From Geothrix oryzae (GTDB lineage: Bacteria; Acidobacteriota; Holophagae; Holophagales; Holophagaceae): a DNA stretch of 64,000 bases. Within the stretch, counting starts at the first letter, position 1. Each line of letters opens with the position of its first letter. The notes below the pieces were generated by a model. The model was not told the DNA's origin and did not search any database. It was given only the letters and a program-made list of their open reading frames with translations. Below, piece after piece: positions 1 to 64,000 of the stretch. The stretch is from positions 1,860,001-1,924,000 of the forward strand of contig NZ_AP027079.1 in NCBI RefSeq assembly GCF_030295385.1. The letters run 5' to 3'. Position numbers and translations under genes: made by a program.

Positions 1-56
1 GCAAGGACAGCGTCGACGACATCATCGCCCAGTTCAAGAAGACCGGCGGAAACTGA
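1..56 (+). CDS. C-terminal end of an unidentified protein (partial)
   Basis: The first 56 bases hold an open frame entered from the left edge that ends in TGA at 54-56. The visible residues read KDSVDDIIAQFKKTGGN. The coding strand is plus, so this gene runs tail-to-tail with the minus-strand gene whose stop is at 89. Seventeen residues are too few to assign a family, and I do not name a function. Confidence 0.55.
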   Translation, partial: KDSVDDIIAQFKKTGGN

Positions 57-88
57 CGGCCGGGGCCCAGCCGATCAGACCAAACCGA

Positions 89-775
89 TCAGACCAGGAC
101 GATCTCCAGCTCTCCGATGCCCTCGATGCCGCAGCGCACACGGTCCCCTCGGACGATGGCGCCGACGCCGGAGGGCGTCCCGGTGAAGATGATGTCTCCC
201 GGGGCCAGGGCCACATAAGACGACAGGTGGGCGATCACTTCGGCCACATTCCAGGTCATCTGGGCCAGGTCGCCGTGCTGCCGCTCCACGCCGTTCACCG
301 ACAGCCAGATGGCCCCGGAAGCCGGGTGGCCGAGGCGGGCCGCCGGCACGAGCGCCGAGACCGGCGCCGACTGGTCGAAGCCCTTGGCCATCTCCCAGGG
401 TTGGCCCTTGTCCTTGAACTTCGCCTGGAGGTCCCGGCGCGTGAGATCGATCCCCACGGCGTACCCATAGACGCAGGCGAGGGCCTCCTCGGCTGGAATG
501 TCCCGGCCCCCTCCGCCGAGGGCCACCACCAGCTCCGCCTCGTAGTGCAGGTTGGAGGTGATCGGCGGATAGGCGATCTCACCGCCGCCCGGCACCACGG
601 CATCATGCGGTTTCCCGAAGAAGAACGGGGGCTCGCGGTTGGGATCGCCACCCATCTCCCGGGCGTGGTCCGCATAGTTCCGCCCCACGCAGTAGATGCG
701 CCGGACCGGGAACAGAGGCTCCATGCCTTCGACCGGAATCGCAGGGCGGGGGGGGGTGGGGATGACGAACGCCAT
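89..775 (-). CDS. Fumarylacetoacetate hydrolase (FAH) family protein
   Basis: This 228-residue protein matches the single-domain FAH fold of the YcgM/fumarylpyruvate-hydrolase type. Members hydrolyse or decarboxylate beta-keto acids using a divalent metal. Visible landmarks are the entry motif YCVGRNYADHA (residues 28-38), the likely metal ligands E79/E81 (HYEAELVVALG) and D110 (GIDLTRRD), the conserved AKGFD (130-134), and the C-terminal TGTPSGVG loop (198-205). The length is normal for the short class. It starts 9 bases after the xerC stop on the same strand, so the two are probably co-transcribed. The exact substrate cannot be read from the sequence. Confidence 0.88.
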   Translation of the reverse strand: MAFVIPTPPRPAIPVEGMEPLFPVRRIYCVGRNYADHAREMGGDPNREPPFFFGKPHDAVVPGGGEIAYPPITSNLHYEAELVVALGGGGRDIPAEEALACVYGYAVGIDLTRRDLQAKFKDKGQPWEMAKGFDQSAPVSALVPAARLGHPASGAIWLSVNGVERQHGDLAQMTWNVAEVIAHLSSYVALAPGDIIFTGTPSGVGAIVRGDRVRCGIEGIGELEIVLV

Positions 776-784
776 GGAATGCTC

Positions 785-1705
785 CTAGCCTTTGGCCCGG
801 GGGTGGGCCTTCTCGTAGGTTCGGGCCAGTTCATCGAGGCCCAGGTGAGTGTAGCGCTGCGTGGTGCTGAGGCTGGCGTGGCCCAGCAGTTCCTGGATGG
901 CCCGCAGGTCCATGCCGCGGTTCAGCAGGTGGGTGGCGAAGCTGTGCCGCAGCGCGTGGGGGCTGACGCGCGATCGCACGGAGGCGGCTTCCAGGGCCGT
1001 CCGGAGCAGCGCCCGCACGCTGGTCGGCGTGAGCCGCCCACCGCGCTGGTTCAGGAAGAGGGCCGCACTGGGCGGCAGCCCCCGGCTCGCCAGGAAGGCG
1101 GAGCGGAACCCGAGGTAGGCCGCGAGGATCTCCGCCGCTTGGGCATGGTAGGGCACCAGGCGCTCCTTGCGTCCCTTGCCCAGCACCCGCAGGGTGCGCT
1201 GGTCCGTCAGCAGATCCTGCAGATCGAGACCCACCAGTTCGGACACGCGCAGGCCCGAAGCATAGAGCAGTTCCAGCAGGCAGGTGAGGCGCGAGGAGGG
1301 GAAGTCGATGGCCGGCGGCAGGTCCAGGAGGGCCTGGCTTTCACCCTCCGTGAGGAAGGCCGGGAGCCGCTGGGGCTGCTTCGGATTCCGTAGGCCGGAA
1401 GCGGGATTCTTGGCGATGCGCCGCGTCTCCCACAGCCAGCGGAAGAACCCCCGCACCGTGGAGAGGATGCGGGCCTGGCTGGCGGGATCGAGGCCGCGGT
1501 CCCCCAGCTCCAGAGCGAATCCCCGGACGGTGCGGGGACTGACCTCCCAGTCGTCCCACCGGCCGCGCACGGCGTGGTCGAGGAGCTTGTCCAGATCACC
1601 CTGCTGGGCCCGGGCGGTATGCGGCGACACGCCCCGGGCGCGCTGCTCCAGGTGGAAGGCCTGGATGCCCTCCCCCAGCGGCGCTGCGCCCTTCCCTGTT
1701 ACCAT
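785..1705 (-). CDS. xerC: Tyrosine recombinase, XerC-like
   Basis: This is a 306-residue site-specific tyrosine recombinase of Xer length. It has an N-terminal SAM-like core-binding domain (about 1-110) and a C-terminal catalytic domain. All catalytic residues are visible: R153 (SGLRVSEL), K177 (GKGRKER), H250 and R253 (HALRHSFA), H276 (LGHASL) and the nucleophile Y285 (TTQRYTH). The frame stays open far upstream, but the ATG at 1705 gives the normal family length, and upstream codons overlap the divergent acyl-CoA synthetase. XerC acts with XerD to resolve chromosome dimers at dif. A second Xer-like gene lies at 41.3 kb; which is XerC and which XerD is inferred only. Confidence 0.88.
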   Translation of the reverse strand: MVTGKGAAPLGEGIQAFHLEQRARGVSPHTARAQQGDLDKLLDHAVRGRWDDWEVSPRTVRGFALELGDRGLDPASQARILSTVRGFFRWLWETRRIAKNPASGLRNPKQPQRLPAFLTEGESQALLDLPPAIDFPSSRLTCLLELLYASGLRVSELVGLDLQDLLTDQRTLRVLGKGRKERLVPYHAQAAEILAAYLGFRSAFLASRGLPPSAALFLNQRGGRLTPTSVRALLRTALEAASVRSRVSPHALRHSFATHLLNRGMDLRAIQELLGHASLSTTQRYTHLGLDELARTYEKAHPRAKG

Positions 1706-1738
1706 GCCTTCACATCCCCCAAGTGTTTCGGAGTCATT

Positions 1739-3565
1739 GTGGCCCAGCCCATCGAAACCATTGCCCAGCTTTTCTATACGGCCGCGGAGAAGAACCTTCC
1801 CGATGCCCTGGCCGCGAAGCGCAATGGCGTCTATGAACCCATCTCCCACGCCGAGATCGTGGCCCGGGTCGAGCGTTTGGCCCTGGCCATGGCCGCCCGC
1901 GGCCTCAAGCCCGGAGACCGGGTAGCATTCATGTCGGAAAACCGCCCGGAGTGGGCCATCGCCGATTACGCCTGCGCCATCCTGGGCACTCCCGATGTCA
2001 CCATCTACGCCACCCTGAACGCCGAGCAGGCGGCCTACATCCTGAAGGACAGCCAATCCCGGTGGGTGCTCTGCTCCACCCGGGAACAGCTCGACAAGGT
2101 GCTGGCCCACTGGGACGAGCTGCCGGCCCTGGAGGCCGCCGTGCTGATCGACGGCGAGCTCCCGGCGGTGACCGGCCGGAACCTGTTCCTCTGGTCGGAC
2201 CTCCAGCGGGAAGGCCTGGCCATGGAGGCCCGCCGTCCCGAGGTCCGCGCCTGGGGCGAGCAGAGGAAGGCCTCGGACATCCTCACCCTCATCTACACCT
2301 CCGGCACCACGGGCGATCCCAAGGGCGCCATCCTCACGCACGGCAACCTCGTGTCCAATGTCCTCGCGGGGCGGGCCACGGTGGCGAACATCACCGATAA
2401 CGAGCGGGCCCTGAGCTTCCTGCCCCTCACCCACATCTTCGAGCGCATGGCCGGCCACTTCCTCTGGTTCCATGTCGGCGCCTCCATCTACTACGCGGAG
2501 AGCGTCAGCACCGTCGCGGCCGACATGCTGGAAGTGCGGCCCACGCTCATGGCCTCGGTCCCCCGCATCTACGAGAAGATCTTCGCGAAGATCTACGACA
2601 CCGTGTCCTCCGGCAGCTTCATCAAGCGCCTGATCTTCCACTGGGCCATGCTGGCCGGCCGCCAGGCAGTGCCCTACCTGCTGAAGGGCCAGGAGCCCCC
2701 CTCTTGGAAGGGCATGTGGTACCGCACGGCGAAGGCCGTCGTCTTCGAGAAGATCCGCCAGCGCACCGGGGGCCGGCTGAAGATCGCCGTCAGCGGCGGC
2801 GCCCCCCTCGGCGGGAAGATCATGGAGTTCTTCTGGATCCTCGGCATCCCCATCCTCGAGGGCTACGGCCTGACGGAGACCAGCCCGATCATCACCGTGA
2901 ACCGCTTCGGCGAGGTCATCCCCGGCTGCGTGGGCCGCCCGCTCTACAAGGAGTGGAACGGCCGGCCCTTCGTGAAGATCGCGGAAGATGGCGAGATCCT
3001 CTGCCAGGGGCCGAACATCATGGTGGGGTACTGGAACAACGAGAAGGCCACCCAGGAGGCCATCGACGCCGACGGCTACTTCCACACCGGCGACATCGGG
3101 CACTTCGACGACGAAGGGCGCCTGTACATCACCGACCGCAAGAAGGAGCTCCTCGTCACGAGCGGGGGCAAGAAGGTGGCCCCCCAGCCCATCGAGAACC
3201 AGCTCAAGGTGGACAAGTACATCTCCCAGGCCGTGCTCATCGGCGACCAGCGGAACTTCATCACCGCGCTCATCGTCCCCAATTTCGACAGCCTGGTGCG
3301 GTGGGCGGGCTACAAGAAGATCGCCTTCAAGTCCCATGCCGAGCTCATCAAGAATCCGCTCGTGGTCGCCAAGGTGGGCAGCCGGGTCGAGCGGGTGAAC
3401 GAGCACCTCTCCAACTACGAGCGCGTCAAGAAAATCGTCCTGCTGGACCAGGAGATGACCCTCGAAGGCGGGCAGCTGACGCCCTCCCTCAAGGTGAAGC
3501 GGCGGGTCGTGAATCAGATGTACGCCGATCAGATCGAGGGAATGTACACCGAGCTCAAGGGCTGA
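1739..3565 (+). CDS. Long-chain acyl-CoA synthetase (AMP-forming)
   Basis: This 608-residue AMP-binding enzyme activates fatty acids to acyl-CoA through an acyl-adenylate, at the inner face of the membrane. The P-loop-like motif YTSGTTGDPKG sits near residue 186, the adenylate-binding GYGLTETSP near 376, the hinge and ribose-binding region TGDIGHFDDEG and ITDRKKELLVTSGGKKV follow, and the C-terminal lid is complete. It is the bacterial long-chain class (FAA1/FadD15 type). I chose the GTG at 1739 because GGAG lies five bases upstream and it removes an unrelated N-terminal extension. It is divergent from xerC with only 33 bases between the two starts. Confidence 0.9.
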   Translation: MAQPIETIAQLFYTAAEKNLPDALAAKRNGVYEPISHAEIVARVERLALAMAARGLKPGDRVAFMSENRPEWAIADYACAILGTPDVTIYATLNAEQAAYILKDSQSRWVLCSTREQLDKVLAHWDELPALEAAVLIDGELPAVTGRNLFLWSDLQREGLAMEARRPEVRAWGEQRKASDILTLIYTSGTTGDPKGAILTHGNLVSNVLAGRATVANITDNERALSFLPLTHIFERMAGHFLWFHVGASIYYAESVSTVAADMLEVRPTLMASVPRIYEKIFAKIYDTVSSGSFIKRLIFHWAMLAGRQAVPYLLKGQEPPSWKGMWYRTAKAVVFEKIRQRTGGRLKIAVSGGAPLGGKIMEFFWILGIPILEGYGLTETSPIITVNRFGEVIPGCVGRPLYKEWNGRPFVKIAEDGEILCQGPNIMVGYWNNEKATQEAIDADGYFHTGDIGHFDDEGRLYITDRKKELLVTSGGKKVAPQPIENQLKVDKYISQAVLIGDQRNFITALIVPNFDSLVRWAGYKKIAFKSHAELIKNPLVVAKVGSRVERVNEHLSNYERVKKIVLLDQEMTLEGGQLTPSLKVKRRVVNQMYADQIEGMYTELKG

Positions 3566-3683
3566 TCCGGTACCGGCGGGCCGGCACTGGGGGAAATCCC
3601 TACCCCGGCCGGCTCCCCCTGAAACCGCCCGGGAGCCACCTCTGATAGGCTGGACGGTCCATCCAGTCCCAGGGGGTTCTTCC

Positions 3684-4118
3684 ATGCGTGCCAGCGTCGC
3701 CTGCCTGTCCATCCTCCTGCTCGCCTCCACCTACGGATGCCGCGCCCCCCAAGCCTCCACGCCGCGCCTGTCCACCTCCCCAAGCGGCCTGGGGGTCGCG
3801 GACCTCGCCCCCGGGGGCGGCGCCTCCCCGCGGGTCGGCCAGACCTGCGTGGTCGAGGCCCTGGGCTGGGTGGAGGAGAACGGCCAGAAGGGACGCCTCT
3901 TCCTCGACACGCGCAAGCGGGGCTACCCCGCCACCTTCCCCCTCGGCGTCGGCCGAGTCATCAAGGGGTGGGACGAAGGCCTCGCGACCATGAGACAGGG
4001 CGGGAAACGCCTGCTCCGGGTGCCTCCTGCCCTCGGCTACGCCCCCCACGAGATCGGCGACGACATCCCTCCCGGGGCCACGCTGCTCTTCGAGTTGGAC
4101 CTCATCGACATCCGCTAG
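3684..4118 (+). CDS. FKBP-type peptidyl-prolyl isomerase lipoprotein
   Basis: This 144-residue secreted protein has a lipoprotein-like signal (hydrophobic stretch about 5-16, putative acylated C19 in STYGC; the -3 residue is not ideal). A single FKBP domain follows at about residues 45-144. Conserved features include FPLGVGRVIKGWDEG, the hydrophobic core GGKRLLRVP, LGYAPHEIG, and IPPGATLLFELDLIDI at the end. FKBPs catalyse prolyl cis-trans isomerisation and help fold exported proteins; the signal places it in the periplasm or on a membrane. The gene stands between the acyl-CoA synthetase and a sensor kinase on the same strand, with 118 noncoding bases before it. Confidence 0.85.
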   Translation: MRASVACLSILLLASTYGCRAPQASTPRLSTSPSGLGVADLAPGGGASPRVGQTCVVEALGWVEENGQKGRLFLDTRKRGYPATFPLGVGRVIKGWDEGLATMRQGGKRLLRVPPALGYAPHEIGDDIPPGATLLFELDLIDIR

Positions 4119-4148
4119 CCCGAGGGTTTCCACCATCCGAGGTCATCC

Positions 4149-5981
4149 GTGACTGCCCCGCGTCGAGCGCCCTCCCCCATTCCCATCCGGCCCACGCCGC
4201 CGGTGGAGAACCCACCGCCCGCTTCCCTCACACGGGGGGTGATCCGGTCCTTCCTGATCGTGTCGGCGATCATCGTCATCACCGAACTCACCATCATGGT
4301 GGCGCTGGAGCCCTTGTTCCTGGACGACCACCTGACCATGGCGTTCGTGGATTCCGGGACCCTCATCCTCGTCTGCTTCCCTTCCATGTACTACCTGCTC
4401 ATCAAGCCCATGGTCCGCCACCTCCTGGCCAAGGCGGAGACCGAACGGGCCCTGAGGGAGGTGCAGGCCACCAATGAGTTCATCCGGAACGACGCCAAGG
4501 AGCGGATCATGGCCGAGGCCATGGAGCGGACCAAGGCCGACGAGCGGATCCAGTTCCAGGCCAGGATCCTGGCCGTGGTCCAGCAGGGCGTAGTGGCCAC
4601 GGGAAAGCATGGCGTCATCCTCTACTGGAACCAGTTCGCCGAGCGGATGTTCGGGTGGACGGAGGAGGAGGTCCGCGGCGAGACCCTGGCGAAGGTGACC
4701 GCGTTCAGCGCAGCGGCCGTGCGCCAGGGCCTGTCGTCCTTCGGAGCCGTAAAGGGCTGGTCGGGTGAAGTGCGGGCCGTGCGCCGCGACGACACCTGGT
4801 TTCCGGCCTACCTCACCTGCTCTCCCATCTGGCGGCCGGACGGGTCCGTCGCCGGATTCGTCTACACCTTCATCGATACGACCGAGCGCAAGAAGGCCGA
4901 GGAGGAGCTGCGCTACTCCGAAGAGAAATACAGCACCGTCGTGGAGAACTCGCCCACCGGCATCTTCATCTACCGCAACGGCAAGCTGGAGTTCGCCAAT
5001 CAGAAGTTCTTCCAGATGGTGGGGCGGTCGCCTTCCGATCTGGAGGGCATGGATGTCGCGGACATCGTCCACCCCGACGACTGGCCCACCGTCCAGGAGA
5101 TCTGGCGGAGAAGGTTCCTGGGTTCGGCTCCCTCCCAGGACTACGAATGCCGTATCATCACCTCCACCGGCGAGACCCGCTGGATCAGCGGCCGCAGCAT
5201 CCTCATCCGGTACCGGGGCGAGAACTCGCTCCTCGCGAACATCCAGGACATCACCGAGCGGCACAAAGCCGAGCAGGCCCTCCGCGATTCCCGCGAGGCC
5301 CTGCACCGCCTCTCGGCCCGCCTGCTCACGGCCCAGGAGAGCGAGCGCCAGCGCGTGGCCCGGGAACTGCACGACAGCATCGGCCAGTCCCTGAGCGCCA
5401 TCAAGTTCATGGTGGAGCGAGTCCTGGACAGCGAGGAGTGGCCTCCGGCGGGCGGGCGCCAGGCCCAGTCCCTGCAGGCGGTGGTTCCCGTGATCCAGGC
5501 CTCGGTGGAGGAGGTCCGCCGCATTTCCATGGCCCTGCGCCCCTCCACCCTCGACGACCTCGGACTGCTGGCCACCATCGCCTGGTTCGTGCGGGAATTC
5601 CAGGGGACCTACCCCCACATCCAGGTGGAGAAGGTCATCGAGGTCGAGGAATTCGAAGTCCCCGACCTCCTCCGGACGAATGTGTTCCGCATTCTCCAGG
5701 AGGCGATGAACAATGCGGCCAAGCACAGTCATGCCGACAAGATCACCATCGTCCTGAGACAGGTCCTCCACGACCTCCAGCTCATGATCTGGGACAACGG
5801 CGTGGGCTTCGACCTCGCCGTCACCCGGCGCGACGGCGCCACGACGGGCTTCGGCCTAGCCTCCATGCGGGAGCGGGCCGAACTGTTCGGCGGCTCCCTC
5901 ATCCTCACCTCCACCGAGGGCGAGGGCACCATGATCATCGCCCGGTGGCCTACCTCCGAAGGAGACCCCGTCACTTCGTGA
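4149..5981 (+). CDS. Membrane PAS-PAS sensor histidine kinase (NarX/HisKA_3 type)
   Basis: This 610-residue protein starts at GTG 4149. Two hydrophobic helices lie near residues 34-56 and 62-82, followed by a coiled coil and two PAS domains (about 137-250 and 257-385; DITERHKAE marks the second PAS exit). A HisKA_3 dimerisation domain carries the phospho-accepting H408 (ARELHDSIGQSL). The ATPase domain has its N-box near 516 (EAMNNAAKHSH) and G-boxes WDNGVGFD and GFGLASMRERA. These kinases pair with LuxR/NarL-type regulators, and one is encoded convergently right after it, with the two gene ends overlapping by 11 bases. The signal sensed is unknown; no obvious periplasmic domain is present. 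Confidence 0.9.
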   Translation: MTAPRRAPSPIPIRPTPPVENPPPASLTRGVIRSFLIVSAIIVITELTIMVALEPLFLDDHLTMAFVDSGTLILVCFPSMYYLLIKPMVRHLLAKAETERALREVQATNEFIRNDAKERIMAEAMERTKADERIQFQARILAVVQQGVVATGKHGVILYWNQFAERMFGWTEEEVRGETLAKVTAFSAAAVRQGLSSFGAVKGWSGEVRAVRRDDTWFPAYLTCSPIWRPDGSVAGFVYTFIDTTERKKAEEELRYSEEKYSTVVENSPTGIFIYRNGKLEFANQKFFQMVGRSPSDLEGMDVADIVHPDDWPTVQEIWRRRFLGSAPSQDYECRIITSTGETRWISGRSILIRYRGENSLLANIQDITERHKAEQALRDSREALHRLSARLLTAQESERQRVARELHDSIGQSLSAIKFMVERVLDSEEWPPAGGRQAQSLQAVVPVIQASVEEVRRISMALRPSTLDDLGLLATIAWFVREFQGTYPHIQVEKVIEVEEFEVPDLLRTNVFRILQEAMNNAAKHSHADKITIVLRQVLHDLQLMIWDNGVGFDLAVTRRDGATTGFGLASMRERAELFGGSLILTSTEGEGTMIIARWPTSEGDPVTS

Positions 5982-6633
5982 CGAGGCCCTTCTCGATGGC
6001 GTAGGTGGTCAGGGCGGGCACCGTATGCAGCTTGAGCCGGTCCATCAGGTTCGCCCGGTGCTTTTCCACGGTTTTGGGGCTGATGCAGAGGTATTCCGCG
6101 ATGTCCTTGGTGCGATAGCCCTCCGCGATGAGCTTCAGGACCTCCCGCTCCCGGGTGGAGAGTTCATCGAAGGCCGGGCGAAGGGTGGAGGCATCCTTGG
6201 CCCCCAGATAGCCCGACACCACGGTCGAGGCGATGGCGGGCCCAAGGTACCGCTCGCCATTCAGCACGCTGCGCACGGCCAGCATCAGCTCCGAAGCGGA
6301 TGAATCCTTCAGCACATAGCCGTCCGCCCCGGCCTGGAGGGCGGTGAACACATAGTCCTCGGTCTTGTGGACCGTCAGGACCAGGACCTTGGTCTGGGGG
6401 CTGATGCGCTTGATCTCCTTCAAGGCTTCCAGCCCGTTGGACCGGGGCATGGAGAGGTCCAGCATCATGAGGTCGGGCGTCAGCTCCTCCGCCCGCCGCA
6501 CCGCCTCGCGCCCATCGGCGGCCTCCCCCACCACCTCGAGATCCGGTCGCGAGCTCAGCAATGCCTTCAGTCCTTCCCGGAGGATGGTGTGATCCTCCGC
6601 GATGACGAGGCGATATCGCTGTTCTTGGGCCAT
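5971..6633 (-). CDS. NarL/FixJ-family response regulator
   Basis: This 220-residue regulator has a receiver domain at 1-125 and a LuxR-type helix-turn-helix at about 155-215. Receiver residues are intact: acidic pocket E13/D14, phospho-acceptor D59 (MLDLSMP), T87 and K109 (GYVLKDSS). The DNA-binding part shows LSTREREVLKLIAEGY and SPKTVEKHRANLM. It is the natural partner of the HisKA_3 kinase at 4149-5981, but unusually the pair is convergent rather than in one operon, and the 3' ends overlap. The start ATG at 6633 faces a 247-base region holding a strong inverted repeat. Confidence 0.92.
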   Translation of the reverse strand: MAQEQRYRLVIAEDHTILREGLKALLSSRPDLEVVGEAADGREAVRRAEELTPDLMMLDLSMPRSNGLEALKEIKRISPQTKVLVLTVHKTEDYVFTALQAGADGYVLKDSSASELMLAVRSVLNGERYLGPAIASTVVSGYLGAKDASTLRPAFDELSTREREVLKLIAEGYRTKDIAEYLCISPKTVEKHRANLMDRLKLHTVPALTTYAIEKGLVTK

Positions 6634-6706
6634 GCCACTCTCGATCCCGTCGTGCGTGTCGCCACAGCCTAGCGGGACCAGGGGCGAATTGCCTAGTCAT
6701 TATGAA

Positions 6707-6766
6707 AAGGTGGAAATGGGGAGTTCCCCCCAAGCCAATGGGGGGGACCCCCCATTCGCCCACCTT
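6707..6766. repeat. Nested inverted repeat with alternative pairings
   Basis: In the divergent gap between two regulator genes, AAGGTGG (6707-6713) pairs with CCACCTT (6760-6766), and AATGGGG (6715-6721) can pair with CCCCATT (6750-6756). Inside, CCCCCC (6726-6731) can pair with GGGGGG (6740-6745). Alternatively AATGGGGGG (6737-6745) pairs directly with CCCCCCATT (6748-6756) around a two-base loop. The two structures exclude each other. No poly-T tract follows in either direction, so it does not look like a simple terminator. The rest of the 247-base gap (6634-6880) shows no gene. Confidence 0.6.
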
Positions 6767-6880
6767 CCCCCGGGACCCACCATGGGACCTGCGGGTTCGC
6801 TTGCGAGCCGATCCCGCGGCACGCCTCCCTTCGACCAGGCCCACCGGGACTCTGCCGGCGCCGAACTGAAATGAGATCCC

Positions 6881-7258
6881 ATGGTACTGATCGTGGAAGA
6901 CAACCAGCTGTTCCGACGGTACCTCCGGGACTCGCTGAGCCGTCATTTCCCCGATTTGAGCTTCCATGAGGCCGAAAGCCTCGCCCAAGGCCGACAGACG
7001 CTCCGGGAGACCCACCCGGAAGCCGTCCTGGTGGACCTCTGTCTTCCCGACGGCACGGGGCTTGATCTGGTGGAGACCATCCACCGGGACTACCCGGAAA
7101 TCTCAGTGGCCATCTGCACCGCCCATGATCTCCCGGAATACCGGGAGGCCGCACGGAAGGCCGGCCTGGATGGCTTTTTCGTCAAGAATCACCTCGACTG
7201 GGAGGGGGTCATCCAGCTCATCGCCGCCTCCCGGCACAAGTCCATGCGGCAGGCATGA
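6881..7258 (+). CDS. Stand-alone response-regulator receiver protein
   Basis: This 125-residue protein consists of one receiver domain and no output domain. The acidic pocket E6/D7, phospho-acceptor D52 (LVDLCLPDGTG), T80 (AICTAHD) and K102 (FFVKNH) are all in place. Such CheY-like proteins act by protein-protein contact or as phosphorelay intermediates. It lies divergently from the NarL-type regulator, so it may take phosphate from the same kinase, but that is inference. The C-terminus ends shortly after helix 5 with a basic tail. The next gene, a NosL-like protein, starts 73 bases downstream and has its own good ribosome binding site. Confidence 0.88.
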   Translation: MVLIVEDNQLFRRYLRDSLSRHFPDLSFHEAESLAQGRQTLRETHPEAVLVDLCLPDGTGLDLVETIHRDYPEISVAICTAHDLPEYREAARKAGLDGFFVKNHLDWEGVIQLIAASRHKSMRQA

Positions 7259-7331
7259 CCCCCTCGGCCCCGACTCCTGGCATGCTTTCGTGATCGCCCC
7301 CCTTGTTCCACCGATTCTCAGGAGACCTGCC

Positions 7332-7787
7332 ATGCGCGCCCTCGCTCTCGCCGCGGCCCTGGCGGCCGGCCTCTCGGCGGCCTCCGCGCCTCCCCCGGAG
7401 CCCCAGGGCAACTGCGCCGTGTGCGGCATGTTCGTGGCGAACTTCCCCGACTGGGCCTCGGCCATTTCGTTCAAGGACGGCACCACGGCCTGGTTCGACG
7501 GACCGAAGGATCTCTTCGCCTGCCTCCTGGACCTGGGCCGCTACGCCCCGCGCCGGAAAGCGGCCGACATCGTCTCGATCCGGGTGAAGGACTACTACGG
7601 TCTCGCCCCCATCGATGGCCGCAAGGCCTTCTACGCGATGGGCAGCGATGTCATGGGCCCCATGGGAAGGGAGCTCGTGCCCTTCGCTTCCGAGGCCGAT
7701 GCGCGCGACTTCCTCAAGGATCACAAGGGCCAGCGGATCCTGGGATTCCAGGAGGTCACGCCCGCCGTCCTCAAGGCCCTGGAGTAG
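7332..7787 (+). CDS. NosL-like periplasmic copper-binding protein
   Basis: This 151-residue protein has a cleavable signal peptide (about 1-19, ending ASA) and the NosL copper motif CAVCGMF (C28, C31, M33). NosL proteins bind Cu(I) and help supply copper to nitrous oxide reductase, but NosL homologues also occur without nosZ. Unlike classical NosL it lacks a lipobox. ATG 7332 is preceded by AGGAG. It is the first of five closely packed plus-strand genes with an ABC exporter-like pair; no nosZ, nosD or nosR is in the window, so a role outside N2O reduction is likely. Family assignment is firm; the job here is inferred. Confidence 0.85.
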   Translation: MRALALAAALAAGLSAASAPPPEPQGNCAVCGMFVANFPDWASAISFKDGTTAWFDGPKDLFACLLDLGRYAPRRKAADIVSIRVKDYYGLAPIDGRKAFYAMGSDVMGPMGRELVPFASEADARDFLKDHKGQRILGFQEVTPAVLKALE

Positions 7788-7797
7788 GCCCCCCGCC

Positions 7798-8127
7798 GTG
7801 CGCAAATCCACCTTCTTCCTGATCCTGACGGGCACTCAGGTCGGCCTGCTCGCAGCCGCCCTGCTCCATGCGCGGGTGCAGGAAGGACCGGCCCTCTTCC
7901 AGCGCCAACCCAGCCAGACCCTGGTGCGGGAACTGGGCCTCACGGATCTCTGCCTCTTCACCGAAGCCCGCTACACCCGCCACCCGGCCATGGCCGACCG
8001 CCACGCCGCCTTCCAGGATCACCCCCTGGGTCTGGAGCACTTCCCCTCCGGTTCCCTGGTGCCGCCGCCCGCCTTCCCCTCGAGACCTCATGCACCCGTC
8101 CCTGCGCCGCACCCGGAACATCCTTGA
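7798..8127 (+). CDS. Small membrane-anchored His-rich protein of unknown function
   Basis: This 109-residue protein begins at GTG 7798, 10 bases after the NosL stop. One N-terminal hydrophobic helix (about 5-24) is followed by a short, probably periplasmic segment. Residues 45-85 look conserved in style: LTDLCLFTEARYTRHP, then ADRHAAFQDHP and LEHFPSGS, with C52 and several histidines (H62, H69, H75, H81) that could bind metal. The tail is Pro/His-rich. Its last 38 bases overlap the start of the permease gene, which points to translational coupling. I do not recognise a named family. The position between NosL and an ABC permease suggests a metal-handling or adaptor role, which is inference. 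Confidence 0.7.
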   Translation: MRKSTFFLILTGTQVGLLAAALLHARVQEGPALFQRQPSQTLVRELGLTDLCLFTEARYTRHPAMADRHAAFQDHPLGLEHFPSGSLVPPPAFPSRPHAPVPAPHPEHP

Positions 8128-9226
8128 TTTCGCACTGTCCTCGCTGCTGCGGCGAAGGGGGCGGAACCTGTCGCTGCTCCTGGTCTACACGCTCGTGGTG
8201 GCCGTCCTCGCCTCGCTGATCTTCTTCGTCCAGGCCCTTAAGCGCGAGGCCCGACTGGTGCTCGGCCAGGCCCCGGAGATGGTGGTCCAGCGCATGGTGG
8301 CCGGGCGCCACGATCCGATCCCCACCGCCCAGGCGGAGGCCATCCGCGCCATCCGGGGGGTGAGGGAGGTCACGCCGCGGGTCTGGGGCTACTACTACGA
8401 TCCCGTCTATGGAGGGAACCTCACCGTCATGGGCCAGGAGGGCGGCGGCCTGGCGGCGGATTCCGTCCTCATCGGCCAGGGCGTGGCCCGCAGCATGCGC
8501 GTGAAGGAGGGGGACATGATCTCCCTCCGCGGCTACACCGGCCTTCCCATGCTGTTCTCAATCCAGAAGGTGCTGCCCGCCGAATCCGAATTGGTGTCGT
8601 CGGATCTCGTCATCATGGCCCTGCCGGACATCCGGACCCTCTTCAACCTGCCCGAAGGCCAGGCCACGGACCTGATGGTCCGCGCCGGAAACCCCCGCGA
8701 GCTGCCCACCATCGCCGCCAAGATCGTGGAGCGGTTCCCCGATGCCCGGCCCATCCTGAAATCCGAGATCCTCCGCACCTACGACGCCATTTTCGACTGG
8801 CGCGGCGGCCTGCTGGTGGCCGTGCTGGCCTCGGCCCTGCTCTCCTTCGTCATCTTCGCCTGGGACAAGGCCACGGGCCTCTCGGCGGAAGAACGTAAGG
8901 AGATCGGCATCCTGAAATCCATCGGCTGGGAGACCTCGGATGTGCTGCTGCTGAAGTTCTGGGAAGGCACCGTCATCTCCCTGACGGCCTTCCTCTCCGG
9001 CGTCCTGCTCGCCTACGGCCATGTCTTCTTCTTCTCCGCCTCGCTCTTCGAGCACGCCCTCAAGGGCTGGTCGGTCCTCTTCCCGCGCTACCGCCTCATC
9101 CCCACGGTGGACGCCTACCAGCTCGGGGTGCTGTTCTTCCTCACGGTCCTGCCCTACACGGCCGCCACCCTCGTGCCGTGTTGGCGGGCCGCCACGGTGG
9201 ACCCCGACGCCGCGATGAGGTCCTGA
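8090..9226 (+). CDS. ABC transporter permease, FtsX/MacB type
   Basis: This 378-residue permease has the four-helix FtsX/MacB layout: one helix near residues 24-44, a large periplasmic domain (about 45-240), then three helices near 243-263, 288-312 and 340-365. The cytoplasmic coupling region reads SAEERKEIGILKSIGWETSDV, typical of the family. Such permeases work with a cognate ATPase in mechanotransmission, lipoprotein release or export rather than classical import. The ATPase follows three bases downstream. The start at 8090 overlaps the preceding gene by 38 bases; an upstream extension would overlap it entirely. Confidence 0.9.
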   Translation: MHPSLRRTRNILDFALSSLLRRRGRNLSLLLVYTLVVAVLASLIFFVQALKREARLVLGQAPEMVVQRMVAGRHDPIPTAQAEAIRAIRGVREVTPRVWGYYYDPVYGGNLTVMGQEGGGLAADSVLIGQGVARSMRVKEGDMISLRGYTGLPMLFSIQKVLPAESELVSSDLVIMALPDIRTLFNLPEGQATDLMVRAGNPRELPTIAAKIVERFPDARPILKSEILRTYDAIFDWRGGLLVAVLASALLSFVIFAWDKATGLSAEERKEIGILKSIGWETSDVLLLKFWEGTVISLTAFLSGVLLAYGHVFFFSASLFEHALKGWSVLFPRYRLIPTVDAYQLGVLFFLTVLPYTAATLVPCWRAATVDPDAAMRS

Positions 9227-9228
9227 CC

Positions 9229-9951
9229 ATGATCGAGCTCACCCAGGTGGTGAAGACCTACCATGCCGGCCTCGCCACGCCGTTCACCGCGGTGGACGGC
9301 GTGAGCCTCCAGATTCCGTTCGGCCAGCTCACGATCCTCAAGGGCCCCAGCGGCTCCGGCAAGACGACCCTGCTGACCCTCATCGGCTGCATGGCCCGCC
9401 CCACCTCGGGTCGCATCCACCTCCATGGTCTTCCCGCGGCGGCCCTGCCCGGCCTCCCCTCTGGAGACGGCCTCGAGATCACCAGCCTGCCCGAGCGCTT
9501 CCTCACGGGCATCCGGCGCCGGACCTTCGGCTTCATCTTCCAGCAGTTCAACCTGATCCAGGGCATCTCGGCCTTGGAGAATGTGATGCTCCCAACCTGC
9601 CCCACCGGGGAGGACGCCGCTGTCGTCCGCCGCCGGGCCCTGGAGCTGTTGGGCCGCTTCGGCCTCTCGCGACAGGCCGGAGCCGCCGTGGGCCGGCTGT
9701 CCGGCGGCGAGGCCCAGCGCGTGGCCGTGGCCCGGGCCCTCATCAATGATCCCGCCGTGATCATCGCCGATGAGCCGACGGCCCACCTGGACAGCCGGCT
9801 CTCCGCGGAGTTCATGGAGCTGATGGGGACCTTCAAGGCCACCGGCAGGACCCTCCTCATCGCCAGCCACGACCCCATCGTCTACGAGTCGCCCCTCGCG
9901 GACCGGGTGGTGACCCTGCGGGACGGCCGCATCACCGCGACCACGCCATGA
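9229..9951 (+). CDS. ABC transporter ATPase, LolD/MacB type
   Basis: This 240-residue nucleotide-binding subunit has every canonical motif: Walker A GPSGSGKTT (39-47), Q-loop Q105 (FQQFNLI), signature LSGGE (157-161), Walker B IIADEPT with catalytic E182, D-loop HLD and switch H214 (ASHDP). It resembles LolD/MacB ATPases that pair with FtsX-type permeases, and the permease gene ends two bases upstream. A somewhat long insert at about 68-92 (LPAAALPGL to SLPERF) precedes the Q-loop. The final codons overlap the next gene by four bases (ATGA), consistent with one operon. Confidence 0.92.
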   Translation: MIELTQVVKTYHAGLATPFTAVDGVSLQIPFGQLTILKGPSGSGKTTLLTLIGCMARPTSGRIHLHGLPAAALPGLPSGDGLEITSLPERFLTGIRRRTFGFIFQQFNLIQGISALENVMLPTCPTGEDAAVVRRRALELLGRFGLSRQAGAAVGRLSGGEAQRVAVARALINDPAVIIADEPTAHLDSRLSAEFMELMGTFKATGRTLLIASHDPIVYESPLADRVVTLRDGRITATTP

Positions 9952-10940
9952 TTCAGCATCCGGGAGTCCTCGCCCTCCTGCTCGCCTCGGGCCTCGTCTC
10001 GCTCATGCTGGGCTTCGCGGGCTGGCATGCCGTCGAGATCATGCTCAGGTGGAACCTCCGGAGCGGCAGCGAGGTGCAGCTCGACCTGGAACGGCGCACC
10101 TACCTGGTCTCCACCCTCGTCGCCAACGCCCTCGTCATCCAGATCCTGTCCCTGTTCCTGTTCGTCTTCACGGCGGACGGCCTGCACGATCAGTTCGTGG
10201 GTGCCATGTGTGCCGCGGGTTCCCTCGCCGCCAACGGCTTCGGCTACCCCACCCTCCTGGTGAAGCTCGGCACCTGCCTGCTGGCCGGGGTGTGGCTGGT
10301 CCTCCACCACGCGGACACCCGGGGCCACGACTATCCGCTGATCCGTGCGAAGCACGCCCTGCTGCTGCTGCTGGTCCCTCTGGTGCTGCTGGAGACCTAC
10401 CTGCAGTGGCGCTATGTCGCCGGCCTGAAGGCCGATGTGATGACGAGCTGCTGCGGCAGCCTCTTCGGGCAGGGCCGCCAGAGCCTCGGCGCCAGTCTGG
10501 CCGGGCTGCCGCCCCGGTTCATGCGCCCCGCCTTCTGGTCCGTCCTGGCGGCCCTGCTGGCCGCAGGCGGCCTCGTCCTCCGGAAGCGGCAAGGCACGGT
10601 CCCGTTCGCGATCCTCAGCCTGGCCTTCCTGGCGGTGGCCGCCGCCTCTCTGATCTCCTTCATCGGCCTCTACATCTACGCCCTGCCCACGCACCACTGC
10701 CCCTTCTGCCTGCTGCACCGGGAGTACGGCTTCGTCGGCTATCCGCTGTACGGGGCCCTGCTGGGGGGGGCCATCTCGGGTCTGGGCGTCGGCGCCTTGG
10801 CGCCCTTTCAAGGACGCCCCAGCCTGGCGATCGCCCTGCCCGGGATCCAGCGGAAGCTCACCTGGGCCACGGTGGCCCTGGCGCTGCTCTTCACCCTCAT
10901 CGTGGGCGCGTGGATGGTGCTGTCGCCCTTAAGGCTCTAA
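9948..10940 (+). CDS. Polytopic membrane protein with DsbB/VKOR-like CPxC motif
   Basis: This 330-residue integral membrane protein has about seven or eight predicted helices (near 5-25, 53-76, 103-121, 136-154, 195-211, 219-246, 262-285 and 303-325). The motif HHCPFCLLH (249-257; C251 and C254) lies at a membrane boundary and resembles the CPxC motif of DsbB, the disulfide-generating quinone reductase. A vicinal pair C168-C169 (MTSCCGS) and C88/C110 could complete a thiol relay or bind copper. Similarity to DsbB is by motif only and I do not recognise the whole protein. It overlaps the ATPase gene by four bases and ends convergently, overlapping the next gene by four. Confidence 0.8.
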   Translation: MIQHPGVLALLLASGLVSLMLGFAGWHAVEIMLRWNLRSGSEVQLDLERRTYLVSTLVANALVIQILSLFLFVFTADGLHDQFVGAMCAAGSLAANGFGYPTLLVKLGTCLLAGVWLVLHHADTRGHDYPLIRAKHALLLLLVPLVLLETYLQWRYVAGLKADVMTSCCGSLFGQGRQSLGASLAGLPPRFMRPAFWSVLAALLAAGGLVLRKRQGTVPFAILSLAFLAVAAASLISFIGLYIYALPTHHCPFCLLHREYGFVGYPLYGALLGGAISGLGVGALAPFQGRPSLAIALPGIQRKLTWATVALALLFTLIVGAWMVLSPLRL

Positions 10941-11443
10941 CTCATGCCGTGGCGGCCCAGGTAGCGCCGCACGGCCGCCTGGGTTTCGGGCAGCTGGAGA
11001 CCGGCCTCCATGGAGATCCGGAGCGCCTCCGACATGGGCATGCCCTTGTCCATCACCAGCCAGGGACAGACGATGGCCGCGGCCCGGTTGCCGTTGCTGC
11101 AGTGGAGCAGCACCCGGGAGCCCTTGGGAAGGTCGCGAAGCAGGGTCCTCAGGAAGTCGAAGTCAGCATCCGGGGGCGCTTTGGCCAGTGCGTAGCGCTG
11201 GTAGTGGATCCCCAGATCGGTCATCTTCGCCGACTCGGATTCGCAATTGAGGTTCGGCTCGTCATCCCGGCGCAGGTCGATCACATGGGTGAAGTGGTGC
11301 TTCTTCAGGGCCTGGCAGGTGGTCTCGTTGGGCGTGCCCTTGAGCACAAAGACGCCGGTGCGCACCTCCACGGCGCCTGGAATCACCGAGTCCTGGGCCT
11401 GGAGCACCAGGGCCGGGAGAAGGAGGAGCGACAGTTTCAACAT
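10937..11443 (-). CDS. Secreted protein-tyrosine-phosphatase-like protein
   Basis: This 168-residue protein has a signal peptide (about 1-17, ending LQAQ) and a dual-specificity-phosphatase-like core: VIDLRRDDEPN (54-64), then the phosphate loop HCSNGNRAA (C115 to R120). The loop spacing is C-x4-R rather than the C-x5-R of typical PTPs; a shortened loop also occurs in DUF442/beta-lactamase-hydrolase-like relatives. ATG 11443 was chosen because GGAGGG lies four bases upstream and it begins at the signal peptide. Possible roles are dephosphorylation or sulfur transfer in the periplasm; neither is proven by the sequence. It lies convergent to the membrane protein of the NosL cassette. Confidence 0.75.
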   Translation of the reverse strand: MLKLSLLLLPALVLQAQDSVIPGAVEVRTGVFVLKGTPNETTCQALKKHHFTHVIDLRRDDEPNLNCESESAKMTDLGIHYQRYALAKAPPDADFDFLRTLLRDLPKGSRVLLHCSNGNRAAAIVCPWLVMDKGMPMSEALRISMEAGLQLPETQAAVRRYLGRHGMS

Positions 11444-11587
11444 GGAACCCTCCGCGACATCGCCTGGATACCAGGCAGGTTCGCGGAGACCACCGGAGGG
11501 GCCTAAGGCTTTGGAGCCCGGGTCCCAGCGGGCGGGTCTCCACACTTCCCAATGTAGGCCTTTGGGTCAGCTATTCAATGGACCTGG

Positions 11588-12958
11588 TCAGACGGTTCTG
11601 GAAAAAGCCGTCTTGGCGCTGAGCTTCGCCAGGTAGGCATCGAAGGGCTGAACCAGGTTCCGGACGAAGCGCCGGCCCAGGTCCGTGATGAAGATCCCCT
11701 CCGGGCGGACCTCCACCGTGCCCTGGGACACTTCCTCCTTCAGCTGCGTCACGGCATCGGCAAAGAGCACCGGCCCGTCCACGTCGAACCGCTGCTTGAG
11801 GTCCTCCCAGCGCAGCTCGAAGTGGCCCATGAGGTGGTGGATCACCCAGCGGCGCAGCTCGTCGTCCTCGGTCAGGCGATGACCCTTGTGAACGGCAAGA
11901 TGTCCTTCCGTGATGCTCCGTTCCCACTTCGCGAGGATCTTCTCGTTCTGGGAATACACGCCGGCCACATTGGAGATGGCGCTGGGCCCGAAGCCCACCA
12001 GATCCGAGCCCGCCTTCACGGCGTAGCCCATGAAGTTGCGGATGAGCTTGCCCTCCTGGACCGCCTTGGCCATGGGATCGTCCGGGTGGGCGAAGTGGTC
12101 CATGCCGATGGCGACATAGCCCGCCTTCTCCAGGATGTCCGAGGCCAGCAGCAGCAGGTCCAGACGCAGCTCCGGCGTGGGGAGGGTCTCCTCGGGGATG
12201 CTCCGCTGGAACGGCATGATGCTGGGCAGGTAGGCGAACCCGTAGATGGCCATGCGGTCCGGCGACAGTTCCAGGGTGGATTCCAGGGTGCGGCGGAAGG
12301 TGTCCATGGTCTGACCCGGCAGGCCGTAGACCAGGTCCAGGTTCACGCCGTCAAAGCCCAGCTCCCGGCATTGCCGCATGGCCGTGAGGGTGTGGTCCCA
12401 GGTCTGGCCGCGGGTGATGAGGGCCTGCACATTCTCGTCCAGGTCCTGCACTCCGAAGGAGACCCGGTTGAAGCCCATCTCCCGCAGCGCCGGCAGCTGG
12501 TCCGGTTCCAGGAAGGTGGGATCCACTTCGATGGCGATCTCGGCGCCTGGCAGGAACTCGAAGCGGTCCTTGAAGAGCTGGAAGGTGCGCTTGAGGTCCG
12601 CCGCCTTCAGGTAGGTGGGCGTGCCCCCGCCCCAGTGCAGCTGCAGGGCCTTGCGGCGGTCCTTCAGGCGCGAGCAGACGAGGTCGAGTTCCTTCGTCAC
12701 CGCCGCGAGGTAGGCCTCCACGGGGTCGTACTGGGGGCTCACCACCACATTGCAGCCGCAATAGGCGCAGCGACGGGGGCAGAAGGGGATGTGCAGGTAG
12801 AGCGACAGGGCCTCGTCCGGTCGGGCGTTGGCGCGGTCGAGCGCCGCCAGCACCTCGGGCTCCGGAAAGTCGTCGGACCAGACCGGGGGCATGGGGTAGC
12901 CCGTGTAGCGCGGTCCGGGCCGGTCGTACCGACGGATGAGATCGGCGAGCTGGTTCAT
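11588..12958 (-). CDS. hemN: Oxygen-independent coproporphyrinogen III dehydrogenase
   Basis: This 456-residue radical-SAM enzyme converts coproporphyrinogen III to protoporphyrinogen IX without oxygen. The cluster motif is CPRRCAYCGC (C60, C64, C67; C69 is the extra HemN cysteine). The N-terminal signature RPGPRYTGYP (13-22), the SAM-binding GGGTP and the HemN C-terminal domain are present, which separates it from HemW-like proteins. It is the last gene of a heme operon; its start overlaps the hemE stop by four bases. No HemF is seen here, fitting anaerobic or facultative growth. The 144 bases beyond it to the phosphatase-like gene start hold nothing I can name. Confidence 0.95.
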   Translation of the reverse strand: MNQLADLIRRYDRPGPRYTGYPMPPVWSDDFPEPEVLAALDRANARPDEALSLYLHIPFCPRRCAYCGCNVVVSPQYDPVEAYLAAVTKELDLVCSRLKDRRKALQLHWGGGTPTYLKAADLKRTFQLFKDRFEFLPGAEIAIEVDPTFLEPDQLPALREMGFNRVSFGVQDLDENVQALITRGQTWDHTLTAMRQCRELGFDGVNLDLVYGLPGQTMDTFRRTLESTLELSPDRMAIYGFAYLPSIMPFQRSIPEETLPTPELRLDLLLLASDILEKAGYVAIGMDHFAHPDDPMAKAVQEGKLIRNFMGYAVKAGSDLVGFGPSAISNVAGVYSQNEKILAKWERSITEGHLAVHKGHRLTEDDELRRWVIHHLMGHFELRWEDLKQRFDVDGPVLFADAVTQLKEEVSQGTVEVRPEGIFITDLGRRFVRNLVQPFDAYLAKLSAKTAFSRTV

Positions 12959-13944
12959 GCCTTCACCTCGTCAAGAACGGCCGCCACCACGGCGGGGTCG
13001 GTCTCGGGCACGAGCCCATGACCCAGATTGAAAACATGGGGGTGCCCCTTCATGGCGTCCACGATGGCGCGGGCCTTCCGCTTCGCGGTGTCGGCGCCCG
13101 CCAGGAGCGCGATGGGATCGAGGTTGCCCTGCAGCACCATCTTGGGGAAGCGGCGGCGGGCCTCGGAGATCGGCACCTGCCAAGGCACGGCCAGCCCCTT
13201 GCAGGGCAGCTGGTTCAGGGAATCCGGCAGGTAGCCCGTGCGGGCGAAGAAGAGGGTCGGCGCCGCCGTCACCTGGGAGAGCGTGCGCTCGACGGAGGGC
13301 AGCGCGAAGGTCGCGTAGTCGTCGGCGTCGAGCTCACCGGCCCAGGTGTCGAAGAGCTGCACACCCTGGGCTCCGGCCTCGATGTGCAGGTTCAGCAGGC
13401 GCGCGGCGGCGTCCGCCAGCTTGTCCATCCACTTCTGGGCCAGCACGGGGTTCTGGTGGATGAAGGCCTTGGCCTTCGCCCAGCCCTTGCTGCCCTTCCC
13501 TTCGATGCCGTAGGCCAGCAGGGTCCAGGGAGCGCCTGCGAAACCGAGCATCGTGACCTTCTCGGGCAGGTTGGCCTTCACCTTGCGGATGGCATTGCAG
13601 ACCGGCTCGAAGACCTTCTCGTCCAGGGGACGGTTGATGTCGATCTGGTCCAGCGTCTTGCCGATGCGGGGGCCGCCCTCGGGGATGGTGACCTCGCAGC
13701 CCAGCGCATCGAGAATCACCAGGATGTCGCTGAAGATGATGGCGCCGTCGATCTGGGGGAAGCGGCGGATGGGCTGCAGGGTGACTTCCGCCGCCAGGTC
13801 CGAATCGTTGAGCAGCTGCTCGAAGGTGACCTTGGCCCGCACTTCGCGGTATTCCGGCAGGAAGCGCCCGGCTTGGCGCATGAACCAGACCGGGGGCTTG
13901 TCGAGGACTTCACCGTTGAGAACACGCAGCAGGGACTGGGGCAT
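12955..13944 (-). CDS. hemE: Uroporphyrinogen decarboxylase
   Basis: This 329-residue enzyme removes four carboxyl groups from uroporphyrinogen III to give coproporphyrinogen III. The hallmark PPVWFMRQAGR near the N-terminus, the catalytic-loop region IIFSDILV, GFAGAPWTL and the C-terminal FNLGHGL are all visible. An upstream ATG at 13968 would add eight residues but falls inside an intergenic repeat; the ATG at 13944 gives the usual family start and is preferred. It lies between hemL and hemN in a heme operon and overlaps hemN by four bases. Confidence 0.94.
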   Translation of the reverse strand: MPQSLLRVLNGEVLDKPPVWFMRQAGRFLPEYREVRAKVTFEQLLNDSDLAAEVTLQPIRRFPQIDGAIIFSDILVILDALGCEVTIPEGGPRIGKTLDQIDINRPLDEKVFEPVCNAIRKVKANLPEKVTMLGFAGAPWTLLAYGIEGKGSKGWAKAKAFIHQNPVLAQKWMDKLADAAARLLNLHIEAGAQGVQLFDTWAGELDADDYATFALPSVERTLSQVTAAPTLFFARTGYLPDSLNQLPCKGLAVPWQVPISEARRRFPKMVLQGNLDPIALLAGADTAKRKARAIVDAMKGHPHVFNLGHGLVPETDPAVVAAVLDEVKA

Positions 13945-13963
13945 CACATCACCGAAAAAACCA

Positions 13964-13999
13964 TTCACCGCAGAGGACGCAGAGAACGCAGAGGAAAGA
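13964..13999. repeat. Intergenic repeat with 9-base period (copy 1)
   Basis: Between hemL and hemE the plus strand reads TTCACC followed by three near-identical nine-base units: GCAGAGGAC, GCAGAGAAC, GCAGAGGAA. This style of repeat (CGCAGAG units) is scattered through intergenic DNA of many unrelated bacteria. It interrupts an otherwise tight operon and creates a spurious upstream ATG for hemE. Two related elements lie at 39457 and 49801. Confidence 0.7.
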
Positions 14000-14012
14000 G
14001 ACTTGCGAAAGA

Positions 14013-15269
14013 TCAGGCGAAGTCCTTGGCTACGGCGGCCGCGGCCTGCTTGAAGCGGGCCAGCTCGGCTTCGCCGTGGGCGGCGCTGAGGAAGGCCACT
14101 TCGTAGCCGCTGGGCGGCAGGTAGACGCCCTGACCCAGCAGGGCCTTGTGCAGGCGGTTGAAGACGCTGATGGCCTCGCCCTTCACCGCGTCGCTGCGGC
14201 GCACGCCGTCCTGGAACAGCGGCCAGAGCAGGCTACCGTAGCGGGGGCAATGGAGGCCCGGAATGGTCTCGAAGGCCGCGGCCCACTTCTCGGCGTTGGC
14301 TTCCAGGCTGGCGTAGAAGGCCGGAGTGAGCTTCTCCATGGTGGCGAGGCCCGCGGCCATGGCCACGGGATTGCCGGACAGCGTGCCCGCCTGGTAGACC
14401 GGGCCGTCCGGCGCGACGACGCCCATGATGTCCTTGCGGCCGCCGTAGAGGCCCACGGGCATGCCGCCGCCGATGATCTTGCCGTAGGTCGCCATGTCCG
14501 GCGTGATGCCCAGGCGCTCGGCCGCGCCGCCCGGGGCCACCCGGAAGCCGCTGATGACCTCGTCGAAGATGAGGACCACGCCGTGCTGGGTGCACAGCTC
14601 GCGCAGACGCTTGAGGAATTCGGGGCGCTGGAGCAGCAGGCCGTTGTTGGCGGGAATGGGCTCGATGATGGCCGCCGCCAGCTCGCCACCGATCTCGGCG
14701 AAGGTGCGCTCCAGGGTCTCCATGTCATCGAGCGTGACCACGGAGGTCAGCTCGGCGATGGCCTTGGGCACGCCGGCGCTGGTGGGCGCGCCGAAGGTGA
14801 CGAGGCCGGAGCCCGCCTTCACCAGCAATCCGTCGCTGTGGCCGTGGTAGCAGCCCTCGAACTTCAGGATGCGCTCCCGACCCGTGAAGCCGCGGGCGGC
14901 GCGCAGGGCGGACATGACGGCCTCGGTGCCCGAGGACACGAAGCGCATCTTCTCGATGAAAGGCACCATCTCCTTGATCTTCCGGGCGAGGGAGAGCTCG
15001 CGGCGGCTGGGGGCGCCGAAGGTGAGGCCTTCCTGCATGGCCTCGTTCACGGCGGCCAGGATGTCGGGATGGGCGTGGCCCAGGATCAGCGGGCCCCAGG
15101 ACATGCACAGATCGAGGAAGCGCTGGCCATCCTCGTCCTCGAACCAGGCGCCCGAAGCCTTCTTGAAGAACTTGGGCGTGCCGCCCACGGCGCGGAAGGC
15201 CCGCACGGGGCTGGAGACGCCACCGGGAAAATGGGTGAGCGCTTCCTGGAACAGGGTCTCGTTACTCAT
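14013..15269 (-). CDS. hemL: Glutamate-1-semialdehyde 2,1-aminomutase
   Basis: This 418-residue PLP enzyme converts glutamate-1-semialdehyde to 5-aminolevulinate, the second step of the C5 heme route. The PLP-binding lysine is K264 (TYGKIIGGGMP). Also seen are FPGGVSSPVRAF near the start, SSGTEA (112-117) and FDEVISGFR (235-243), all diagnostic for HemL rather than other class III aminotransferases. It lies between hemB and hemE on the same strand, with 43 bases to hemB and about 68 to the preferred hemE start. Length is normal. Confidence 0.96.
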   Translation of the reverse strand: MSNETLFQEALTHFPGGVSSPVRAFRAVGGTPKFFKKASGAWFEDEDGQRFLDLCMSWGPLILGHAHPDILAAVNEAMQEGLTFGAPSRRELSLARKIKEMVPFIEKMRFVSSGTEAVMSALRAARGFTGRERILKFEGCYHGHSDGLLVKAGSGLVTFGAPTSAGVPKAIAELTSVVTLDDMETLERTFAEIGGELAAAIIEPIPANNGLLLQRPEFLKRLRELCTQHGVVLIFDEVISGFRVAPGGAAERLGITPDMATYGKIIGGGMPVGLYGGRKDIMGVVAPDGPVYQAGTLSGNPVAMAAGLATMEKLTPAFYASLEANAEKWAAAFETIPGLHCPRYGSLLWPLFQDGVRRSDAVKGEAISVFNRLHKALLGQGVYLPPSGYEVAFLSAAHGEAELARFKQAAAAVAKDFA

Positions 15270-15312
15270 GAATGCCTCTTAGATGCTCTGCGGTTGACGG
15301 TTTTCCTTCGAC

Positions 15313-16290
15313 TCAGGAGACCCATCCCTTTTCCACGGCCTCGCGGCCGGCGTAGGTGACGATCATGTCTGCGCCGGCGCGCCGGATGGCGAGGAGGTGC
15401 TCGTACATCAGCTGGTCGCCGTTTACCCAGCCCATCCGATCCGCCGCCTTGACGCTGCTGAATTCGCTGGACACATGGTAGGCGCAGATGGGCGCCAGCT
15501 GGGCTTCGCGCAGGCGCCAGATGAGGTCGAGGTTCGGCAGGGCCGGTTTGACCATGAGCATGTCCGCCCCCTCCTCCACATCCAGGAGCGCGTCCCGCAG
15601 GCCCTCGCGGGCATTGCGGGGGTCCATCTGGTAGGTCTTCCGGTCGCCGAACTTGGGGCTGCTGTGGGCGGCTTCGCGGAAGGGCCCGTAGTAGGCGCCC
15701 GCATGCTTGATGGCATAACTGAGGATGCTGGTCTGGGTGAAACCGTTCTGGTCGAGCAGGGCGCGGATCGCGGCCACGCGGCCATCCATCATGTCGCTGG
15801 GCGAGACCACATCGGCGCCCGCCTCGGCGTGCCGCAGGGCCATTTCCGCCAGGATCGGCAGCGTCTCGTCGTTCCGGACCAGCCCCTCCTCGTCCACGAG
15901 GCCGCAATGGCCGTGGCTGGTGGCGCCACAGAGGCACACATCCGTGATCACGATGAGGTCCGAGCCGAATGCCTTCTTCAGGGCCCTCACCGCCTTGGGA
16001 ACGACGCCCTGGCGGTCGCGGACATAGGCCGCATCGGGCGTCTTGGAGCCTTCCTCCGGCACGCCGAAGAGCAGCACGCTGGCCAGGCCGCGCTTCAGGT
16101 CTTTCTCCACCTGACGCACGGTCTCCTCCACGCCGGCGTTGGAGATGCCCGGCATGCTGGAAATCTCGCTGCTGCCCGCCTGGGGCTGGACGAAGTGGCC
16201 CTGGATGAGGTGGCGGGCGCGAAGATCGGTCTCGGCCACCAGGTTGCGCATGGCGGCGCTGGTGCGAAGGCGGCGGGAGCGGTTCAGCAT
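15313..16290 (-). CDS. hemB: Delta-aminolevulinic acid dehydratase (porphobilinogen synthase)
   Basis: This 325-residue enzyme condenses two aminolevulinate molecules to porphobilinogen. The two Schiff-base lysines are K195 (SYAIKHAG) and K248 (MLMVKPALP). A cysteine-rich metal site, DVCLCGATSHGHCG (C119, C121, C129), marks the zinc-dependent class. ATG 16290 gives the usual start; the open frame continues upstream only as a shadow of hemD. It overlaps the hemD stop by seven bases, indicating coupled translation in the heme operon. Confidence 0.96.
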   Translation of the reverse strand: MLNRSRRLRTSAAMRNLVAETDLRARHLIQGHFVQPQAGSSEISSMPGISNAGVEETVRQVEKDLKRGLASVLLFGVPEEGSKTPDAAYVRDRQGVVPKAVRALKKAFGSDLIVITDVCLCGATSHGHCGLVDEEGLVRNDETLPILAEMALRHAEAGADVVSPSDMMDGRVAAIRALLDQNGFTQTSILSYAIKHAGAYYGPFREAAHSSPKFGDRKTYQMDPRNAREGLRDALLDVEEGADMLMVKPALPNLDLIWRLREAQLAPICAYHVSSEFSSVKAADRMGWVNGDQLMYEHLLAIRRAGADMIVTYAGREAVEKGWVS

Positions 16291-16976
16291 GGGGACTCCT
16301 CCTTCTTGAGATGCTGCGCGAGCATGGCCCATAGCAGGCTGGGCTTCGGCTCGCAGTGGGCGTGGGCGGGGGCACCGGCCTTGGCGAAGGCCTCGGCGGT
16401 GGCCTCGCCCCAGGCGAAGCGCTGCACATCCCCGGCCAGGGGCGCGAGGATCTCGGCCTGAAGCGGGCTCAGGGCCAGCACGCCTTCGACCTTGGGCAAG
16501 GGCGGGAACGGCTCCCGGGGAGCCTCGCGGTGGGTGATCCAGGGATGGATGCGCCAGACCGAATCCCGCGCGGCCACTTCCAGATACTCGCGGCTCCGCT
16601 CCCCCCGAGCGAGGATGAAGTCCCCACCCTGGGGAAACCGGGTCTGCAGCAGGTCCCACAGGGCCTCGGCCCGGGCCTCCGAGGGCAGCTGGACATCCAG
16701 GTCCTCCCGCCCCAGGGCATCCGCGGTGCCCGCGCCCTGGACCAGGCAGGTCATCCCGGGAGGCAGGGCCGTGGCAGCCACCTTAGCTCCCGACGGACTC
16801 AGGACCAGCAGCGCCCGGACCTGATCCAGCGGCAGGGGTGGAGCGCCCGCCGTGACCTTCAGACAGGTGAATGAATAGGGAACCGGCCGCCAGCCGGCCT
16901 TGCGCACCGTGTCCGCCAGCGGATGCTGGGCGGGCCGGGCCAGCGCCAGGCGCGGGTGGTGGGCCGAGGGCGTCAT
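16284..16976 (-). CDS. hemD: Uroporphyrinogen-III synthase (divergent)
   Basis: This 230-residue protein occupies the hemD position between hemC and hemB. HemD sequences are poorly conserved; the support here is the length, the bilobed layout with the repeating pattern VRALLVLSPSGAKV and GVLALSPLQAEIL, a late GEATAEAF typical of the family, and operon context. The enzyme closes and inverts ring D of hydroxymethylbilane to give uroporphyrinogen III. It overlaps hemC by four bases (ATGA) and hemB by seven. Assignment rests partly on context, hence lower confidence than its neighbours. Confidence 0.85.
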   Translation of the reverse strand: MTPSAHHPRLALARPAQHPLADTVRKAGWRPVPYSFTCLKVTAGAPPLPLDQVRALLVLSPSGAKVAATALPPGMTCLVQGAGTADALGREDLDVQLPSEARAEALWDLLQTRFPQGGDFILARGERSREYLEVAARDSVWRIHPWITHREAPREPFPPLPKVEGVLALSPLQAEILAPLAGDVQRFAWGEATAEAFAKAGAPAHAHCEPKPSLLWAMLAQHLKKEESPC

Positions 16977-17851
16977 GAGAGGCCGATGCCCTTCAGGACA
17001 CGCGCCAACAGGTCCCGGTCATCCGTCCCCCGGGCCTCAGCCCGGCGGAGTTCACCATCCGGCGCGTAGGCGGCCTGGAGCAGCAGCGACCCATCGGCCT
17101 GGGGGGTGGCCAGCGCCCCCAGCGGCTGCTGGCAGCCGCCGCCGATGCCGGCCAGCACCTGGCGCTCCAGGGCGACGCAGCGGGCGGTCATGGCGTCATG
17201 GATTTCGGCCAGGGCCTCGATCAGATCGGGACGGTCGGCTCGGGCCTCCGCCAGAAGGGCGCCCTGCCCCGGCGCCGAAGGCAGCTCCGCCGCCGTGAGC
17301 GGGCGGACCGTCAGCCCCGAGAGGTCCAGACCCAGCCGCTTCAGGCCCGCCGCGGCGAGCATGGTGGCATGCACGGGCTCGTCCCGGAGGATGCCGTCGC
17401 GCACGCGCTGGAGGCGCGTCTGGACATTGCCCCGGATCCAGGTGAAGCGGGCCTTGGGGAACAGCTGGCTCAGCACGCGCTCGCGGCGCACGGCGCTGGT
17501 GCCGATGACCAGATCCTCCGGGGCGTCCGGCCGCATCACCAGCCAGTCCGAAGGATCCTCGCGATGAGGGATGCAGGCGGACACGATGCCGGCCGGCCGT
17601 TCCAGCGACACATCCTTGAGGCTGTGGATGAGCAGGTCCGCGTGGCCGCCGGCCATGGCGTCCTCCAGCTCCTTGGTGAAGAAGCCGCCACCCACCTGCT
17701 TGTCGAGGGGCCCCTGCAGCCACTGGTCGCCGGAAGTGGAGAATTTGCGCCACGACACTTCGTAGCCTTTCGATTCGAGGAACCTCACCATGGGCTCGGC
17801 CTGGCCGACGGCCAGGGCGGATCCTCGGGTGGCGACCGTGACATGTCTCAT
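16973..17851 (-). CDS. hemC: Porphobilinogen deaminase (hydroxymethylbilane synthase)
   Basis: This 292-residue enzyme polymerises four porphobilinogen units. The cofactor-attachment cysteine is C240 in IGGGCQQPLG. Other family marks are TRGSALAVGQAE near the start, the catalytic HSLKD (76-80; D80), IGTSAVRRE and WIRGNVQTRL. The gene overlaps hemA upstream and hemD downstream by four bases each. Length is slightly below the E. coli enzyme, with all landmarks present. Confidence 0.96.
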   Translation of the reverse strand: MRHVTVATRGSALAVGQAEPMVRFLESKGYEVSWRKFSTSGDQWLQGPLDKQVGGGFFTKELEDAMAGGHADLLIHSLKDVSLERPAGIVSACIPHREDPSDWLVMRPDAPEDLVIGTSAVRRERVLSQLFPKARFTWIRGNVQTRLQRVRDGILRDEPVHATMLAAAGLKRLGLDLSGLTVRPLTAAELPSAPGQGALLAEARADRPDLIEALAEIHDAMTARCVALERQVLAGIGGGCQQPLGALATPQADGSLLLQAAYAPDGELRRAEARGTDDRDLLARVLKGIGLS

Positions 17852-19011
17852 GGCTTGACCACCTCTCCATCTGCGTTGGGCTTGGGCTGGGTCTGGATCA
17901 GGGCGCGGAACGCCAGGGTGCGGCCCCGGGACAGGATCTCCTTGAGGGCTTCGCGCTGGGCTTCGTCGAGCCCCTGCATGGAATCCTCGAGCGCCTTCAC
18001 TTCGGCCTCCAGGGCGCCCCAGGCCGAATCCAGGCGCTCCTGGGCCGAGGCCAGATGGCGCTTGTGGGCCCGCCCGTGGGCCCGGTGCCGCAGGCGCCCT
18101 GCGGCCCCCACGAGGAAGGACTCGGCCTTGAGGGCGGCTTCCGCCCGCTGGGCCCGCGCCGTGGTGGTCTGCGCGAGGAAGGCCGTGAGATCCACCCGGT
18201 GGACCCAGGGCAGCTGCTCCAGGCCCGGTTCCGAGTCCGGCGGCAGCGCCAGGTCGAGGATGCGGAGGATCGGGCGCTTGAGGGTCTGCCAGGCATCCAG
18301 GGTGAAGATCGGTTCGGGGGCGGCCGTGGCGCTGACGATGGCGTCGAAGCCCAGCGGATCCCGCTGGAGCTGGGCCAGCTCCACGACGGGCAGCCCAAGG
18401 GGCTCCGCCAGTTCGTGGGCCTTGCTCCGGGTCCGGTTGGCCACGACGACCTTGAATCCCCGTTCCGGCAGGCGCTGGGCGAGGTACTGCGTCATGGGGC
18501 CCACGCCGACCAGGGCGACGGAGGCCCCCTCAGGGAGGCCTTCGCAGAGATGCTTCAGGGCCACGGTGGCGACGCTGACATTGCCGTCCGCCAGGCCGAG
18601 GCGGGACCGAAGGCGCTGGCCCTCGCGGATCACATCCTCGAACACGGCATGGGCCTCTTCGCCGGCCACGCCCACTTGGCGCGCCTGCTCGAGGGAATCC
18701 TTCATCTGGCCGGGGATTTCACGGTCGCCGAGGTTGGCGGATTCCAACCCAGCCGACATCGCCAGCAGGTGGACCCACGCCTCTTCACCCTCGTAGCGCC
18801 GCACGCCGGGTCCAGGGTCCAGAGCCGCGGGATTTCCGCCCCAGACCAGCCACAGCACCCGCTGGCAGGTGGCCAGGTAGACCAGCTCGCGGGCGCCGGT
18901 CTGCTTCTGCCATTCCCGGAGCCGGGCCGGCACGCCGTCCCGGACCACATGCTGCGCCACCACGTCCAGATCGTGGATGGGGGCGTGAAAGCTGATCAGC
19001 ACGGGTTCCAT
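17848..19011 (-). CDS. hemA: Glutamyl-tRNA reductase
   Basis: This enzyme reduces glutamyl-tRNA to glutamate-1-semialdehyde, the committed step of the C5 pathway. The catalytic cysteine lies in YLATCQRVLWL near the N-terminus; the expected STCNR-type motif is slightly divergent. The NADPH domain shows VALVGVGPMTQYLAQRL and VVVANRTRSKA, followed by a C-terminal dimerisation helix. The start is uncertain: ATG 19011 begins right before the first strand and has GGGG six bases upstream, while ATG 19053 and TTG 19074 would add 14 or 21 residues. It is followed by hemC (four-base overlap) and preceded by aroC on the same strand. Confidence 0.9.
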   Translation of the reverse strand: MEPVLISFHAPIHDLDVVAQHVVRDGVPARLREWQKQTGARELVYLATCQRVLWLVWGGNPAALDPGPGVRRYEGEEAWVHLLAMSAGLESANLGDREIPGQMKDSLEQARQVGVAGEEAHAVFEDVIREGQRLRSRLGLADGNVSVATVALKHLCEGLPEGASVALVGVGPMTQYLAQRLPERGFKVVVANRTRSKAHELAEPLGLPVVELAQLQRDPLGFDAIVSATAAPEPIFTLDAWQTLKRPILRILDLALPPDSEPGLEQLPWVHRVDLTAFLAQTTTARAQRAEAALKAESFLVGAAGRLRHRAHGRAHKRHLASAQERLDSAWGALEAEVKALEDSMQGLDEAQREALKEILSRGRTLAFRALIQTQPKPNADGEVVKP

Positions 19012-19086
19012 ATCGGACCCCATGATCAGTTCAGGCGAACGGGGCTCCGTCATCGCTTCGTCACACCTTTTCAAAAGTGGCCGTCA

Positions 19087-20217
19087 TCACAACGGACGCG
19101 CCAGGAGCGCGTCCACCGCGGTCCAGTCCCATTCGCCGAGGGTAGCCACGGACCCCTCGCGGAGCGACTGCTGCGTCAGCCAGGCGTCATAGATCACCAG
19201 GGCGCACATGGCCTCCGCCACTGGCACGATGCGGGGCGCGATGCAGGGATCATGGCGGCCCTTCGTAGAGATGTCCGCAGGTTGGCCGGCGCGGTCGATG
19301 GTCTTCTGGGCCTTGGCGATGGAGCTGGTGGGCTTCACCGCCAACCGCACCACCACGGGCGCGCCCGTGCTGATGCCGCCCAGGGTGCCGCCGGCATCGT
19401 TCTTCAGCGGCCCCGCGGGGCCCAGGGGATCGTTGTTCTCGCTGCCCCGCCGTCGCGCGCTCTCGAAGCCCGCGCCCAGTTCCACGCCCTTCACCGCCCC
19501 GATGGACATGCAGGCCAGGGCCAGCAGACCATCCAGCTTGCCGAAGGCAGGGTCGCCGAGACCGACCGGCAGCCCCTCGATCCAGACTTCGCACACGCCC
19601 CCCACGCTGTCGCCCTCCGCCCGGGCGGCCTCCACCGCGGCCCGCTGGGAGGCGAAGGCCTCGCCATCCGCCACCCGGAGCGGGTTGGACTCCACGAAGG
19701 CCCAGTCCACGGCCGTTCCGGCGATTCCCGCGATCTCCCGGTTGAAGCCGCGCACCGTCACGCCGAGGGCCGCCAGCTGCTGCTTGGCCCAGGCCCCCGC
19801 GGCCACCCGGGCCAGGGTCTCCCGGCCGCTGCTCCGCCCGCCGCCCCGCGGATCGCGGAGGCCGTACTTGCGATCGTAAGTGAGATCCGCGTGGCCCGGC
19901 CGGAAGAGGTCCGCGATGGCCCGGTAGTCACTGCTCTTCTGGTTTTCGTTGAACACCGCCAGCGCGATGGGATGCCCCGTGGTCAGCCCCTCGAACACGC
20001 CGCTCAACACCTGCACGCGGTCCGCCTCGCTCCGGGGCGTCACCAGGTCCGACTGGCCGGGCCTGCGCCGGTCCAGCTCCCTCTGGATGGCCTCCACATC
20101 GAAGGGCAGCCCGGGTTTCACCCCATCCATCACGACGCCGACCGCGGCCCCATGGCTCTCCCCGAAGGTGAGGATGCGGAAGGCCCGGCCGAAGGTGGAG
20201 GGGGAATCGAAGAGCAT
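19087..20217 (-). CDS. aroC: Chorismate synthase
   Basis: This 376-residue FMN-dependent enzyme converts EPSP to chorismate, precursor of aromatic amino acids, folate and (through futalosine) menaquinone. Diagnostic motifs are FGESHG (18-23), RRRPGQ, the long GLRDPRGGGRSSGRETL and the late GRHDPCIAPRIVP. It lies between a glycosyltransferase (15-base gap) and hemA on the same strand. Linking aroC to the heme genes is unusual, but there is no sign of transfer: composition matches the neighbours. Confidence 0.96.
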   Translation of the reverse strand: MLFDSPSTFGRAFRILTFGESHGAAVGVVMDGVKPGLPFDVEAIQRELDRRRPGQSDLVTPRSEADRVQVLSGVFEGLTTGHPIALAVFNENQKSSDYRAIADLFRPGHADLTYDRKYGLRDPRGGGRSSGRETLARVAAGAWAKQQLAALGVTVRGFNREIAGIAGTAVDWAFVESNPLRVADGEAFASQRAAVEAARAEGDSVGGVCEVWIEGLPVGLGDPAFGKLDGLLALACMSIGAVKGVELGAGFESARRRGSENNDPLGPAGPLKNDAGGTLGGISTGAPVVVRLAVKPTSSIAKAQKTIDRAGQPADISTKGRHDPCIAPRIVPVAEAMCALVIYDAWLTQQSLREGSVATLGEWDWTAVDALLARPL

Positions 20218-20232
20218 CGAACCAGTCTACCT

Positions 20233-21459
20233 TCAGGCTTCCCGTAGCAGCGCCATCAACTGGGGCCCCACGGCCTCGACGCCGTACCGGCTGCGGCAGG
20301 CACGATCCGCCACGGCCCGGCGACGGTCCGCCTCCGCGTCATCCAGGCTCCAGATCTCATGGAGGGCCCCGGCCAGCGCCTCCGGTGCGAAGGCATCCAC
20401 CGCCCATCCGAGGCGGCCGCCATCCAGGATCTCCAGAGGACCGCCGTGATCCGGTCCCACCAGGAGTAGCCCCTTGGCGGCGGCTTCCGGATAGACCATG
20501 CCGAACGGTTCGTCCAGCGTGAGCAGAGCGAAGACATCGCAGGCCTCATAGACCTGGAGGAGCTCCTCGTCGGGAAGATAGCCGTGGAAGCGGACGGAAC
20601 CGGCGGGGCAGAGATCCGCGGCCAGGGCTTCCAGGCGCGTCCGGAACGGCCCCGTCCCCACCACATGGAGTTCGCAGGGCACGGGGCTGGCCGCCTGGAA
20701 CTGCTGGAAACCGCGAATGACCGTATCGATGTTCTTCAGCACCTCGAGCCGCGAGTGGACCAGCACCCGCCGCACGGACCGCTCCAGCCCGCTGCGGTTC
20801 CGCCCCCCTTCAGGGAAGCGCACGATGGGATAGATCACCTCGTCCCGGCAGCGGCCGTAGATCCGCCGCGCATTGTCCCGGCTGAACTCGCTGATGGCGT
20901 AGATGAGGTCGAGCCCCCGGGTGACCTCCAGGTCGTAGGTGTGACGGGCCCTGAGGCTCGTGTTGCGCCTCATCCCCTGATCGTGGCCCTCGAGGGCGAG
21001 GGAGAAGGCGCGGGTGGCCTCCTCCGGACCTTCGCCGAGCGTGGCGGCAAGGCGCGCGGCCAGGGCCGGATTCGCATTCCTCATGTGGATGCTTCGCGGT
21101 GGCTCATTGCACTGCCAGATCTTGCGACTCTGGATGGGCGCGGCCCCGAGCATGGCGCTGGCCGGGAAGTTGTGGGCGATCACCAGGTCGTACGGCTTCA
21201 GCGCCTCGGCGGCGCGAAGCCCCCGCCGCCGGAGCTTGGCCAGGCGACCCAGGCCGTACAGAGGATCGGACCAGTGCCGCTTCAACACTGTGCGCACGGG
21301 AATCCCCGCCAGCCGTTCGGACCAGCGGGCCTCATCGAACCCGAGGGTCACGATTTCCGGCCCGGCCCCCTGGGCCCGGAAATGCTGCGCCTGCGCCGCC
21401 ACCAGGAGTTCGGCGCCGCCCACGGCCTCGAAAGCTGGATGAAAGATGCCAAGGCGCAT
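20233..21459 (-). CDS. Glycosyltransferase, GT4-like
   Basis: This 408-residue protein is a GT-B-fold glycosyltransferase. The N-terminal domain begins with FHPAFEAVGGAELL, typical of GT4 acceptor domains. The C-terminal Rossmann domain shows VLVHSRLEVLKNIDTVI, ELHVVGTGPF, FHGYLPDEELLQVYEACDV and the donor-binding EPFGMVYPEAAAKG. It probably adds a sugar to a surface polysaccharide or lipid on the cytoplasmic face. It is divergent from the GDP-deoxysugar genes, which could supply its donor, but it is also first in the co-directional aroC-hem block. Acceptor and donor are unknown. Confidence 0.85.
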   Translation of the reverse strand: MRLGIFHPAFEAVGGAELLVAAQAQHFRAQGAGPEIVTLGFDEARWSERLAGIPVRTVLKRHWSDPLYGLGRLAKLRRRGLRAAEALKPYDLVIAHNFPASAMLGAAPIQSRKIWQCNEPPRSIHMRNANPALAARLAATLGEGPEEATRAFSLALEGHDQGMRRNTSLRARHTYDLEVTRGLDLIYAISEFSRDNARRIYGRCRDEVIYPIVRFPEGGRNRSGLERSVRRVLVHSRLEVLKNIDTVIRGFQQFQAASPVPCELHVVGTGPFRTRLEALAADLCPAGSVRFHGYLPDEELLQVYEACDVFALLTLDEPFGMVYPEAAAKGLLLVGPDHGGPLEILDGGRLGWAVDAFAPEALAGALHEIWSLDDAEADRRRAVADRACRSRYGVEAVGPQLMALLREA

Positions 21460-21603
21460 CAGGTCCCCTCCACATACCGCGCCATCACCGCTCTGCCCGG
21501 GAAAGCCTAGATGCTAGCATTTCGCCAAGCCTCGCCAGGCGATGCCCACGCCCGGCCCCGGCGGAGTTGGAGCCGCCACCCGATGAACGCTGGAGAGACA
21601 TGC

Positions 21604-22473
21604 ATGAAAGTCCTGGTGGTGGGAGGCTCCGGTTTCATCGGCAGGGCCCTGGCGGCCCGGCTTCTGGATGCGGGCCACGAGGTCGACATCTGGGACCGGG
21701 TCCGGGGTGAGGAAGGCCCGCGGCTGCGGTGCCATGCCGTGGACCTGCTCGGCGACGAGGATCTGCCTCGACCCACGGGCCGCCCGTGGGATGCGGCCTT
21801 CCACCTCGCGGCCTATTCGGTTCCCGGCATGGCATGGACCCAGGACCTGATCATGGCCAACCTCCGCATGACGGCGCGGGTCTTCGATCACCTGGCGGAA
21901 GCGGCGCCCGGGTGCCGGGCCATCTTCACTTCCAGCGCCTTCGTCTACGCCCCGGCCTCCCATCGGATCCAGGAGACGGATCCCCTCGGAGCCGTCCATC
22001 CCTACGCCCTCTCCAAGCACCTGGGGGAAACCTGGGCCTTGAGTCACCAGCAGGCTCTAAAAGTGTTCATCGTGCGCCCTTTCAACCAGGTCGGCCCCGG
22101 CATGGCCGCCGGCCTGCTCGTGCCTGAGCTGATGGAGCGCCTCCGGGGCGGCGAGAACCCCATCCGGATGCGAGGCCGGGACGACATCCGCGACTTCCTC
22201 GACTGGCGGGACGCCATGGATGCCTACCTGCGGCTCCTGGAAGTCGATGCGCCCAGCGGCTCTATCTGGAACCTCTGTTCAGGGCGCGCCACCCGGGTGT
22301 CCGAGCTGGTCCGCGCCCTGCTCCTGGCCTGCGGCCGGGAGTACCCGATCGCGTTCGCCGATCCGGCCGTGGAATCCATGGTCGGCGACCCTTCCCGCCT
22401 CATGGCGGCGACGGGATGGGCCCCTTCCCGCAGCCTGCAGGACACCGCCGAAGCCATCGCCGCCGCCCGGTGA
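21604..22473 (+). CDS. NAD(P)-dependent sugar epimerase/reductase, GDP-4-keto-6-deoxymannose reductase-like
   Basis: This 289-residue extended short-chain dehydrogenase has the cofactor loop GGSGFIG near residue 7, the Ser motif FTSSAFVY, and the catalytic Tyr/Lys pair in [11 protein letters not shown] near 134-138. The segment [10 protein letters not shown] and the later [10 protein letters not shown] resemble Rmd, which makes GDP-rhamnose from the Gmd product. Gmd is the very next gene, which supports this reading; a GDP-fucose synthase or another epimerase remains possible. ATG 21604 has GGAGAG upstream; a second ATG 21 bases earlier is the alternative start. The 144-base divergent gap before it shows no other gene. 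Confidence 0.8.
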
Positions 22474-22547
22474 AGCGGCCCGGCCTGCCCTTCCTTCCAC
22501 CCCTCCCGACCGGTAAAGTGAAGGTTTCCATTCGATCCGAGGAACCC

Positions 22548-23591
<1,044 letters not shown>

Positions 23592-23595
23592 TCCC

Positions 23596-24564
23596 ATGAG
23601 CGGAGGGTTCAAGGGGTTTTTCCAGCGCCTGGGCCGCATCGGGTCCAGCCGCCACAAGCGCAGAATCCACTACATCAAGGCCGAGATGGTGGGCCTCCGC
23701 CGCCAGATGGCCGTCACTCTCGAACTCGCCGGTGGGGCTGAAGCACGGCGCGTGGCGGCCCTGCCGCCCCGCACGCCGCTTTCGGAGACGGAATTCAAGG
23801 TCTATTCCCAGTTTGGGGACGACGGCATCATCCAGTACCTCATCAGCCACCTCCCCGCCGTCCCGACCTTCGTGGAGTTCGGCGTGGAGGACTACACCGA
23901 GGCCAACACCCGCTTCCTCCTGGCCCACAACCAGTGGCGGGGTTTGATCCTGGACGGCCGGCCCGACCTGGATGCCGTGGTGGCGGCCCAGGGTCTTCCG
24001 ATGCTCTACGACCTCGAGGTGCGCAGCGCCTTCATCACCGCCGAGAACATCAACGACCTAATTCTCGGGGCCGGATTTTCCGGGGAGATCGGGCTCCTCA
24101 GCATCGACATCGACGGCAATGACTACTGGGTGTGGAGGGCCATTACCTGCGTCCAGCCCCAGATCGTCGTCGCCGAATACAACGCGGTGTTCGGGCCGGA
24201 CCGGGCGGTCACCATCCCCTACTCGCCGGCGTTTGAACGCTCCCAGGCCCACCACTCCTACCTCTATTTCGGGGCTTCCCTCCGCGCGCTCTGCCGGCTC
24301 GCCGAAGAGAAGGGATACGCCTTCGTGGGCTGCAACCAGGCCGGCAACAACGCCTACTTCGTCCGCCAGGACCTGTCGGGTTCCTTCCAGGTCGTCTCGC
24401 CCGAGGCGGGCTTCGTGGACAGCCGGTTCCGGGAGTCCCGCGACGAACAGGGCCGCATGAACCGGTTGGCCGGGGCCGCCCGCCTGGAGGCCATCGCCGA
24501 TCTGCCCGTGGCGGATCTGGAATCCGGCCAGACCATCCCGCTGCGGGATCTGCGGTCCCGATGA
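23596..24564 (+). CDS. FkbM-like putative methyltransferase of surface-polysaccharide locus
   Basis: This 322-residue protein begins four bases after gmd. A basic N-terminus (about 1-45) precedes a Rossmann-like core: FVEFGVEDYTEANTRFLL near 95-112, the strand ending GLILDG, and the acidic motif SIDIDGNDYWVW near 172-183, which resemble SAM-binding motifs of FkbM-type methyltransferases. The later QAGNNAYFVRQDL is also strongly patterned. It may modify a deoxysugar made by the upstream genes. I am not certain of the enzymatic class; a non-methylating relative is possible. It overlaps the next gene by four bases. Confidence 0.6.
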   Translation: MSGGFKGFFQRLGRIGSSRHKRRIHYIKAEMVGLRRQMAVTLELAGGAEARRVAALPPRTPLSETEFKVYSQFGDDGIIQYLISHLPAVPTFVEFGVEDYTEANTRFLLAHNQWRGLILDGRPDLDAVVAAQGLPMLYDLEVRSAFITAENINDLILGAGFSGEIGLLSIDIDGNDYWVWRAITCVQPQIVVAEYNAVFGPDRAVTIPYSPAFERSQAHHSYLYFGASLRALCRLAEEKGYAFVGCNQAGNNAYFVRQDLSGSFQVVSPEAGFVDSRFRESRDEQGRMNRLAGAARLEAIADLPVADLESGQTIPLRDLRSR

Positions 24565-26348
24565 AATCCCCGGCCCCGGTTCTGCTCCTGTCGGTCTCCC
24601 TGATCGCCCAGGGTCCGCGCTTCACCGTCCGCGACGCCATCCAGGCGGAGTGGCTGCGCCAGCCCCTGTCCTTCACCGAGGAACAGACGAAAGCGCTGCC
24701 TCCGGCGGACCGAACCCGGCTCGGGCGGACCCTGCAGCGCATCGGCGCCCCCGGCGGGCCCGCCCTGCTGCCCCCGGAGCTGGACAAGCCCACGCTCGGC
24801 CTCTGGGAGGCCCAGGCCGCGACCGCTCGGACGCCCCAGCAGCGGTTCACGGCGCTCTTCTTCCTGAATCGCCTGAAGAGCCCGAAGGCCTTGATGGCTC
24901 TGGCGGGCCTCTCCCCCGCCGATGCCCAGACCTGGCCGAAGCACCTGCACCTCGAAGCCGCCCTCGCCACGGCCCGCCTGAATGGCTCGGAGGCCTCTCC
25001 CGAACTCCTGGCCTTCCTCGATGCCATGCGGAAGGTGGGCAAGGTCGATCCTGTGCGGGCCCAGGCTGCTCGTCTGCGGCTGATGATGGCCGGGAAGGAA
25101 GCCGGGCTGCTCCCGCCTGTGAAAGCCACGCCGGGGAGCCTCCTGGCCCTGATGGATGCCTGGAACCGGGCACCCTGGCCCCAGCGCCGGGACCTGGCGC
25201 TGAGCGCCTTCTCCAGCCTCTCACCTCAGTCTCCGGCCTGGCCAAGGCTGGGTCTCGTCCCGCCCAGCCAGGAGGTTCTGAACCGCAGCTGCGTGGGCCT
25301 CCTGTCCCGGCTGGCCGAAGGTGTTCCCAGCCCCGCTCCCGCCGAAGCCTTCCAGGTCAGCGGCACACCCTGGCCCTGCTCGGCCCATCCGTTGGCCCTG
25401 TGGTACGGGTTCCAGGCGCTGGCCAAGGTGGAGATCCCGCTTCCCGGCCTTCGCCCGGCTCTGGCCCAGGCCCCCCCTCTCGGCGCCTCCAGCCCGCTGC
25501 TGCTGGGTGTCCTGCTTCCAGCTCTCCGGCGTCAGGATCCCCAGCAGGCGGACCGGGTCCGGGCCCAGCTGCTGGAAGGACCGGGGGCCATCCCCCGGGC
25601 TGCGGCCATCGAGGATCTCCCCGCCGCCCCCGAGGACCTCGCGGCCCTCACTCAGTGCACTTGGCGCGACGACCAGTTCGAGACCCAGCAGACCCTCATC
25701 CACAGCTACGCCCGCTGGAAGATGGCGCCGGAGGATCAGAAGGCGCAGCTTCAGCCCTGGCTCCAGCACCCCAACTGGACCTGCCGCTGGGAGGCCTACC
25801 AGGCCCTGCTGAAGCTGGACCCGCGGACGCCGTGGCCCGGCGCGCCGAACCCCACCGCGGCCGACCAGGCCATCCTGGACGAAGCCATCCGCCTCGCCGA
25901 ACGGGGAAAGCCCGTCCGCCTTCGCCTCTCCCTCAACGGAAAGCGCCGCTTGACGCTCCGGCTCGATCCCCGGGTGGCACCCATGAATGTCGCCAACCTG
26001 GTGCTGCTGGCCCGGAAGGGCTATTTCAACGGCCGCCTGGTGCCCCGCGTGGTGCCGGACTTCGTCGTGCAGATGGGCAGCCCCGTGGACACCATGGATG
26101 GCGGTCCCGGCCATACGGTGCGCTGCGAGAACTCGCTCGACTGGTACGGCCCCGGCAGCGTGGGCATGGCCCTGTCCGGGAAGGATACCGGTGGCAGCCA
26201 GTTCTTCATCACCACCAATGCCACGCCACACCTCACGGGCCGGTACACGCGCCTCGGCGAGGTGGAGGATCCCGACCGGGCCCTGAAGATCCTCGATGAT
26301 ATGGACCTGGGCGCGAAGATCCTGTCCATCACCGTCCTCGAGCCGTGA
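24561..26348 (+). CDS. Secreted cyclophilin with long helical N-terminal region
   Basis: This 595-residue protein has a short signal peptide (about 1-18), an Ala/Leu/Pro-rich N-terminal region of roughly 430 residues that looks like loosely repeated helical pairs, and a C-terminal cyclophilin-type prolyl isomerase domain (about 448-590). Cyclophilin signs are PMNVANLVLLARKGYFNG, VPDFVVQMGSP, SVGMALSGKDTGGSQFFIT and HLTGRYTRLGEV. Most bacterial cyclophilins are only the last 150-180 residues, so the extension is unusual and may bind clients. Four-base overlaps with both neighbours place it in the same transcription unit as the sugar genes and the outer-membrane protein. Confidence 0.85.
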   Translation: MKSPAPVLLLSVSLIAQGPRFTVRDAIQAEWLRQPLSFTEEQTKALPPADRTRLGRTLQRIGAPGGPALLPPELDKPTLGLWEAQAATARTPQQRFTALFFLNRLKSPKALMALAGLSPADAQTWPKHLHLEAALATARLNGSEASPELLAFLDAMRKVGKVDPVRAQAARLRLMMAGKEAGLLPPVKATPGSLLALMDAWNRAPWPQRRDLALSAFSSLSPQSPAWPRLGLVPPSQEVLNRSCVGLLSRLAEGVPSPAPAEAFQVSGTPWPCSAHPLALWYGFQALAKVEIPLPGLRPALAQAPPLGASSPLLLGVLLPALRRQDPQQADRVRAQLLEGPGAIPRAAAIEDLPAAPEDLAALTQCTWRDDQFETQQTLIHSYARWKMAPEDQKAQLQPWLQHPNWTCRWEAYQALLKLDPRTPWPGAPNPTAADQAILDEAIRLAERGKPVRLRLSLNGKRRLTLRLDPRVAPMNVANLVLLARKGYFNGRLVPRVVPDFVVQMGSPVDTMDGGPGHTVRCENSLDWYGPGSVGMALSGKDTGGSQFFITTNATPHLTGRYTRLGEVEDPDRALKILDDMDLGAKILSITVLEP

Positions 26349-28018
26349 GTCCCGCCTTGACGCCCTTTCCCCCTCTGGAGTCCATCCTGTTTCAGTCCCG
26401 CACCACCTTCCGCACCGCCGCCCTTCTGGGCCTCGTCGCCTCGCCCATCCTGGCCCAGGCGCCCCTGCTCCAGGATGGCGCCGAGGACCTCCGCCAGGCC
26501 CGGCTCGGCTGGACGGTGGGCGAGCCGGTGCCCCCTCCATTCCGCGTACCCTCCCTGGAAGTGGGCCTGGGCGCGGCCGGGTCCGAAGGCCTCTACGCGC
26601 CGCTCATCGGCGGCGAGGGGTTTGGTCACGGCATGCAGGGCTGGGGCGCCGGCCTCCAGGGGAAGTATTTCCGGGGCGGCTGGTCCCTCTCCGCCACCGC
26701 CGTGACCTTCCGCGATGGCACGGTCACCCGGGGCATCCTGCAGCGCGGCACCCTCGCCTACCAGACCCAGGGCGGCTGGCGCTTCGCCCTGGAGCAGAAT
26801 CCCTTCCAGTGGGGTTTCGGGCTCAATGGGGGCTATCTCATGGGCGACTCGGCCCGCCCCTTCCCGCGCGCCTCCGTATCCACGCCCGAAGCAGCCCTGC
26901 ACCTGTGGAGCGTTCCCCTGGGCCGCTGGTCCGCGGAATTCTTCTACGGGCGCCTGGAATGGAACCGTGACATCCCGGAGTGGATGAGCAACCGGCAGAC
27001 TCAGCTTTCCGCCAAGGCGTCCTCCGGTGACATCCGCCGGCCGGACTTGTCCGGCGCGAGGTTCACCGGGCGCTTCGGCCCCCATGTGGAGCTGAATCTC
27101 GCCGGGACTTCCATGTGGGGCGGCGTGGATCCCTCGGGCCGCAATCGTCAGCGGGGCTACACCTGGGACGACTACCTGCTGGGGTTCTTCGGCGCCGAGA
27201 ACATCGGCCGCAGCGAGGCCAGCGGCGGTCAGGGGCATTTCGACCTCAGCGGCTTCAAGCAGATCTCCATGGGCCACGCCATGGCCGAGGCCCGGGTGCG
27301 GATTCCCGCGCTGGCGAACTATGTGGGGGCCAAGGGCGCCTCCGTCTACCTGAGCCGCGGGTCGAAGAATGTCAACTGGCAGTGGAAGGACTTCCTGCGG
27401 CACCCGGGCGCGGCCATCCGCCGGGACCTCAGCAAGGACTGGGAGCTCATCAAGCGCGGCCGGGTCCGGGGCGGCGACTACATGGACAGCATCTGGGGAC
27501 GGGGTACCCGCGAGGCGGTGCCCACCCTCGAACACGCCAACGACATGCTGGGCCTTCAGCTGGTCTGGGAACGCTGGGACCTGGGCCTCGAATACGCCGA
27601 CACCGTGAACATCCCCGCCGATGGGGGCGGCTACCGGGTCTATTCCCACGGCACCTACCGGGCCGGTTATTCCCGGTACGGGGACTCCCTCGGCCTGCCC
27701 TTCGGCGGCGATGCCATCACCCGCACCGTGGATCTGGGCTTTCCGATGATCTGGGAGGGCAAGGGCCGCCTCAAGGTCGTGAGCGGGATCCGGGCCTTCC
27801 GGGACAACCTGGCCCTCTGGACGGCCACCCATCCTGGCCAAACACCCGAGCTGGACCGCTTCTGGTTCCTGCAGGCGGATGCGCAGTGGCGCACGCCCAA
27901 CGGCCGCGTGGGGGCCTCCATCTCCTCCGAGCGGGACCGCAATCTCCAGTTCGTCGCCGGAGCCTCGCCCCGCTGGGGCTGGGCCTTCAGCGTCTTCCAG
28001 TCGTTCCGGGTCTTCTGA
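26345..28018 (+). CDS. Wzi-like capsule assembly outer-membrane beta-barrel protein
   Basis: This 557-residue protein has a long signal peptide (hydrophobic part near 25-38, ending LAQA) and many alternating amphipathic strands with aromatic girdles, ending in Phe (SFRVF), as outer-membrane barrels do. Segments such as GTLAYQTQGGWRFALEQNPFQWG, WSAEFFYGRLEW and LTPHVEL-like strands fit the capsule-assembly Wzi family, which anchors polysaccharide at the cell surface. GTG 26345 overlaps the cyclophilin stop by four bases and no better start exists before the signal peptide. The context of gmd and sugar genes supports a surface-polysaccharide role. Confidence 0.75.
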   Translation: MSPALTPFPPLESILFQSRTTFRTAALLGLVASPILAQAPLLQDGAEDLRQARLGWTVGEPVPPPFRVPSLEVGLGAAGSEGLYAPLIGGEGFGHGMQGWGAGLQGKYFRGGWSLSATAVTFRDGTVTRGILQRGTLAYQTQGGWRFALEQNPFQWGFGLNGGYLMGDSARPFPRASVSTPEAALHLWSVPLGRWSAEFFYGRLEWNRDIPEWMSNRQTQLSAKASSGDIRRPDLSGARFTGRFGPHVELNLAGTSMWGGVDPSGRNRQRGYTWDDYLLGFFGAENIGRSEASGGQGHFDLSGFKQISMGHAMAEARVRIPALANYVGAKGASVYLSRGSKNVNWQWKDFLRHPGAAIRRDLSKDWELIKRGRVRGGDYMDSIWGRGTREAVPTLEHANDMLGLQLVWERWDLGLEYADTVNIPADGGGYRVYSHGTYRAGYSRYGDSLGLPFGGDAITRTVDLGFPMIWEGKGRLKVVSGIRAFRDNLALWTATHPGQTPELDRFWFLQADAQWRTPNGRVGASISSERDRNLQFVAGASPRWGWAFSVFQSFRVF

Positions 28019-28066
28019 GACCTTCTCCGGGCTGCGGTATCCTGAAGGCTCCACCTTGAGGTCCGA

Positions 28067-28729
28067 ATGGCGTTGTCCCGCGATCAACTCGTCCGCCGCG
28101 CGGCGCAGGAACTCCGTGATGGCTACTATGTGAACCTGGGCATCGGCATCCCCACCCTCATCGCCAGCGTGATCCCCCAGGGCATGGAGGTCGTCCTCCA
28201 GAGCGAGAACGGCCTCCTGGGCATCGGTCCCTTCCCGGTTCCCGACGAGGTCGATGCGGATCTCATCAATGCCGGCAAGCAGACGGTGACGGCCGCGCCG
28301 GGCGCCAGCTTCTTCAGCAGCGCCGACAGCTTCGCCATGATCCGGGGCGGCAAGATCGACCTCAGCATCCTGGGCGCCATGCAGGTGGACATGGAGGGCA
28401 ACCTCGCCAACTGGATGATCCCGGGAAAGATGGTGAAGGGCATGGGGGGCGCCATGGACCTCGTCGCCGCCGCGAAGCGCGTGGTCGTGGTCATGGAGCA
28501 CACCAACAAGGACGGCGAGTTCAAGATCCTCCGCAAGTGCAACCTGCCCCTCACCGGGCAGCGCTGCGTGCACCGCATCATCACCGATCTGGCCGTCATC
28601 GATGTGGTGCCCGGCCGCGAGGGGCTGCGGCTGGTGGAGACGGCCCCCGGCGTCACCCGCGAGGAAGTCCAGGCCCGGACGGAGCCTCCGCTGGTGATGG
28701 ACCGCGTCACCGAAATGACTGGCCTCTGA
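28067..28729 (+). CDS. scoB: 3-oxoacid CoA-transferase subunit B (orphan)
   Basis: This 220-residue protein is the beta subunit of a succinyl-CoA:3-ketoacid or acetoacetate CoA-transferase. It carries the catalytic-glutamate motif QSENGLLG, the N-terminal [11 protein letters not shown], the oxyanion region [15 protein letters not shown] and [12 protein letters not shown]. Subunit B needs subunit A for activity, yet no A-subunit gene is adjacent or anywhere in the window. Upstream is the Wzi-like gene (48-base gap), downstream a small lipoprotein. Length is normal and the reading frame intact, so the partner is probably encoded elsewhere. Confidence 0.92.
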
Positions 28730-28736
28730 GGTCCCC

Positions 28737-29084
28737 ATGCTGATCCGCGCCCTCCCCGTCCTCTCCCTCCTGCTGGCCTTCGCCTGCAACACCCCGGGAA
28801 CCACTGTGCCCGCCGAGCCCTTCAAGCCTTCCATCAGCCTGCGCCCCGTCGCCATCAGCCTCGCCAAGGGAGCCACCCAGATCTTCCAGGCGGAGGTCAA
28901 CTATCCCGAAGGCCAGCGCCCCCTCCGGCAACCCGTGGCCTGGACGGTGGTGGAACCCGAAGGCGGCACCATCACGGCGGCGGGCCACTACACCGCTCCC
29001 GCCACGGCCGGCACCTTCCATGTGCGGGTGACGCGCGAGGACTTCCCGGAGCTGACGGCCACGGCCACGGTGACGGTGAACTGA
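28737..29084 (+). CDS. Small lipoprotein with bacterial Ig-like domain
   Basis: This 115-residue protein has a lipoprotein signal (hydrophobic 4-15, acylation site C17 in AFACNT) and one Ig-like beta-sandwich domain. The pattern VAWTVVEPEGGTITAAGHYTAP followed by GTFHVRVT resembles Big_2-like repeats found in adhesins and surface proteins. It is probably periplasmic or outer-membrane anchored. The TGA stop shares its last A with the pyrD start codon (one-base overlap). No enzymatic motif is seen. Confidence 0.75.
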   Translation: MLIRALPVLSLLLAFACNTPGTTVPAEPFKPSISLRPVAISLAKGATQIFQAEVNYPEGQRPLRQPVAWTVVEPEGGTITAAGHYTAPATAGTFHVRVTREDFPELTATATVTVN

Positions 29085-30112
29085 TGGATCTGTACGGCGC
29101 CCTGCGCCCGCTGGTCTTCCGCCTCGATCCCGAAACCGCCCACAACCTGGCCTTCTGGCTGGGGGAGCGCGTCTGCGCCTGGCCCCGCCTGCCGGAACCG
29201 ACCTATCCTCCTGCTCTCCGACGCTCCGCTTTCGGCCTGGATTTTCCTTCGCCCCTGGGGCTTGCCGCGGGGCTCGACAAGGGCGCCACCCTGCTCCCCC
29301 TCTGGAAAGCCGTGGGCTTCGGCCATGTGGAGATCGGCACGGTCACGCCCCGGCCCCAGCCCGGAAACCCCAGGCCCCGCCTGTTCCGCTTTCCCGAGGC
29401 GGGATTGATCCTCAACCGCATGGGCTTCAACAGCGAGGGCGCCGAGATCGTGGGCGCCCGCCTGCGGCGGCGTCCGGCGGGGCTCATCGTGGGAGGCAAC
29501 CTCGGCAAGAACAAGGAAACGCCCGAGGCGCTGGCCCTGGACGACTACCGCGCCGCCTATCGCCTCATCGCGCCACGGGTGGACTACATCGCCCTCAATG
29601 TGAGCAGCCCCAATACGCCGGGCCTGCGCAACCTCCAGGCCCCCGAGGCTCTGAAGCCCCTACTGGAAGGCATGCTCGGACTGCGGAAGGAGATGGGCCT
29701 CGAACGCCAGCCGCTCCTGCTCAAGCTCGCGCCGGATCTGGCTCCCGAGGACCTGGATGCCATCGTCGAAGTGGCCGTGGCCTCAGGCATCTCGGGGCTC
29801 ATCGCCACCAACACCACCCTGGATCGGGGCGTGGTGGCAGAGCCCCTGCGGGCCCTCGTCGAGGCCAAGGGGGCCGGCGGCCTCAGCGGCGCCCCCCTCA
29901 AAGCCAAGGCCCGGGAAGTCCGGCGCCGCATCCTGGCTGCCCTCCGGGGCCGCCTGCCCCTGGTGGCCTGCGGCGGCCTGGGGTCGGCCGGAGATGTGCA
30001 GGGGGCCCTGGAGGACGGGGCTGCCCTGGCCCAGATCTACAGCGCCCTCATCTTCGAAGGGCCGGCGCTCATCTCGCGGATCCACCGGGGATTGACATCG
30101 CAGGACCTCTGA
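29084..30112 (+). CDS. pyrD: Dihydroorotate dehydrogenase (quinone), class 2
   Basis: This 342-residue membrane-associated flavoenzyme oxidises dihydroorotate to orotate in pyrimidine synthesis and feeds electrons to quinone. Class 2 is shown by the N-terminal amphipathic extension (RPLVFRLDPETAHNLAFW), the PLGLAAGLDKGA and GTVTPRPQPGNPRPRLFR motifs, NRMGFNS, and the catalytic serine in NVSSPNTPGLR. The FMN-binding TNTTLDR and GGLGSAGDV are intact. It overlaps the lipoprotein gene by one base and precedes mqnE by 53 bases. Menaquinone made by the MqnE route is a plausible acceptor. Confidence 0.95.
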   Translation: MDLYGALRPLVFRLDPETAHNLAFWLGERVCAWPRLPEPTYPPALRRSAFGLDFPSPLGLAAGLDKGATLLPLWKAVGFGHVEIGTVTPRPQPGNPRPRLFRFPEAGLILNRMGFNSEGAEIVGARLRRRPAGLIVGGNLGKNKETPEALALDDYRAAYRLIAPRVDYIALNVSSPNTPGLRNLQAPEALKPLLEGMLGLRKEMGLERQPLLLKLAPDLAPEDLDAIVEVAVASGISGLIATNTTLDRGVVAEPLRALVEAKGAGGLSGAPLKAKAREVRRRILAALRGRLPLVACGGLGSAGDVQGALEDGAALAQIYSALIFEGPALISRIHRGLTSQDL

Positions 30113-30165
30113 ATCGCGCTCGGAGCAGCGTCCCGGCGGCGCTACACTGGAGGGCCGAGGTTTCG

Positions 30166-31293
30166 ATGTTGTCACTGCAATCGAGAATCCGTGACCCCCG
30201 CCTGCTGCCCCTGGCCGACAAGGTGCTGCACGGTGAGCGCCTGTCCTTCGACGACGGTCTGCTGCTCTACGAGAGCCCCGACCTGACGGGCATCGGCGCC
30301 ATGGCCCACCATGTGCGCCTCCAGAAGAATGGCCGGGCCGCCTTCTATGTCATGAGCCGCCGCCTGTCCTATACCAATGTCTGCTTCACCCACTGCCAGT
30401 TCTGCGCCTTCCAGGCCAAGCCGGGCGATCCCCGGGCCTACGCCCTCTCGGCCGAGCAGATCATCGCGGAGCTCGAGAAACCCGAGAATGCGGGTGTGCG
30501 CGAGCTGCACATGACCTCGGGCCACAACCCGAAGCTCAAGATCGACTACTTCGAGGACCTGTTCACCAAGATCAAGGCGCGCTTCCCGTCCATCCACCTC
30601 AAGGTCTTCACCATGATCGAGATGGACTACTACGCCCGCATCTCGGGCCTCAGCACCGAGGCCTTCCTGGACCGCTGCATGGCCGCGGGCCTGGAGAGCT
30701 GCCCCGGCGGCGGCGCGGAGATCTTCGATGAAGCCCTGCGCGAGCAGATCTGCATCGGCAAGAAGGACGCCCAGGTGTGGCTCGACACGGCCGAACTCTG
30801 CCACCGCAAGGGCCTGCCCACGAACTGCACCATGCTCTATGGCCACATCGAGGAACCGCGCCACCGGGTGGACCACCTGCTGCGCCTGCGGGACCTGCAG
30901 GACCGCTCCCAGGCCGCGGGCTACCAGGGCTTCCTGGCCTTCATCCCCCTGGCCTACCAGAACGAGGACAACGAGCTGAGCGCCACCCATGTCATCCACG
31001 AGACCACGGGCACCCAGGATCTCCGCGAGATCGCCGTGGCCCGCCTGCTCCTCGACAACATCCCGCACATCAAGGCCTACTGGGTGATGATCTCGCCGGG
31101 CCTGGCCCAGGCGGGCCTCAGCTACGGCGCCGATGATGTGGACGGCACCGTCATCGCCGAGGAGATCGCCCACGACGCCGGTGCCAAGACGCCCCAGGGC
31201 CTGACACGCGGCGAGCTGGTGCGACTCATCGAGGAGGCCGGCTTCGAGGCCCTGGAGCGCGACAACCTCTACAACACCTACGCCCAGGTCTAA
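30166..31293 (+). CDS. mqnE: Aminofutalosine synthase (radical SAM)
   Basis: This 375-residue radical-SAM enzyme joins 3-[(1-carboxyvinyl)oxy]benzoate to SAM-derived adenosine in the futalosine pathway of menaquinone synthesis. The cluster motif is CFTHCQFC (C73, C77, C80). ESCPGGGAEIF distinguishes MqnE from the related MqnC and from CofH. Other conserved parts are LHMTSGHNP and the terminal NLYNTY. No other mqn gene is in the window. Its end overlaps by four bases the end of a convergent gene. Confidence 0.92.
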   Translation: MLSLQSRIRDPRLLPLADKVLHGERLSFDDGLLLYESPDLTGIGAMAHHVRLQKNGRAAFYVMSRRLSYTNVCFTHCQFCAFQAKPGDPRAYALSAEQIIAELEKPENAGVRELHMTSGHNPKLKIDYFEDLFTKIKARFPSIHLKVFTMIEMDYYARISGLSTEAFLDRCMAAGLESCPGGGAEIFDEALREQICIGKKDAQVWLDTAELCHRKGLPTNCTMLYGHIEEPRHRVDHLLRLRDLQDRSQAAGYQGFLAFIPLAYQNEDNELSATHVIHETTGTQDLREIAVARLLLDNIPHIKAYWVMISPGLAQAGLSYGADDVDGTVIAEEIAHDAGAKTPQGLTRGELVRLIEEAGFEALERDNLYNTYAQV

Positions 31294-32492
31294 TCGACCT
31301 TGCGCTTCTCGTAGACTTTCGCCGGATCCAGGGCGAAGGCGTACCGGCTGGTCCAGAGGCGGTCGTGGATGCGGGCCGCCTGGGCCGCCAAGGGCGAGTC
31401 ACGGAAGATCAGCTCGATGTTCCGGGAGTCGGTGAAGTAGCTCTCCTCCCAGTTGCTGGTGCCCAGCACCAGGTGCGTCTCATCCACCACGAGGTATTTG
31501 CTGTGGATCGTGCGGGCGTAGGGGATGTGGCCCTCCTTCGCCTCCGGGATGGGCGCGACCTTCACCTCGAGGTTCGGGATCAGCGCGAGGGCCTTCAGGT
31601 GCGGGAGGGCCCGACCGCCCAGCACCCAGTCCGAGACCAGCAGGCGCACCTTCACGCCCCGCACGGCCGCGGCCCTGAGGGCGTCATCCAGCACCGGCCA
31701 GAAGCGGTCCTGGCCCGCCACCGGCGAATAGGTCAGCAGCTGCACCCGCACGGTCTGTTTCGCCTGGGCGATGAGTTCCACCAGGGCCTCAATGGAAGGG
31801 CGGATGTCCTTCGGCGTGAGGAAGGGCGGACTGGCCACCAGCTCCACCTGCGGACGGGCCGACACCGGCGCTGGAGTCGGAAGGTCCGGGAGCTTTCCGG
31901 TTCCGGCGAAGGTCCAGTCCACGGCGAACAGCTGCGCGAGCCGGGTGACGATCCGGGCGTCGGAAGTCCGCACGCCCAGCTCGTGGATGTGCTCCAGGGC
32001 CCGCCAGTCGAAGTTCTGGCTGCCCAGGAAGGCCACCTGGCCATCCACCACGAAATACTTGGCGTGGAGGATTCCCCTGGAGACCCCCGCCAGATCGAAG
32101 CTGCGCACCTGGGCGCCGGGAATGTGGCGAAGGCGCGCCACTGACGCCGGATCCTGGTCCAGCATCTTCGAGGAGAGCAGGAAACGCACCTTCACGCCGC
32201 GGGCCCCCGCCTTCTCCAGTTCCACCAGCACGGGTTCGAGGGCGCTGCCCGGACGGCTGGTGACATAGAACTCCGCGGCATCGATGCTCGTCCGCGCGCC
32301 GCGGACCAGGTCGACCCAGACATCCTTGGCGAAGGGCAGTGCCGGGTCCGCCAGGTCCGTCTCCGCGGGGATCGACTGCACCAGGCGGGTGGCAGGCGCT
32401 GGAGGCTCGCTCCCGGGTTGCGCCAGCGCAGACTGGGGGATGCCGAGGCACCAGGCGGTGGCGAAGGTCAGAAGCAGGGGACGGAAGGTCAT
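31290..32492 (-). CDS. Secreted phospholipase D-like protein with two HKD motifs
   Basis: This 400-residue protein has a signal peptide (about 1-24, ending ALAQ) and two phospholipase-D domains. Both HxKx4D motifs are intact: H143/K145/D150 (HAKYFVVDGQ, followed by GSQNFD) and H330/K332/D337 (HSKYLVVDETH, followed by GTSNWEE). The family includes phospholipases, cardiolipin synthases and nucleases; lack of membrane helices beyond the signal and the export signal favour a periplasmic hydrolase or nuclease. The substrate cannot be read from sequence. It is divergent from the cyclo-ligase gene at 32558. Confidence 0.85.
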   Translation of the reverse strand: MTFRPLLLTFATAWCLGIPQSALAQPGSEPPAPATRLVQSIPAETDLADPALPFAKDVWVDLVRGARTSIDAAEFYVTSRPGSALEPVLVELEKAGARGVKVRFLLSSKMLDQDPASVARLRHIPGAQVRSFDLAGVSRGILHAKYFVVDGQVAFLGSQNFDWRALEHIHELGVRTSDARIVTRLAQLFAVDWTFAGTGKLPDLPTPAPVSARPQVELVASPPFLTPKDIRPSIEALVELIAQAKQTVRVQLLTYSPVAGQDRFWPVLDDALRAAAVRGVKVRLLVSDWVLGGRALPHLKALALIPNLEVKVAPIPEAKEGHIPYARTIHSKYLVVDETHLVLGTSNWEESYFTDSRNIELIFRDSPLAAQAARIHDRLWTSRYAFALDPAKVYEKRKVD

Positions 32493-32557
32493 GGCATCAC
32501 TCCAGCTGCGAGGATACTCCGTTGACGCAGGCCCTTCGCCCCTGCTGAGGTGAGGGC

Positions 32558-33115
32558 ATGGACACCAAGGCCGAGTTCCGCGCCCACCTGAAGACCCGCC
32601 GGGACGCGCTGCCCGCAGAGGCGCGCGAGGCCTGGTCCAAGGCCACCGCCGGGCATCTGGACCCCCTCTGCCGTCAGCGGCGCGTCACCCGCATCGGCGC
32701 CTTCTGGCCCTTCGGCTCGGAGATCGACCTGCGCCCTGCCGTGGCCGCTCACCCGGACTGGCTGTGGTTCTTCCCGCGCGTGGCCTCCACCCAGCCCCCC
32801 CGGCTGGCCTGGGGCACGGAGCCGCTGGAAAAGGGCCATTGGGGCCTCCTGGAGCCGGCCCTGGCCCAGCACTTCCTCCCGCCGGTGCAGCTGCTGCTGG
32901 TGCCGGGCCTCGCGTTCGACGACGAGGGCTACCGCATCGGCTATGGCCGGGGGTTCTACGATGCGCTGCTGGCGAAACTGCCGGAGGAGGTGCTCACCGT
33001 GGGCGTGGGCTTTGAAGCACAGATGCACCTTCCCGTCCCCGTGGATCCCCACGACTGGCCCGTGCAGGCGCTCCTGAGCGAGCGCGGCCTGCGCCTTCTG
33101 AATGCCGGAGGCTGA
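32558..33115 (+). CDS. 5-formyltetrahydrofolate cyclo-ligase
   Basis: This 185-residue enzyme turns 5-formyl-THF into 5,10-methenyl-THF with ATP. The family signature GYGRGFYDALL lies near residues 128-138, preceded by LLVPGLAFDDEGYRIG. The N-terminal basic region RAHLKTRRDALPAE and the mid part RIGAFWPFGSEIDLRP are typical of the YgfA/MTHFS family. It is a single gene between the divergent phospholipase-like gene and the convergent FHA/GAF gene. Together with FtcD elsewhere in the window it serves one-carbon metabolism. Confidence 0.93.
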   Translation: MDTKAEFRAHLKTRRDALPAEAREAWSKATAGHLDPLCRQRRVTRIGAFWPFGSEIDLRPAVAAHPDWLWFFPRVASTQPPRLAWGTEPLEKGHWGLLEPALAQHFLPPVQLLLVPGLAFDDEGYRIGYGRGFYDALLAKLPEEVLTVGVGFEAQMHLPVPVDPHDWPVQALLSERGLRLLNAGG

Positions 33116-33123
33116 AGGTTCCC

Positions 33124-35232
33124 CTACCCCAGCTTCAGGATGCTCGAGCCGTCCGCGTAGTCTTCCGTGGGCGTCTCCCGCATTTTCTGGAGCACCTGCA
33201 CCAGGGCGCGGATGCGGTCGACCATGTCCCCGATCTTGGCCAGCTTGGCCTCTTCGGGGTATTTGCGCTGGAGCATCTCCACCTGCATGGAGATGATCGC
33301 CAGGGGATTGTTGATCTCATGCTTGAGGGTGCCCGCCATCTGGCGGAAGGACTCCAGCCGCTCGGCGGCCAGGGCCCGCTGCTGCAGCTCCGTGTGTCCC
33401 CGGAGCACCTGAAGACGATGGTACAGGGCCTCCCAGCGGAAGCCCTCGGCCAGCCAATCCGTCGCCCCCGCCTCGATGAGCCGCGAGGTTTCGTCCTCGC
33501 TGGAGCGCACCACCAGGATGGGCGTGGTGGCGAAGGAGGGATGCTGCCGGTAGGCCCGGATCGTCGATTCCAGCTCTGGGTTGCCTTTGGCGTCGATCAC
33601 CAGGAAACGGAACTTGGGCAGGGGCGGCGGGGGCGGCTGGGTTTCGAGAGGATGCAGCAGCAGATCCCCGGCTTCGGCCACGGTCTGGAACAGCCCCAGC
33701 AGGCCGAGTTCATCGCTGACGAGGCCCAGCAATGGCCGGCTGGGCTCCTCGGGCATGGCGTCGGGTCCCTCGGGCAGGTAGAGATCCAGGGCCTGGTCCG
33801 CCCACTGCCACCGGAGCCCCGCATCCTGCAGCACGCGCTGGGTCCACGGATCGGAGGCGGGGGCGTGCAGCCCCGGGGGCAGCCCCAGCCGCAGGATGTG
33901 GAAGCCGCGTTCCTGGTCCCACCGGGCGGAAATTTCCATGCCGGGAGACAGCTGCATGAGCATGAGCTCGACGAGACCGGCCAGGGCCGGGATGAGGGGG
34001 CCCCCCGGCATCCAGACGAACCCCTGGGGCGGATCCGACCAGCGCAGGGTCACCCGGCGGAGGGTGATGAGGGCCTCCCAGCGCCGGGCCAGATCCTCCT
34101 GTAGGGACGAGAGCGGAAAAGGATGGCCCGTGGTCGAGGCGGCCGCCTCGGGCAGGCCCTCGCGATGCCCATGGTCCAGCAGGGTGGTGAGCTGGTCCAG
34201 CTGGCCCCGGATGGCCTCGCCCGCCGCCGCCGGTAGCTCCTCCGCCCAGCCCTGGATGCGCCGCAGGGGGACGGCCATGGCCGCGAGCAGCTCGCCATGC
34301 CGGTCCATCTCGCGCTGGCGCTCGTTCCTAAGGCGCAGCAGCTCACCCTGCTGTTCCGCCTGGCTGAGGGCCCGCCGCTGGAGCATGGCCTGGCGGAGGG
34401 CCAGAGAGCCCTGGCGCACGAAGGCCTGGAAGATGGCCAGGTCGAAGCGGCTGAAGGGCCTTCCCGCGGATTCGCGGTCCAGGTAGAGCGCGCCCAGGAT
34501 GTCGCCTTCATCGATCATGGGGGCGCAGAGCAGCGACCCACGGTGCAGCTCCACCAGGCTCAATCCGCCGAACCGGGGGTCGGCCAGGGGCCGGTTGGAC
34601 AGCACGGCCGTGTGCTCCTGGGCCACATAGTCGAGCACGGAGCGGGACAGCCCGATGCCCTCCTGCACATCCCCGACGCGATGGACCGTGCGCCAGCCGC
34701 CCTCCTTCAGCCTCATCACCAGGAAGCCCCGGTCGCCGGCCAGGAGGCGGAGGGATTCCTCCAGGAGGCCCCGCACCTGGGCATCGGAATCCATCTCGCG
34801 CAGAAGCCGTTCGGTGGATCGGTACAGCAGCTCGACGCCCCGGATCAGCACCATCGCCTGGGCCGGCTCGGGCTGGACCTCCTGGAAGAGATCCCCCACC
34901 CGCTCGGCGAAAGTGGTGCCGTCCAGCCCCGGGAAACCGGCGGTGAAGGTCACATGCCACCCGCCCAGCGACAGCTCATCCCCGTCCTGCAGGGTGTTGC
35001 CCTGGGGGCGGTTGAGGGGCAGGCCGTTCAGGGTGGTGCCGTTGGCCGAATCGAGGTCCTTCACCCACCAGACCTCGCCGATGCGCCTCAACTCGGCATG
35101 GGTCCGGGACAGGCTGCCGAAGGCGGGCTGGGCCACGGCGCAGGCCATGGGATCACGGCCCAGGATGCAGGGATCTTCCGTGATCGCATGTCGGAAGCGC
35201 TGGCTTCCCTCCATCCAGGACAGATACGGCAT
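33124..35232 (-). CDS. FHA-GAF signalling protein ending in a phosphoacceptor domain without ATPase
   Basis: This 702-residue cytoplasmic protein has an unusual domain order. Residues about 20-95 form an FHA domain (ILGRDP, SLSRTHAEL, DSANGTTLNG), which binds phosphothreonine. A GAF domain follows (about 125-285; GSLLCAPMIDEGDILGALYLD), then a coiled coil, a region of degenerate kinase-core look (about 320-500), and a receiver-like fold (about 505-620; FLVIDAKGN) whose usual lysine is not evident. The last 80 residues hold a HisKA-type helix with H638 in LKHEINNPLAI, but the protein stops at SSILKLG with no ATPase domain after it. It may be phosphorylated in trans. The end is a clean stop, not an obvious frameshift. 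Confidence 0.8.
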   Translation of the reverse strand: MPYLSWMEGSQRFRHAITEDPCILGRDPMACAVAQPAFGSLSRTHAELRRIGEVWWVKDLDSANGTTLNGLPLNRPQGNTLQDGDELSLGGWHVTFTAGFPGLDGTTFAERVGDLFQEVQPEPAQAMVLIRGVELLYRSTERLLREMDSDAQVRGLLEESLRLLAGDRGFLVMRLKEGGWRTVHRVGDVQEGIGLSRSVLDYVAQEHTAVLSNRPLADPRFGGLSLVELHRGSLLCAPMIDEGDILGALYLDRESAGRPFSRFDLAIFQAFVRQGSLALRQAMLQRRALSQAEQQGELLRLRNERQREMDRHGELLAAMAVPLRRIQGWAEELPAAAGEAIRGQLDQLTTLLDHGHREGLPEAAASTTGHPFPLSSLQEDLARRWEALITLRRVTLRWSDPPQGFVWMPGGPLIPALAGLVELMLMQLSPGMEISARWDQERGFHILRLGLPPGLHAPASDPWTQRVLQDAGLRWQWADQALDLYLPEGPDAMPEEPSRPLLGLVSDELGLLGLFQTVAEAGDLLLHPLETQPPPPPLPKFRFLVIDAKGNPELESTIRAYRQHPSFATTPILVVRSSEDETSRLIEAGATDWLAEGFRWEALYHRLQVLRGHTELQQRALAAERLESFRQMAGTLKHEINNPLAIISMQVEMLQRKYPEEAKLAKIGDMVDRIRALVQVLQKMRETPTEDYADGSSILKLG

Positions 35233-35279
35233 CCAGCCCCCCCACTGTCCTCTTTCGGCGGATGCCGGCCAATCCTGAA

Positions 35280-35579
35280 TCAGGAAGGCAAAGGATATCG
35301 CGTGTCGTGGGTCCGGCTGGGGCGGAAGAAGAGCATGGTGTGGCCGATGGTCCAGACATGCTCCAGGCCCGCAACCGCCGCGCAGAGGGCCTTGGCGGCG
35401 GTGCCTTCATCCTCGAAGCTGTTGGGGTTGATCTTGACTTTTACAAGTTCCAGGCTGTCGACCATCACATCGAGTTCGGCGGCCTGGGCAGGCGTCACGC
35501 CCCCCTTGCCCACATGCATGACGGGCTTGAGCTTGTGGGCCTGGGCCTTGAGGAACTGGCGTTGTTTGGGCGTAAGCAT
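35280..35579 (-). CDS. yhbY: YhbY-family RNA-binding protein
   Basis: This 99-residue protein is a single CRM domain that binds pre-50S ribosomal particles. The start LTPKQRQFLKAQAHKLKPV, the GKGGVTPAQ loop and the ELVKVKI strand followed by a late GHTMLFFRPS match YhbY closely. It sits alone, divergent from the M64 peptidase gene and 47 bases upstream of the FHA protein on the same strand. Length is normal. Confidence 0.93.
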   Translation of the reverse strand: MLTPKQRQFLKAQAHKLKPVMHVGKGGVTPAQAAELDVMVDSLELVKVKINPNSFEDEGTAAKALCAAVAGLEHVWTIGHTMLFFRPSRTHDTRYPLPS

Positions 35580-35623
35580 CGGGTCTCCGGCCTTCCAGTC
35601 TATCCTCGATGGCGAGGTGTCCC

Positions 35624-37006
35624 ATGCTCCGTCCTCTGCTGCTCTCCCTCGCCGCCCTGGCCTGCCTGGCCGCCCCGCCTCGGACCCTGCGGGTGGACTA
35701 CGGCCACACGGGAGATGCCACCTCCGAGCGCTTCGGCGTGGACCGGGTGGTGCTGGAGCCCCTGCCCTGGCCCGGTGATCCCGCCAAGGCCGTGGACACC
35801 AGCAACCTCGGGAAGTACTGCTTCGAAGTGATCGACAAGGCCACCGGGAAGCTGCTTTATTCCAGGGGTTTCGCCAGCATCTACGGTGAATGGGAGACCA
35901 CTGACGAGGCCAAGACCCTGGGCCGCTCGTTCTCCGAGTCCCTGCGCTTCCCGCAGCCCGAGGCCCCCGTCCGCATCCAGGTGAAGAAGCGCGACGCCAA
36001 GAACGCCTTCCAGACTCTCTGGACCTTCGAGGTCGATCCCAAAGATCCCCTCATCGAGCGGACCCCCGCTCCGGCCGCGGGTAATCTCATCGCCCTGCAG
36101 AAGGCTGGCGATCCCGCGGACAAGGTGGATTTCCTCATTCTGGGCGATGGCTACACGGCCGCCGAGCGCGGCAAGTTCGAGCAGCAGGCGCGCAAGGTCA
36201 TGGAGCTGCTCTTCCAGCAGACCCCCTTCAAGGAGCACCGGAAGGACTTCAATGTCTGGGCCCTTTGCCCCGAATCCAAGGAGAGCGGCATCTCCCGGCC
36301 CTCCACGGGCGTTCACAAGCGCACGCCCCTGGGCACCACCTACGACGCCTTCGGCAGCGAACGCTATGTGCTCACCTTCGACAATCGCGCCTGGCGCGAC
36401 ATCGCCGCCCAGGCCCCCTACGAGTTCGTGGAGATCCTGGTGAACGCCGAGACCTACGGCGGCGGCGGCATCCACAACCTCTACAGCACCGCCTCCGCAG
36501 GCAACAGCACCATCGGCTACCTCTTCGTGCATGAGTTCGGCCACCACTTCGCGGGCCTGGCCGACGAGTACTACACCTCCGATGTGGCCGTCACCAACAG
36601 TCCCTCCCGTCCCGAGCCCTGGGAGCCCAACGCCACCGCCGATCCGAAGCATCCGAAGTGGAGCAGCCTCCTGACCGCCGGCGTGCCCCTGCCCACGCCC
36701 TGGAAGAAGGACGAGTTCGAGGCCCACAGCCACGCCTACCAGAAGGAACGCCGCGCCATCCGCGCCGCCAACCGGCCCGAGTCAGAGATGGATGCCCTCT
36801 TCGCCCGGGAGAAGGTCTTCGAGACGAAGCTGCTGGGCACCGATGCCCACAGCGGGAAGGTGGGCGCCTTCGAGGGGGCCAACTACGAGGCCAAGGGCTA
36901 CTTCCGCAGCCAGGAGGACTGCCTCATGTTCACCCGCGACGAAGTGGGCTTCTGCGCCGCCTGCCGGGCCGCCATCGAGAAGGTGATCCGGCAGTACGCG
37001 AAATAG
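35624..37006 (+). CDS. Secreted M64-family metallopeptidase
   Basis: This 460-residue protein has a signal peptide (about 1-17, ending LAAP), an N-terminal beta-rich region, and an IgA-peptidase M64 catalytic domain. The start of the domain reads VDFLILGDGYTAAERGKF, and the zinc site is HEFGHHFAGLADEYY (first His H303). The final CAACRAAIEKVI and an earlier SQEDCLMF complete the family pattern. It is probably a periplasmic or secreted zinc protease; the substrate is unknown. ATG 35624 was preferred over ATG 35609 because GAGGTG lies five bases upstream and it begins right at the signal peptide. Confidence 0.88.
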   Translation: MLRPLLLSLAALACLAAPPRTLRVDYGHTGDATSERFGVDRVVLEPLPWPGDPAKAVDTSNLGKYCFEVIDKATGKLLYSRGFASIYGEWETTDEAKTLGRSFSESLRFPQPEAPVRIQVKKRDAKNAFQTLWTFEVDPKDPLIERTPAPAAGNLIALQKAGDPADKVDFLILGDGYTAAERGKFEQQARKVMELLFQQTPFKEHRKDFNVWALCPESKESGISRPSTGVHKRTPLGTTYDAFGSERYVLTFDNRAWRDIAAQAPYEFVEILVNAETYGGGGIHNLYSTASAGNSTIGYLFVHEFGHHFAGLADEYYTSDVAVTNSPSRPEPWEPNATADPKHPKWSSLLTAGVPLPTPWKKDEFEAHSHAYQKERRAIRAANRPESEMDALFAREKVFETKLLGTDAHSGKVGAFEGANYEAKGYFRSQEDCLMFTRDEVGFCAACRAAIEKVIRQYAK

Positions 37007-37015
37007 GGTCGCGGG

Positions 37016-37381
37016 TCATTCCGGTCCCAGCATCCGTCGCAGGAGACGCCCGGCCAGGGCGCAAATGAAGGCCAGCCCAAACCCGAACGCCGCCGCCATG
37101 ACCACTTCGAAGGGCCACAGATTGTGGGAGGTGGGATCCTTCGCCCCATCCACCACCACCCGGGCCATCACGGCGCTGGGCACGGCGGAACCCGTGACGA
37201 AAGTGGCCCGCCCCACTCCGAAAGGAGCCCAACCCCCGGCCCCGGCGGCGATGACCACGAAAGCCAGGAAGCCGATCATCGAGACGGGATGGGAGAAGGT
37301 GAACCGGTTGTAGGGGGCCACCCACCAGGGGATCCCTGCGGCAAGCAAGGCCGCGGCAAACCAGACCCACGAAGGCTTCAT
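37016..37381 (-). CDS. Hypothetical small membrane protein
   Basis: This 121-residue protein has about four hydrophobic helices (near 6-22, 33-50, 58-76 and 90-112) and a short charged tail. I do not recognise the family. A central GGWAPFGVGRATFVTG and the later SHNLWPFEVV are the most patterned parts. It lies 9 bases downstream of the uvrB stop on the same strand, so it may be co-transcribed, and is convergent with the M64 peptidase. Confidence 0.7.
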   Translation of the reverse strand: MKPSWVWFAAALLAAGIPWWVAPYNRFTFSHPVSMIGFLAFVVIAAGAGGWAPFGVGRATFVTGSAVPSAVMARVVVDGAKDPTSHNLWPFEVVMAAAFGFGLAFICALAGRLLRRMLGPE

Positions 37382-37390
37382 CGGCTCACC

Positions 37391-39442
37391 TCAACCCGGT
37401 ACGGGCCCTGAGGCCATGGCGAGGGGCGAGTCCCCGGCGGACAGGAGCCGATCGCGGCGGGCGTGGAGGATGCGGTCGCGCAATTCCGCCGCCTCCTCGA
37501 ACTTCATGTGGGAGGCCAGCTCCTTCATGCGCTTCTCGAGCTTGGCCACTTCCCGCTCGAAGGCCTTGTCCTCGAGGTAGAGCAGCGGCTCTTCGGCGGC
37601 CTGGTCCTCCCTGGAGACATTGATGAATTCCCGGGCCAGGGCCTCGCCCATGACATCGTCCAGGTTGCGCTTGACGGTCTCGGGCGTGATGCCGTGCTCC
37701 AGGTTGTGCGCCAGCTGCTTGTTGCGCCGCCGCTCGGTCTCGCCGATGGCCTGCTTCATGGAGCCCGTCATCACATCGGCGTAGAGGATGGCCCGGCCGT
37801 TCACATGGCGCGCCGCCCGGCCGATGGTCTGGATGAGGCTCCGATTGTTGCGGAGGAAGCCCTCCTTGTCCGCATCCAGGATGGCCACCAGGCTCACTTC
37901 CGGCAGGTCCAGCCCCTCTCGCAGCAGGTTGATGCCCACCAGCACATCGAAGACGCCCCGGCGCAGGTTCTTCAGCAGCTCCACGCGCTCCAGCGTGTCG
38001 ATCTCGCTGTGCAGGTACTCGGCTTTGATGCCCAGCTCCTGGTAGTAGGCCGTGAGCTGCTCCGCCAGCTTCTTGGTGAGGACCGTCACCAGCACGCGCT
38101 CGTCCCGGGCCACGGTCTTGCGGATCTCCTCCAGCAGGTCGTCCACCTGGGTGCCCACCGGGCGCACCTCGACGAGGGGATCCACCAGCCCCGTGGGCCG
38201 CACCACCTGCTCCACGAAGGCGCCGCCGCTCTGCTGCAGCTCGTAGTCGCCCGGGGTGGCGGAGACATATACCACCTGCTTCACCCGGCTCTCAAATTCT
38301 TCGAACTTGAGAGGACGGTTATCCAGGGCGGAAGGGAGGCGGAAGCCGTAGTCCACGAGGGTGGTCTTGCGGGAGCGGTCGCCGTTGTACATGCCGTGGA
38401 GCTGGCCCGTGGCCACATGGCTTTCGTCCATGAAGACGATGAAGTCCTCGGGGAAGTAGTCCAGCAGCGTGTGGGGCGGCTGGCCCGGCTGGCGGCCGTC
38501 CAGGAAGCGGCTGTAGTTCTCGATACCGCTGCAGTGGCCCATCTCCTTCATCATCTCCACATCGTAGATGACGCGCTGATGGAGCCGCTGCAGCTCGACG
38601 ATCTTGCCGGCGGCCCGGAACTCGTTCTCCCGCGCCTCCAGCTCCACCTTGATGCCGTGGATGGCGGCCTTGAGCTTGTCCTCGGGGGTCACATAGTGCG
38701 TCTTGGGCCAGATGGTGAGGTCGTCCAGCTTCTCGGTCACCACGCCCCGCAGGGGGTCGATCTTCGAGAGGCGCTCCACCTCGTCGCCCCATAGCTCGAT
38801 GCGGTAGGCCACATCCTCATAGGCCGGATAGACCTCCACCACATCGCCGCGCACGCGGAAGATGCCGGGCTCGAAGCTCAGATGGTTGCGCTGGTACTGG
38901 ATGGCCACCAGATCCCGCAGCAGCATGGCCCGGTCGATGGTCTGTCCGGTCTTCAGGTTCACCGAGAGATTCAGGTACGAGCTGGGATCACCCAGGCCGT
39001 AGATGCAGCTCACAGAGGCCACCACGATGGTGTCGCGGCGCTCCAGCAGGCAGCGGGTGGCGCTGAGGCGCAGCTTCTCCAGCTCCTCGTTGATCTTCGC
39101 GTCCTTGTCGATGAACAGGTCCCGCTCGGGCACATAGGCCTCGGGCTGGTAGTAGTCGTAGTAGCTGACGAAGTACTCGACGGCGTTCTCGGGGAAGAAC
39201 TGCTTGAACTCGCTGAACAGCTGCGCGGCGAGGGTCTTGTTCGGCGCGAAGATAAGCGCCGGCCGGCCGGCCCGGGCGATGGTGCTGGCCATGGTGTAGG
39301 TCTTTCCCGAACCCGTCACCCCCAGCAGGGTCTGGGCGCGGTCCCCGCGCTGAAGGCCCTCCACCAGCTGCGCGATGGCCTCTGGCTGGTCCCCGGCTGG
39401 GGAGTACGGCGAGACGAGCTTGAAGGGAATTGCCTTGGCCAT
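37391..39442 (-). CDS. uvrB: Excinuclease ABC subunit B
   Basis: This 683-residue helicase-like protein is the damage-verifying subunit of nucleotide excision repair. Walker A ([10 protein letters not shown]) is near residue 40, the beta-hairpin region [20 protein letters not shown] follows, then FMDESHV, the helicase motifs [14 protein letters not shown] and [12 protein letters not shown], and a C-terminal UVR motif ([20 protein letters not shown]). Length and order are normal for UvrB. uvrA and uvrC are not in this window. A 9-base-period repeat lies 14 bases upstream of its start. Confidence 0.97.
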
Positions 39443-39456
39443 AGAACCAAAAGCAA

Positions 39457-39512
39457 ACCACGAAGCAGGGAAGACGCGAAGAATTATTCGTCTTTCATTC
39501 GTGTTTTCGCGG
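39457..39512. repeat. Intergenic repeat, CACGAAG type (copy 2)
   Basis: Between fabF and uvrB the plus strand begins ACCACGAAG and ends TTTTCGCGGT, with partially complementary arms (ACC-CGAA against TTCG-GGT) and internal GAAG/CTTC-like units at about nine-base spacing. It resembles the CACGAAG-type palindromic repeat at 49801. The remainder of the 225-base gap (39443-39667) holds a weaker nested inverted repeat (AAGGGGA/TCCCCTT around CGAAG/CTTCG) and no gene. Confidence 0.55.
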
Positions 39513-39667
39513 TATCAGCGGGGCCCATTCCCAGGGCGAAGCGAGCCGTCCCAGCGGGTCCTTTTGAATGAACCCAGCCAGGACGAAGGGGACGGGCTGC
39601 GAAGGCTGGCTTCGAGACATCCCCTTCACCCCCTGCATCCTGGCTTGTCTGGCAACTCCCGGGAAAC

Positions 39668-40921
39668 CTAGAGCTTCCGCAGGACCAGGCAGCCATTGGT
39701 GCCGCCGAAGCCGAAGCCGTTGTTCATGGCGTATTCGGCATCGAAGGTGCCGGCCACATTGGGCGTCACATCCAGATCGCACTCGGGATCCTGGCGGTCC
39801 ACATTGATGGTGGGGGGGATCTTCCCGGTCTTGACGGCCATGACGGCCACGATGGTCTCGAGACCCCCGGCGGCGCCCAGCAGGTGGCCGTGCATGGACT
39901 TGGAACTGCTCACCTTGATCTTCTTCGAGTGCTCGCCGAAGACCTTCTGGATGGCCTGGCACTCCAGCTTGTCGCCCACGGGCGTGCTGGTGCCGTGCAT
40001 GTTCACATAGCCCACTTCCTCGGCCGCGATGTCGGCGTCCTTGATGGCCGCCCGCATGACGCGCTGACCGCCTTCGCCCTCGGGGGCGGGGGTGGTGATG
40101 TGGTTGGCGTCGCCGCTCATGCCGTACCCGGCGACCTCGGCGTAGATCTTGGCGCCGCGGGCCTTGGCCAGCTCGTATTCCTCAAGGATGACGATGCCGG
40201 CGCCTTCGGCCATCACGAAGCCGTCCCGGTCCACATCGAAGGGTCGGGAGGCGCGCTCAGGCTCGTCGTTGCGGGTGCTGAGGGCGCGCATGGCCGCGAA
40301 GCCGCCCACGCCCAGCTGGTTCACCACCGAGTCGCTGCCGCCGGCCATCATGCGGTCCGCATAGCCGAAGGCGATGAGGCGCGCGGCGTCACCGATGGCG
40401 TGGGCACCCGTGGCGCAGGCGGTGGCCACGGCGCTGCACGGGCCCTGCAGACCGTACTTGATGCTGGCCTGGCCGCTGGCCAGGTTCACGATGAGGCTGG
40501 GGATGAAGAAGGGGCTGGTGCGGCGGGGGCCGCGGTAGCCGTTGGCCTCGTCCCAGATGGTGCTGAGGCCGCCGATACCGCTGCCGATGTAGGTTCCGAA
40601 CACCTCGCGCTCGGCCTTGGTGAGTTCCACCTGGTCGAAGCCCGCATCCACCCAGGCCTCATGGGCCGCGCCCAGGGCGTAGTGGATGAAGATGTCCATC
40701 TTCTTCTGCTCTTTCTTCTCGATGAACAGGTCGGGGTTGAAGCCCTTGACCTGCCCCGCGATCTTGCAGGCGAAGTCGGTGACATCGAAACGGTCGATGG
40801 TGCCGATGCCGCTCTTCCCGGCCAGGAGGTTGGCCCAGGTCTCGGGAACGGTGAGCCCGCAGGGATTGACCGTTCCCATGCCCGTGATGACGACGCGACG
40901 GCGCTGGACAGTCCTGCTCAT
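39668..40921 (-). CDS. fabF: Beta-ketoacyl-ACP synthase II
   Basis: This 417-residue condensing enzyme extends fatty acids by reacting acyl-ACP with malonyl-ACP. The catalytic cysteine is in SAVATACATGAHA, and the two histidines lie in HGTSTPVGD and SMHGHLLGAAGG. N-terminal VVITGMGTVNPCG and C-terminal NNGFGFGGTNG are typical of FabF. acpP lies upstream on the same strand with 91 bases between them containing a terminator-like hairpin. Length is normal. Confidence 0.96.
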   Translation of the reverse strand: MSRTVQRRRVVITGMGTVNPCGLTVPETWANLLAGKSGIGTIDRFDVTDFACKIAGQVKGFNPDLFIEKKEQKKMDIFIHYALGAAHEAWVDAGFDQVELTKAEREVFGTYIGSGIGGLSTIWDEANGYRGPRRTSPFFIPSLIVNLASGQASIKYGLQGPCSAVATACATGAHAIGDAARLIAFGYADRMMAGGSDSVVNQLGVGGFAAMRALSTRNDEPERASRPFDVDRDGFVMAEGAGIVILEEYELAKARGAKIYAEVAGYGMSGDANHITTPAPEGEGGQRVMRAAIKDADIAAEEVGYVNMHGTSTPVGDKLECQAIQKVFGEHSKKIKVSSSKSMHGHLLGAAGGLETIVAVMAVKTGKIPPTINVDRQDPECDLDVTPNVAGTFDAEYAMNNGFGFGGTNGCLVLRKL

Positions 40922-40960
40922 GGCTTCACCTCACTCTTCGTTGGACGGACGGGAAAACAA

Positions 40961-40995
40961 ACATGCCGCAGGGCCGTGGGGGCGCTGCGGCATGT
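40961..40995 (-). terminator. Rho-independent terminator or attenuator between acpP and fabF
   Basis: The arms ACATGCCGCAG (40961-40971) and CTGCGGCATGT (40985-40995) are perfect 11-base complements around a 13-base loop. Read on the minus strand, the hairpin is followed by TTGTTTTCC. It lies after the acpP stop and before the fabF start, so it could end most acpP transcripts and let some read through into fabF. Confidence 0.75.
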
Positions 40996-41012
40996 AAATG
41001 ATCCACGCAGGA

Positions 41013-41252
41013 TTAAGCCTTCGCGTGCTTCTCGATGTAGGCGATCGCATCGCCCACCGTGCGGATCTTCTCCTGCTCGCTCTCAGGGATCTCGAGACTG
41101 AAGGCCTCTTCGATGGCCATGATGATCTCGACGGTATCGAGACTGTCCGCACCGAGGTCGTCCACAAAGTGGCTGGATTCGGAAATGGAATCCTCGGGCT
41201 TGGCCAACTGCTCGGCAATAATCGCAATGACCTTCTTACGCACATCAGCCAT
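41013..41252 (-). CDS. acpP: Acyl carrier protein
   Basis: This 79-residue acidic protein carries growing acyl chains on 4'-phosphopantetheine. The attachment serine is S37 in GADSLDTVE. The whole sequence follows the standard ACP pattern from VRKKVIAIIAEQL to the terminal AIAYIEKH. ATG 41252 has GGAGGAG upstream; the five extra upstream codons in frame cover this ribosome binding site and are not coding. It is followed by fabF, as in many bacteria. Confidence 0.97.
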   Translation of the reverse strand: MADVRKKVIAIIAEQLAKPEDSISESSHFVDDLGADSLDTVEIIMAIEEAFSLEIPESEQEKIRTVGDAIAYIEKHAKA

Positions 41253-41279
41253 CGTGGGCTCCTCCAAACGAACCCGGAA

Positions 41280-41309
41280 ACCCTAACACACTCTCCGCCC
41301 GATTGCCAA
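41280..41309 (-). promoter_or_regulatory. Possible sigma-70-type promoter of acpP
   Basis: Reading the minus strand upstream of acpP, TTGGCA (complement of 41304-41309; five of six matches to the -35 consensus) is followed after 18 bases by TAGGGT (complement of 41280-41285), a weak -10. The position, about 28 bases before the start codon, is suitable. The match at -10 is poor. Confidence 0.35.
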
Positions 41310-41350
41310 ACCCCGGGTAGGTTGGCTAAGTGTCAGTGCAGGAATACCCC

Positions 41351-42298
41351 ATGCCCCGCGCCCGAACGCATGAAGAACCCGAGAACGGCTGGCCGCTGGG
41401 ATGGGGCGCCAGCCTACGCGAGTTCCGCACCTTCCTGGCGGTGGAGCGGGGACTTTCGGTCCACACGGCTTCGGGCTACCTCTCCGATCTGAACCACCTG
41501 GTCGTCTGGGCCTGCGATCGGGGCATCTCCGCCACGGACCTGACGCGGGACCACCTCACCGCCTTCCTCGTCTCCCAGCATGCCGAAGGGAAGGCTCCCC
41601 GCAGCCTGGCGCGGATGAGCTCGAGCCTGCGCGCCTTTCTCACCTTCCTCCGCATGGAGGGCGGCGAGGGAGCCGGTCCCGAGGCCGTGGTGAAACCGCC
41701 CCGCCCGCCCCGCATCCTGCCCCGCACCCTGGGCGAAAGCCAGGTGGAAGCCCTGCTGAATGCGCCGGACACGGCCACCCCCCTGGGCGTGCGGGATCGC
41801 GCCTGGCTGGAGCTCCTCTACGCCTCGGGCCTCCGCGTCTCCGAACTGGCGGGGCTCCCGGCCCTTTCGGTATTCCTCGACGAAGGTTTCCTCAAGGTCA
41901 CGGGCAAGGGCCGCAAGGAACGGCTCATCCCCTTCGGCTCCAGCGCCGAGCGGTGGATCCGCGCCTGGCTCGTCCTGCGCCCCGGGTTCAAGCCCAGGGG
42001 CGGCGAACTCTTCGTGGGCCAGCGCGGGGAGGGAATCACCCGCCAGCACCTGTGGCGGCTCCTCAAGGCCTACGCCCTCAAGGCCGGCCTCCGCGTCGAG
42101 GCCGTGAGCCCCCATGTGCTGCGGCACGCCTTCGCCACGCACCTCCTGGACCACGGCGCCGACCTCCGCGCCGTCCAGGCCATGCTCGGCCACGCCGACA
42201 TCAGCACCACCCAGATCTACACCCATGTCCACCAGGCTAGGCTCCGCGCCCTGTACGACCAGATGCACCCGCGGAGCGGCTCGCCTGCGGCCGACTGA
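41351..42298 (+). CDS. xerD: Tyrosine recombinase, XerD-like
   Basis: This 315-residue Xer-type recombinase has a SAM-like N-terminal domain (about 20-108) and a complete catalytic domain: R162 (SGLRVSEL), K186 (GKGRKER), H255 and R258 (HVLRHAFA), H281 (LGHADI) and Y290 (STTQIYTH). The HADISTTQIYTHV segment is the usual XerD version, while the gene at 785 has HASLSTTQRYTH as in XerC. The start is uncertain: ATG 41351 is chosen, but GTG 41330 or 41336 would add five to seven residues. It is divergent from acpP and convergent with the EamA gene. Confidence 0.88.
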   Translation: MPRARTHEEPENGWPLGWGASLREFRTFLAVERGLSVHTASGYLSDLNHLVVWACDRGISATDLTRDHLTAFLVSQHAEGKAPRSLARMSSSLRAFLTFLRMEGGEGAGPEAVVKPPRPPRILPRTLGESQVEALLNAPDTATPLGVRDRAWLELLYASGLRVSELAGLPALSVFLDEGFLKVTGKGRKERLIPFGSSAERWIRAWLVLRPGFKPRGGELFVGQRGEGITRQHLWRLLKAYALKAGLRVEAVSPHVLRHAFATHLLDHGADLRAVQAMLGHADISTTQIYTHVHQARLRALYDQMHPRSGSPAAD

Positions 42299-42311
42299 TC
42301 TCCCTGCGGCC

Positions 42312-43190
42312 TTACAACTGCGTGAGCAGTACGCCACCCAGCACCAGTGCCGCGCCCACCGCAAAGGCCGGCGTGATGGCCTGCCCGTAGAAGATCCAGG
42401 CCAACAGGGCCGTAGCGACGGGCTGCCCATTGGTGGCGATGGCCACCCGGCTGGGCTCCTTCATGGACAAGGCATGGAACCAGAGCAGGTAGGACACCAC
42501 GCTCGTCATCAAGCCCAGGTAGATCAGACCCACCCAGGCCATGGGCGGAATGGCGGCCACCACCAGCCTCGGCAGCCCCAGGGCGCCGAGGGGCGCGAAG
42601 ATCGCCAGACCGAAGAGGATGGACAGCGTGGTGGCCCGTTGGGCGCCGTGTTTCTGCACCAGGGGCCTGCTCATCACCGTGTAGCCCGCCCAGGCCACGA
42701 CCGCCACCAGCACCATGAGATCGCCCAGGATCCACCGGGGCGGCAACGCCCGGCCGGCCTTTCCTGAGAACAGCACCAGCACGCCTGAAAAGGCCAGCGC
42801 CAGGCCGCCCAGCTTGCGCAGGCCAGGCCGCTCCTGTCCGCGGGCCCAGGCCAGCAGCAGGACCACGGTGGGCGTCAGCGCATAGAGCAGCGCGGCGTGG
42901 GAGGGCAGCGTGAGGGCCAATCCGCCGAGGAAGGCAACCTGGTTCAGGGTGACGCCCAGGAACCCGGCCCAGAGGTAGGTCCGCCAATCACTGCGGGCCA
43001 CCGTCCACAGATCCAGGTGCCGGATTCGAGCCAGCAGAAGAAAGCCCGCACCGGCGATGAGGAAGCGGAGCAGGCCCAGGGCCAGGGTCGGCATCGTGTC
43101 CGCCGCGGTCTTCCCGAGCAGGAAGGTCCCGGCGGAGATGAAGGTGTGAAGCCCCATGACGGCGGCAAAGCGGAAGTTGCGATGGCCCAT
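42312..43190 (-). CDS. EamA/DMT-family transporter
   Basis: This membrane protein of about 292 residues has ten predicted helices in two five-helix EamA halves, the layout of drug/metabolite transporters. Landmarks are AGTFLLGKTAADTMP in the first half, NQVAFLGGLALTLPSHAALLYALTP, and the repeat-like SVVSYLLWFHAL to NGQPVATALLAWIFYGQ in the second. Substrates of the family include amino acids, nucleotides and sugars; none can be inferred here. ATG 43190 has GGAGGG immediately before it, which is close; ATG 43241 is an alternative start. Confidence 0.82.
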   Translation of the reverse strand: MGHRNFRFAAVMGLHTFISAGTFLLGKTAADTMPTLALGLLRFLIAGAGFLLLARIRHLDLWTVARSDWRTYLWAGFLGVTLNQVAFLGGLALTLPSHAALLYALTPTVVLLLAWARGQERPGLRKLGGLALAFSGVLVLFSGKAGRALPPRWILGDLMVLVAVVAWAGYTVMSRPLVQKHGAQRATTLSILFGLAIFAPLGALGLPRLVVAAIPPMAWVGLIYLGLMTSVVSYLLWFHALSMKEPSRVAIATNGQPVATALLAWIFYGQAITPAFAVGAALVLGGVLLTQL

Positions 43191-43291
43191 CCCTCCAGCA
43201 TGGCCAAAGCGGGGCCGGCCCGGGGCCGTCGAAATGAGCATGGACCGCCCCCGAGGGAATGAGCGATGATGGGCCAGGAGCCGCAAACCCT

Positions 43292-44338
43292 ATGGCCGTG
43301 ACCAAGACCCCCCGCAAGAAGCCCGTGACCGCCCCCGCCGATGAGAAGAAACCTGCTGCCAAGGCCAAGGCCCCGCTGAAGAAGGCCGCCCCGAAGAAAG
43401 CCGAGGCTCCGGAACCCAAGGCCAAGGCCGCCCCCAAGGCGCCCGCCAAGAGCAAGGCCACCAAGGCCGCGGAGCTCGCGGCCGAAACCGTCGCCCCCGC
43501 TGTCCCGGCCCCTCTTCCGGAACCGGCAGCGGCCGCTCCCAAAAAGCCTTCGGCCGCGCCGGCCCTGCCGCCCCTGGCCGCGTCCATCCTCGTCGCCATC
43601 CAGGAGGGCCGCGCCGTCGAGTTCATTTTCGCCGATGCGGACGCCAATGCCCCCCGCACCTTCGAGCCGCGCCACCTCACCTTCGATGCCCTCAGCCAGG
43701 CGTGGTATGCCTGGGGCTGGGACCGCCGCTACAACGCCGAGCGCCACCACCGCCTGGATCTGCTGGCCGAGGTGAACGAGGTGGAGGGCATGGGCCGGGC
43801 GGCCCAGGGCCCCTATCCCGAGGGAACCCCCGCCAACCAGATCGGTGGCTGGCTTGGCGGCGACGCCATCGCCGTGAAGGCCACGCTGCTCAAGCAGTGG
43901 GTCTTCGCCGTGAAGCAGGCCCCGCCGGCCTTCCCCCACTTCAAGCTCGAGGAACTGGGTGACGGTCAGGCGCAGGTCACCTTCTCGGCCACGGACCTGC
44001 GGGCCATCGCCCGCTGGGCCATGCAGTTCGGCGACGGCATCCAGGTGCTGGAACCTGCCCGGCTGGTGGATCGCATCAAGCAGGTGGGCGCCGTCTGGGC
44101 GGGCCGGGAACGGCAGGTCAGCGCGCCGGCACCCAAGCAGGTTCAGCGTCCGGAACCTTCCTCCGAGCCCCGCCGCGCCGAGGCCCGTCCCCAGCACGAG
44201 GCGAAGCACGAGGCTAGGCCCGACACGAAGCCCGAGCCGCGGCCCCACCGCGAGCCCCGTCCCGAGAGGGAGCGCGAAGAATCGGCTCCCAAAGGGAAGG
44301 CCGGCAAGGTCGAGGTCATCCGCTTCGACCGCCTCTGA
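43292..44338 (+). CDS. WYL-domain protein with histone-H1-like tails and no HTH
   Basis: This 348-residue protein starts with about 95 residues rich in Ala, Lys and Pro (PKKAEAPEPKAKAAPKA-like, as in histone H1). A WYL domain follows at about 97-165 (QAWYAWGWDRRYNAERHHRLDLL), then a WCX-type domain (about 190-272; LKQWVFAV, RWAMQFGDGIQVLEP). The last 75 residues are again Pro/Glu/Arg/Lys-rich. WYL proteins normally carry an N-terminal helix-turn-helix and act as ligand-responsive regulators; here the HTH is replaced by a lysine tail that could bind nucleic acid nonspecifically. ATG 43259 is an alternative start. It is divergent from the EamA gene. Confidence 0.8.
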   Translation: MAVTKTPRKKPVTAPADEKKPAAKAKAPLKKAAPKKAEAPEPKAKAAPKAPAKSKATKAAELAAETVAPAVPAPLPEPAAAAPKKPSAAPALPPLAASILVAIQEGRAVEFIFADADANAPRTFEPRHLTFDALSQAWYAWGWDRRYNAERHHRLDLLAEVNEVEGMGRAAQGPYPEGTPANQIGGWLGGDAIAVKATLLKQWVFAVKQAPPAFPHFKLEELGDGQAQVTFSATDLRAIARWAMQFGDGIQVLEPARLVDRIKQVGAVWAGRERQVSAPAPKQVQRPEPSSEPRRAEARPQHEAKHEARPDTKPEPRPHREPRPEREREESAPKGKAGKVEVIRFDRL

Positions 44339-44344
44339 TCGGAA

Positions 44345-45910
44345 TCAGTCCGCCAGCGTCCAGCCCCGCTTGCCGGGCCAGAAGCCGTAGGCCTGCCCCA
44401 GCACATTGAAGGACACGCCCTGCAGCCGCCGGGTCGCCAGGATCCTCGCCAGATTGTAGTTGAGGGGGATCACCGGCTTGTCCCGCCAGATGATCTCGGA
44501 GAGCTTCAGGTAGAGCTTCCGGCGGGCCTCCGGATCCAGCGTGTGCCGCCCTTCGTCGAAGAGCCGATCCACCTCCGGGTTCAGGTATCCGCTGACATTG
44601 GCCTTGGTGCGGTAGCCATCCCGGGTGAAGAGGGGGGCGTCCACATCGGGATCCAGAGAGGTGGTCCACCCGTAGGACCAGATGTCGCCCTCGTGTTCGG
44701 CGGACTTCTCGGTCAGGGCCTGGAAGGTCAGCTTCCGCACCTCGATGCGGATGCCCACCTTGGCGGCCCGTTCCGCCAGGAGCCGCGCCATGCTGCGGGT
44801 CGTGGAATTGACCTGCTCGTAGGCCACGAGGGAGAGGGTCCGCCCCTTCGCATCCCGCCGGACGCCGCCGGATCCCATGTGCCATCCAGCTGCTTCCAGG
44901 ATCGTTTCTGCGCGCTCAGCCTGGGGCAGCGGCCTCGGTTCAGGGTCGTGGGCCCAGTTCTCCGGTGGCCAGAACGAGGAGGCCAGGCGGGCGGGGAAGA
45001 ACTGGCGGGCTCGCGCAAACTCCTGCCAGGGGGTCAGTTCCGCCAGGGCCTCCCGAAGGGCCAGCTCGCCCAGCAGGCTGCGCTTCGGATCACAGTTCAG
45101 GAAAAAGGCCCCGAAGGCGGCCTGGGGCACGGAATAGACCTGGAGATGCCCCGCTCCCAGGGCGCCCTTCCGCACCAGGTAGTGGGACAGGGCGCTGGTG
45201 GCCGCGTAGTGGAACCGCCCCTCCAGGATCGCCTTGGCCGTGGATTTCTCGGCGGTGGGGTCGCTGAACTCGAAGGCGGGCCAGGAGCCCGGATGGGCGC
45301 CGCGGTACCCGTCCCAGCGTTCGAGCTTCAGGTGCTTGGTGGTGGCCCGCTCCACGATCCGGTAGGGACCCGAACCGACGGGCTGGAAGTTCACTGGCGC
45401 GGCCATGGGCTTCGCCCCCATCTGGTAGTGGCGCCGGGGGACCGGGATGAAGTTGTAGAGGTCCGAGAGGAGGGTCCCCCGCGGCCGGGAGAGCCGGATC
45501 CGCACCCGGAGCGGCCCCTCGGCCACCAGGCTGTCCAGGCTGGCCACGCCGCCGACCGTGTCCGCGATGGCGCGGACCTGGGGGAGCCTCAGGGTCCGCC
45601 AGGTGAAGACCAGATCCTCCGCCTCAATGGGCGCGCCGTCATGCCAGGTCATGCCTGGCCGCAGCTCCAGGACCACTTCGCGGCCGCCCTTGAGGATGGT
45701 CCAGCTCTGCAGCAGCTCGGGAATGAAGTTTCCTTCCGCGTCCAGGGTCACCAGGCGGTCGAAAATGAGGTCCACCGCTTCTCCGTCCGTATCGCGGGAC
45801 ATGAGCAGGGGGTTGACGGTCGTCCATTCGTCCACGGCCACGCGGATCGGCTCCGCGGCGCCCAGGCCGCAGAGCAGGCAGGTCAGCAGGATCAGGCGGC
45901 GCCAGTACAT
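44345..45910 (-). CDS. Peptide/nickel-type ABC solute-binding protein (family 5), orphan
   Basis: This 521-residue periplasmic protein has a signal peptide (about 1-18) and the SBP_bac_5 fold. Family marks are NPLLMSRDTDGEAVDLIFDRLV near the N-terminus, the loop WHDGAPIEAEDLVFTW, GSGPYRI and the C-terminal DKPVIPLNYN. Ligands in this family are peptides, nickel or other small molecules. No permease or ATPase gene is adjacent, so the transporter partners are elsewhere or the protein has another role. It is preceded on the same strand by a thioredoxin-like gene and is convergent with the WYL gene. Confidence 0.9.
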   Translation of the reverse strand: MYWRRLILLTCLLCGLGAAEPIRVAVDEWTTVNPLLMSRDTDGEAVDLIFDRLVTLDAEGNFIPELLQSWTILKGGREVVLELRPGMTWHDGAPIEAEDLVFTWRTLRLPQVRAIADTVGGVASLDSLVAEGPLRVRIRLSRPRGTLLSDLYNFIPVPRRHYQMGAKPMAAPVNFQPVGSGPYRIVERATTKHLKLERWDGYRGAHPGSWPAFEFSDPTAEKSTAKAILEGRFHYAATSALSHYLVRKGALGAGHLQVYSVPQAAFGAFFLNCDPKRSLLGELALREALAELTPWQEFARARQFFPARLASSFWPPENWAHDPEPRPLPQAERAETILEAAGWHMGSGGVRRDAKGRTLSLVAYEQVNSTTRSMARLLAERAAKVGIRIEVRKLTFQALTEKSAEHEGDIWSYGWTTSLDPDVDAPLFTRDGYRTKANVSGYLNPEVDRLFDEGRHTLDPEARRKLYLKLSEIIWRDKPVIPLNYNLARILATRRLQGVSFNVLGQAYGFWPGKRGWTLAD

Positions 45911-45959
45911 GGTTCTCCCTCATCGGCGGCGGGAGGGACCTTCCTGAAATCCTGGCGGG

Positions 45960-46535
45960 TCAGGGCTGGGCGGCGGCCGTCTCGACCAGCTCCACCAGGG
46001 CCTCGGCCATGCGCTGCCCGGCCCGCGGGGGGTTCTCCACCACGGATCCCACCAGCTTCTGCTGGCCGCCGGGCTGGGTGGCGAACAGGTAGAAGGTCGG
46101 CACCCGGACCACTTTCTGGGGGACGCAGCCCTTGGGCCACGCGACCGCCTCGACGGCCTTGTCCCGGTTGACTCCCAGGTAGTGGACCTCGATGAACGGG
46201 TTGGGTTCCGCCTCGAGCGCCAGCAGATCGGGCAGCTGGTAGTGGCTGTCGCCGCACCAGGAGCCGAAGACCGCCACCAGGGTCAGGGGTCGGCTCACAC
46301 CCTTCCAGCGGGCCTTCAGGGGCGGCGTGAGCTGCACCTTGGCCAGGGTGTCCCGGAAGATGGCGCGGTGGGCCAGGATGGCCTTCGGCGTCGTCTCGCC
46401 CAGCAACAGGGGCAGGTGGTCCTTGGCGTCCACCAGCTGTCCGCCGGGGAGGGCCGCCGGCAGGGAGGCGGGGACCGGGCCGGGCGGCTGGGCCAGCAGT
46501 CCCAGGGTTCCGAGAGCCAGAAGGGCAGGTTTCAT
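45960..46535 (-). CDS. Secreted thioredoxin-like protein with CGDS active site
   Basis: This 191-residue protein has a signal peptide (about 1-15) and a thioredoxin-fold domain. The active-site region reads VAVFGSWCGDSHYQLPDL (C94 and S97), so the second cysteine of the usual CxxC is serine. A cis-Pro is seen in VVRVPTFYLF. Such single-Cys forms cannot catalyse dithiol exchange in the normal way and occur in the WCxDS subgroup of thioredoxin-like proteins. ATG 46535 starts at the signal peptide; upstream codons overlap the regulator promoter. It is divergent from the Rrf2-type regulator, a common arrangement for redox-responsive pairs. Confidence 0.82.
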   Translation of the reverse strand: MKPALLALGTLGLLAQPPGPVPASLPAALPGGQLVDAKDHLPLLLGETTPKAILAHRAIFRDTLAKVQLTPPLKARWKGVSRPLTLVAVFGSWCGDSHYQLPDLLALEAEPNPFIEVHYLGVNRDKAVEAVAWPKGCVPQKVVRVPTFYLFATQPGGQQKLVGSVVENPPRAGQRMAEALVELVETAAAQP

Positions 46536-46570
46536 GGGAGTCTCCAGAGCCAGTGTAGCGATTTCATAAA

Positions 46571-46600
46571 CTTGACCCATTCACTCAAGAATACTAGCCT
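46571..46600 (+). promoter_or_regulatory. Putative promoter with inverted-repeat operator of the Rrf2-type gene
   Basis: CTTGA (46571-46575) and TCAAG (46585-46589) form an inverted repeat around nine bases. TTGACC (46572-46577) could be a -35 element and, 17 bases on, TAGCCT (46595-46600) a weak -10. The repeat overlaps the -35 and spacer, where an autorepressor would bind. It lies between the thioredoxin-like gene and the regulator, so both could be controlled. Confidence 0.4.
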
Positions 46601-46619
46601 GGAGGCTGGAGAACCTTTC

Positions 46620-47126
46620 GTGAAGATCTCGGCCCGAGGCAGGTACAGCATGCAGGCCCTGTTCGACCTGGCCCACCACAGCCACGGCCAGCCGGTGCCC
46701 CTGCATGTGATCGCCGAGCGCCAGAAGCTCTCCCTGCCCTTTCTGGAGCAGATCTTCAACAAGCTCAAGAAGGCCGGCGTCGTCGCCAGCGTGCGCGGCC
46801 CCAAGGGCGGCTACATCCTCACGCGGCCCTGCAACCAGGTGAGCGTGGGCGAGATCCTGCGCCTTACGGACAGCAGCTTCTACGCCGTGGCGAAGGAGGA
46901 TCCCAGGGCCGCCAACCAGGCGCTCATGGCCGATGAGCGCATGAGCCTCATGCTTTGGAACCGCCTCTCCGACCACATCTCCGCCTTCATGGAGAAGGTG
47001 ACCTTCGCCGACCTGTGCTCCGAGACCTCCAGCAACTCCTGTCCGGACTGCACCTGCCCTGAATATGTCAAGGATGTCCAGGGCCAGATCAGCCGCGGCG
47101 AGCGCAAAGCCTGCGGCGTGATCTGA
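46620..47126 (+). CDS. Rrf2/IscR-family Fe-S regulator
   Basis: This 168-residue regulator has a winged-helix N-terminal domain (about 1-85; ISARGRYSMQALFDLA, LPFLEQIFNKLKKAGVV, RGPKGGYIL) and a C-terminal cysteine set: C133, C141, C144, C146 and C165. IscR binds [2Fe-2S] through three cysteines and one histidine; the spacing C-x2-C-x-C here is similar but not identical, so it may sense Fe-S, iron or redox state. GTG 46620 has GGAG eight bases upstream. Frame continues open upstream but has no credible start. It is divergent from a thioredoxin-like gene. Confidence 0.88.
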   Translation: MKISARGRYSMQALFDLAHHSHGQPVPLHVIAERQKLSLPFLEQIFNKLKKAGVVASVRGPKGGYILTRPCNQVSVGEILRLTDSSFYAVAKEDPRAANQALMADERMSLMLWNRLSDHISAFMEKVTFADLCSETSSNSCPDCTCPEYVKDVQGQISRGERKACGVI

Positions 47127-47144
47127 CCTGGCCGCGAGAGGGCC

Positions 47145-48794
47145 CTACCCTTTCCCCTTGACGCACAGGCACGAGGTTTCGGCCCTCACCTGGGCCCGGG
47201 CCTGCGCGCGCTGGAGTTCCTTCTCCGCGGCCGCTGCCTCGGGCTTGCGTCCCTGGGCAGCCAGCGCCTTCTGGAGGCCCAGGATGGACCAGTAGTTGGC
47301 GGGGTAGGCCCGGAGATCCGCGCGGTAGACGGCTTCGGCCTCCTTGGCCCGACCGGCGGACAGGAGTACGGCCCCCAGGGCATGGCGGGCGGGAACGACA
47401 CAGGCGGGGGGCTCGTCGTACTTGAGGGCGTCCTCCAGGCGCACGGCCTCCTGCAGGCGCTGGATCGCCTCATCCAACCGGCCCTGGCCGAAGGCTATTT
47501 CACCGGCCAGGAAGGCTCGGGACACCTGCATCACCGAGCGAGCGTTGTTGGAACCCCAAAGGTGGCCCTCAGGGACCGCGGGGAGGGCCGCTTCAAAAGC
47601 CGCCTGCGCCTTCAGGGCCTCCTCGCTCCGCCCCGTGGCGGCGAAGGCCGTGCCCCGCAAGGCGTGCCAGCTGGCCGTGGCCAGGGGCAACCGGGCGTCC
47701 GGCGCGGGCTCCGCCAGCAGCTCGTCCCAGAGGCCGAACCGCTTCAGGGCCTCCCAGTGCCGAGTGGCGAAAGCTTCGGCGAAGGTGGCGTTGGCCACCA
47801 CCCAGTCCAGGGGGAAGGTTGTCACCACGGCCTGGGTCTGAGCCAGGGCCACCTCCTTGCGGCCTTCCATGAGGGCCGTGTAGGCCAGGAAGTCCGCGTT
47901 GTGCACCATGTAGAGCCCGTAGAAGCCGATCTCCGGCTGGCGGGCCCGGTAGCGGCCGTCGGCCTCCATGGCCCGCTCGTTGGCCTCGGCGGCCCCGCCC
48001 CAGTCGCCGATCCGGGCGTAGATGTGGGCGGGCATGTGGATCAGGTGCCCCGCGTCGGGCACCAGCCGGCGCAGGCGGTCGGCGGCGGCCTTGGCGCGCT
48101 CAGGATGAGGCGAGCCTTCGTAGGCGTGGATGGTGAGGTGGAGGGCCAGGGGATGGTTCGGGGCCAGAGCCAGGGCCCGTCGGAGGGCGGCCAGGATCTC
48201 CGTGGTGCCGGGCTGGGGTTTGCCCTCCCGGGTCCACTGGTCCCAGGGCCGGGTGTCCATGAGGGCTTCCGCATGGAGGGCCGCCACATCGGCATCCTTG
48301 GGAAAGCGGGCCGCCACCCGACCCATGGCCTGGGCGTAGGCCGCGTCCAGGGCGCTGCGGTCCGCGGGGTTCGGCAGGGCATAGCGGGCCCCGAGGGCCT
48401 CGATGAGGGCTCGTTCCACGGGTGGCGCCCCGTCGGCCCGCTTTTGGGCCTGGCTAAGGGCCTCCCAGGCCGCCTTCGCCTGGGCTTCATCCATGGTGGG
48501 ATTGTTGATGTGGGGACCGTTCACCAGCGCCAATCCCCACCAGGCCATGGCGCAGCCGGGATCCAGGCGCAACGCCTCCTGGAAGGCCCGGACGGCGGCC
48601 TCGTGGTTGAACGCATAGGCCCAGACCAGCCCCTGGTCGAAAGCCGCCTGGGCTCCGGGGACCCGAGTGGCGACGCGGCGCTGATGTTGTCCCAGGTCGT
48701 AGGGTCGCCAGGAGGTGGGAGCTGCCCCGGATTCCGGCACGGTGGCCAAGGCCAGGGTGCAGACGAGGAAGGCCGGAAGAAGCGGGATACCCAT
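47145..48794 (-). CDS. Secreted TPR-repeat protein
   Basis: This 549-residue protein has a signal peptide (about 1-24, ending SGAA) and numerous helical repeats of TPR type: for example AAFDQGLVWAYAFNHEAAVRAF then ALRLDPGCAMAWWGLALV, and later ARHALGAVLLSAGRAKEAEAVYRADLRAYPANYW. Motifs HLIHMPAHIYARIGDW and EALMDTRPWDQW recur in related secreted TPR proteins. TPRs mediate protein contacts; a specific role cannot be read. It is divergent from ttcA across a 128-base AT-rich gap. Confidence 0.82.
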   Translation of the reverse strand: MGIPLLPAFLVCTLALATVPESGAAPTSWRPYDLGQHQRRVATRVPGAQAAFDQGLVWAYAFNHEAAVRAFQEALRLDPGCAMAWWGLALVNGPHINNPTMDEAQAKAAWEALSQAQKRADGAPPVERALIEALGARYALPNPADRSALDAAYAQAMGRVAARFPKDADVAALHAEALMDTRPWDQWTREGKPQPGTTEILAALRRALALAPNHPLALHLTIHAYEGSPHPERAKAAADRLRRLVPDAGHLIHMPAHIYARIGDWGGAAEANERAMEADGRYRARQPEIGFYGLYMVHNADFLAYTALMEGRKEVALAQTQAVVTTFPLDWVVANATFAEAFATRHWEALKRFGLWDELLAEPAPDARLPLATASWHALRGTAFAATGRSEEALKAQAAFEAALPAVPEGHLWGSNNARSVMQVSRAFLAGEIAFGQGRLDEAIQRLQEAVRLEDALKYDEPPACVVPARHALGAVLLSAGRAKEAEAVYRADLRAYPANYWSILGLQKALAAQGRKPEAAAAEKELQRAQARAQVRAETSCLCVKGKG

Positions 48795-48922
48795 GCATCA
48801 CCCCTCGAATCATGCTGGCGCCAACGATAGTTGAATAAGATAAAAAATGCAATTTTGTCATTTTCGCCATCAATCATGCAGGCCTGCCGCGGTGCTATCG
48901 TTTCCTTTTGGATGCACGCCGC
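48795..48922. promoter_or_regulatory. AT-rich divergent intergenic region (TPR gene / ttcA)
   Basis: This 128-base gap between the TPR gene (minus) and ttcA (plus) is strikingly AT-rich at 48826-48866 compared with the GC-rich surroundings, with runs such as GATAAAAAATGC. It likely contains promoters in both directions. I could not pick unambiguous -35/-10 pairs. No gene is seen. Confidence 0.45.
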
Positions 48923-49774
48923 ATGAGCAATCCCTGCGCCCTCCCCAGCCTGGCCCTGCCGCCCACCGAGGCCGAGCTCAAGGCCCTGCCCCAGCTCGAG
49001 AAGAAGATCGCCCGCCGCGTGGGCGAGACCAATGCCGCCTACAAGCTCATCGAAGAGGGTGACCGCATCCTGGTGGCCGTGAGCGGCGGCAAGGATTCCT
49101 GGGCCCTGCTGGATGTCCTGGAGCGGCTGCGCAAGCGGGCGCCCGTGGCCTTCACCGTCGATGCCGTCACCGTGGATCCGGGCTTCCCCCAGTTCAATCC
49201 CGACCCCATCGCCGAGACCTGCGAGCGCCTGGGCGTGCCCCACCACATCATCCCCGCCCCCATCGACAAGATGGTGCGCGCCAAACCCGAAGAGCTGCCC
49301 TGCATCATCTGCTCGCGGCTGCGCCGCGGCGTGCTCTACTCCTTCGCCAAGCAGCACGGCTACTCGAAGATCGCCCTGGGCCACCACCTGGACGACCTGA
49401 TCGAGACGCTGCTCATCAACCTGTTCTTCGAGGGCCGCCTGAGCACCATGCCCCTGCGCTTGGTGAGCGATGATGGCGCCAACACCGTCATCCGCCCGCT
49501 CGGCACCTGCGAGGAGAGGGATCTCCAGCGCTACGCCTGGCTGCGCGGCTTCCCCATCGTGCCCTGCGGCTGCCCCCTCTGCGGCTGCTCCAGCCTGGAG
49601 AGCCGCCGCAAGCAGGTGAAGGAACTCATCGCCGCCATGGAGACGAGCATTCCCCGCCTGAAAGCCTCCATGCTCGGCGCCATGGGCAATGTGAAGCTGA
49701 GCCATCTGCTGGACCTGAACCTCGGGGCCCTGCACGCCAAGGGCGTGGATGAGGCCGTGGAGCGGCTGGGGTAG
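48923..49774 (+). CDS. ttcA: tRNA 2-thiocytidine(32) synthetase TtcA
   Basis: This 283-residue enzyme adds sulfur to cytidine 32 of certain tRNAs. The PP-loop ATP site SGGKDS is at 54-59, the Fe-S-binding CIIC at C127/C130 (followed by SRLRRGVLY), and a further cysteine cluster CGCPLCGC at C215-C222. ALGHHLDDLIETLLINLFFEG is diagnostic for the TtcA group. ATG 48923 is preferred over TTG 48908. It is convergent with the RlmI-like gene across a repeat element. Confidence 0.93.
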   Translation: MSNPCALPSLALPPTEAELKALPQLEKKIARRVGETNAAYKLIEEGDRILVAVSGGKDSWALLDVLERLRKRAPVAFTVDAVTVDPGFPQFNPDPIAETCERLGVPHHIIPAPIDKMVRAKPEELPCIICSRLRRGVLYSFAKQHGYSKIALGHHLDDLIETLLINLFFEGRLSTMPLRLVSDDGANTVIRPLGTCEERDLQRYAWLRGFPIVPCGCPLCGCSSLESRRKQVKELIAAMETSIPRLKASMLGAMGNVKLSHLLDLNLGALHAKGVDEAVERLG

Positions 49775-49800
49775 TCACTCCCATCGCCACTGACAACAGA

Positions 49801-49885
49801 CTCCACGAAGGACACTAAGAGAAAACAAGCACCCGAAGGACTCCAATTCGTGTGCTTCAAGTTTTTCTTCGTGCCCTTCGTGGAG
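49801..49885. repeat. Long inverted repeat, CACGAAG type (copy 3)
   Basis: In the convergent gap between ttcA and the RlmI-like gene, CTCCACGAAGG (49801-49811) is the perfect reverse complement of CCTTCGTGGAG (49875-49885). Inside, AAGCAC (49827-49832) pairs with GTGCTT (49852-49857). The arms show GAAG-type units with roughly nine-base spacing, as in the repeat at 39457. Such a hairpin could serve as a bidirectional terminator, though no clean T-run follows. Confidence 0.7.
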
Positions 49886-49898
49886 ATCCTTTTCCGCT

Positions 49899-51089
49899 TC
49901 AGCTCAGGCTCAACCACAGCCCCTTGAGGTAGAACCCTTCGGGATGGTTGAGCGAATAGGGATGGTCGCTGGGCTGCCCCAGATGGGCCAGCACGCGGGC
50001 CTCGCGGCCGGCCTCCAGCAGGGCCGTCCACACGGCCTCCTGGAAGCGCATCCGGTCCAGGTGCTGGCTGCAGGAGAAGCACCAGAGCATGCCGCCGGGC
50101 GCGGTGGCCCGGGCGCCGAGGCGGAAGACATCCTTGTAGGCCTTGAAGGCCTTGTCCACATCCTTGCGCTGCTTGGCGAAAGCAGGCGGATCCACGATGA
50201 CGCGGTCCCAGGCCATGGGTTCCAGTTGCCGCATCAGCTCGAAGGCGTCGCCCTCCATGCGGAGGTGCGCGGCGGGATCCAGGCCGTTGGCGGCCCAATC
50301 GCGCTCCGCCTGGTCCAGCGCCGCGGCGCTGATGTCGAGCGTGGCCACTTCCGCGGCGCCACCCAGGCCCGCGTGGATGCTGAAGCCGCCGGTGTAGCCG
50401 AAGGCGTTGAGGACCCGCCGCCCCTGGGCCACCCGGCCCACCTGGAGCCGGTGCTCCCGCTGATCCAGGAAAAAGCCCGTCTTCTGGCCGCGCAGCAGGT
50501 CCACGGTGAGGCGCGCGCCCCCCTCCCGGACCGTGATGGGGCCGCTCAGGCTGCCTTTCAGCAGGCGGTTCACGGGATCGAGGCCTTCCTCCCGGCGGCC
50601 GGACTGGCTGCGCTCCACGAAGGCGGTCAGGCCCTCGCGCTTGCCGATCTCGAAGAGGATGGGCCACCAGACCTCGCGCAGAAGCTCCAGTCCCGCCGTG
50701 CCCACCTGGAGCACCAGGGCCTGGGCGTAGCGGTCCACCACCAGCCCCGGCAGGCCGTCGCCCTCGCCGAAGATCCAGCGGCAGCCGCCTTCCGGATCCC
50801 ACAGGCCCAGCTCCTTGCGCAGGGTCAGGGCCGATTCGAAGCGGGCCCGGAAAAACGCCTCGTCGAGGGGCGCGTCCTCGAAGCGGAAGATCCGGGCCGC
50901 CAGGGGGTTCGCCGGGCTCGCCGTGCCGACGCCGAGCACCTGCCCGGAATCATCGGCCAGCCGCACGAGGTGGAAGTCCGAAGGTCGCGCCACGGCCCCG
51001 GAGAAGACCCAGGGGTGGCGCTTGGACATCAGCCCCTCTTTGCCGGGCTTCAGTCGGAGCAGGGGGTAGGGCCAACGCGGCAGGTTCAT
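49899..51089 (-). CDS. 23S rRNA m5C methyltransferase, RlmI-like
   Basis: This 396-residue SAM-dependent methyltransferase has an N-terminal PUA-like domain (about 1-85; LKPGKEGLMSKRHPWVFSGAV), a central region, and a class I methyltransferase domain: GRRVLNAFGYTGGFSIHA binds SAM, VIVDPPAFAKQRKD near 306-319 and CFSCSQHLD with the catalytic cysteines follow. This matches RlmI/YccW, which methylates C1962 of 23S rRNA. The exact target is assumed from the family. It is divergent from the phosphatase-superfamily gene by 30 bases. Confidence 0.9.
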   Translation of the reverse strand: MNLPRWPYPLLRLKPGKEGLMSKRHPWVFSGAVARPSDFHLVRLADDSGQVLGVGTASPANPLAARIFRFEDAPLDEAFFRARFESALTLRKELGLWDPEGGCRWIFGEGDGLPGLVVDRYAQALVLQVGTAGLELLREVWWPILFEIGKREGLTAFVERSQSGRREEGLDPVNRLLKGSLSGPITVREGGARLTVDLLRGQKTGFFLDQREHRLQVGRVAQGRRVLNAFGYTGGFSIHAGLGGAAEVATLDISAAALDQAERDWAANGLDPAAHLRMEGDAFELMRQLEPMAWDRVIVDPPAFAKQRKDVDKAFKAYKDVFRLGARATAPGGMLWCFSCSQHLDRMRFQEAVWTALLEAGREARVLAHLGQPSDHPYSLNHPEGFYLKGLWLSLS

Positions 51090-51119
51090 GCATCCAGGTT
51101 AGCTTGATACCCTCATGGG

Positions 51120-52265
51120 ATGCGTGTTTCCACCGTCCTCGCCATCGCCTTCTCCGCCGCCCTGCAGGCCGCGCCGCCCGTGCTCATGCTCAGCGCGGAC
51201 GGACTGGGCGCGAACCAGTTCAGCGCCCGCACCATGCCGGGGCTCTGGGCGCTGTCGGAACAGGGTCGGCGCGGAGAGGGCCTGCCGCCCTTCCCCGCCA
51301 CCACCTTCAACGGCCATGTGACCCTGGCCACGGGCTGCTGGCCTGAGCACCACGGGGTCGTCGCCAACGGCTACCTGGATCCGGCCACGAAGACCCTGGT
51401 CCCCACGGCTTCCCGCACCGAGGATGTCCAGCGGGAGCCCCTCTGGGTGGCCGCCACCCGCAGCGGCGTGCGCACGGCCGTCTTCCAGTGGGTGGGTGCC
51501 ACGGGCCCCTGGGAGGGCGTCAGCCCCTGGCGCCTCGAGACCTTCCGCGTGGGGCGGCCGGATTCGGAGGCCCTCGCCTTCAGCGAAGCCGCGCTCAAGG
51601 ACGGTGCCGGGCTCGTCATGACCTACCTCTCAGGCACCGACGAGGAGGGCCACCTCCAGGGTCCCCACAGTGCCGAGGCCGAGGCCAAGCTGAAGCGCAT
51701 GGACGAAGAGCTGGCGCCCTGGCTCCGCCGCATGCAGGCCGAGCATCCGGGTCTGCGCGTCATCGTCGCCGCCGACCATGGCATGGCGCCCATGCGCCGC
51801 CGCATCCACCTGCCCACGCTGCTGGATGGCATCCGCAGCGAGCTCATCACCCACGGTGGCAGCGCCTACATCTACCTGCAGAACCCCAAGGATGCGCCCC
51901 GGGCCCTGTCCCGCCTGCGCGGGGCCGGACTCCAGGCCTGGACCCGGGACCGCGTGCCCACCCGGTACCACCTGTCGGGCAACCCCCGGGTGGGCGACCT
52001 GGTGGTGCTGGCCAAGGAGGGACAGTGGCTCTCGAAGGCCCGATCCAGCCGCGAGGAGCAGGATGAGCGCCATGGCCGCCACGGTGCCCACGCCTATACC
52101 TCCGAGACCCCGGCCATGCACACCTGGCTCATCGTGCTCGGCGCCGGCCGCGGCCCCCTCGGCCCGGTGCCGCTCTGGGACCTCGCCCCCACCGTGGCCT
52201 CCTGGCTGGATCTCCACTGGGCCCGGCAGCCGGACGGGAAGGCCGTGCCCAGCCTGGTGAAGTGA
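51120..52265 (+). CDS. Secreted alkaline-phosphatase-superfamily phosphodiesterase
   Basis: This 381-residue protein has a signal peptide (about 1-18) and the nucleotide pyrophosphatase/phosphodiesterase fold. LMLSADGLG (metal ligand D27), the nucleophile region PATTFNGHVTLATG (T62) and WPEHHGVVANGY match NPP enzymes. Later metal ligands appear in GTDEEGH, IVAADHGM and the HGAHAY motif. The substrate may be nucleotides or phospholipids and cannot be distinguished. It starts 30 bases from the divergent RlmI-like gene and is convergent with the AAE-type transporter by one base. Confidence 0.87.
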   Translation: MRVSTVLAIAFSAALQAAPPVLMLSADGLGANQFSARTMPGLWALSEQGRRGEGLPPFPATTFNGHVTLATGCWPEHHGVVANGYLDPATKTLVPTASRTEDVQREPLWVAATRSGVRTAVFQWVGATGPWEGVSPWRLETFRVGRPDSEALAFSEAALKDGAGLVMTYLSGTDEEGHLQGPHSAEAEAKLKRMDEELAPWLRRMQAEHPGLRVIVAADHGMAPMRRRIHLPTLLDGIRSELITHGGSAYIYLQNPKDAPRALSRLRGAGLQAWTRDRVPTRYHLSGNPRVGDLVVLAKEGQWLSKARSSREEQDERHGRHGAHAYTSETPAMHTWLIVLGAGRGPLGPVPLWDLAPTVASWLDLHWARQPDGKAVPSLVK

Positions 52266-52266
52266 A

Positions 52267-53952
52267 TCAGGGAATCAGCGCCAGCAGCACCTGGGCCAGG
52301 ACGATCTTGAGGATCGTGGCCAGGGGATAGACGGTCGCAAAGCCCACATTGGGCAGGTCGTTGCCCGTGTGATGGTTCGCATAGCCCAGCACCACCGGCT
52401 GGGTGTGGGTACCCGCCACGATGCCGAACATGATGTTGAGCGGGATGCGGAACACCTTGTAGCCCAGCAGCATCGTCAGGGAATCCGCCACGAGGCAGAC
52501 CAGGAAGGCCGCCCCCAGGAAGAGGGGGAGCACCGATGCGTCCTTCGACATGATGGCCCGGAAGCCCTCGCCGGAGATCACGCCGATGCCCGCGGCGAAC
52601 AGCACCAGGCCGAACTGCCGGATGGTGTGGTTGGCGCTGTAGGGGAAGTTCCAGACCAGGGGCCCGATGCGGTGGAAGCGGCCGAGGATCAGCGCCACGG
52701 CCAGGGGGCCGCCCGCGAAGCCCAGCTTGAAGACGATGCCGTGCCCGAGGGGGATGGGCAGCTGGCCCAGGGCGAGGCCGGCGGCCAGCCCCATGGCGAA
52801 GGTGAGGAAGCTCACCTCGCTGAGGGCCCGATAGCTGTCGCCGAAGAACTCCTCGATGGCCTCGATGTTGTCCCGGCGCGTGGTCACCCGCACGCGGTCA
52901 CCCAGCTCCAGCACCGTGTCGCCGTCCGGCACGAACCAGAGGTCGCCCCGGCGGACGCGGGTGATGATGGCTTGGTGCTTGTTCACGAGGTCGAGCTTCC
53001 CGAGGGGGACGCCCACTACATCCCAGCGCGACACGAACACCCGCGTGGCGTCGAGGGCGCTCTGGTCGCGGTCCAGCTCCACATGGCTGCGCTCGCCGAT
53101 GAGGGCCTCCACCTGGATCAGGTCATCCGGCGATCCCACGACCGTCACCAGGTCATCCAGCTTCAGCCGGAACTCTGGCCCCGGCAGCAGCAGCTCCGCC
53201 TTGCGCAGCACCCGGCCGAAGACCACATGGAAGCGGCCCGCCGCGCGGATCTCGCGCTTGGTCAGGGATTCGGCCTCGGGCTTCGTCACCCGCAGCGTCC
53301 AGACCTCCAGCTTCTGGTGCCCGGTCTGGTAGTCCTTGAGGCCGTCGGCCTCCTCCTGCAGGTTCACGCGGAACACCTTCGAGCTGATGAGGATGATCAG
53401 CATGGGCACCAGCACGCCGATGGGGTAGGCGATGGCGGAGGCCACGGTGGGCTGGGCCAGTTCCACGGGCCCCACGCCCGCCATGGTCTTCACGCGCTCG
53501 ATGACACCCGCCAGGGCCGGCATGTTGGTGAAGCTGCCCGTGAGCAGGCCCGCGGCGTAGCGGGCGTTGAAGCCCAGCAGGCGGGCGAGCAGCACCACGA
53601 AGCCCGTGGAGGCCAGCATCACCAGGAAGACCACCGCGTTCTTCTTCATCCCCTCGCGGCTGAAGGCGGCCCAGAAGCTGTGGGAGATGGAGAGGCCCAT
53701 GGCGTAGACGAACACCGCCAGACCCAGCTCATAGACCAGCTTCATCTCCTTGGAGATGTCCTTCTTCAGGCCGGCGTCCAGGCCCGGCGCCATCACCAGC
53801 GCGCCCAGGGCGATCCCCGCGAAGAGGATGCTGGCGATGCCGAAGGACGCTCCGGCGATGCGGATCTTGCTGATGGGGTAGCCCAGTGCCACCACCGCGA
53901 ACAGCATCAACAGCGGGTTGTGTGCGAAGAAGAAGAGAACCTGCTCGATCAT
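52267..53952 (-). CDS. Aspartate:alanine-exchanger-family (AAE/YidE-like) transporter
   Basis: This 561-residue protein has two membrane halves of about five helices each (residues 1-190 and 380-560) flanking a cytoplasmic part with two TrkA-C/RCK-C-like domains (about 205-290 and 295-370). TGSFTNMPALAGV in the first half and GIVAGTHTQPVVLGYANHHTGND in the second are the paired family motifs. AspT-type members exchange aspartate for alanine; others are uncharacterised. The substrate is unknown here. The gene stands alone between convergent and co-directional neighbours. Confidence 0.9.
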   Translation of the reverse strand: MIEQVLFFFAHNPLLMLFAVVALGYPISKIRIAGASFGIASILFAGIALGALVMAPGLDAGLKKDISKEMKLVYELGLAVFVYAMGLSISHSFWAAFSREGMKKNAVVFLVMLASTGFVVLLARLLGFNARYAAGLLTGSFTNMPALAGVIERVKTMAGVGPVELAQPTVASAIAYPIGVLVPMLIILISSKVFRVNLQEEADGLKDYQTGHQKLEVWTLRVTKPEAESLTKREIRAAGRFHVVFGRVLRKAELLLPGPEFRLKLDDLVTVVGSPDDLIQVEALIGERSHVELDRDQSALDATRVFVSRWDVVGVPLGKLDLVNKHQAIITRVRRGDLWFVPDGDTVLELGDRVRVTTRRDNIEAIEEFFGDSYRALSEVSFLTFAMGLAAGLALGQLPIPLGHGIVFKLGFAGGPLAVALILGRFHRIGPLVWNFPYSANHTIRQFGLVLFAAGIGVISGEGFRAIMSKDASVLPLFLGAAFLVCLVADSLTMLLGYKVFRIPLNIMFGIVAGTHTQPVVLGYANHHTGNDLPNVGFATVYPLATILKIVLAQVLLALIP

Positions 53953-53984
53953 GTCCGCTCCACACCTGCTGGCTTTCTAGGGGC

Positions 53985-55019
53985 TCATGTCAACCGCTTG
54001 ATGGCCGCCACCAGGGCTTCCACCTCGCCGGGCTGCGCGTCCGGGAGCATCGAAAAGCGAAGCACCGATCGCGCGTCGTCCAAACTATACCCCAAGGTCG
54101 TGATTGCATGACTGGGCTTCACCGCCCCGCTGTGGCAGGCGCTCCCGGTGCTGACGGCGAACCCCGCCAGGTCCAGGGAGGCATGCAGGGCCTCCCCGTT
54201 CCGGCCCCGGAACAAGGCGCAGGTTGTATTTGGCAGGCGTGGGGAGCCCCCGCCGATGACCTCGATGTCCCGGTTCCAGGATGTGATTTCCGTCTCGAAG
54301 GCATCCCGCAGCGACGCCAGCTCCGCGTTCGCGCTTTGACGCTCCGTCAAGTGCCGCGTGGCGGCCGCCAGCCCCAGGATGGCGGGAAGGTCCTCCGTGC
54401 CCCCCCTGCGGCGGCGCTCCTGGGGGCCCTCCATCAGGGCCTCCCAGGGCAGGCCCGGCCGCATCCACAGCAGGGCCGCGCCGCGGGGGCCCCCCATCTT
54501 GTGGCCGCTGAACACCGCCGCGTCGCAGTCCGACAGATCCACGGCCACCTTCCCCCAGGCCTGGCAGCCGTCCTTGATGCGAACCGCATCCAGCACGGGC
54601 GGCATCCCGTAGAGGATCCCAGTCTCGTTGTTGGCGGCCATCTGCACCACGGCAGCGCAATCCGCGGGCAGCTCCGGCAGCCAGCTCACCCGCGACCAGT
54701 CCCGCAGGGGATTCAGGCAGGCGCTGTGCTCCCCCGGGAACACCGCCGCGGGCCGGTCCCCCAGGGCGGGCTGCAGTCCCCGGATGAGCAGGTGCAGGGC
54801 TTCCGTGGCGCTGGCGCAGAAAACCAGCTCCCCCGGCGCCACGCCCAGGGAGGCCGCGATCTCCCGCCGGGCCTCCTCGAGGCGATGCCGGGCCCGCTGC
54901 CCTTCCCGGTGGGTGCTGGTGGGGTTGGCCCAGTCCTCAGCCATGGCCCGCCGCACGGCCTCCACCGCCTCCGGGTGGGGCGGCGCGCTGGCGTTGGCGT
55001 CGAAGTAGAGCCTGGGCAT
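53985..55019 (-). CDS. Cysteine desulfurase (NifS/IscS family)
   Basis: This 344-residue PLP enzyme releases sulfur from cysteine for Fe-S clusters or thiolation. The start LYFDANASAPPHPEAV is typical. The PLP lysine is K174 in SGHKMGGPRG, the sulfur-accepting cysteine is C295 in STGSACHSGAVKPSH, and AANNETG is at 129-135. ATG 55019 starts right at the family N-terminus. No scaffold gene (iscU, nifU) is adjacent, so it may serve thio-tRNA synthesis (ttcA is 4 kb away) or general sulfur supply. It is divergent from the 5'-nucleotidase gene by 22 bases. Confidence 0.9.
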   Translation of the reverse strand: MPRLYFDANASAPPHPEAVEAVRRAMAEDWANPTSTHREGQRARHRLEEARREIAASLGVAPGELVFCASATEALHLLIRGLQPALGDRPAAVFPGEHSACLNPLRDWSRVSWLPELPADCAAVVQMAANNETGILYGMPPVLDAVRIKDGCQAWGKVAVDLSDCDAAVFSGHKMGGPRGAALLWMRPGLPWEALMEGPQERRRRGGTEDLPAILGLAAATRHLTERQSANAELASLRDAFETEITSWNRDIEVIGGGSPRLPNTTCALFRGRNGEALHASLDLAGFAVSTGSACHSGAVKPSHAITTLGYSLDDARSVLRFSMLPDAQPGEVEALVAAIKRLT

Positions 55020-55041
55020 GACCTCAATGTACCCTGAGGCC

Positions 55042-55968
55042 ATGCCCAAATCCCTGGAAGGCAAGCTCGTCGTCGCCATCTCCTCCCGCGCGCTGTTCGA
55101 TTTCGAGGAGGAGAACCGGGTCTTCGAGGAATCGGACGACCGTGCCTACATGGAGCTCCAGCTGTCGCGGCTCGATGTGCCCGCCAAGCCCGGCGTGGCC
55201 TTCCCGCTGGTGAAGAAGCTGCTGGCCTTCAACACGGACGACGAAGGCCGCGTGGCCGTGGTGATCCTCTCCCGCAACGATCCCGTGAGCGGTCTGCGGG
55301 TCTTCCGCAGCGCCCAGGAGTCGAACCTCCAGCTGGAGCGCGGCGTCTTCACCCGGGGCCGGAACCCCTACCCCTATCTCACCTCCCTGGGCGCGAACCT
55401 GTTCCTGTCCGCCAAGGAGGACGATGTCCGCGCGGCCCTGAACGCGGGCTTCGCGGCCGCCCGGGTCTACCCCGACAGCGCCCTGGCCGCGGACCGCCAC
55501 CCGGACGAGATCCGCATCGCCTTCGACGGCGACGCCGTGCTGTTCAGCGACGAGGCGGAGCGCGTCTACGCCCAGGGCGGCCTGGCGGCCTTCCAGGCCC
55601 ACGAGATCGAACGGGCCGGCGTCCCCCTGCCTCCCGGCCCCTTCAAGCCCCTGCTGCAGGCCCTCCAACCCCTGCAGGACATGGCCTCGGGCGCCCCCAT
55701 GCGCATCCGGACCGCCCTGGTCACCGCCCGCAGCGCCCCCGCGCACGAGCGCGCCATCCGCACCCTCATGGCCTGGAACATCCAGGTGGACGAGGCCATG
55801 TTCCTGGGTGGCCTCGAGAAGGCCGACTTCCTGCGCGAGTTCGAGCCCGACTTCTTCTTCGACGACCAGACCGGCTACTGCGACACCGCTTCCCGGGTGG
55901 GTCCGACGGGCCATGTGGTGAGCGGCGTGAAGAATGAGGTTGGCGAGTCTGGACAGGGACCCCTGTAG
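55042..55968 (+). CDS. 5'-nucleotidase (cytosolic NT5C1-like, PF06189 type)
   Basis: This 308-residue protein closely follows the pattern of the 5'-nucleotidase family shared with eukaryotic cytosolic nucleotidase I: VAISSRALFDFEEEN at the start, PGVAFPLVKKLLAFN, VVILSRNDPVSGLRVF, TRGRNPYPYLTSLGANLFLSA and IAFDGDAVLFSDEAE. It would hydrolyse nucleoside monophosphates. ATG 55042 starts at this motif; an extended start at 55018 overlaps the divergent desulfurase start. A hairpin follows two bases after the stop. Confidence 0.9.
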   Translation: MPKSLEGKLVVAISSRALFDFEEENRVFEESDDRAYMELQLSRLDVPAKPGVAFPLVKKLLAFNTDDEGRVAVVILSRNDPVSGLRVFRSAQESNLQLERGVFTRGRNPYPYLTSLGANLFLSAKEDDVRAALNAGFAAARVYPDSALAADRHPDEIRIAFDGDAVLFSDEAERVYAQGGLAAFQAHEIERAGVPLPPGPFKPLLQALQPLQDMASGAPMRIRTALVTARSAPAHERAIRTLMAWNIQVDEAMFLGGLEKADFLREFEPDFFFDDQTGYCDTASRVGPTGHVVSGVKNEVGESGQGPL

Positions 55969-55970
55969 CG

Positions 55971-55993
55971 CTCGGAACGCTATGCGTTCCGAG
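55971..55993 (+). terminator. Perfect hairpin after the 5'-nucleotidase gene
   Basis: CTCGGAACGC (55971-55980) and GCGTTCCGAG (55984-55993) are perfect ten-base arms around TAT, starting two bases after the stop codon. A second small stem (GAGG/CCTC) follows. There is no clear poly-T tract, so it may be a weak terminator or a transcript-stabilising end. Confidence 0.5.
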
Positions 55994-56031
55994 GAGGGTA
56001 AAGCCTCTTCCTTAACAAGTTGTCAACCATG

Positions 56032-56068
56032 CTCCGGAGGTGGACCGCCCCGCGGCCCGCCTCCGGAG
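56032..56068. repeat. Inverted repeat in the ftcD leader
   Basis: CTCCGGAGG (56032-56040) and CCTCCGGAG (56060-56068) are perfect nine-base complements around a 19-base GC-rich loop, ending 34 bases before the ftcD start. Each arm contains the palindrome CTCCGGAG. It could be a leader-RNA structure or a protein-binding pair. No other gene lies in the 134-base gap. Confidence 0.5.
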
Positions 56069-56102
56069 TCGCCACGGCTAGACTTGAACGAACGGAGGAA
56101 TC

Positions 56103-57950
56103 ATGTCCCGCAAGCTGGTGGAGTGCGTGCCGAACATCTCGGAAGGCCGGGATGCCGCGAAGATCAAGCAGGTGACGGACGCCATCGCCTCGGTGCCGGG
56201 GGTCCGGATCCTCGATGTGGATCCGGGCGCGGACACCCACCGCACGGTCATCACCTTCGTGGGCGAGCCCGAGGCCGTGCTGGCGGGCGCCTTCGCCTGC
56301 ATCGCGGAGGCCGCCAAGGTCATCGACATGCGCGGGCACCACGGCGCCCATCCCCGCATGGGCGCCACGGATGTGGTGCCCTTCGTGCCCGTCGAAGGGG
56401 TGACCATGGAGGACTGCGCAGAGCTGGCCCGCCGCCTGGGCGCCCGGGTGGCGAAGGATCTTGCCATTCCCGTCTACCTGTATGAGGCCGCCGCCTCCCG
56501 GCCCGAACGCCGCAACCTCGCCGAGGTGCGCCGGGGCGAATACGAAGGCCTGGAGAAGAAGCTGCAGGATCCCGCGTGGAAGCCCGACTTCGCGGCGCCC
56601 CACAACCCCGGGGCAGGCGCGACGATCATCGGGGCCCGGGAATTCCTCGTGGCCTACAATGTCACGCTGAATTCCGGCGACAAGGCCCACGCCACGGACA
56701 TCGCCTTCGAGCTCCGCGAGAAGGGCCGCGTGGCCCGGCGCGGGCGCATCAGGCCCTACTACCAGGCCGGCGAGCTGATCTTCTACGCCGAGGGCAGCTT
56801 CCCCTGCGGCAACTGCGACTTCACGGGCGCCTCGTTCCAGGAGACCGTGGATCACTGCGCTTCGGCCCACGGCTACGACCTGCCCGCCCTCATGCGCCTG
56901 AACGATGTGGATCCGGCGAATCCCGTGGGCCAGAAGGTGCGCCGCCGGGGCACCTTCAGCCACTGCAAGGCCATCGGCTGGTATGTGGACTCGTACCGCC
57001 GTGCCCAGATCAGCGTGAACCTCACCGACTACAAGCAGACCGCGCCCCACGCCGTGCTGGAGGAGGCGCGCCGCCTGGCCGCGGAACGCGGACTCGTGGT
57101 CACGGGCAGCGAGATCGTGGGCCTGGTGCCCTTCCAGTGCCTGCGGGCCTCGGGCCGCCACTACCTGAAGGCCATGGGCAAGTCCACCGGCGTGCCCACC
57201 TCGGACATCCTGCAGACGGCCGTGTTCTCCATGGGCCTGGGCGATGTGGCCCCCTTCGAGGTCGAGAAGAAGGTGCTGGGCCTGCCCTCCTACGATCCCA
57301 AAGCGCTGGTCTCCATGCAGGTGCACGCCTTCACGGACGAAGTGAGCCGCGATACGCCGGCCCCCGGCGGCGGCTCCATCGCGGCCCTGGCGGGCAGCCT
57401 GGGCGCGGCCCTGGCCAGCATGGTGGCCAACCTGGCCCAGGGCGGCCCGGATGCCGACAAGGACGCCAAGCTCATCGCCCTGGCCGAGCGGGCCCAGATC
57501 CTGAAGGACCGTCTGATGGTGGCCGTGGACGCCGATACCAACGCCTTCAACGCCTTCATGGACGCCCGTCGCCTGCCGGATGCCACGCCCGAGCAGAAGG
57601 CGGCCCGCCACGAGGCCATGCAGGCCGGCCTCAAGGTGGCCATCGAGGTCCCCCTGGACACGGCCCAGACCAGCCTCGCGGCCCTGGAGCTGGCCGGCGA
57701 GGCCGCCCGCCTGGGCAAGGTGGCTTCCATCACGGATGCGGCCGTGGGCGCCCAGATGGCCCATGCGGGCGTCCGCGGCGGCATCTGGAATGTGGTCATC
57801 AACCTCAAGGACATCACGGATCCGGGTTATGTGACCGACATGCAGGCCCAGTGCGCAGACCTGCTGGAGAAGTCCACGGCGAAACTGGGGGAGATCACGG
57901 CGTTCGTGGACCAGAAGCTCCTGGACCGCCTGAACAAGGCCAAGAAATAA
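56103..57950 (+). CDS. ftcD: Bifunctional formiminotransferase-cyclodeaminase with inserted C2H2 zinc-finger motif
   Basis: This 615-residue enzyme joins glutamate formimidoyltransferase (about 1-385) to formimidoyl-THF cyclodeaminase (about 400-610), linking histidine breakdown to folate. Evidence: LVECVPNISEGRD, GHHGAHPRMGATDVVPF (79-95), HNPGAGATIIGAREFLVAYNV, and in the second half DTPAPGGGSIAALAGSLG. Between GRVARRG and KAIGWYVDSY, where other FTCDs have about 20-25 residues, there are about 75 (roughly 212-286). Within these, C235, C238, H251 and H256 form a C-x2-C-x12-H-x4-H pattern as in classical zinc fingers. No other histidine-degradation gene is nearby. Function of the insert is unknown. 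Confidence 0.92.
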   Translation: MSRKLVECVPNISEGRDAAKIKQVTDAIASVPGVRILDVDPGADTHRTVITFVGEPEAVLAGAFACIAEAAKVIDMRGHHGAHPRMGATDVVPFVPVEGVTMEDCAELARRLGARVAKDLAIPVYLYEAAASRPERRNLAEVRRGEYEGLEKKLQDPAWKPDFAAPHNPGAGATIIGAREFLVAYNVTLNSGDKAHATDIAFELREKGRVARRGRIRPYYQAGELIFYAEGSFPCGNCDFTGASFQETVDHCASAHGYDLPALMRLNDVDPANPVGQKVRRRGTFSHCKAIGWYVDSYRRAQISVNLTDYKQTAPHAVLEEARRLAAERGLVVTGSEIVGLVPFQCLRASGRHYLKAMGKSTGVPTSDILQTAVFSMGLGDVAPFEVEKKVLGLPSYDPKALVSMQVHAFTDEVSRDTPAPGGGSIAALAGSLGAALASMVANLAQGGPDADKDAKLIALAERAQILKDRLMVAVDADTNAFNAFMDARRLPDATPEQKAARHEAMQAGLKVAIEVPLDTAQTSLAALELAGEAARLGKVASITDAAVGAQMAHAGVRGGIWNVVINLKDITDPGYVTDMQAQCADLLEKSTAKLGEITAFVDQKLLDRLNKAKK

Positions 57951-57953
57951 CGG

Positions 57954-58637
57954 CTACTCCGCCATCCAGAAGAACAGGGCCGTCATGCGCTTGGTCGCGA
58001 GATCGTGGCCGAAGTAGCCCGTGGCCGAGTGCACCAGGTCCGCCCGATAGAGCAGCAATCGGTTGAAGACATTGGGCACCGCGACATCGGGCTGCCAGGC
58101 CTGCAGCGGCAGGCCGGTGACCCCCAGGGCCTCGCGCAGGTTGGCGTGGGGCGGCGGGCAGAGGTTTCCGCTGAGGGTGCCATTGGGGTACCGCAGGCGA
58201 TAGAAGGTGGTGCCTGCGGTCGAGGGCGCCCGGGGCGTGAGGTAGATCACGGCCGCGTAGCGGCACAGCTTCCGAGAATCCGTGTGAGGCCGGGGGCCGG
58301 ATTCCTTCGCGCCCACCACCTGCACGACATTGTGGTTGAGGTAGGCGCCATCCGGCGCGACTTCGGACCAAAGGCGCCGCGATCCGGTCAGCTCCCGCAC
58401 CTTGGCTTCCAGCGGCGCCAATTCCTCGAGGCGCAGGGCGTTCCGGGACCGCATGCCGGGCCAGGTTTCGGGCGCGTGGGGAAAGCCCAGTTCCCATTCC
58501 TCCAGGGCCCGGAAGCGCCTGGCCACGGCCTCCGCGTCCGGCAGGATCCCATCCACGATCCAGTAGTCCCGGCCCTCCTGGGGTTTCCGGTAGGGCAGCG
58601 AAGGCGGCCGCTGGGGTGCTGGTCCGGACAGGGGCAT
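57954..58637 (-). CDS. 2OG-Fe(II) oxygenase-like protein (DUF6445-like)
   Basis: This 227-residue protein has the HxD...H iron triad of 2-oxoglutarate oxygenases: H118 and D120 (GPRPHTDSRK) and H203 (DLVHSATGYFG). NHNVVQVVGAKE before the triad, AAVIYLTPRAP and GTTFYRLRY after it fit the DUF6445-type proteins that cluster with secondary-metabolite or tryptophan-modification genes. An Arg for 2OG binding may be R217, not certain. The target is unknown. It is convergent with ftcD, three bases apart. Confidence 0.72.
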   Translation of the reverse strand: MPLSGPAPQRPPSLPYRKPQEGRDYWIVDGILPDAEAVARRFRALEEWELGFPHAPETWPGMRSRNALRLEELAPLEAKVRELTGSRRLWSEVAPDGAYLNHNVVQVVGAKESGPRPHTDSRKLCRYAAVIYLTPRAPSTAGTTFYRLRYPNGTLSGNLCPPPHANLREALGVTGLPLQAWQPDVAVPNVFNRLLLYRADLVHSATGYFGHDLATKRMTALFFWMAE

Positions 58638-58723
58638 GGAACATCTCCAGGGGGGGCATCCAGCCTACACCGGGCACGACGAGGGGGCCTCGCGGCCCCC
58701 TTGTCGAGTTCTCGAAGCCGGGC

Positions 58724-59182
58724 CTACTCGTAGATGCCGGCGCCGATGACCATGCCGTTCACCAGTTCCACCCATGAGGCCTTCTTCATGACCTTGTTGC
58801 CCTGGGCCGGGTTCAGCTCCTTGTATTCGATCCAGCCGCTGCCCTTCTCCTTGACCATCTTGGTCCAATCCTGGATCCAGGGCTTGCCGTCGGGATCCTT
58901 GGCGGCCCAGCGGTTGATGCCCACCAGCTCGCGCCGCACCCCGTGGCCCAAAACCTTGCCTTCCAGGTCGTAGACGAAGATGTAGAGGTCATGGTTCTGC
59001 CCCTTGACGAAGTGGAACTGGCCCTTGGGCCCGCTCACTTCCTCCAGGAACTTCTCCTTGGGGTTCTTCTTGGCGAAGTCCACGGCCTGCTTCACGAAGG
59101 CCTTGGCCTGGTCGCGGCTCTGGGCGGCGAGGGGGAACGCCATCGTGATCGCCATGGCCAGGATTGCCCATGTCTTGCGCAT
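58724..59182 (-). CDS. Secreted single-cache-domain protein
   Basis: This 152-residue protein has a signal peptide (about 1-21, ending LAAQ) and a cache-type sensor fold: AKAFVKQAVDFAKKNPKEKFLEEVSGPKGQF at the start, LYIFVYDLEGKVLGHGVRRELVGIN in the middle and VNGMVIGAGIY at the end. Cache domains bind small ligands outside the cytoplasm and are usually part of receptors; here the domain is free. ATG 59182 has GGAGG upstream. It is divergent from a chemoreceptor, suggesting it may be a periplasmic ligand-binding partner; this is inference. Confidence 0.82.
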   Translation of the reverse strand: MRKTWAILAMAITMAFPLAAQSRDQAKAFVKQAVDFAKKNPKEKFLEEVSGPKGQFHFVKGQNHDLYIFVYDLEGKVLGHGVRRELVGINRWAAKDPDGKPWIQDWTKMVKEKGSGWIEYKELNPAQGNKVMKKASWVELVNGMVIGAGIYE

Positions 59183-59195
59183 GTTTCCTCCATTT

Positions 59196-59214
59196 GAACC
59201 CCAGCGGGGGGTTC
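59196..59214 (-). promoter_or_regulatory. Leader hairpin of the cache-protein gene
   Basis: GAACCCC (59196-59202) and GGGGTTC (59208-59214) are perfect seven-base arms around AGCGG, positioned 13 bases upstream of the start codon of the minus-strand cache gene, immediately before the ribosome binding site. It may influence translation or be incidental. The rest of the 174-base divergent gap to the chemoreceptor is less GC-rich and presumably holds both promoters. Confidence 0.35.
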
Positions 59215-59356
59215 TTTCCCTAACGGTCCACTTCGGCCCAATCTTGAAAAAGCAACCAACCCGAAGGTCAAGATCGCCCCGATTCAACTCCCCGCCGAAA
59301 ATGGCCGAAATAGAACATCTATCGAGTATCAATGGAATGCCAAGGAGTCGCAGGCG

Positions 59357-60889
59357 ATGAACCGGAGTGGCCTTGCCCTGAAATTCTTCCTGCCCGTCGC
59401 CCTCTCCCTGGCCGCACTCCTGGGACTGGCGATCTGGGGCGTGAGCGCCTACCAGACCAGCCGGGCGGAAAAGGCCTTCGAGGAGCACCTGACCTCCCTG
59501 GCCGTGGCCTCCCGGTCCATGTTCCATGCCGACGCAGAGGAATACTGCCGGAGCCGGGGCATGACCTTCCACCGGATCCTGGAGGGCCGCCGCTCCGAAG
59601 ACCCCGCCTCGGCAGCGTTCGAGCGCGAGTCCATGGACGCCTTCACGGCCAATCCCTCCCTGGAGCAGCGCGTGGGGCACCTCCAGGATGCGAACGGGGT
59701 TCCCCGCCTCTATGTCTTGAGCCCGGGCCGCTTGAAGGATTCCTGCATCCACTGCCACGGCGCCTTCGGCATCGACACCTTCAAGGATCGGAAGGCAGGC
59801 GAGCTGGTGGCCTCCTTCGGGGTCTCCATGTCCACGGCGGAGCTGTACCGGAGCGAACGGAACACCCGCATCCTCTCAGCGTCGGCGGGATTCGCCCTCC
59901 TCGTCCTCATCAGCCTCATCATCGTCCGCCAGGTGCGGGTCTCCATCCTCCGGCCCCTCGATGACCTGTCCGGGGCCATCGGCCAGGTAGCCGCGGGCGA
60001 CATGACCGTGAAGGCCGCCGTGGGAAGCCGGGACGAGATCGGCCAGCTGGCGGGGACCTTCAACGGCATGGTGACCGATCTGAACCAGGCCCTCGGAAAC
60101 ATGGGGGCGGCTTCTGAGCGGGTGGCTTCGGGCAGCACGGAGCTGGCGGCCAGCGCCGAACAGATGAGCGCCACCGTCCAGGAGACCGCCCGGGTCGGCG
60201 AAGATCTGCGCCAGGCGGGCCGGGAGGTCCAGGAGGCGCTTCGCAGGCTGGACGCGAATGTGGAGGCCATGGCCGAGCACACCCGGCGTACCGGGGCGAA
60301 GGCCGAAGAAGCCGTGGACGACACGGACCGCGGGGCCAAGACCGGCCGCGGCACCGCCGAGGGCATGGAGGCCATCCAGCAGGCCACCTCGCGCATCGTC
60401 GAGGCGGTCCAGGCCATCCAGGGCATCGCCCGGCAGACCAACCTGCTTTCCCTCAACGCCGCCATCGAGGCCGCCAAGGCGGGCACCATGGGCAAGGGCT
60501 TCGCTGTGGTCGCCGAGGAAGTCCGCATCCTGGCGGAGCGCAGCGGACAGTCGGCGAAGGAGATCGAGGAGATCATCCAGGCCATGCAGTCGGCGGTGTC
60601 CGATGGCGTGGGCAGCGTCGAGGTGACCCTCCAGCACCTGGAGGCCATCCGCGATCGCATCTCCCAGGTGTCCGGCAGCATCCACGAGATCGGCAACCTC
60701 AGCAGCGGCCAGGCGCGGACCAGCCAGGATGTGGGGCGGATGATGAACCAGACCGCCGCCCGGCTGGATCAGAACGCCGCCGCCACCCAGCAGCTGGCCG
60801 CCACCGTGCAGCAGATCTCGAACACCGCCGACGACTTGTCCAAGGTGGCCGAGGGCCTGCGGGAGACCGTGCAGCGCTTCAAGCTGTGA
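59357..60889 (+). CDS. Methyl-accepting chemotaxis protein with periplasmic c-type heme motif
   Basis: This 510-residue chemoreceptor has a first membrane helix (about 9-29), a periplasmic domain (30-173), a second helix (174-195), a HAMP domain (about 195-247), and the methyl-accepting signalling hairpin with its tip near 355-405 (SLNAAIEAAKAG, GFAVVAEEVRILAERS). The periplasmic domain contains CIHCH (C130, C133, H134), the attachment motif for c-type heme, in a DUF3365/PAS-like setting. Heme-c PAS sensor domains are known in Geobacter chemoreceptors. It probably senses redox state or a gas. A divergent secreted cache protein lies upstream. Confidence 0.9.
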   Translation: MNRSGLALKFFLPVALSLAALLGLAIWGVSAYQTSRAEKAFEEHLTSLAVASRSMFHADAEEYCRSRGMTFHRILEGRRSEDPASAAFERESMDAFTANPSLEQRVGHLQDANGVPRLYVLSPGRLKDSCIHCHGAFGIDTFKDRKAGELVASFGVSMSTAELYRSERNTRILSASAGFALLVLISLIIVRQVRVSILRPLDDLSGAIGQVAAGDMTVKAAVGSRDEIGQLAGTFNGMVTDLNQALGNMGAASERVASGSTELAASAEQMSATVQETARVGEDLRQAGREVQEALRRLDANVEAMAEHTRRTGAKAEEAVDDTDRGAKTGRGTAEGMEAIQQATSRIVEAVQAIQGIARQTNLLSLNAAIEAAKAGTMGKGFAVVAEEVRILAERSGQSAKEIEEIIQAMQSAVSDGVGSVEVTLQHLEAIRDRISQVSGSIHEIGNLSSGQARTSQDVGRMMNQTAARLDQNAAATQQLAATVQQISNTADDLSKVAEGLRETVQRFKL

Positions 60890-60930
60890 TGATGAAGCCC
60901 CCGGCCGGCCCGGAGGCTTCGGGAGGCGGG

Positions 60931-61836
60931 ATGGCGCGGAAGAACCAGGGGGTCGTCCACTGGGAGCTGATCGGCCCCGGGGGCGCCGGCCACACCCTCC
61001 TGGCCCATCTCTCGGCCCGGTATCCCATCGCCTCCCCGGCGGACTGGCTGGCGCGGATCCAGGGCGGCCAGGTCCGCCTCGACGACGACGAGCACCCTTC
61101 ACCGGAAGCCCTGCTGCGCCTAGGCCAGCGGGTCGCCTGGGCCCGTCCGCCCTGGGTCGAGCCCGAGGTGCCCCTGGCCACGGCGGTCCTCTTTGAAGAT
61201 GAGGATCTGCTCGCCGTGGCCAAGCCCAGCGGCCTGCCCACCCTGCCCGGCGGAGGCCAGTTCCAGGAGCACACCCTCCTGGCCCTGGTGCGGCGGCGGG
61301 CCCCCGAGGCCAGCCCCATGCACCGCCTGGGGCGGGGCACCTCGGGCCTCGTGCTGTTCGCACGGACGATGGCCGCGCGGAAGCCCCTCCAGGCTGCGTT
61401 CCAGGATCACCGCACCCGCAAGGTCTACCGGGCCCTCTGCCAGGGCCACCCCACCCTCGACGCCTTCGAGGTGGCCGCCCCCATCGGGGAGGTTCCCTAC
61501 GGTCCCCTCGGCGCCCTGCACGCCGCCCATCCGGGGGGGCGGGCTTCCCTCAGCCGGGTGACGGTCCTGGAGCGGCGGCCGGAGTCATCCCTCGTGGATG
61601 TGGAGATCGCCACGGGCCGCCCGCACCAGATCCGCATCCACATGGCCTGGGCGGGCCACCCGCTGGCGGGGGACCCCCTCTATGGGTCGGGCGGCCTCCC
61701 GCTGCCGGAGACCCAGGCTCTGCCCGGCGACCCGGGCTATCTGCTGCACGCCCATCGGCTGGAGCTGGAGCATCCCCGCACCGGGGCCTGGCTCCGTCTC
61801 GAATGCCAACCGCCGCCCATGCTACGGATCACCTAG
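60931..61836 (+). CDS. RluA-family pseudouridine synthase-like protein lacking the catalytic Asp
   Basis: This 301-residue protein has an S4-like N-terminal region (about 20-70) and a pseudouridine-synthase domain: FEDEDLLAVAKPSGLPT (88-104), RTRKVYRALCQG, and TGRPHQIRIHMAW with PLAGDPLYG near the end. The catalytic motif of RluA enzymes, HRLDxxTSGL, is here HRLGRGTSGL (131-140), with glycine instead of the aspartate nucleophile. It is otherwise intact, so either this is a non-catalytic or divergent subfamily. ATG 60931 was chosen because GGAGGCGGG precedes it; starts at 60886-60892 overlapping the chemoreceptor stop are possible. Confidence 0.8.
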   Translation: MARKNQGVVHWELIGPGGAGHTLLAHLSARYPIASPADWLARIQGGQVRLDDDEHPSPEALLRLGQRVAWARPPWVEPEVPLATAVLFEDEDLLAVAKPSGLPTLPGGGQFQEHTLLALVRRRAPEASPMHRLGRGTSGLVLFARTMAARKPLQAAFQDHRTRKVYRALCQGHPTLDAFEVAAPIGEVPYGPLGALHAAHPGGRASLSRVTVLERRPESSLVDVEIATGRPHQIRIHMAWAGHPLAGDPLYGSGGLPLPETQALPGDPGYLLHAHRLELEHPRTGAWLRLECQPPPMLRIT

Positions 61837-63467
61837 TTGTGCACGCCCGGGGCCTCGCGGCCCATGCGCTCGACATATTCCGCGTAGGAGCCGCCGAACA
61901 CCACGGGGCCCTCGTGCTCCTCCCCGCCCAGTTCCAGCACCCGGTTCGCCAGGCCGCGCAGGAAGGTGCGGTCGTGGGAAACGAAGAGCATGGTGCCCTC
62001 GAAGTCCTTCAGGGCCTCGATGAGCATCTCCTTCGTGGCCAGGTCCAGGTGGTTGGTGGGCTCGTCCAGCACCAGGAAGTTCGGGGGATCGAAGAGCATC
62101 CGGGCCATGACGAGGCGGGACTTCTCGCCGCCCGAGAGCGAGCGCACCTTCTTGTCCACATCGTCGCCGGAGAACTGGAAGGCGCCGAGCAGGTTCCGCA
62201 GCACGCCCAGGCCTTCCATGGGGAAATCCTGCTGCATCTGTTCGATCACGGTGAGGTCGGGATCCAGCAAGTCCAACGCCTGCTGGGAGAAGTAGCCGAG
62301 CCGGAGGCTGGCGCCCAGCCGCACGCTGCCTGAGTCCGGCTCGATGACGCCCGCCACCATCTTGAGCAGGGTGGATTTGCCGGCGCCGTTCTTCCCCATC
62401 ACGCACCAGCGCTCGCCGCGGCGGATGTGGAAACCGAACTGGTCGTACAGCTTGCGCGCGCCATAGGCCTTGCACACGCCCTCGAGCATGGCCACATCGT
62501 CGCCGGAGCGGCCGGGGATGCGGAAATCCCACTTCACCACGCGGCGCTTCTTCGGGGGCTCGATGCGCTCGATCTTGTCCAGGGCCTTCACGCGGCTCTG
62601 CACCTGGGCGGCCTTCGCGGCGTGGGCGGAGAACCGCTCGATGAAGCGCTGCTCCTTGGCCAGCTTGGCCTGTTGGCGGGCGTAGGCGGCCTCCTGGTTG
62701 GCGTCGCGCTGTTCCCGCTCCTTCACATAGAAATCGTAGTTGCCGGAGTAGGTGACGATGTCGCCGCCGTCGATCTCCAGCACTTTGGTGACCACGCGGT
62801 TCATGAAGTCGCGGTCGTGGCTCGTCATCAGCAGGGTGGCGGGCACGGCCTTGAGGAAGGTCTCGAGCCAGAGGATGGATTCGATGTCCAGGTGGTTGGT
62901 GGGCTCGTCCATGAGCAGCACATCGAAGTTGCCCAGCAGCACCTTCGCCATGGAGACGCGCATCTTCCAGCCGCCGGACAGGGCGCCCACATCGCCGTCG
63001 ATCTGCGCGTCCTCGAAACCGAGACCGTGCAGGCAGGCCCGGGCCCGGGCCTCCAGCTCGTAGCCGCCCAGGTGCTGGTACTCCTCCTGGACATGGCCGA
63101 AGCGCTCGAGGATGGCCTCCAGCTCATCGCCGCGCTCGGGGTCGGACATGGCGTGCTCGAGGTCGATCAACTCGTGGTGCAGATCGCCCAGGCGCCCACT
63201 CCCCGCGATGGCCTCGTCCAGCACGGGGCGACCCGCCATCTCGTCCACTTCCTGCCGGAAGTAGCCGAGGGTGAGCTTCTTCGGCAGGGTGACGGAGCCG
63301 TCATCCGGCGATTCCTCGCCCATGATCATGCGAAACAGCGTGGACTTCCCCGCCCCGTTGGGGCCCACCAGCCCCACCTTCTCCCCGGGATTGAGCTGGA
63401 AATCCGCCTCGATGAACAGGATCTGCTTGCCGTACTGCTTGCTTACATTGGAAAACGAAATCATCAA
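61833..63467 (-). CDS. ABC-F family ATPase (ribosome-associated type)
   Basis: This 544-residue protein carries two ABC ATPase domains without membrane helices. First: Walker A GPNGAGKST (35-43), signature LSGGWKMR, Walker B LLMDEPTNHLD. Second: GKNGAGKST (about 352), signature LSGGEKSR and FLVLDEPTNHLD. The linker between them is rich in charged helices (AKLAKEQRFIERF, then KKRRVVKWDF), as in the YbiT group. ABC-F proteins act on the ribosome to relieve stalling or tune translation. It overlaps the MscS gene upstream and the RluA-like gene end by four bases each. Confidence 0.93.
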   Translation of the reverse strand: MMISFSNVSKQYGKQILFIEADFQLNPGEKVGLVGPNGAGKSTLFRMIMGEESPDDGSVTLPKKLTLGYFRQEVDEMAGRPVLDEAIAGSGRLGDLHHELIDLEHAMSDPERGDELEAILERFGHVQEEYQHLGGYELEARARACLHGLGFEDAQIDGDVGALSGGWKMRVSMAKVLLGNFDVLLMDEPTNHLDIESILWLETFLKAVPATLLMTSHDRDFMNRVVTKVLEIDGGDIVTYSGNYDFYVKEREQRDANQEAAYARQQAKLAKEQRFIERFSAHAAKAAQVQSRVKALDKIERIEPPKKRRVVKWDFRIPGRSGDDVAMLEGVCKAYGARKLYDQFGFHIRRGERWCVMGKNGAGKSTLLKMVAGVIEPDSGSVRLGASLRLGYFSQQALDLLDPDLTVIEQMQQDFPMEGLGVLRNLLGAFQFSGDDVDKKVRSLSGGEKSRLVMARMLFDPPNFLVLDEPTNHLDLATKEMLIEALKDFEGTMLFVSHDRTFLRGLANRVLELGGEEHEGPVVFGGSYAEYVERMGREAPGVHN

Positions 63468-64000
63468 GCCTCGACTTTCACATCAGGTTCGCCGGCTTCC
63501 CCGCGGGGGCCGTGCATCAGTTCCACCACGGCCTGGTTCAGGCGCAGGCGGGCCTCATGGCGCGCCGAGGCCTGCGTCAGGTAGCGGGCGCGGATCTCGA
63601 TGCCATTGGCCGTTGGCATCACATTGAGATCCGGGACCACCGAGAAGCCGCGCACCCGGTAGCGGGTCGCGACCCGGTTCAAGTCCTTCTCGGCCAGCCG
63701 GGCGTTGCCCTCGGTCTGTTCTTCCACCAGCTTCTGCACCCGGTCGATGATGGGATAGGGATCCTGGCCGGTCGGAATCATCACGCGCAGCTCGTCCCAC
63801 ATCCACTGGCCCGAGGTGGTGAAGTTGAAGAAGTGCCCCTCGATGGCAAAGCTGTTCACGAAGGCCACACGCCGCCCCGTGGGATGTCCGGCGTCGCTCC
63901 AGTTGCCGGTTTCGAGCAGCACCGTGCGGAGGAGGCCGATCTCCACCACCTCGCCGCCCACGCCCCGGATCTCCACCCAGTCGCCCACGCGGATGCCATT
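63464..64000 (-). CDS. MscS-family mechanosensitive channel, C-terminal part (runs off the window)
   Basis: The visible 178 residues are the C-terminal part of an MscS-type channel: NGIRVGDWVEIRGVGGEV at the window edge begins the cytoplasmic beta domain, followed by IGLLRTVLLET, the loop NWSDAGHPTGRRVAFVNS and an alpha/beta domain ending in a short charged tail. The pore helices lie beyond base 64000. Such channels release solutes on osmotic downshock. It is upstream of the ABC-F gene with a four-base overlap, so they are probably co-transcribed. Confidence 0.82.
   Translation of the reverse strand, partial: NGIRVGDWVEIRGVGGEVVEIGLLRTVLLETGNWSDAGHPTGRRVAFVNSFAIEGHFFNFTTSGQWMWDELRVMIPTGQDPYPIIDRVQKLVEEQTEGNARLAEKDLNRVATRYRVRGFSVVPDLNVMPTANGIEIRARYLTQASARHEARLRLNQAVVELMHGPRGEAGEPDVKVEA

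Follow-up and report, generated by a model that had tools for sequence, protein, structure and literature searches.

A conserved five-gene cassette of a NosL-family protein, an FtsX/MacB-type ABC pair and two membrane proteins, with a possible role in envelope copper homeostasis

Five adjacent genes and their products

Five closely packed genes lie on the forward strand of the window, by which we mean the whole 64,000-nucleotide stretch analysed here, part of the 3.27 Mb single-contig genome of Geothrix oryzae (Table 1). A 10-base gap separates the NosL gene from the gene of a small protein, which in turn overlaps the permease gene by 38 bases. The permease and ATPase genes are 2 bases apart, and the ATPase gene shares a 4-base ATGA overlap with the last gene, encoding a protein that we call Mem. 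These frames, gaps and overlaps are exactly those given in a preliminary description of the locus, and Pfam agrees with its family calls for NosL, the FtsX/MacB-type permease and the ATPase. That description had also placed nothing from the nos locus nearby, and there is indeed no nos gene close by, in a genome without NosZ. A search of Rfam matched no RNA regulatory element, and a scan for sigma-70 promoters and terminators returned no promoters and one terminator-like match, which is about chance level.

Table 1. Genes of the cassette, with positions in the window.
Feature	Position	Strand	Basis
NosL-family periplasmic protein, 151 aa	7332..7787	+	Pfam NosL
Small bitopic membrane protein, 109 aa, GTG start	7798..8127	+	No Pfam/NCBIfam match
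FtsX/MacB-type (type VII) ABC permease, 378 aa	8090..9226	+	Pfam FtsX, Foldseek
ABC ATPase, LolD/FtsE/MacB group, 240 aa	9229..9951	+	Pfam ABC_tran
Eight-helix inner-membrane protein (Mem), 330 aa	9948..10940	+	AlphaFold2 model, relatives

The first product scores 98.1 bits against Pfam NosL (PF05573, curated cut-off 24) and retains the conserved Cu(I)-binding CxM motif, placing it within this family. Its candidate Cu(I) ligands are C28, C31 and M33 (7413-7430), M111 (7662-7664) and H131 (7722-7724). Across 67 cassette NosLs, C28, C31, M33 and H131 were present in 100% and M111 in 99%, and the protein aligns to NosL from P. stutzeri in the NosDFYL structure 7osf at the CxxCGM, at a second Met and at a His. 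It carries a Sec signal and lacks a lipobox; a loosely defined lipobox-like pattern was found in only 4/66 of its relatives. By comparison, NosL of the Nos system is typically a lipoprotein (PMC6530538). A model built on cassette NosLs gave 200-293 bits for cassette-type NosLs from other places vs. 24-48 bits for nos-locus NosLs. In a NosL tree, the cassette NosLs fall on one side of a split with 98% support, but a single nos-locus NosL on a long branch falls there too.

The permease exceeds the Pfam cut-off for FtsX (PF02687, 29.7 bits vs. 25.5) and falls just under that for MacB_PCD (PF12704, 25.2 bits vs. 27). In Foldseek, its AlphaFold2 model (pLDDT 80) matched LolE (6e-15), MacB (2e-13) and HrtB (2e-10), along with LolC, YbbP, BceB and FtsX. 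These matches indicate that the permease, as modelled, is a type VII ABC permease, and because it is present as a single copy, it presumably forms a homodimer. The ATPase scores 92.6 bits against Pfam ABC_tran, and its best NCBIfam models are FtsE, LolD and MacB, all of them under their cut-offs. With an FtsX domain, a MacB-like core domain and a matching ATPase, the pair belongs to the type VII (MacB/Lol/FtsX) group, whose permeases work by mechanotransmission.

The two remaining products have no family in Pfam (E<1 for Mem) or NCBIfam. In the small protein, a positively charged start leads into a single N-terminal hydrophobic segment, and its relatives share a motif of near-invariant residues (LTDLCLFTEARYTRHPxxADxHxxFQDHPxxLEHFPSGS). 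It had been introduced as a His-rich anchored protein; the membrane anchor holds, but the protein is better seen as a small conserved family with a fixed motif than as the bearer of a His-rich tail. The AlphaFold2 model of Mem (pLDDT 89.6, pTM 0.89) has eight long helices and matched no PDB fold at E<0.1 (best E 0.29), and its sequence matched no PDB sequence at E<10. Its invariant residues, M87-C88 (10206-10211), C168-C169 (10449-10454) and HHCPFC at 249-254 (10692-10709), fall in alternate loops. Because these loops are overall less rich in K/R than those of the opposite side, the invariant Cys/His sites, including the CPFC, are probably periplasmic. The CPFC had led to a description of Mem as DsbB-like. 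The motif is there, but the resemblance does not extend beyond it, since identity with DsbB, VKOR or DsbD found no support in Pfam, PDB sequences or PDB folds. Homology of Mem to FetA was likewise rejected (hhalign probability of 0.2% against an FtrD/FetA-like protein, with a single sequence on one side of the comparison). The small protein and Mem could represent two new protein families, with a Mem fold absent from the PDB.

Conservation of the unit and the distribution of NosL

Scanning genome_contigs with Mem yielded 318 relatives, and we examined the best 80 loci, a set that was collected through Mem and is phylogenetically uneven. These loci belong to Holophagaceae (Acidobacteriota), Geobacter relatives and other Desulfobacterota, Nitrospirota and Methylococcales. 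Among these best 80, Mem has the permease beside it at 77/80, the small protein at about 75/80 and NosL at about 67/80, and at several loci the missing partners reflect contig ends. The overlap between small protein and permease genes is kept in 74% of loci and that between ATPase and Mem in 77%, with a median of 2 bases between permease and ATPase; the spacing of NosL is looser. Pairwise divergences also correlate between the proteins (permease and Mem, r=0.88). Taken as a set, the five genes form a unit that is conserved and coupled in translation. The preliminary description had allowed that they might rarely co-occur, or that their relatives might always sit in a known nos locus. Instead, the genes are adjacent in most of the 80 loci, across several phyla, and these loci usually lie outside nos.

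The arrangement varies in places. NosL follows Mem in Methylococcales rather than preceding it, and two loci have the cassette split into divergent halves. A few loci have no adjacent NosL (L034, L040, L062, L070 and L071), and their genomes carry NosL elsewhere; indeed, all 16 genomes from cassette loci that were checked for NosL were positive, including those without an adjacent copy. Mem was present in 10 of 25 Geothrix genomes, one copy being a fragment, and the cassette is thus accessory among these same-genus relatives. In the Holophagaceae loci checked, it occupies the same site, with a histidine kinase/LuxR pair on one side and a phosphatase-hemN-hemE run on the other. At L128 this site is empty (~260 bases), all five genes missing together. 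A search for plasmid-borne spread found no match in 72,556 plasmid records.

NosL has been proven to bind Cu(I) and to act in the assembly of the CuZ site (PMC6530538). It is usually presented as a chaperone for nitrous oxide reductase, and one survey found it mostly in species with this enzyme (PMC6769254). Among 146 Desulfuromonadia genomes, we found Mem in 68, NosL in 75 and both in 67, so that 67/68 Mem-positive genomes carried NosL vs. 8/78 Mem-negative ones (Fisher p ~3e-31, phylogeny ignored). NosZ scored above its cut-off in 1/146 of these genomes and in none of the 25 from Geothrix. The only match to the NosZ search in the G. oryzae genome was a 20.6-bit hit to a CuA domain, and the weak matches elsewhere in the genus were likewise to CuA domains. 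These counts rule out a Nos locus as the identity of the cassette. With nosZ covariation raised beforehand as a point of interest, NosL proved to co-occur with the cassette and without nosZ in both the Desulfuromonadia and Geothrix samples. Because NosL tracks the cassette at ~1:1 in Desulfuromonadia while NosZ is nearly absent, the presence of NosL says little about N2O reduction in this group, and NosL probably has a broader role in copper biology.

NosL also tracked Mem in 151 Methylococcales genomes, with Mem in 16 and NosL in 19: NosL occurred in 16/16 Mem-positive genomes vs. 3/135 Mem-negative ones (p ~6e-19, phylogeny ignored). The association between NosL and Mem is therefore found in two distant groups.

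Neighbouring genes and proposed function

Outside Holophagaceae, 31/65 loci have a gene for CusA, CusB, a CopA-type protein or a multicopper oxidase (MCO) within 10 kb, and 18/65 have redoxin or DsbD genes near the cassette. In an unbiased Pfam tally of neighbours on the same strand, CusB-type adaptors rank first (11), ahead of redoxins (9), YHS domains (5), DsbD_2 (4) and SCO (4). CusA-family genes lie within 10 kb of 22/80 loci, compared to ~1-2% by chance, an estimate of ours that follows from the one to few such genes over cut-off per genome. The neighbouring CusA resembles the copper pump, with a best PDB match to CusA (1012 bits vs. 500 for ZneA), and 20 of the 21 full-length neighbouring copies keep the CusA methionine triad intact. 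By contrast, at all 15 loci from Holophagaceae, the family to which the window belongs, NosL is the only copper gene nearby, so that within this family it alone ties the cassette to copper; the G. oryzae genome has one CusA-family RND over cut-off, away from the cassette. Taken with the distribution of NosL, we consider it quite probable that the cassette is involved with copper.

Our preferred reading, to which we assign a probability of about 0.5, is an envelope copper-homeostasis mechanism: Cu(I) would pass between NosL and a Cys/His relay in the membrane, powered by an ABC motor of type VII. The cassette would form one inner-membrane complex served by NosL as a periplasmic copper carrier. 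As a type VII machine of the LolCDE/MacB/HrtBA class, a permease homodimer and its ATPase would use ATP hydrolysis in the cytoplasm to move periplasmic domains by mechanotransmission rather than to import a solute. Mem would offer C88, C168-C169 and HHCPFC on its periplasmic side, the anchored small protein would contribute its conserved His motif, and together they may act as a thiol/His relay, either accepting Cu(I) from soluble NosL or loading Cu(I) onto it. The ATP-driven motion would give this transfer its direction, much as NosFY and NosD do for NosL in the assembly of N2O reductase. The main purpose would be copper homeostasis in the envelope, with Cu(I) handed to exporters and oxidases, CusCBA or a multicopper oxidase for example, thiols held reduced by redoxin/DsbD partners, and cuproenzyme delivery as a secondary possibility. 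The more sweeping proposal, that this is an undescribed and widespread ATP-driven Cu(I) machine, built from a type VII motor and two new families and carrying copper between NosL and envelope copper proteins independently of N2O reduction, we put forward only tentatively. Were this proposal correct, the wider role of NosL would be in general copper traffic.

Alternatively, the cassette may load copper into one specific enzyme, for instance a CuA oxidase, a multicopper oxidase or pMMO, in the periplasm or membrane; the ABC pair would then energise maturation as NosDFY does for NosZ. NosL is, after all, an established CuZ assembly factor (PMC6530538), and a set of genes like the cassette sits inside a nos cluster in Sulfurospirillum cavolei (PMC4794192). 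SCO/SenC, redoxin and cytochrome c genes recur around the cassette, the SCO and cytochrome c genes near some loci fitting this reading as well as they fit homeostasis, and 14 loci have an MCO gene no farther than 10 kb away. Still, those 14 are a minority, the hosts include many from sulfate-reducing groups or others that are mainly anaerobic, and no single cuproenzyme that we tested co-varies with the cassette, NosZ being almost absent. Cytochrome oxidase had been named as another enzyme that might co-vary, but the presence of CuA oxidase barely does: the CuA domain is weakly associated with the cassette in Desulfuromonadia (odds ratio 3.1) and shows no association in Geothrix (p=0.61), and we rejected CuA-oxidase maturation as a tight partner. 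Dedicated cuproenzyme maturation therefore seems to us rather unlikely. Homeostasis is favoured over the maturation of a single enzyme because the neighbours are mostly CusA, CusB and MCO and CuA oxidase barely co-varies. The preliminary description had suggested a copper or thiol-redox maturation system for a periplasmic metalloprotein; its copper and thiol elements agree with the neighbouring genes, whereas maturation of one metalloprotein is not preferred to homeostasis.

A periplasmic thiol-redox relay, with a DsbB/VKOR- or DsbD-like Mem, an ABC pair that moves a thiol or reductant and NosL as a mere client, appears improbable. It would account for the three invariant Cys clusters in the predicted periplasmic loops of Mem and for the redoxin/DsbD genes at 18/65 loci, and it has an analogy in FetA-F, where FetE and FetF are thioredoxins (PMC10783030). 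However, Mem resembles none of DsbB, VKOR and DsbD in sequence (Pfam, PDB) or fold, redoxins lie near a minority of loci, and the near-total coupling to NosL points to copper. We regard copper uptake, in which NosL would take copper from a receptor in the outer membrane and the ABC complex would pass it inward, as very improbable: it would fit the TonB-dependent receptors near two loci (L028 and L067) and the fusion, in Methylococcales, of NosL domains to a Phenol_MetA_deg domain of outer-membrane type, but efflux genes (CusA/CusB/CopA) are far commoner neighbours. Moreover, we know of no importer among type VII ABC proteins of the LolE/MacB fold.

The two conserved, unnamed families have invariant Cys/His sites that are open to testing in genetically tractable Geobacter or Methylobacter relatives.

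Comparison with known systems

Like NosDFYL, the cassette combines a NosL Cu(I) chaperone with an ABC ATPase and permease acting in the periplasm. It differs in having neither NosZ nor NosD, in a soluble NosL that is not a lipoprotein, and in adding the small protein and the eight-helix Cys protein. The transporters differ as well, as NosY is an ABC-2-type permease, whereas the cassette has a permease of FtsX/MacB type and an ATPase of LolD/FtsE type, with the NosF/NosY partners absent.

The preliminary description knew of no described system with exactly this set. We found no paper that describes one, but a similar set had already been noted in 2016 in S. cavolei, where a five-gene insertion (OA34_10355-10365; a hypothetical protein, an ABC permease, an ATPase and two hypothetical proteins) between nosL and nosY was left unexplained (PMC4794192). 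Likened by its published gene order, the insertion shares the succession of nosL, hypothetical, ABC permease, ABC ATPase and hypothetical; unlike most cassette loci, it sits in a nos cluster with NosZ present. No other account of the cassette was found in the literature searched, which was made up of open-licence papers and left subscription ones largely outside.

The fetMP-fetABCDEF system of Campylobacter and E. coli also has an eight-helix membrane protein with Cys motifs, an FtsX-like ABC pair, a periplasmic metal-binding protein and thioredoxin partners, and the substrate of its ABC transporter is itself unknown (PMC10783030). A YHS domain is found both in FetA and among the cassette neighbours. 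Yet the cassette has one permease rather than two, NosL in place of P19, and is associated with genes for copper, not for iron. An FtrD-like domain (PF10080) was found neither in Mem nor in the G. oryzae genome, and FetM/FetP and P19 were not seen among the listed neighbour Pfam families.

With LolCDE, MacB and HrtBA, the cassette shares its permease fold and ATPase subgroup. It is an equivalog of none of them, scoring far below the NCBIfam equivalog cut-offs, and its partners differ: the five genes include no MacA-type adaptor, second Lol permease, LolA or LolB. Were an ABC motor of the LolCDE/MacB class linked to copper, bacteria would have a further, new route for spending ATP on periplasmic metal traffic.

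Borders of the cassette and an empty site

A lone response-regulator receiver gene precedes the cassette NosL and occupies the same spot in two related loci, L014 and L030, but is absent upstream of NosL in the remaining Holophagaceae cassette loci checked. Because only L014 and L030 share its position among these loci, we place it outside the cassette core. At the other border, a dual-specificity-phosphatase-like gene is kept in loci both with and without the cassette, and is therefore unrelated to it. In a same-genus genome (L128), all five cassette genes are missing between the LuxR regulator and the phosphatase.

Positions of features at and around the cassette and in related loci from other genomes (L-numbers; locus-internal coordinates)
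Feature	Position	Strand	Remark
Lone response-regulator receiver gene	window 6881-7258		directly upstream of NosL
Dual-specificity-phosphatase-like gene	window 10937-11545	-	convergent to Mem (last cassette gene), four-base overlap with Mem end
Empty site, same-genus genome	L128:7898-8157		LuxR regulator-phosphatase spacing ~260 bases
Second complete cassette of L062 genome	L101:8513-12178		NosL, small, permease, ATPase, Mem
Upstream NosL paralogue	L028:2153-2665
Upstream NosL paralogue	L042:6822-7340
Upstream NosL paralogue	L067:6844-7347
NosL-domain fusion	L085:12030-13442		C-terminal part Phenol_MetA_deg (Pfam), outer-membrane type
NosL-domain fusion	L094:10233-11753		long C-terminal part
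Small exported Cys-rich protein	L094:11757-12044
Small exported Cys-rich protein	L035:5585-5968
Small exported Cys-rich protein	L097:2921-3298

Additional copies and NosL variants

The genome of L062, a cassette locus without adjacent NosL, carries a second cassette on a different contig (L101). In many Desulfobacterota and Nitrospirota loci (L028, L042, L067 and ~25 others), the cassette NosL is directly preceded by a second NosL paralogue. This upstream paralogue is of the CKYCGMDR type and often carries a tail rich in Lys, Met and His. Fusions of an N-terminal NosL domain to a long C-terminal part, as in L085 and L094, occur in five of eight Methylococcales-group loci and also in some Desulfobacterota. 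NosL clusters are also adjoined by small Cys-rich exported proteins with the motifs CGCPMMCCN and CGCGDACKCG; those in L094, L035 and L097 resemble metallothioneins in appearance, a likeness that Pfam does not bear out.

NosL beside Fet-type genes

In three Nitrospirota loci (L098, L099 and L100), cassette-type NosL adjoins an FtrD-like (PF10080) protein, a further FtsX/ABC pair and a LolC/E-LolD-like pair. This adjacency to a PF10080 protein and ABC pairs ties NosL to the Fet-type architecture.

Follow-up and report, generated by a model that had tools for sequence, protein, structure and literature searches.

The analysis covered a window of 64,000 nucleotides from the complete, 3.27-Mb source genome of Geothrix oryzae (G000:C1:1860001-1924000). 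The window encodes a WYL-WCX protein that has no detectable helix-turn-helix (HTH) and that carries a long tail at each end. The features of the gene and of its upstream neighbors are collected in Table 1. An in-frame ATG at 43259 was considered as an alternative start codon. This ATG is not conserved, and it is an unlikely start because many relatives have a stop codon ~7 codons 5' of the conserved sequence MAVTKTPRKK.

Table 1. Features of the tailed WYL-WCX locus, in positions of the window
Feature	Position	Strand	Description
Xer-type tyrosine recombinase (NF001399)	41330..42298	+	Syntenic neighbor upstream
EamA transporter gene	42312..43286	-	Separates xer from the WYL gene in some members of the family; context only
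Shine-Dalgarno-like AGGAG	43276..43280	+	11 bases 5' of the start codon; read directly from the sequence
Tailed HTH-less WYL-WCX gene	43292..44338	+	348 aa; ATG 43292, stop codon 44336-44338
N-tail, Ala/Lys/Pro-rich, predicted disordered	43292..43567	+	Residues 1-92, starts MAVTKTPRKK; pLDDT ~45-61
WYL domain	43571..43789	+	Residues 94-166, Pfam stretch 97-161; Sm-like barrel
WCX domain	43868..44101	+	Residues 193-270, Pfam stretch 218-264
C-tail, Arg/Glu/Pro-rich, predicted disordered	44108..44305	+	Residues 273-338; from composition and AlphaFold2
C-terminal tip KVEVIRFDRL	44306..44335	+	Residues 339-348, conserved

Both domains of the core were matched above their Pfam gathering scores, in agreement with the original prediction of a WYL-WCX core. 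PF13280 (WYL) was matched with 29.6 bits (gathering score 21.8, E 7e-7) and PF25583 (WCX) with 41.1 bits (gathering score 23.9, E 2.3e-10). The core is acidic overall, with a pI of 5.8. No HTH family gave a Pfam match at E ≤ 10 in the full-length protein. An AlphaFold2 model calculated from 41 sequences was of high confidence only at residues ~92-272, the WYL-WCX linker excepted, and contained no helix in the N-tail. The model of L148 (305 aa), a further member whose tails are shorter, agreed with this, again with a disordered N-tail. A hidden HTH was ruled out by Pfam together with the models of the two members, and the predicted absence of this domain was thus confirmed. A split-off HTH gene was not seen upstream, where the neighboring place is taken by xer or by a divergent EamA gene. 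Where xer and the WYL gene adjoin directly, no separate HTH gene lies between them.

With Z 13.3 over 170 aligned residues (rmsd 12.0), the model was structurally closest to the DriD C-domain in complex with ssDNA. DriD is a WYL activator from Caulobacter (PDB 9cu3, 7tzv, and 8tp8) and shares the WYL-WCX core fold with the tailed protein. PafBC, the mycobacterial ssDNA-activated regulator, was matched with Z 10.7 (163 residues aligned, rmsd 9.5), and PafC was the closest sequence match in the PDB (E 2e-6). BrxR was matched by the WYL part alone (Z 10.7, 79 residues aligned, rmsd 2.5). The large rmsd of the DriD and PafBC matches suggests that the WYL and WCX domains of the model are placed differently relative to each other than in these regulators. 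WYL domains are best known as sensors through which a linked HTH or enzyme is controlled. In DriD, an N-terminal winged HTH and a three-helix bundle contact DNA and RNA polymerase (PMC12340889, in part). Both elements are absent from the tailed protein, which has a predicted disordered tail instead. At the other end, DriD finishes with the WCX domain at residue 327, and the available portion of the same source describes no tailed tip, whereas the tailed protein extends beyond WCX. An HTH precedes the WYL domain in over 90% of WYL proteins (PMC6789036, in part). HTH-less WYL proteins are already known, since WYL fusions to enzymes and other domains are listed in a survey (PMC4012209, in part). 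The protein described here is a WYL-WCX member, but it is not an HTH-WYL-WCX transcription factor of the PafBC, DriD, and SiwR kind. No tailed HTH-less WYL protein with a conserved C-terminal peptide was found in the searched literature, which covered few subscription papers.

Both tails look disordered, with AlphaFold2 confidence of ~45-60 and no helix in either. The N-tail consists of 34% A, 21% K, and 20% P (pI 10.2), and residues 278-348 contain 18% P, 17% R, and 17% E (pI 10.0); the charged character that had been predicted for the tails was therefore observed. The comparison among relatives was made with 59 sequences, the window gene and 58 loci, of which L145 ends at a contig edge and was excluded from the N-tail figures. 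The N-tail has a length of 49-146 aa and a pI of 9.2-10.7 (58 sequences), with a net charge of +2 to +20. The C-tail has a length of 51-104 aa and a pI of 9.2-10.8 (59 sequences), and its net charge is small (+2 to +5). Across the set the composition of the tails is kept and their sequence is variable, so that close relatives do not lack them. The original prediction had likened both tails to histone H1-like proteins. This holds for the composition of the N-tail; the C-tail is an Arg/Glu/Pro polyampholyte of low net charge that ends in a conserved peptide. Binding of DNA or RNA by the tails is possible, as is a role of the protein as a chromosome- or RNA-associated sensor.

Such tails are not a general trait of the proteins of the source genome. 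In a survey of 464 kb, made up of the window and 20 further stretches of 20 kb each, the tail filter was passed by 2 of 364 heuristically called genes, and by the WYL gene at both ends. AAG accounts for 16 of the 19 Lys codons in the tail. The feature is more than chance, because a lysine content of 21% is not expected by drift at 70% GC and because it is rare among the genes surveyed. Elsewhere in the genome, a 285-aa protein without Pfam match (L169:5618-6475, minus strand) has an A/K/P-rich C-terminal tail with 61% A+K+P over 80 aa.

The most telling feature, the conserved C-terminal tip, was overlooked in the original prediction. The motif [IVL][RH][FIVY][DE][RK]L-COOH ends the C-tail in 59/59 sequences. 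Counted from the C terminus (n = 59), position -1 is L in all 59, followed by R/K (56/3) at -2, D/E (44/15) at -3, F/I/V/Y (41/14/3/1) at -4, R/H (52/7) at -5, and I/V/L (48/10/1) at -6. Glu341 and Leu348 are invariant in a 41-row alignment. The median dN/dS was 0.16 for the tip and 0.17 for the core, compared with 0.35 for the rest of the C-tail and 0.54 for the N-tail (1314 pairs, which are not independent; the tail alignments are unsure). A search for the tip pattern in 6 genomes of 5 genera (the source genome and five of four other genera) gave one match per genome, each abutting or overlapping the end of that genome's own WYL-WCX ortholog. The reversed pattern, applied as a control, gave one match among the same 6 genomes, in G053. 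Judged by these match counts and by dN/dS, the tip is specific to the tailed WYL protein and is constrained as strongly as the folded core, in contrast to the drifting linker. Such a pattern of constraint is typical of short linear motifs used for docking, and the tip probably grips a partner. In the monomer models of the two members the tip was undocked and of low confidence, and docking onto the protein's own core was not seen. The undocked state is consistent with partner binding; alternatively, it can stem from a failure of the modelling or from contacts within a homodimer.

Within the WYL domain, R122, R145, R146, R151, and H153 are invariant in 59/59 sequences. In an alignment with PafB, which is weak (E 0.03), R181, R202, and R208 of PafB correspond to R122, R145, and R151, and Y196 corresponds to position 139 (Y 35/F 24). 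R122 and R151 thus align with R181 and R208, residues that line the ssDNA entrance. By the same weak alignment, R204 is replaced by Y147 (Tyr in 59/59), R211 corresponds to R154 (R in 52/59, lost in 7/59), and R214 corresponds to L157 (never R, L in 50/59). Binding of ssDNA by PafBC needs the R211/R214 pair as well as R181, R204, R208, and Y196 (PMC11804915, in part). The tailed proteins have the WYL and WCX domains in common with PafB/PafC. For the entrance residues the picture is mixed, with the positions of R181, R208, and Y196 (as Tyr or Phe) kept and R204 replaced. The tailed proteins have no HTH and, as far as the weak alignment indicates, do not keep the ssDNA-sensing arginine pair. The basic groove seems to be partly kept or even extended by the invariant R146 and H153, with the canonical pair not kept. 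Because of the change in this pair and the exchange of R204 for Tyr, the ligand may not be ssDNA. Another kind of nucleic acid, or some other anion, may be bound instead.

Within a single family, Holophagaceae, the gene belongs to the conserved core. An ortholog (E ≤ 1e-98) is present in 68/77 genomes of the family, and this retention argues for a core function. The nine genomes without an ortholog are three small g2 genomes (0.9-1.2 Mb), three of the four g11 genomes, and G022, G026, and G068, which are 58-81% complete. No ortholog was found in the 16 other genomes of the class, and outside Holophagaceae there was no match at E 1e-15 among 297 genomes of the phylum. An occurrence in other phyla, which the original prediction had proposed to check, was not found in the genomes searched. 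Plasmid-borne relatives were absent at E 1e-5. A collection of named genomes contained 58 loci, mostly from Geothrix and Holophagaceae metagenome-assembled genomes (MAGs). Two MAG loci stand under other labels, Bacillota (L151) and Deltaproteobacteria (L155), of which the latter looks wrong.

A tree was calculated from 41 WYL-WCX cores with a midpoint root and 13 of the 23 tailed rows; its bootstrap was not fully settled. The outgroup sampling had 2 of 35 loci without match, and L184, L193, L199, L203, and L204 were left out for a wrong frame or a very weak score. The tailed group (13 rows) was supported at 100/100. Its sister group was formed by same-family HTH-type paralogs (G000:C1:2696706, L033; L098-L101; 5 rows, 99/95), and a branch supported at 100/99 united both groups to the exclusion of the 23 other WYL-WCX proteins from the phylum. 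The branch to the tailed group was long (2.16). In the paralogs the long tails are absent, and the N-terminal region weakly resembles HTH_11 in Pfam (E 0.015 and 0.0094, below the cut-off), with no significant match in the PDB. The outgroup proteins, judged by eye, are mostly HTH-WYL-WCX. The tree thus points to a duplication in the family stem that was probably followed by HTH loss, tail gain, and fast divergence. Among the remaining WYL genes of the source genome, two belong to ordinary kinds. One is of the HTH_11-WYL kind (L032). In the other, a WYL domain lies C-terminal in a Helicase_C_3 protein (L035, G000:C1:497838-497987, minus strand); its match reached 19.3 bits with the whole protein, slightly under the cut-off of 21.8 bits, and 23.0 bits in the genome scan, slightly over it.

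We tentatively favor, at somewhat less than an even chance, a WYL-WCX protein with a changed output, which on nucleic acid would serve to recruit or to scaffold, in place of a role as a sequence-specific transcription factor. Residues 94-272 would represent the ligand-sensing half of a WYL regulator, with a fold closest to DriD and PafBC, and would probably dimerize via WCX. The groove with its re-arranged invariant basic cluster would probably bind a nucleic acid fragment or another polyanion. The promoter-reading HTH would have been lost and replaced by the Lys/Ala/Pro tail of ~95 residues, a putative non-specific tether to DNA, RNA, or polyphosphate. The Arg/Glu/Pro linker of ~75 residues would present the C-terminal peptide, which in turn would dock to a partner. 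What was computed are the domains, the absence of a detectable HTH, the predicted tail disorder, the conservation, the selection on the tip, and the confinement to the family, whereas the dimer, the ligand, the tethering, and the docking are inferred. The acidity of the core counts against a recruiter that binds nucleic acid or a polyanion. A conserved WYL-WCX protein with neither HTH nor enzyme, retained in the core gene set of a whole family and ending in a constrained peptide, would give a clear example of a sensor domain whose output has become protein recruitment. The proposal lends itself directly to testing: there is one copy of the gene, cultured Geothrix species exist, and the tip can serve as bait for a partner.

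SSB consists of an OB-fold core, a disordered linker, and a conserved acidic C-terminal docking tip ending in Pro-Phe. The tailed protein would resemble it in having a beta-barrel core, a disordered linker, and a C-terminal docking peptide. The likeness is one of layout only, with an OB fold in SSB compared with the Sm/WYL fold and an acidic tip compared with KVEVIRFDRL. It is conceivable, but on the unlikely side, that the core sits on nucleic acid or a polyanion while linker and docking peptide bring in a DNA- or RNA-processing enzyme, which would make the protein an SSB-like hub derived from a damage sensor and essential to Holophagaceae.

Another interpretation, which we regard as improbable, is a nucleoid or polyphosphate tether of the AlgP/PhaF type, where the Lys/Ala/Pro tail would coat DNA or polyphosphate and the WYL-WCX core would have no more than a linking or regulatory role; this is the idea of the original prediction. 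The histone H1-like AlgP and PhaF have a Lys/Ala/Pro-rich, predicted disordered tail in common with the protein described here. The C-terminal domain of AlgP is K/A/P-rich, disordered, and DNA-binding, and AlgP has 25 tandem KPAA repeats and a net charge of +55 (PMC9239181, in part). The N-tail resembles this domain in composition, and all relatives keep the composition despite sequence drift. However, the tailed protein has no tandem repeat (the N-tail contains one KPAA) and combines its WYL-WCX core with a C-terminal peptide that is conserved. The net charge of its N-tail is far below that of AlgP, the charges of its C-tail nearly cancel out, and constraint is strongest in core and tip, not in the K-rich tail.

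An RNA-associated Sm/Hfq-like protein is similarly improbable. The WYL Sm-fold would then bind RNA, the tails would bind RNA or ribosomes, and the tip would dock an RNA-processing enzyme or regulate the core by folding back like the Hfq tail. Disordered R/E/P-rich tails are common among RNA-binding proteins, and Hfq/Sm chains matched the WYL core with Z 7-8.2, although Z values under 8 are background level in structure comparison. The WYL protein SiwR, however, bound ssDNA and not ssRNA (PMC10693628, in part). Furthermore, no RNA-related operon was seen, and the downstream TtcA gene belongs to a generally conserved block.

There is a small chance that the protein is the HTH-less half of a heterodimer in which WCX pairs with the HTH-bearing paralog and the tailed protein modulates it, similar to PafB/PafC. 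The paralog G000:C1:2696706 is the closest relative, and PafBC dimerizes through WCX (PMC11804915, in part). However, in the g4 and g6 genomes and in most of the g7 genomes, the tailed gene is the sole match at E 1e-3 or 1e-10. The paralog is therefore not an obligate partner, and an obligate heterodimer is disfavored.

The gene lies in a stable housekeeping neighborhood, and no functional link was taken from synteny alone. The widely kept order is uvrB-, fabF-, acpP-, xer+, [EamA-], WYL+, [SBP_bac_5-], thioredoxin-like-, Rrf2+, TtcA+. Where the upstream sequence covers at least 2 kb (46 loci), xer was found upstream on the same strand in 41 loci, and in 14 of these it directly adjoins the WYL gene (EamA absent, gap of -52 to 132 bases; the gap of L108 is not meaningful). 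Co-transcription with Xer and a role in recombination or chromosome-dimer resolution, the tip docking Xer or another DNA enzyme, would fit this arrangement but has the slightest chance of the explanations considered, since the conservation of the whole block fabF-acpP-xer-wyl-thioredoxin-rrf2 makes the neighborhood little informative, xer is missing from five loci that have the WYL gene (L143, L146, L147, L149, and L155), and the divergent EamA gene intervenes in 19 loci. The proximity to defense genes raised by the original prediction was not found; the neighbors are housekeeping genes and no PADLOC match nearby was convincing. Two nearby PADLOC matches are UvrB and a methyltransferase by Pfam, and those of the tailed WYL protein itself are generic WYL models. 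Over all 58 loci, the EamA gene lies between xer and the WYL gene in 25, a gene gained or lost at one fixed site.
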